Of a stretch of DNA of 13,580 nucleotides, positions 1 to 13,580 are shown one piece after another. This stretch comes from Deltaproteobacteria bacterium UBA2385. Lineage in GTDB: Bacteria; Myxococcota_A; UBA796; UBA2385. The notes beneath the pieces are model-generated. The model worked only from the letters and a program-made list of their open reading frames with translations. It was not told the DNA's origin and did no database searches. The first letter of the stretch is position 1, and every line of letters begins with the position of its first letter. The stretch lies in contig DDSR01000154.1 of NCBI GenBank assembly GCA_002343455.1, forward strand, positions 1 to 13,580. Direction: 5' to 3'. A program made the position numbers and the translations under genes.

Positions 1-109
1 TCCCTCCACCGACCCACCCCCCACGGGCGCGGAGGAGGGCGAGCCCGTCGACACCGGCGGCATCGTGCCTCGAATCGGCCCAGAGGCGGCCCCCGAGCCC
101 CCGCGTTAG
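1..109 (+). CDS. C-terminal end of an upstream gene (partial)
   Basis: Frame 2 is open from the left edge to a TAG at 107-109. It encodes about 35 residues rich in Pro, Glu and Gly, including the run DTGGIVPRIGPEAAPEPPR just before the stop. This looks like a disordered tail rather than a folded domain. The stop lies 11 nt before the next start at 121, a spacing typical of genes in one operon. The family cannot be named from this tail. The frame could be open by chance at this GC content, so confidence is moderate. Confidence 0.5.
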   Translation, partial: PSTDPPPTGAEEGEPVDTGGIVPRIGPEAAPEPPR

Positions 110-120
110 TCGGAACCTCG

Positions 121-1005
121 ATGCGCGCCCGCCCCGCCCTCGCCGTGGTCTTCCTGGCCCTGCTCCCGCTCGGGGGCGGCTGCGTGGTCAGCTACGGCGG
201 CGCCAGCGGGCTGCGACCCGAGCCCCTGCCGGTCCCCAATGACCTGGCCGAGATCGAGATCCGCCTGGAGTCGCTGATCGTCGGCGAGATCGAGACCGAT
301 CGCCGCGATCGCCTCGTCGCCGCCATCGATCTCTCCCGGCAGGCCGCGTTGATGGCTCCGACCGAGCGTCAGCAGGTCCAGCGTTACCTCCAGCGGGTGG
401 TCGCCATCGAGGAGCGCAACCAGCCGATGTCGGCGCCCAGCCTCTTCGAAGAGGCGCTGCCCGAGCTGATGGCCACCTTCTCGCCGGTGGGCGTGCAGGT
501 GGACGAGGAGGACCTGGGCGGAGTCCAGGACCTCAACCCGCCCGCGGAGGAGCCGGCTGTCCCGCCGGGAGAGAGCGAGAACGCGAGCGAGAGCGAGAGC
601 GAAACCGACAACGAGAGCGAGAGCGAGAGCGAGAGCAGGCGGGTCCTGGAGCGAGGCTCCTCCTCCTCGGACCCGGTCGCGCTGGCCCGGGCTGCCCTGG
701 AAGCGGGCGATCCGGGCGCCGCGCTGGCCGCCCTGGAGCCCTGCGCCCAGGTCGCCTGTGCCGACGGCGTGTCCGAGCTCCGCGCCCGGGTCGAGGAGGC
801 CTGGATCCACCAGGAGCGCGAGCGGGCCGGTGCCATCTACCTGCGCGCCCGCAGCGAGCCCGATCCCACCGAGCGAGCCCTGCGGCTGGCCGAGGCCCGG
901 GCGATCCTTGAAGAGCTGCTGATCCGCTTCCCCAGCGCACCGCAGGCCGAGGCGATCCGCCGCAACCTGGACCTCGTCCGCAAGGAGCCACCTGCCTCGC
1001 CCTGA
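121..1005 (+). CDS. Lipoprotein with Glu/Ser repeat and TPR-like C-terminus
   Basis: This 294-residue protein begins with a lipoprotein signal peptide: Arg2 and Arg4, a hydrophobic stretch, then the lipobox-like LGGGC with the candidate lipidated Cys21. Residues about 35-140 are charged and probably helical. Residues 151-172 are a low-complexity stretch of alternating Glu and Ser. The remainder (about 180-290) contains Ala/Leu-rich helical pairs such as ALARAALEAGDPGAALAAL and a closing LEELLIRFPSAPQAEAIRRNL, which resemble tetratricopeptide-type repeats. A TPR lipoprotein usually serves as a scaffold in an envelope complex, but no partner is identifiable here. The ATG at 121 was chosen because it supplies the signal peptide; no strong ribosome-binding site is visible. 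It probably shares a transcript with the gene ending at 109. Specific function unknown. Confidence 0.85.
   Translation: MRARPALAVVFLALLPLGGGCVVSYGGASGLRPEPLPVPNDLAEIEIRLESLIVGEIETDRRDRLVAAIDLSRQAALMAPTERQQVQRYLQRVVAIEERNQPMSAPSLFEEALPELMATFSPVGVQVDEEDLGGVQDLNPPAEEPAVPPGESENASESESETDNESESESESRRVLERGSSSSDPVALARAALEAGDPGAALAALEPCAQVACADGVSELRARVEEAWIHQERERAGAIYLRARSEPDPTERALRLAEARAILEELLIRFPSAPQAEAIRRNLDLVRKEPPASP
571..636 (+). repeat. GAGAGC hexanucleotide microsatellite inside a lipoprotein gene
   Basis: Eleven six-base units, most of them exactly GAGAGC, run in frame and encode alternating Glu-Ser (residues 151-172) with a few Asn, Thr, Ala and Asp interruptions. The last four units are identical. 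Gain or loss of a unit would keep the frame and only alter the length of the acidic linker. Confidence 0.85.
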
Positions 1006-1022
1006 GCCCTCGCCCTGAGCCC
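997..1022 (+). repeat. 13-bp perfect tandem duplication across a stop codon
   Basis: The unit TCGCCCTGAGCCC occurs twice, at 997-1009 and 1010-1022. The first copy contains the TGA stop (1003-1005) of the lipoprotein gene, so the event duplicated the end of the gene just ahead of the tRNA promoter region. It most likely arose by replication slippage. Confidence 0.8.
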
Positions 1023-1050
1023 TTGCCGGCGGGCGGGACCTCCATTAGAT
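1023..1050 (+). promoter_or_regulatory. Candidate sigma-70-type promoter for tRNA-Met
   Basis: A -35-like TTGCCG (1023-1028) and a -10-like TTAGAT (1045-1050) are separated by 16 bp. The -10 ends 12 bp before the tRNA 5' end at 1063, so transcription would begin a few bases upstream of the mature tRNA. Found by eye; in GC-rich DNA such matches are suggestive only. Confidence 0.4.
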
Positions 1051-1062
1051 GGCGGCCGTTCT

Positions 1063-1139
1063 GGCTTGGTAGCTCAGTTGGTCAGAGCACGCGGTTCATA
1101 CCCGCGGTGTCGGCAGTTCAAGTCTGCCCCAAGCCACCA
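1063..1139 (+). tRNA. tRNA-Met (CAT), elongator type
   Basis: A complete cloverleaf of 77 nt including an encoded CCA. The 7-bp acceptor stem GGCTTGG (1063-1069) pairs with CCAAGCC (1129-1135). The D-arm pairs GCTC (1072-1075) with GAGC (1085-1088). The anticodon stem CGCGG/CCGCG encloses TTCATAC with anticodon CAT at 1097-1099. The T-arm GGCAG/CTGCC encloses TTCAAGT. The first base pair G-C is intact, and the anticodon stem lacks the three consecutive G-C pairs (GGG/CCC) of initiators, so it is not tRNA-fMet. Overall it resembles elongator Met tRNA more than the TilS-modified tRNA-Ile2, but sequence alone leaves a small chance of the latter. Confidence 0.95.
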
Positions 1140-1145
1140 TCCCTC

Positions 1146-1172
1146 GAAGCCCGCCGCGACCCGGCGGGCTTC
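1146..1172 (+). terminator. Hairpin terminator downstream of tRNA-Met
   Basis: An uninterrupted 11-bp stem, GAAGCCCGCCG (1146-1156) against CGGCGGGCTTC (1162-1172), closes a 5-nt loop beginning 7 nt after the tRNA CCA. The following bases are GTTCGTTCG, so the U-tract is poor, which is common for GC-rich genomes. It probably ends tRNA transcription and separates it from the gene at 1274. Confidence 0.7.
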
Positions 1173-1273
1173 GTTCGTTCGGCCCGTGACAGTCCGTGAC
1201 GCGCTCCGACAGGTGGCGACAGCCAGCCCCGACTCGGACGAGGCATGCTCTCCAGGTCCCCCGCGGAGATCCG

Positions 1274-2167
1274 ATGCCCAGCCTCCTCGCCCTCCTCGCC
1301 CTGTCCGCTTCCTCTCCCGCCCAGGCCGACACCTGCGTCGACGACAGCGAGCTGGTCTGGGTCCAGCCGGCGACCGCCGAGTTCGGCTTCGCGCCCGACA
1401 GCGTCTTCCGCGCCCTGGTCGGGGGAGGCACCTCGCCGGCCAGCGCCTTCACGGTCCAGCTGCACTACAAGGGCGAGCCGGTCGCGGCGACGGTCGAGGT
1501 CAGCGCCCACCCCGGCGAGGCCCGCTTCGAGGACCGCTACCTCTACACCCTGGTCCCCGAGGCCCCCCTGGTCGAGGGCGAGCGCTACGCCCTGGTGATC
1601 GAGCACGAGAGCGGCGAGGCCGAGCGCGGCCAGACCGTCTCCACCCTGGTCGCCGCCGAAGAGGTCGCGGCGCTGGACGATGCCCCCTCGCTGAGCGTGC
1701 GCTCCGTCAGCGAAGATCCCGGCGCGGGCGAGGGCGCCTGCGACTTCTCCACCCGCCGGCTGTACACCGTCGACATCGTGCCGGTCGAGTCCGACCCCAG
1801 CGAGCGCAGCGTCCTGCACATCTACCGGATGGAGACCGAGACCTCCGAGTGGCACTATGTGCGCGCCCATCGGGTGCCCTCCGACGGCTCGGTCCTGGAG
1901 CTGGAGCTCGCCTTCGAGCGCTCCCAGGACTGGGGCGACTGCTTCGTGGTCGTGCAGGAGGACGGGCACGGCCAGCAGTCCCTGCCCTCGGCGATGGCCT
2001 GCGCTCCTGCGGCCCTGCCGCCGGCCAGCGATCAAGGCCCCGCCGACCCGCTGGAGGAGCTGCCCGCCGACAGCGGCTCCCGCGGCTGCAGCACCGGTGG
2101 TGGCCTGGCCGGCTTCGCCATGCTCTGGGCGGCCGTCCTGGCGTTCGCGACCCGGCGCGAGCACTGA
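1274..2167 (+). CDS. Exported protein with MYXO-CTERM-type surface-sorting tail
   Basis: The product has 297 residues. The start at 1274 was preferred over an in-frame ATG at 1196 because it places a short signal peptide (MPSLLALLALSASSPAQA, cleavage before Asp19) directly at the N-terminus and has GGAG at 1265-1268, 5 nt upstream. The central part is beta-rich and resembles Ig-like modules; phrases such as LVEGERYALVIEHESGEAE fit Ig-fold strands, but no family is certain. The last 27 residues are the clearest feature: Gly-Cys (Cys272) and a Gly-rich turn, a hydrophobic span, then Arg-Arg-Glu-His. This layout matches the MYXO-CTERM sorting signal known from myxobacteria, which is processed near the Cys and leads to surface anchoring. 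It heads a same-strand cluster with the hydrolase, barrel and oxidoreductase genes, 42 nt before the next start. Confidence 0.88.
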   Translation: MPSLLALLALSASSPAQADTCVDDSELVWVQPATAEFGFAPDSVFRALVGGGTSPASAFTVQLHYKGEPVAATVEVSAHPGEARFEDRYLYTLVPEAPLVEGERYALVIEHESGEAERGQTVSTLVAAEEVAALDDAPSLSVRSVSEDPGAGEGACDFSTRRLYTVDIVPVESDPSERSVLHIYRMETETSEWHYVRAHRVPSDGSVLELELAFERSQDWGDCFVVVQEDGHGQQSLPSAMACAPAALPPASDQGPADPLEELPADSGSRGCSTGGGLAGFAMLWAAVLAFATRREH

Positions 2168-2209
2168 ATGTGCTAAACGGGGGCCCTCTTCCGACCGGGG
2201 TGCCCACCC

Positions 2210-5200
2210 ATGCCTTCCAGCCTGATCCTCCTCCTGGCCTCGTGCGCGCCCTACCCTGAGGGCCTGCGCCTGACGCCCGAGGGCAGCGGGCCGCTGGTCC
2301 GCGTCGACTGGGACGCCGAGCCGCTGCCCGACGTGCCCTACCCCAACGACCTCGCCACGGTGGTCGACCGCAGCAGCCCCACCGGCCTGCGCCTGAACGT
2401 GCCCACCGAGGCGAAGACCGAGCTGGAGCGGGCCTCGCGCCGAAAGCTCAACACGCTCAGCGGCTTCGGCGTCTACTCGCCCATCACGGTCGCCTTCGAG
2501 GCGCCGCTGGACCTGGACCGGATCGACCAGGCCCACCGCCAGGACTGGCGCCCGGCGGACGCGCACTTCGACGACGACCTCTTCTACCTGATCGACATCG
2601 ACCCGGACTCGCCCGACTTCCTGCAGCCGGTGCGGCTGGACGTGGGCCACGGGCGCTTCCCGATGGATGTGACCCGCGGCGACCGCTACTTCCCCAACGA
2701 CAGCCGGGCGGACCAGCCCAGCATCGCCTTCGACACCGTCGACGAGGACGTAAACGGCAACGGCCTGCTCGACTGGGGCGAGGACACCGACAACGACGGC
2801 CTGCTCGACCAGCCCAACATCTACCCCCTGGGCGGCGATCCCCGCGAGGATCTGCTCACCTTCTACGAGCGCCAGACCGACACCCTGATCATGCGGCCGG
2901 CCGTGCCCCTGCGCGAGCAGACCACCTACGCGGTCGTCCTGACCGAGCGGCTGGTGGGCGAGGACGGCGAGCCCGTGCGCAGCCCCTGGGAGTATGTCCA
3001 TCACCTGCGGCAGGAGGAGGCGCTGGCCCCGCTGGCCGACGCGCTCCCCGGGCTGGGCCTGGAGCTCGAGGACGTCGCCTTCGCCTGGGTCTACACCACC
3101 GGCCGGGTCACCGGCGACCTGGTCGACGCCCGCCGCGGCCTGCTGGGCGAGGGCCCCCTGGCCTCGCTGCAGAGCCAATTCCCGGCGGGGGTGGTGCAGG
3201 CCCTCGAGGTCAACGACATCCCGGGCGGCGATCCCTACCTGCTGCCGGTCGGCGACCTGGTCGCCACCCTCTCCAACCTGGGCCTCTTCGACGAAGAGGC
3301 GGCCGAGGCGCTCTTCAACAACTACGAGAACTTCGGCCAGTCGGTCGTCGGCGGCGCCTTCACCACCGCCAACTTCATGGGCGACTGGGAGGAGGACCCC
3401 GCCCCCTGGCCCGAGGTGGACGACAGCGACGACTTCTGGCAGGTTGACGGTCACCAGGGCAGCTGGAAGGCCCGCGAGGAGCGCGTCCCCTTCACCTGCG
3501 TCCTGCCCCGCAACAGCGGCTTCACCGCCGCCGGCGAGCCCGTCCCGGTGGTCGCCTTCGGCCACGGCTACGGCAGCAGCCGCTTCGACTTCCTGGCTTT
3601 CGCCTGGGCCGTCAGCCGGGTCGGCATGGCCGCCTGCGCCTTCGACTACCCCGGCCACGGTCCGACCATCGATCCCGAGCAGGAGGTGCTGATCGAGGCC
3701 GTGCTCGGCACCAGCGGCCTGCTGCCCTTCTACCTGCACCTCAAGGACGCCCGCTACCGGGACCTGGACAACGACGGCGTGCCCGACAGCGGCGGGGACC
3801 AGTGGTCCGCCGACGCCTTCCACACACGCGACATGGTCCGGCAGGCGGCCATCGACCACGCCCGGCTCTTCGACGCCCTGCGCCAGTGCGGCCAGGGCAG
3901 CATGCAGCGCGAGGACGGCAGCGAGGCGGTCTCCTGCGACTGGGACGGCGACGGGCAGGCCGACATCGGCGGCCCCGACGCCCGCTACTACGGGCTGGGC
4001 GGCTCGCTGGGAGGCATCAACGTCACTGTCGCGGCCGCTATCGTCGACGAGGTCGAGGCCTGGGTCCCGGTGGTCCCCGGCGGTGGCCTGCTGGACGTGG
4101 CCCTGCGCACCGAGATCGGCGGCGCGGTCGAGGCGATGGTCGGCCGGCTGATGAGCCCCCTCATCCTCGGCTACGCCCAGGAGGACGGCAGCCTGCGCCT
4201 CGTCCAGATGGTCAACAGCGTGGTCGACATGGTCGAGGTCGACATCGCCACCGTCCCCACCTGGCCCGCCGGCGGCCGCATCGAGGTCGAGAACCTGACG
4301 ACCGGTGAGATCCGCGAGGGCCTGATCCCGCTGGACGGCAGCCTGCGGGTGGGCGTCGCCGCCGACGCCGCCAGCGCCTGGGAGAAGCGCCACCTGGCCG
4401 GTATCCCCGACGAGGGCCCCGAGGCCGGCGCCCGCTACGAGCTCGACGATCCGACCTTGGCCGGCGACCAGCTGGAGCTGCGGCTGTATACGGCCGAGGG
4501 CGAGCTGGTGGCCACCGTGGACAGCCTGCAGGACGAGGCGCTGTTCCAGGGCGTCGTCTACCCGGCCGGCAGCCCCCTGGTCGCCCTGGCCGAGGGCCTG
4601 GGTCATATCCGCGGCTCTCCCGATCTGCGGCGCATCGGCTTCGTCTTCTCGGCCATCCTGGAGCCCGGCGATCCGATCGCCTACGGACCCCTGCTGGCCG
4701 ACCGCCCGGCGCCCGAGCTGAACGGTCAGCCGCGCAACGTGCTCTTCATGCCGACCCCCGGCGACAGCATCGTCAGCATCAACACGGGCATCGCCCTGGC
4801 GCGCTCGGCCGGGCTGGTCGAGATGGACCAGGACGATGATCGGTACGGGATGAGCGTCGACCAGTGGCTGATCGAGCGCAAGGTCGTCCAGGGGCTCGAA
4901 CAGTACGGCCCTTGGACCTGCAACGACGGCAGCAGCTGTCTGTTCGACGCCGACGACCTGGACCGCGGCACCGACGAGTACGGTGCGCCCAGCGACGCGC
5001 CCCTGCGGGCGATCCGACAGACCTCGGCGGGGACCTTGGGCCTGCGCCTGCCCTATGCGCGGCCGACCGGCTCGCACGGCTTCACCACCCCCGAGCCGCA
5101 GCGGGACTTCGACATCAGCTCCTTCGCCGTCATGCAGGCCGTCACCTATATGCTCGACCGGGGGCAACAGATCCGCGACGACGTCTGCCTGGAGGACGCC

Positions 5201-5251
5201 AGCTGCGACTGGATCCCGCCCATGCCCAGCGCGGTGGGAGGTGTACGATGA
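2210..5251 (+). CDS. Large alpha/beta-hydrolase lipoprotein, VolA-like lipase
   Basis: A 1013-residue protein with a very short lipoprotein signal (MPSSLILLLASC; candidate lipidated Cys12). Near the N-terminus it carries PYPNDLATVVDRSSPTGLRL, resembling the start of the bacterial virulence-factor lipase N-terminal domain found in the Vibrio surface lysophospholipase VolA. Residues about 178-200 contain Asp/Asn-rich calcium-binding-like loops (DVNGNGLLDWGEDTDNDGLL); similar loops follow at DLDNDGVPD and DWDGDGQAD inside the hydrolase fold. The hydrolase part shows AFGHGYGSS (about 449-457, oxyanion region), DYPGHG, and the nucleophile elbow GGSLG with Ser599. Asp852 (TPGDSIV) and His956 (GSHGF) are good candidates for the rest of the triad, assigned by inference. 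The expected role is hydrolysis of an ester such as a lysophospholipid or lipid at the cell surface; the substrate is unproven. Its stop overlaps the start of the barrel gene by 4 nt. An internal reading of the C-terminal third in another frame is an artefact. Confidence 0.87.
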   Translation: MPSSLILLLASCAPYPEGLRLTPEGSGPLVRVDWDAEPLPDVPYPNDLATVVDRSSPTGLRLNVPTEAKTELERASRRKLNTLSGFGVYSPITVAFEAPLDLDRIDQAHRQDWRPADAHFDDDLFYLIDIDPDSPDFLQPVRLDVGHGRFPMDVTRGDRYFPNDSRADQPSIAFDTVDEDVNGNGLLDWGEDTDNDGLLDQPNIYPLGGDPREDLLTFYERQTDTLIMRPAVPLREQTTYAVVLTERLVGEDGEPVRSPWEYVHHLRQEEALAPLADALPGLGLELEDVAFAWVYTTGRVTGDLVDARRGLLGEGPLASLQSQFPAGVVQALEVNDIPGGDPYLLPVGDLVATLSNLGLFDEEAAEALFNNYENFGQSVVGGAFTTANFMGDWEEDPAPWPEVDDSDDFWQVDGHQGSWKAREERVPFTCVLPRNSGFTAAGEPVPVVAFGHGYGSSRFDFLAFAWAVSRVGMAACAFDYPGHGPTIDPEQEVLIEAVLGTSGLLPFYLHLKDARYRDLDNDGVPDSGGDQWSADAFHTRDMVRQAAIDHARLFDALRQCGQGSMQREDGSEAVSCDWDGDGQADIGGPDARYYGLGGSLGGINVTVAAAIVDEVEAWVPVVPGGGLLDVALRTEIGGAVEAMVGRLMSPLILGYAQEDGSLRLVQMVNSVVDMVEVDIATVPTWPAGGRIEVENLTTGEIREGLIPLDGSLRVGVAADAASAWEKRHLAGIPDEGPEAGARYELDDPTLAGDQLELRLYTAEGELVATVDSLQDEALFQGVVYPAGSPLVALAEGLGHIRGSPDLRRIGFVFSAILEPGDPIAYGPLLADRPAPELNGQPRNVLFMPTPGDSIVSINTGIALARSAGLVEMDQDDDRYGMSVDQWLIERKVVQGLEQYGPWTCNDGSSCLFDADDLDRGTDEYGAPSDAPLRAIRQTSAGTLGLRLPYARPTGSHGFTTPEPQRDFDISSFAVMQAVTYMLDRGQQIRDDVCLEDASCDWIPPMPSAVGGVR
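5236..5251 (+). promoter_or_regulatory. Ribosome-binding site and ATGA stop/start overlap
   Basis: GGGAGG at 5236-5241 lies 6 nt upstream of the ATG at 5248. The TGA of the lipase gene (5249-5251) overlaps this ATG as ATGA. The arrangement fixes the barrel gene start and indicates translational coupling of the two proteins. Confidence 0.85.
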
Positions 5252-6684
5252 GCGGCCTCTACCTGCTGGTGGGCCTCGCCCTCGGGGCTGAGGGTCTCGG
5301 AACCACGGGCGAGCTGCGGCTGCTGGCCAGCCTGCCACCCGATCCAGTGTTGGATACAGATGGAAACAGCATGGGCCAGGGCGCGGTCCTGGACAGTCGG
5401 ATCCGCGCCGGGGCCAGCTGGACCCGCTCGGCCTGGAAGGTCGGACTCGAGCTGGACGCCCTTGACGGCCAGCTGGTCGGCGACACCTGGGACATCGCGG
5501 GGGACGAGGACGCCCGCCGTCGCCAGAGCCTGGACGCCTTCAGCCTGGACGGACTCAGCCTGCGCCGGGCGGCGGTCGAGGGCCGGCTGGGCGTCGTCGG
5601 CGTGCAGGCCGGCCTCGTGACCAGCCACTGGGGCCTGGGCATGGTCGCCAACGACGGCGCCCACGACCCGGTCTTCGGGCGGACCGACTTCGGCGATCGG
5701 GTCCTTCGCCTGCGCCTCGCCACGAAGCCCTTGGACGGAGGCGAGGGCCCCTTGACGGTGATGCTGGCCGGCGACCGGGTCGTCGAGGACGACACGGCGT
5801 CCTGGAGCCCCATGGAGGGCGGGCAGGCCGCCTGGCAGGGCATCGGGGCCCTGCTGTGGGCCGAGGAGGGGCAGCAGTACGGTCTGTACTCGGTCTACCG
5901 TCACCAGACCGAGCAGGACGGCGAGCGCGTGACCCGCGCCACCGTGGTCGATCTGTACGCCGATCGGCACCTGCCGGTAGGGGAGTGGACCCTGCGGCTG
6001 GCCGGTGAGCTCGCCATCATCGGCGGAGACACCACCCGCAGCCAGAGCTACACCTCGCGCGAGGGCCTGGATCTCCGCTCGCAGGGCTTCACCGGCCTCG
6101 TCGAGCTCCGTCCATCCGAGGCGCCCTCCTTCGCCATGCTGCGAGTGGGCTGGGCCTCCGGCGACGGCAACCCCGACGACGGGGTCAGCCGCGACTTCGC
6201 CTTCGATCGGGACTTCGACGTCGGCATGGTCCTCTACGACGAGCTGCTGGGCGCGGTCGAGGCCCAGACCTTCAACCAGCTCAACGACCCCGGCAACGCC
6301 GCCCAGCCTCCCGAGGGCGCCGAGACCCTGGTCAGCGAGGGCGCCTTCCGGCGGGCGGCCTTCCTCCAGCCGGTGGTCGGCGGCAACTTCCTGCCCTGGA
6401 TCCACCTGCGCCTGGGCGCGGCCCTCTCCTGGGCGACGGCCCCTCCGGGCCAGGCCTTCGAGAGCTACCGGGCGGGCGGCACGCCGTCGAACCACCTGGG
6501 GCAGCCGACCTCCGGCTACGGGCTGGGGACCGAGCTGAACTGGGCCCTGCACCTCGGCGACGTCGAGCTGGCCGAGCTCCTGCGGCCGGCCCTGGTGCTG
6601 CAGGGCGGGCACCTGCTGGCGAACGAGAACGTCGGCGGCGGGACGCTCAGCCTCGTGACAGCCACCGGGCGGCTGCGCTGGTAG
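5248..6684 (+). CDS. Outer-membrane beta-barrel protein, alginate-export/TIGR04551-like
   Basis: The product has 478 residues. The first 14 or so (MSGLYLLVGLALGA) form a short signal peptide. The rest shows alternating hydrophobic/polar strands with Gly and aromatic residues, such as VEGRLGVVGVQAGLVTSHWG, YGLYSVYRHQTEQ and WIHLRLGAALSWA, separated by Asp/Gly-rich loops. It ends in LVTATGRLRW with a terminal aromatic residue, as expected for a barrel folded by the BAM complex. The segment WASGDGNPDDGVSRDF followed by FDVGMVLYDE recalls alginate-export-like porins and a myxobacterial barrel family I know as TIGR04551; I cannot confirm which. The likely role is a channel or receptor in the outer membrane. 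Translation is coupled to the lipase gene, and the oxidoreductase starts 8 nt after its stop, so the three probably form one transcript. Confidence 0.82.
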   Translation: MSGLYLLVGLALGAEGLGTTGELRLLASLPPDPVLDTDGNSMGQGAVLDSRIRAGASWTRSAWKVGLELDALDGQLVGDTWDIAGDEDARRRQSLDAFSLDGLSLRRAAVEGRLGVVGVQAGLVTSHWGLGMVANDGAHDPVFGRTDFGDRVLRLRLATKPLDGGEGPLTVMLAGDRVVEDDTASWSPMEGGQAAWQGIGALLWAEEGQQYGLYSVYRHQTEQDGERVTRATVVDLYADRHLPVGEWTLRLAGELAIIGGDTTRSQSYTSREGLDLRSQGFTGLVELRPSEAPSFAMLRVGWASGDGNPDDGVSRDFAFDRDFDVGMVLYDELLGAVEAQTFNQLNDPGNAAQPPEGAETLVSEGAFRRAAFLQPVVGGNFLPWIHLRLGAALSWATAPPGQAFESYRAGGTPSNHLGQPTSGYGLGTELNWALHLGDVELAELLRPALVLQGGHLLANENVGGGTLSLVTATGRLRW

Positions 6685-6692
6685 AGGGGGGC

Positions 6693-7832
6693 GTGGCTTG
6701 CAATCCCCGCACCGTCATCATCGGCGCCGGCCTCGCCGGGGCGGCGGTGGCGCACTTCCTCGACGGGCCGGCCCTGGTGTTGGAGCAGGGCAGCCAGGCT
6801 GGGGCCGAGGCCAGCGCCCAGAACGCGGGCATGGTCCGGCTGCTGGTCGAAGACCCGGTCGAGCGGCGGCTGGCCTTGCGGGGCGAGGCCCGGCTGCGCG
6901 AGCTGGGCGAGGAGGGCAGCCGGGTCACGGGGGCGGTGCACGGGCTGGTGCACGACCCGGGCGAGCTGGACGACGCCGTCGCCGCCCTACGCGCGGCCGG
7001 GCACGAGGTCCAGTCCGTGGACCGAGCCGCGGACGTGGCGCCCGTCCTGGCCGGGGCGGCCCTGCGGAGGGCCTGGTACGTCCCCGGCGCCCGGGTGGCC
7101 GACCCGCACGCGTTGATCCAGCGGCTGCTGGCCGGGGCCGAGCTGCGGCGCGGGGTGCAGGTGCGCTCGCTGATCGTCGAGTCCGGTCGGCTGGTGGGCC
7201 TGCAGACCAGCCAGGGGCCGCTCCACGCCGAGCGCGTCGTCCTGGCCGCGGGCGCCTGGGCCGGGGCGCTCGCCGCCACCGCCGGTCTGCATCGGCCGCT
7301 GTTCCCCGTGCGCCGCAGCCTCTTGCTCACCACCCCGCACCCCCTCGCCCGGCCCGAGCACCCCTGGTGCTGGCTGGAAGACCTCGGCCTCTACCTGCGA
7401 CCCGAAGCCGGCCGCTGGCTGCTCTCCGGCTGCGACGAGCGGGTCGAGGCGGCCCCCCAGGGTCCCGGCTCCCGCGGCGAGCTCGACCCCGATTGGCGCG
7501 ACCAGGTCGGCGAGCGCTTGCTGGCCACCCTGCCCGCCATCGAGGAGGTCGGCTGGTCCGGGGGCTGGACCGGCCTGCGCACGTTTGCGCCCGACCGACG
7601 GCCGCTGCTGGGGCCCGATCCGGAGCTGCCAGGACTGTTCTGGGCCGCCGGCCTGGGAGGCTTCGGCCTGACGGCGCACCTCGCCGTGGGGGAGGCGGTG
7701 GCCGCCTGGCTGGGAGGTGCGCCACCGGCCTGGCTGCGGTCGGAGGAGGTCGACCCCGGGCGGACCATGCCGCGACGGTGGGTGATCCGACCGCTGGGGA
7801 CTCATCATGGGAGCCGGCTGGTTTCGGGTTGA
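6693..7832 (+). CDS. DAO-family FAD-dependent oxidoreductase
   Basis: A 379-residue flavoprotein. The GTG start at 6693 follows a GAGGGGGG stretch and places the dinucleotide-binding motif at once: VIIGAGLAG (Gly11, Gly13, Gly16) with Glu31 closing the second strand for the FAD ribose. AEASAQNAGMVR is the usual post-Rossmann segment. Near the C-terminus, APDRRPLLGPDPELPGLFWA followed by GLGGFGLTAHLAVGEAVAAW is the signature second FAD-contacting region of the DAO superfamily, which includes glycine, D-amino-acid, sarcosine and glycerol-3-phosphate oxidases. The substrate cannot be read from sequence. No signal peptide, so probably cytoplasmic or membrane-associated. The family fold normally ends near AAWLGG (about residue 342); the Arg-rich tail to residue 379 is extra, and codons 337-379 with the stop are duplicated at 10007-10138. 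Confidence 0.88.
   Translation: MACNPRTVIIGAGLAGAAVAHFLDGPALVLEQGSQAGAEASAQNAGMVRLLVEDPVERRLALRGEARLRELGEEGSRVTGAVHGLVHDPGELDDAVAALRAAGHEVQSVDRAADVAPVLAGAALRRAWYVPGARVADPHALIQRLLAGAELRRGVQVRSLIVESGRLVGLQTSQGPLHAERVVLAAGAWAGALAATAGLHRPLFPVRRSLLLTTPHPLARPEHPWCWLEDLGLYLRPEAGRWLLSGCDERVEAAPQGPGSRGELDPDWRDQVGERLLATLPAIEEVGWSGGWTGLRTFAPDRRPLLGPDPELPGLFWAAGLGGFGLTAHLAVGEAVAAWLGGAPPAWLRSEEVDPGRTMPRRWVIRPLGTHHGSRLVSG
7701..7832 (+). repeat. Source copy of a 132-bp duplicated segment (DAO gene 3' end)
   Basis: This stretch aligns without gaps to 10007-10138. I count about 15 mismatches in 132 positions (about 89% identity). It covers the last 43 codons and the stop of the oxidoreductase gene. Confidence 0.9.
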
Positions 7833-7871
7833 TTTGCCCCTGGCGCGATCGTTTGTGGTAGTGTCTCCCTT

Positions 7872-7886
7872 GCGGGATGTTCCCGC
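7872..7886 (+). other. Hairpin in the leader of the FG-GAP lipoprotein gene
   Basis: GCGGGA (7872-7877) pairs perfectly with TCCCGC (7881-7886) around a TGT loop. An in-frame ATG at 7877 lies within it, which makes that ATG a less likely start than the GTG at 7919. There is no T-run, so it is not an obvious terminator for the oxidoreductase gene; it could affect leader folding. Confidence 0.5.
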
Positions 7887-7903
7887 GCCGATCTGGGCAT
7901 TCC

Positions 7904-7908
7904 GGAGG
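7904..7908 (+). promoter_or_regulatory. Ribosome-binding site supporting a GTG start at 7919
   Basis: GGAGG at 7904-7908 lies 10 nt before the GTG at 7919, slightly long but acceptable. The alternative ATG at 7877 has only GCGGG directly abutting it. Confidence 0.55.
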
Positions 7909-7918
7909 ACCTCTTCTC

Positions 7919-9580
7919 GTGATCCCCTGGCTCCTTCCAATGCTCCTCGCCTGCGCGGGGGGCAAGGCCGGCGGCGACGGCGGGTCCGTCCATGACACCG
8001 GCGAGTCGCCGGACACGGGCGATCCCGTCGACGCCGATGGCGACGGGCACCTCCCTGCCCCTTGGGGCGAGGACTGCGACGACGCCGATCTGACCATCCA
8101 CCCCGACGCGGTAGAGCGCTGCGGCGACGGAGTGGACCAGGACTGTGACGGACAAGAGCTGGGCTGTACCGGAGCTATGTCGGCGGACGTCGCGGGTTCC
8201 TGGCTGAAGGGGGACGAGTACACCAGGGCCGTGGGCCGGTCTCTCGAAGTGGTTCCCGACTGGTCGGCGCTGGGTCCGTTGATCGTCGTCGGGGCGCCGT
8301 GGTCGACGGACGATCTGGACAACGAGCACAAGGGAGCCGTGTATTTTGTTCATCCAGACGCAATGAGCTACGGTCAGGGCATCGACCGTCACGCCGAGTT
8401 CGTCATCACCGAGACCGATGCCGAGATGAACCTGGGCTGGGACTTGGCCGTTCTGGACATCGACCAGGACGGCTTCAGCGACCTGCTTGTCGGTTCGCCA
8501 AACACCGGGTACCACCCAGAGCGTCGCGGGGAGGCTTGGGTGCTCTATGGTCCACGGGCAGAGGGGGGCACCATCGACGAGGTTGGGGATGTACAGTTGA
8601 CGGGTTCGGTCCCAACGATGGGACTCGCCAGTGGGGTTCACCTGAGCCCCGATGCCACCGGCGACGGCAAGCCCGACCTGGCTCTGCTCTATCCCAGCGG
8701 CTGCCGTGCGGACGGCCACGGGGGGGGCTTCATCGTCAGCTCGGATCGCCTCTACAATCGGGAGCTCGACGCCAAGGATGTTGTGTTTCAAGGCGAGTCC
8801 CCCTGTCTGACCATCTACACCGGGCTGGTGCTCGCCGATTTCAACGGCGATGGCATCGAGGACGTCGCGGTTGGGGCCCAGTCGGGGGGCTCTACCGTCG
8901 ATCCGGTCACACACACCTCCGACGGCCTGGGCCCGGGCTATGCGTACATCGTGTTGGGCCCGCTCGTGGCCAGCCGATCGCTCGCTGATGCGGACGGTCG
9001 CATCAGCGGAAACAGCTCTCAGGACACACTCAGCCGGACCCTGGAGGTGGGTAGTGACTTCGATGGTGACGGCTTGCCGGAGCTGATCATCGGCGCGCCC
9101 GCCGAGGAGCAGAGCGCAGAGTCCGCCGGTGCTGCCTATGTGGTGCCCGGCGACGATGTGGCCCGTTACGCGCCCGTGGCAGAGGTCGCCTCTGTGTCGG
9201 TGTTCGGTGGCAGGACAGAGGGCCTGAAGCTCGGCAGCGGAGCGATCGACGGGGGCGACCTGGACGGCGACGGGAAGCGGGAGCTGATCGTCGTCGCGGA
9301 GGCCTTGGACTGGGCGTCGAAGGTTCACAAGGGCCGCGGAGAGGCCTACGTCTTTCGTGGGCCCCAGGAAGGCACGCTGACCACGGACGACGCCATCCTG
9401 ACGGTCTTTGGACCATATCCAGAGGACTACTTCGGGGGCATCTCAGGCTACGGTGGATCGCTCTTCGGCGACGTGGACCTCAACGCGGACGGATACGATG
9501 ACTGGCTCGCTGGCGCTGCGTTGGCCAATGAGGACTATGCCGGCGCGGTGTACTCCTTCTATGGAGGCGTGTGGGACTGA
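7919..9580 (+). CDS. FG-GAP (integrin-alpha-like) lipoprotein with MopE-type metal-binding motif
   Basis: The product has 553 residues from the GTG at 7919. The signal is very short, with lipobox LPMLLAC and candidate lipidated Cys12. An upstream ATG at 7877 would add 14 residues, including two Arg, and cannot be excluded. A Gly/Asp-rich linker leads to residues about 38-83, which match the Cys/Asp putative metal-binding motif first noted in MopE: DADGDG, then GEDCDDAD, then GDGVDQDCDG. The rest is at least six FG-GAP repeats with calcium-loop cores: DIDQDGFSDLLVG, DATGDGKPDLAL, DFNGDGIEDVAVG, DFDGDGLPELIIG, DLDGDGKRELIV and DLNADGYDDWLAG. Seven such blades form an integrin-alpha-like propeller, so it is likely an outer-surface binding or adhesion protein. 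It is 86 nt downstream of the oxidoreductase and probably transcribed separately. It carries a G8 run at 8720-8727. Confidence 0.88.
   Translation: MIPWLLPMLLACAGGKAGGDGGSVHDTGESPDTGDPVDADGDGHLPAPWGEDCDDADLTIHPDAVERCGDGVDQDCDGQELGCTGAMSADVAGSWLKGDEYTRAVGRSLEVVPDWSALGPLIVVGAPWSTDDLDNEHKGAVYFVHPDAMSYGQGIDRHAEFVITETDAEMNLGWDLAVLDIDQDGFSDLLVGSPNTGYHPERRGEAWVLYGPRAEGGTIDEVGDVQLTGSVPTMGLASGVHLSPDATGDGKPDLALLYPSGCRADGHGGGFIVSSDRLYNRELDAKDVVFQGESPCLTIYTGLVLADFNGDGIEDVAVGAQSGGSTVDPVTHTSDGLGPGYAYIVLGPLVASRSLADADGRISGNSSQDTLSRTLEVGSDFDGDGLPELIIGAPAEEQSAESAGAAYVVPGDDVARYAPVAEVASVSVFGGRTEGLKLGSGAIDGGDLDGDGKRELIVVAEALDWASKVHKGRGEAYVFRGPQEGTLTTDDAILTVFGPYPEDYFGGISGYGGSLFGDVDLNADGYDDWLAGAALANEDYAGAVYSFYGGVWD
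8720..8727 (+). repeat. Homopolymer run of eight G inside the FG-GAP gene
   Basis: Eight consecutive G residues encode part of a Gly-rich loop (GHGGGF). The frame is intact here, but a one-base slip would truncate the protein about halfway through the propeller. Confidence 0.9.
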
Positions 9581-9623
9581 CGCGTTGGTGACTGGACCGC
9601 TGGAGACGGTGGGCGAGTCTAAT

Positions 9624-9670
9624 GCGGACATATCTGCCCTCTGTGAATCACAAAGGCCTGCTATGTCCGC
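9624..9670. repeat. 47-bp imperfect palindrome, copy 1
   Basis: Two 22-nt arms surround a 3-nt AAT centre. The outer 9 bp (GCGGACATA/TATGTCCGC) pair perfectly, and of the inner 13 positions nine pair, including CTGTG-type sequence beside the loop. The copy begins 43 nt after the stop of the FG-GAP gene, so it would be transcribed in its 3' UTR if the message runs on. It lacks a T-run and resembles a small palindromic repeat or miniature element more than a terminator. Confidence 0.8.
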
Positions 9671-9768
9671 CCCTGACGTCGCATATGGCACAATCCGTAG
9701 TCCCGGGCGCAAATTGATGCGGGAATGCGCTCAATGAGGCCCTGTCGAGGCCGTTCGAGCCTACTGAG

Positions 9769-9815
9769 GCGGACATATCTGCCCTCTGTGAATCACAAAG
9801 GCCTGCTATGTCCGC
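9769..9815. repeat. 47-bp imperfect palindrome, copy 2
   Basis: Identical in all 47 positions to 9624-9670 and in the same orientation, 145 bp further on. Its flanks differ from those of copy 1, so only the palindrome itself is repeated. Its right end coincides with the left boundary of the pseudogene block that resembles 10297-10520. No target-site duplication is evident at either copy. Confidence 0.8.
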
Positions 9816-9831
9816 GTCTGGCCGAGCGAGA

Positions 9832-9974
9832 CTCCTGACCATAGCGCGATCACCCGCAACAGCTCCTCGGTCCGTCCCGGGCGGAGGCGGGGAGGGGCGC
9901 CGCTTCCACCAGCCGACGGCGCCGCCTGTGCCGAGTAGGAGGGGGAGCAGCAGCCGGGGGTACTTGGATCTCTT
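9832..9974 (-). pseudogene. Degenerate copy of the small membrane-protein gene at 10314-10487
   Basis: Read on the minus strand this encodes LLLPLLLGTGGAVGWWK, identical to the membrane segment of the intact gene, followed by a Pro-rich stretch. The ATG has become AAG (9972-9974). About 30 nt are missing in the middle, so the conserved ending (intact EELMRVIG, here EELLRVIA) continues in another frame. The stop codon is also lost. Homology extends over the wider block 9815-10007 against 10297-10520. Three independent lesions make expression as the same protein very unlikely. Confidence 0.85.
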
Positions 9975-10003
9975 CGGCCCAGGGTATCGCCTTGGTTGAT
10001 GGG

Positions 10004-10138
10004 ATGGCCGCCCGGCTGGGAGGTGTGCCGCCGGACTGGCTGCGGACGGAGGAGGTCGACCCCGGGAGGACCATGCCGCGACGGTGGGTGATCCGACCGC
10101 AGGGCACGCATCATGGGAGCAAGGTGATTGCGGGCTGA
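10004..10138 (+). pseudogene. Duplicated C-terminal fragment of the DAO oxidoreductase gene
   Basis: An ATG at 10004 opens a 44-codon frame ending in TGA at 10136-10138. Its peptide contains EEVDPGRTMPRRWVIRP and THHGS, exactly as in the tail of the oxidoreductase ending at 7832, with ten residue differences over 44. The DNA from 10007 on aligns ungapped with 7701-7832 at about 89% identity. All the FAD-binding parts are absent, so this is a gene relic unless the short peptide or the DNA itself has a role. It is fused directly to the relic of the small membrane-protein gene, and the two blocks meet at about 10001-10010. Confidence 0.85.
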
Positions 10139-10296
10139 GAGGGTGTTGACAGAAGAGCGGCACACGCCCGGCGGCCTGACTTTCTGATGAAACATCCATT
10201 CGGAGTGACGCTGGGCTCAGCCATCAGGAAGGCAGGAAGGGAGGAACGCAGGAAGCGAACCGGCAGTGCGCGCCGGGATCCGTCCGCATTCCTTGG

Positions 10297-10520
10297 CGTC
10301 GGGCCGAGCGAGGCTACTGCACGTAGCCGATCACCCGCATCAGCTCCTCGGTCTCCTCGCGGCTGGGGCCGGTGTCCTCACCCTCCGTCACAGCAGGAGG
10401 CGGAGGGGGGCGCAGCTTCCACCAGCCGACGGCGCCGCCTGTGCCGAGCAGGAGGGGGAGCAGCAGCCAGGGGAGCTTGGTTCTCATCGGCTCAGGGTAT
10501 CGCCTTGGGGGAGGGGATGG
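10297..10520. repeat. Intact partner of the duplicated block at 9815-10007
   Basis: The stretch spans the small gene at 10314-10487 plus short flanks, including the last codons of the gene upstream of it. The copy at 9815-10007 is about 30 nt shorter because of one internal deletion but otherwise clearly alignable, with long identical runs such as 9899-9941. Confidence 0.8.
10314..10487 (-). CDS. Small single-span membrane protein (57 aa), unknown function
   Basis: A 57-residue protein: short basic N-terminus (MRTK), a hydrophobic segment (about residues 5-22, LPWLLLPLLLGTGGAVGWW), a Pro-rich linker and an acidic helical tail ending EELMRVIGYVQ. The start at 10487 was chosen because it places the membrane segment at the N-terminus; the longer upstream frame is Arg/Ser/Pro-rich and looks non-coding. 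It begins 4 nt after the stop of the 107-residue gene on the same strand, so the two are probably co-translated. No clear ribosome-binding site is seen. I do not recognise a family. The existence of a decayed second copy shows the segment has been duplicated, and this copy has kept an intact frame. Confidence 0.65.
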   Translation of the reverse strand: MRTKLPWLLLPLLLGTGGAVGWWKLRPPPPPAVTEGEDTGPSREETEELMRVIGYVQ

Positions 10521-10815
10521 CGAGCGGCCGCGGCGGGAGCCCTCCCGAATCGGGCTGCACCTGCACCACGTGGTCGCCCCCCGGCTCCAGCTCGCCCGCG
10601 ACCGGGGGTTGCCCGAAGTCGGGTGTGCCCTGACCCCCTGCGCTGCCGAAGGCCAGGGTGGCCACCTCGTGCGCACCGCGGAACGTGTTCTGGCTCATAT
10701 GCCTGGCGGCCTCTGCCTCCTTCTCATTGCCCACAAGACGGGCGAGCACCCACACGAGGAAGATGAGCAGGACCAGCAATGCGAAGAGGCCAATGGTTGC
10801 TCCTGGCGGGCTCAT
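10492..10815 (-). CDS. Single-span membrane protein (107 aa), unknown function
   Basis: The N-terminus has no basic residue before a strong transmembrane helix (about residues 8-29, LFALLVLLIFLVWVLARLVG), followed by a charged helix (NEKEAEAARHMSQNTF) and a Gly/Pro-rich soluble tail without obvious fold. The layout, one helix and a flexible tail, suits an accessory subunit or an anchored linker protein. It is the first gene of a likely two-gene unit with the 57-residue protein and is divergent from the gene at 10872, with only 56 bp between starts. The ribosome-binding site is weak. No family recognised. Confidence 0.65.
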   Translation of the reverse strand: MSPPGATIGLFALLVLLIFLVWVLARLVGNEKEAEAARHMSQNTFRGAHEVATLAFGSAGGQGTPDFGQPPVAGELEPGGDHVVQVQPDSGGLPPRPLAIPSPKAIP

Positions 10816-10871
10816 GATACACGGCTTTCAATGCCCCCGAACCTCGAAGACGCAAATCCCTGACGGATCCC

Positions 10872-11417
10872 ATGCTCTCGCAGACGCACCTGCACTGGTT
10901 GAAGCCAGCGTTTCCTGAGGCCCGCTGGCTCCACCTCTCGCCTGCGGGCGGCGAGCGTTTCGGCGAGCTGCTCGTCGTGTCGGTCCCGGCCTCCGAGCTG
11001 CCCGACCTCGACGCCGCGACGGTCGTGTTGTGGAAGCTCCGACTGTGCGTCGTGGAGGAGCTGCCCTACGAGGCTTGGGACGACGCCATGGTGGGGTGGC
11101 TCCGAGGCCTTGGGCTGCACCACGGGCTCGATGACCTGGAGCTCGGGGACTTCGCCGGGGTGCCGCCCGGGGACGAGCACCTGGGAACCCTCAGGAGACA
11201 CAGCGAGGCTGTGCTGGCCGCCCAGGCCAGCTTCACGCCGCTCGTGAACCCCTTGCGCGAGGGCCCGACCCCAGGCAGCGGTGGGTCCCTGGCCAGGCTC
11301 CTCTTCCTTCGGCCCGAAGCGCTGCGTCGAAAGCTCCGCGACGAGTGGAACGACATCACCACGCTGTTCGAGCACGACGGGCAGACCGTGCTGGCCCATT
11401 GGGACACGAGCGCGTGA
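10872..11417 (+). CDS. Soluble protein of unknown function (181 aa)
   Basis: No signal peptide or membrane segment. The N-terminal part (LHWLKPAFPEARWLHL, then FGELLVVSVPASELPDL) looks like alternating strands and helices; the middle is acidic and Leu-rich (WLRGLGLHHGLDDLELGDF), and the C-terminus ends in a basic helix (RPEALRRKLRDEWNDITTLF) and a strand. Amino-acid usage is natural for a folded protein, which favours this strand over the antisense frame covering the same region. The ATG at 10872 is the first in the frame; only a weak purine stretch precedes it. I recognise no family or catalytic motif. The next gene starts 46 nt after its stop but seems to have its own promoter. Confidence 0.7.
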   Translation: MLSQTHLHWLKPAFPEARWLHLSPAGGERFGELLVVSVPASELPDLDAATVVLWKLRLCVVEELPYEAWDDAMVGWLRGLGLHHGLDDLELGDFAGVPPGDEHLGTLRRHSEAVLAAQASFTPLVNPLREGPTPGSGGSLARLLFLRPEALRRKLRDEWNDITTLFEHDGQTVLAHWDTSA

Positions 11418-11451
11418 ATCGGGGCCGGTGTGCCTCGGGGCGCACTGGCGC

Positions 11452-11457
11452 TACAAT
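11452..11457 (+). promoter_or_regulatory. Candidate -10 box for a leaderless mRNA
   Basis: TACAAT at 11452-11457 ends 6 nt before the ATG at 11464. No Shine-Dalgarno sequence lies between. That spacing puts the transcription start at or next to the A of the ATG, the typical geometry of a leaderless gene. No good -35 is visible. Confidence 0.45.
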
Positions 11458-11463
11458 CCCCCG

Positions 11464-12246
11464 ATGGACCTCGCCTTCGCCCGCGCCCGCCTGCGCCGCC
11501 TTCTCGACGGCGAGGACCGCACGCGCCTGGAAGACCGCGCCCGCCAGCTCGAGCGCCGGGTGCACGTCCTGCCGGAGCGAGGGATGCGCCGGGCCGTGCT
11601 GCGCGAGGCCCTCGGCGGCCTGACGGTCCCCGACCTGGTCGCCCTGCTGGCCCTGAGCCAGGAGCGGGCCCGCCAGGGCCAGGGCAACAGCCGGGAGCTG
11701 CTGCAGGAGCTGGCCCTGGAGCCGACCGTCTTCGAGGAGCTGTCCTACGAGGTGGCCCACGAAGCCTACGCCCTGGCGACGGAGGTGGAGCTGCCCTCGG
11801 TGGCGGCGGTCTTCCTGGGCGCGCGGGCCGAGACGAACCCGACGATCGACCAGGCCTTCAAGGGCAACGAGTACCTGGACCACCCGGCGGGCACGCGGGC
11901 GAGCTGGGCCCGCGGCTCGAACCGCGACCGGCTGGACCGGCTGCTGCACGACCGGGACTGGCGGGTGATCCGCCTGCTGCTGGACAACCCCCGCATCGTG
12001 GAGCGCGACGTGGTGCGCATCGCGGCGATGCGGCCGACCCGGCCGGAGATCATCGAGCTGGTGGCGACGCATGGCCGCTGGTCCAGCCGCTACCCGGTGC
12101 GCCTGGCGATCGCGCTCAACCCCAGCACGCCGGTGCCGGTCGCGCGGCGGCTGCTGCCGACCCTGATGCGCACGGATCTGAAGGAGGCGCTGGCGGCCGG
12201 CTCGCTGGATCCGGCGCTGCGCGAGGAGGTCCGGCGGCTGCTGTGA
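11464..12246 (+). CDS. HEAT/ARM-like helical-repeat protein (260 aa)
   Basis: The start at 11464 is preferred over in-frame upstream codons that would run into the preceding gene. The product is almost entirely helical: charged helices with Arg/Glu/Leu at the N-terminus (LRRLLDGEDRTRLEDRARQL), then repeated units of about 30-40 residues with LLDNPRIVERDVVRIAAMRP, ELVATHGRWSSRYPVRLAIA and NPSTPVPVARRLLPTL. The recurring N-P turn and Ala/Leu helices suggest a curved solenoid as in HEAT or leucine-rich-variant repeats. Similar hypothetical proteins are, to my recollection, common in delta-type proteobacteria; no enzyme motif is present, so a binding or scaffold role is likely. Its stop is 3 nt from the convergent tatA stop, with no terminator between. 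Confidence 0.8.
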   Translation: MDLAFARARLRRLLDGEDRTRLEDRARQLERRVHVLPERGMRRAVLREALGGLTVPDLVALLALSQERARQGQGNSRELLQELALEPTVFEELSYEVAHEAYALATEVELPSVAAVFLGARAETNPTIDQAFKGNEYLDHPAGTRASWARGSNRDRLDRLLHDRDWRVIRLLLDNPRIVERDVVRIAAMRPTRPEIIELVATHGRWSSRYPVRLAIALNPSTPVPVARRLLPTLMRTDLKEALAAGSLDPALREEVRRLL

Positions 12247-12249
12247 GGC

Positions 12250-12483
12250 TCAGCCGTTGTGGCGGTTCCGGACCTCTTCCGCGTCGTTGACCTTGGGCCG
12301 CGGCGGGGTGACGTCGATCTCCTTGGGGTCGTCGTCCTCCTTCATGCCGTCCTTGAAGGCCTTGACGCCCTTGCCCATCTGGGCGAGCACGGCGGGCAGC
12401 TTGCCGACGCCGAAGAAGATCAGGACGATGGCCAGGATGAGGATGAGCTCGGTGGGACCGGGCATTCCGAAGGCGAAGGTCAT
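12250..12483 (-). CDS. tatA: Twin-arginine translocase pore subunit TatA/TatE type
   Basis: A 77-residue protein with the standard TatA plan: a short periplasmic N-terminus containing PGPTEL, one membrane helix (ILILAIVLIFFG), the Phe-Gly hinge, then KLPAVLAQMGKGVKAFKDGM forming the amphipathic helix, and an acidic, Pro-containing flexible tail (EDDDPKEIDVTPPRPKV). Length and motifs fit TatA rather than the longer TatB. TatA oligomers form the passage for folded, often cofactor-bearing proteins carrying a twin-arginine signal. TatC and TatB are not in the window. The start at 12483 is fixed by GAGGAGG 4 nt upstream. It follows the hutI stop by 37 nt on the same strand and may be co-transcribed. 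Confidence 0.93.
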   Translation of the reverse strand: MTFAFGMPGPTELILILAIVLIFFGVGKLPAVLAQMGKGVKAFKDGMKEDDDPKEIDVTPPRPKVNDAEEVRNRHNG

Positions 12484-12487
12484 GCAG

Positions 12488-12494
12488 CCTCCTC
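12488..12494 (-). promoter_or_regulatory. Strong ribosome-binding site of tatA
   Basis: On the minus strand GAGGAGG precedes the tatA ATG by 4 nt. It is one of the clearest Shine-Dalgarno sequences in the window and indicates efficient translation. Confidence 0.8.
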
Positions 12495-12520
12495 GGCTGG
12501 CGAGCCGATGGTTGTACCGA

Positions 12521-13580
12521 TCATAGCTCGGTCGCGACGATTCGTCCCCCCTGGACCACCCGGGCCACCCGCGTCCCGCCCATGGACTGCACCAGGGAGG
12601 CCGCGCTGAGGGGCTCGCCGGGCGGCGGACGGACCAGGACGAGGTCTCCGGCCAGCCCCTCGCGCAGCAGGCCGAGCTCGGGGTGACCGAGCGCGGCGCC
12701 GGCCAGGCGGGTGAGGCCGAGCAGGGCCTCCTCGACGGTCAGGCCTTGCAGCAGGCAGCCCAGGGTGGCGCAGATCCAGGGGTCCCAGACGGGCGAGCTG
12801 CCGGGGTTGAGGTCGGTGCCCAGGGCGAGGGGCACGCCCGCCTCGCGCAGGGCGGCGACCGGCGGGGCGCTGTCGTGCAGGTAGAGCTGCGAGCCGGGCA
12901 GCAGCACGGCCACGGTGCCGGCCTCGGCCATGGCGGCGATGCCGGCCTCGTCCAGGCGCTCCAGGTGGTCCACGCAGCAGGCCCCCATCTTCGCCGCCAC
13001 CTCGGCGATGCCGGTGTACGCGACCTGCTCGGCGTGGGCGCGCACCTTCAGGCCCAGGGCCTGCCCGGCCTCCAGGATGGCGGTGGCCTCGTCGAGGTCG
13101 AAGGCGCCCCGATCGCAGTAGACGTCGATGGCCTCGCAGTGGGGCGCGCAGAGGGGGAGCTGCTGCTCGATGATTTGCTCGACGTAGACCTCGCGCCGGC
13201 CGCGATGCTCGGCGGGCACGGTGTGGGCGCCCAGGAAGGTGGTCACGACACGGGGGCCGTCCTGCACCTCTTGGGCGATGCGCAGCAGGCGCTGCTCGTG
13301 CGCGGGCGAGAGGCCGTAGCCGCTCTTGACCTCGACGGTGGTGGTGCCCCCGCCGGCCATCACGGCGAGCCGATCGAGCAGTGTTCGCGAGAGATCGGCC
13401 TCGGAGGAGCGACGCACGGCCCGCACGGTGGACATGATCCCGCCTCCGGAAGCGAGGATCTCCAGGTAGGAGGCCCCCGCCCGCTTGCGGTCCCATTCGT
13501 CCAGGCGATCACCGGCCCAGCAGCAGTGCGTGTGGCAGTCGATGAAGCCCGGCGCCACGACCAGGCCGCGGGCGTCGATG
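12521..13580 (-). CDS. hutI: Imidazolonepropionase (partial, 5' end outside window)
   Basis: The frame is open to the right edge; visible residues begin IDARGLVVAPGFIDCHTH. Full-length HutI is about 400-420 residues, so roughly 50-60 N-terminal residues are missing. Signature elements appear in order: the metal-binding DCHTH, the substrate loop GGGIMSTVRA, VEVKSGYGLS, FLGAHTVP, the metal ligand region VRAHAEQ, DHLERLDEAG, and ALGTDLNPGSS with the catalytic/metal Asp. These identify the amidohydrolase-superfamily enzyme that opens imidazolone-5-propionate to N-formimino-L-glutamate, the third step of histidine degradation, in the cytoplasm. An internal GTG at 13558 would remove the conserved beta-strand before DCHTH and is not the true start. 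hutH and hutU are not in the window. The downstream neighbour is tatA. Confidence 0.95.
   Translation of the reverse strand, partial: IDARGLVVAPGFIDCHTHCCWAGDRLDEWDRKRAGASYLEILASGGGIMSTVRAVRRSSEADLSRTLLDRLAVMAGGGTTTVEVKSGYGLSPAHEQRLLRIAQEVQDGPRVVTTFLGAHTVPAEHRGRREVYVEQIIEQQLPLCAPHCEAIDVYCDRGAFDLDEATAILEAGQALGLKVRAHAEQVAYTGIAEVAAKMGACCVDHLERLDEAGIAAMAEAGTVAVLLPGSQLYLHDSAPPVAALREAGVPLALGTDLNPGSSPVWDPWICATLGCLLQGLTVEEALLGLTRLAGAALGHPELGLLREGLAGDLVLVRPPPGEPLSAASLVQSMGGTRVARVVQGGRIVATEL

What the first reader, a model, noticed from the sequence alone, without database searches (positions are those of the whole stretch)
9815..10138. Two unrelated gene fragments duplicated and fused into one pseudogene mosaic
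Positions 9815-10007 copy the small minus-strand gene block at 10297-10520, and 10007-10138 copy the last 132 bp of the oxidoreductase gene at 7701-7832. The sources lie more than 2.4 kb apart, yet their relics abut with a shared ATGGC-like junction. The first relic has lost start, frame and stop; the second is gapless. Either a rearrangement joined two segments, or the fused unit is a copy of an older arrangement in which a DAO gene stood next to the small gene. It could also be one member of a genome-wide repeat family.
Basis: partly seen in the sequence, partly recalled or inferred. Interest (0 to 1): 0.7.

Follow-up and report, generated by a model that had tools for sequence, protein, structure and literature searches.

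The report
Fossil junction of a tandem duplication
Two gene scraps lying side by side are most likely the decayed middle joint of an old head-to-tail duplication in an uncultured bacterium; the working genes survive on either side, so it is an ordinary genome scar, though an unusually legible one.

Summary
Window 9816-10008 (A') is a broken copy of a small minus-strand gene block at 10298-10521 (A); 10009-10138 (B') is a gapless copy of the last 130 bp of the oxidoreductase gene, 7703-7832 (B). The order is B-A'-B'-A in one orientation, outer copies intact, inner ones broken or truncated. At the A'/B' joint the intact parents (7681-7702, 10500-10521) share 19 of 22 bases. A and B diverged equally (24/192 and 15/130 mismatches, Fisher p = 0.86). 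One tandem duplication between short imperfect repeats, followed by decay, explains this: A'/B' is its novel joint. The two spacers (B-A', 1983 bp with an FG-GAP gene and a 192-bp paired palindrome; B'-A, 159 bp with a dispersed repeat) no longer align, so at least one was replaced; which one is not settled. No second fused copy was found in the genome. In five of five relatives where both genes were found they lie on different contigs, so their closeness looks special to this lineage. A genome-wide repeat family is not supported. A well-preserved new example of a familiar process; low general interest.

The parts
6693..7832 (+). Intact FAD-dependent oxidoreductase (DAO family) gene, 379 aa; its tail is source B
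   Evidence: Pfam PF01266 at 1.9e-47; relatives at 71% and 68% identity in the two other genomes of the same genus
7681..7702 (+). Parental short homology, DAO side
   Evidence: 19 of 22 identical to 10500-10521
7703..7832 (+). Segment B: source of the second relic (end of the DAO gene, stop included)
7877..9580 (+). FG-GAP repeat protein gene (a likelier start is the in-frame GTG at 7919, read by eye), lying between B and A'
   Evidence: PF01839 at 1.1e-30
9624..9815 (.). 192-bp element with the same 47-nt imperfect palindrome at each end, abutting A'
   Evidence: hairpin folding
9816..10008 (-). A': broken copy of the small gene block (start, frame and stop lost)
   Evidence: 24/192 mismatches plus 1-nt and 32-nt indels
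9987..10008 (.). Novel joint zone, where the A' and B' matches overlap
   Evidence: the repeat finder D1 and D2 overlap here; alignments
10009..10138 (+). B': gapless copy of the DAO tail, still in frame to its stop; an in-frame ATG lies at 10004
   Evidence: 15/130 mismatches; translation
10139..10297 (.). Spacer between B' and A; 10213-10282 belongs to a dispersed GGAAGG-rich repeat
   Evidence: 15 further matches in the own genome at E <= 0.1; no detectable similarity to the left spacer
10298..10521 (-). Segment A: source of the first relic
10314..10487 (-). Intact small gene, 57 aa, one hydrophobic stretch, C-terminal end conserved
   Evidence: relatives beside the same neighbour genes in other genomes; protein relative P0122 at 85% over 60% of the query
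10500..10521 (.). Parental short homology, small-gene side (just upstream of the small gene, inside the last codons of ORF 10492-10815)
   Evidence: 19 of 22 identical to 7681-7702

Best explanation
The mosaic is the decayed novel joint of one tandem duplication. Shown: the order B-A'-B'-A in one orientation, intact outer copies, broken or truncated inner copies, equal divergence, and a 19/22 parental homology at the joint. Inferred: the DAO tail (B) and the small gene (A) already lay on the same stretch, and recombination or template switching between the imperfect 22-bp repeats at 7681-7702 and 10500-10521 duplicated the segment between them, giving two B-A units in a row with A joined to B in the middle. 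The outer DAO gene and outer small gene stayed whole; the inner small gene (little of its upstream region) and the inner DAO tail (no gene body) were redundant and decayed. Later insertions or deletions made the two B-A spacers different. I slightly favour insertion of the FG-GAP gene with its paired palindrome into the left copy; deletion of a second FG-GAP copy from the right is not excluded. No present function is needed.
For: Both similarities are far above chance. All four segments have the orientation and order that a tandem duplication requires. The parental 22-mers at the joint share 19/22; with the known repeats masked, 30 of 75,946,650 window 22-mer pairs reach that level. Divergence is equal in A and B (24/192 and 15/130, Fisher p = 0.86), as one event predicts. 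At 14 sites that differ in the last 117 nt, B agrees with one or both same-genus outgroups at 8, B' at 3, and 3 are undecided, so B' looks like the faster copy. Substitutions between B and B' do not differ from a uniform neutral simulation (10 of 15 in nonsynonymous codons, 11.5 expected, P = 0.26; a stop-free frame in 61% of runs). Junctions with a few shared bases are documented for E. coli: all 40 amplification junctions sequenced in PMC3161906 (passages read).
Against: The two spacers (1983 and 159 bp) show no remaining similarity (score 21, shuffle mean 20.4, 42% of shuffles as high), so at least one replacement must be assumed and the size of the original unit is unknown. No relative with the duplication, or with DAO beside the small gene, was found. 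The nearest DAO relative, P0002 (83%), ends VIAG like B', whereas B ends LVSG, so near the 3' end B is not simply the conserved copy. The 22-mer length was chosen after seeing the match, so its rarity is a guide, not a p-value.
Confidence: 0.82

Rival explanations
1. The fused A'-B' unit was copied in from elsewhere, from another genome or locus with a different gene order (transfer, or movement with the 192-bp palindromic element that abuts A').
For: The similarity of A' to A starts right at the end of the palindromic element; B' shares the VIAG end with the 83% relative P0002.
Against: No second copy found in the genome. In five of five relatives where both genes were found they are on different contigs. 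Import of a foreign unit does not explain the 19/22 parental homology at the joint or why both sources flank it in the right order. Over the last 41 residues B and B' share 32, more than B' and P0002 (27).
Confidence: 0.08
2. Two independent partial duplications happened to land side by side.
For: The two spacers do not align.
Against: Equal divergence, matching order and orientation, and the joint homology would all be coincidence.
Confidence: 0.03
3. Assembly artefact: reads of a second strain about 12% diverged were joined into this contig.
For: The genome is fragmented (496 contigs, 87.6% complete).
Against: A' carries gene-breaking indels, which a second functional strain would not show. 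The protein clusters of this DAO and of this small protein both list a longest contig of 31,982 bases, longer than this 22,844-base contig, which suggests that another assembly holds both genes, though the raw reads may be the same.
Confidence: 0.05
4. The joint encodes something used now: a 44-aa peptide (ATG at 10004) consisting almost wholly of the DAO tail.
For: In-frame ATG, open frame and stop; the intact parent A has a purine-rich GGGGGAGGGG before the ATG that a translation start could use (sequence printed, judged by eye).
Against: An open frame is expected in 61% of neutral runs, and nonsynonymous changes are near the neutral number; the purine tract is broken up in A'; no relative searched has a fused copy.
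Confidence: 0.02

Closest known systems
Short-homology (microhomology) junctions of duplications and amplifications in E. coli (PMC3161906, passages read)
   Same: Duplication with a novel joint at a few bases of shared sequence
   Different: Here the event is old (about 12% diverged), decayed, and known only from its scar; the joint lies in a longer, imperfect 19/22 homology
Small variable segments attributed to illegitimate recombination in bacterial genomes (PMC2884548, passages read)
   Same: Small rearrangements that are not known mobile elements, some flanked by short direct repeats
   Different: That paper compares strains within species; here only one genome shows the feature
REP/REPIN-type palindromes (PMC3116915 and PMC3733652, listing and start of abstract only)
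   Same: The neighbouring 192-bp element has a palindrome at each end and related copies in the genome
   Different: Only a handful of copies found; 47-48-nt palindromes; no link to a REP transposase shown. It is a neighbour, not the finding

Membership tests
Tandem duplication remnant | Copies in direct order and same orientation (B-A-B-A) | tested here: met
Tandem duplication remnant | Novel joint connects the far end of one unit to the near end of the next | tested here: met
   A' end joined to B' start
Tandem duplication remnant | Outer gene copies intact, inner ones truncated or decayed | tested here: met
   DAO and small gene intact with relatives elsewhere; A' broken; B' is a tail only
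Tandem duplication remnant | Both duplicated parts of equal age | tested here: met
   24/192 and 15/130, Fisher p = 0.86
Tandem duplication remnant | Sequence between B and A was duplicated too | tested here: inconclusive
   The spacers do not align now; this cannot tell later replacement from never having been duplicated, and it is the weakest point of the reading
Tandem duplication remnant | Unduplicated ancestral order in a relative | tested here: inconclusive
   DAO and small gene are on separate contigs in G001, G004, G005, G008 and G026; no relative close enough was available
Dispersed repeat family | Further copies of the fused unit in the genome | tested here: not met
   Only the two sources and palindrome hits (40 of 139 candidates scored); no fused copy in 57 other genomes (up to 8 candidates scored per genome)
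REP/REPIN (for the neighbouring 192-bp element) | Paired palindromes, several copies, associated with a Y1-type (RAYT) transposase | tested here: inconclusive
   Paired palindromes and a second full copy; three Y1 transposase hits in the genome, one of the three fetched loci bearing a single 8-nt end motif

The most novel reading that the evidence does not exclude
The duplication joint placed an in-frame ATG, originally with a purine-rich tract in front of it, directly before the DAO tail and so created a 44-aa orphan peptide gene that is still open: a new small gene born from the scar of a tandem duplication.
Probability: 0.03. Interest if true: 0.45.

Novelty: new member of a known kind. Interest (0 to 1): 0.2.

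Why it matters
It is a readable scar of how bacterial tandem duplications arise and decay: the joint homology, the sparing of the outer genes and the loss of the inner copies can be read off one locus. It also shows that two unrelated gene relics lying together need not imply a mobile element or a gene fusion. Its general interest is small because the process is well known.

Tried and rejected
Own-genome search for further fused copies: none beyond the two sources (40 of 139 first-look candidates scored). Search of 58 genomes (own plus 57 relatives) with 9600-10530: no fused copy; 16 of 58 had some match, namely the C-terminal end of the small gene, the dispersed repeat and other short matches (at most 8 candidates scored per genome). 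DAO beside the small gene: 56 DAO-bearing loci (many are the same contig fetched twice) and 12 small-gene loci were compared by tblastn at E <= 1e-3; none carried both, but flanks were 1.5 to about 10 kb, several contigs are short, and a 57-aa query can be missed. Similarity between the two spacers: none detectable. Neighbouring ORF 10492-10815 in relatives: matches in 3 of 57 other genomes, 32-37% identity, so it does not date the event. Rfam on the window: one match, a tRNA at 1063-1136. The REP transposase idea for the 192-bp element was left open. Long minus-strand frames across the relics (9806-10195, 9850-10107) are treated as chance frames of GC-rich DNA; only the second was scanned, with no Pfam match.

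Literature: four searches; passages of two papers read; other papers seen only as listings. No claim is made that this locus is unpublished.

Full report
What is there. The window is part of a 22,844-base contig of a fragmented genome of 6.76 Mb. The nearest DAO relatives with names are metagenome assemblies labelled Oligoflexia, Myxococcota, Deltaproteobacteria and the like (record titles). The locus reads, left to right: an intact DAO-family oxidoreductase gene (6693-7832, +), an FG-GAP repeat gene (7877-9580, +), a 192-bp element with the same 47-nt palindrome at each end (9624-9815), relic A' (9816-10008), relic B' (10009-10138), a spacer with a dispersed repeat (10139-10297), and an intact 57-aa minus-strand gene (10314-10487) inside block A (10298-10521).

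A' matches A at 168 of 192 aligned positions, with a 1-nt and a 32-nt indel; B' matches B (7703-7832) at 115 of 130 positions without a gap. E-values in the own genome are 1.1e-43 and 1.8e-45. The small gene is a real gene: of 12 fetched loci from other genomes with a relative of it, 9 also carry the relative of the 11458-12246 gene, and these 9 carry TatA or the amidohydrolase too (some loci overlap on one contig; map). A' has lost its start codon, its frame and its stop codon, so it is a pseudogene. B' retains frame and stop.

The joint. The repeat finder extends the B match leftward to 9987 and the A match rightward to 10008. The 22-base overlap arises because the two parents resemble each other there: 7681-7702 and 10500-10521 agree at 19 of 22 positions. 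With the known repeats masked, 30 of 75,946,650 pairs of window 22-mers are that similar (unmasked: 296 of 91,631,953). The length 22 was chosen after seeing the match, so this is a guide only. At the sites where the parents differ, the joint follows A up to the shared TGGC and B after it (by eye). So the joint formed at a short imperfect homology.

Why a tandem duplication. The order B-A'-B'-A in one orientation is that of two B-A units in a row whose middle joint links A to B. The outer copies belong to whole genes and the inner ones are truncated or broken, as such a duplication leaves them. A and B show the same divergence (12.5% and 11.5%; Fisher p = 0.86), as one event predicts. Within the last 117 nt, 14 sites differ between B and B'; B agrees with one or both same-genus outgroups at 8, B' at 3, and 3 are undecided. 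The changes look neutral: 10 of 15 substitutions fall in nonsynonymous codons against 11.5 in a uniform simulation (P = 0.26), and the frame stays open in 61% of runs. Junctions with a few shared bases are known from E. coli: all 40 amplification junctions sequenced in PMC3161906 had them (passages).

What does not fit neatly. If whole units were duplicated, the B-A' spacer (7833-9815) and the B'-A spacer (10139-10297) were once the same. They show no similarity now. Either the FG-GAP gene and its palindromic element entered the left copy, or a second copy of them was lost on the right and other DNA came in. Slightly in favour of the first: the full 192-bp element occurs once more among the hits in the genome, 197 bp downstream of an FG-GAP paralogue (46% identical) on contig C124, at 72% identity over 192 nt, so gene and element may travel together; and the base after the stop codon is G in B' and in 6 of 11 relatives printed, but T in B. 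Both are weak. Also, P0002, the nearest DAO relative (83%), ends VIAG like B', while B ends LVSG; over the last 41 residues B and B' share 32, B and P0002 25, B' and P0002 27.

Relatives. In G001, G004, G005, G008 and G026, the five with both a DAO relative (50-71% identity; the G008 copy has one in-frame TGA) and a small-gene relative, the two lie on different contigs. The contigs of G004 and G005 are short (3.8-11.4 kb), so there only close neighbourhood is excluded. In G001 the small gene is about 15 and 52 kb from its contig ends, so the two genes are not within 15 kb there. Of 56 DAO-bearing and 12 small-gene-bearing loci compared, none had both (many are duplicates of one contig and flanks were limited). 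The closeness of the two genes therefore looks special to this lineage. No genome close enough to show the unduplicated ancestor was available.

Rivals. Import of a ready-made fused unit, two independent duplications, an assembly artefact and a present-day function are weighed in the rival list; none explains order, equal age and joint homology together. The 44-aa open frame starting at the joint (ATG at 10004) is the most novel reading left, at about 3%.

Verdict. A new instance of a known process: the decayed joint of a short-homology tandem duplication. Real, well preserved and instructive, but ordinary.

Noticed in passing
9624-9815; contig C124 283-474 of the same genome (L090): A 192-bp element with a 47-48-nt palindrome at each end. 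By eye the two end palindromes are identical within each element but differ between the two elements, and both elements lie just downstream of related FG-GAP genes. Related single palindromes lie on C402, C179 and C16. No match in the 56 other genomes searched at E <= 0.001.
   Followed up: partly
10213-10282: GGAAGG-rich dispersed repeat with 15 other matches in the own genome at E <= 0.1; short matches also in a genome of another family (G057).
   Followed up: partly
10492-11417: Two ORFs (107 and 181 aa) stand between the small gene and the 11458-12246 gene here, whereas in the same-genus genome G001 the aligned parts of these two genes are about 140 bp apart: a likely lineage-specific insertion.
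   Followed up: partly
L090, about 280: Assembly gap (NN) next to a third, partial copy of the palindrome on C124, so the true copy number there is unknown.
   Followed up: no
L136: A public contig titled Klebsiella pneumoniae (MAG) encodes a 49% relative of this DAO and has the length of contig C53 of G053, which genome search places in the same order as this genome: the title is probably wrong.
   Followed up: no
1063-1136: tRNA gene (Rfam RF00005).
   Followed up: no
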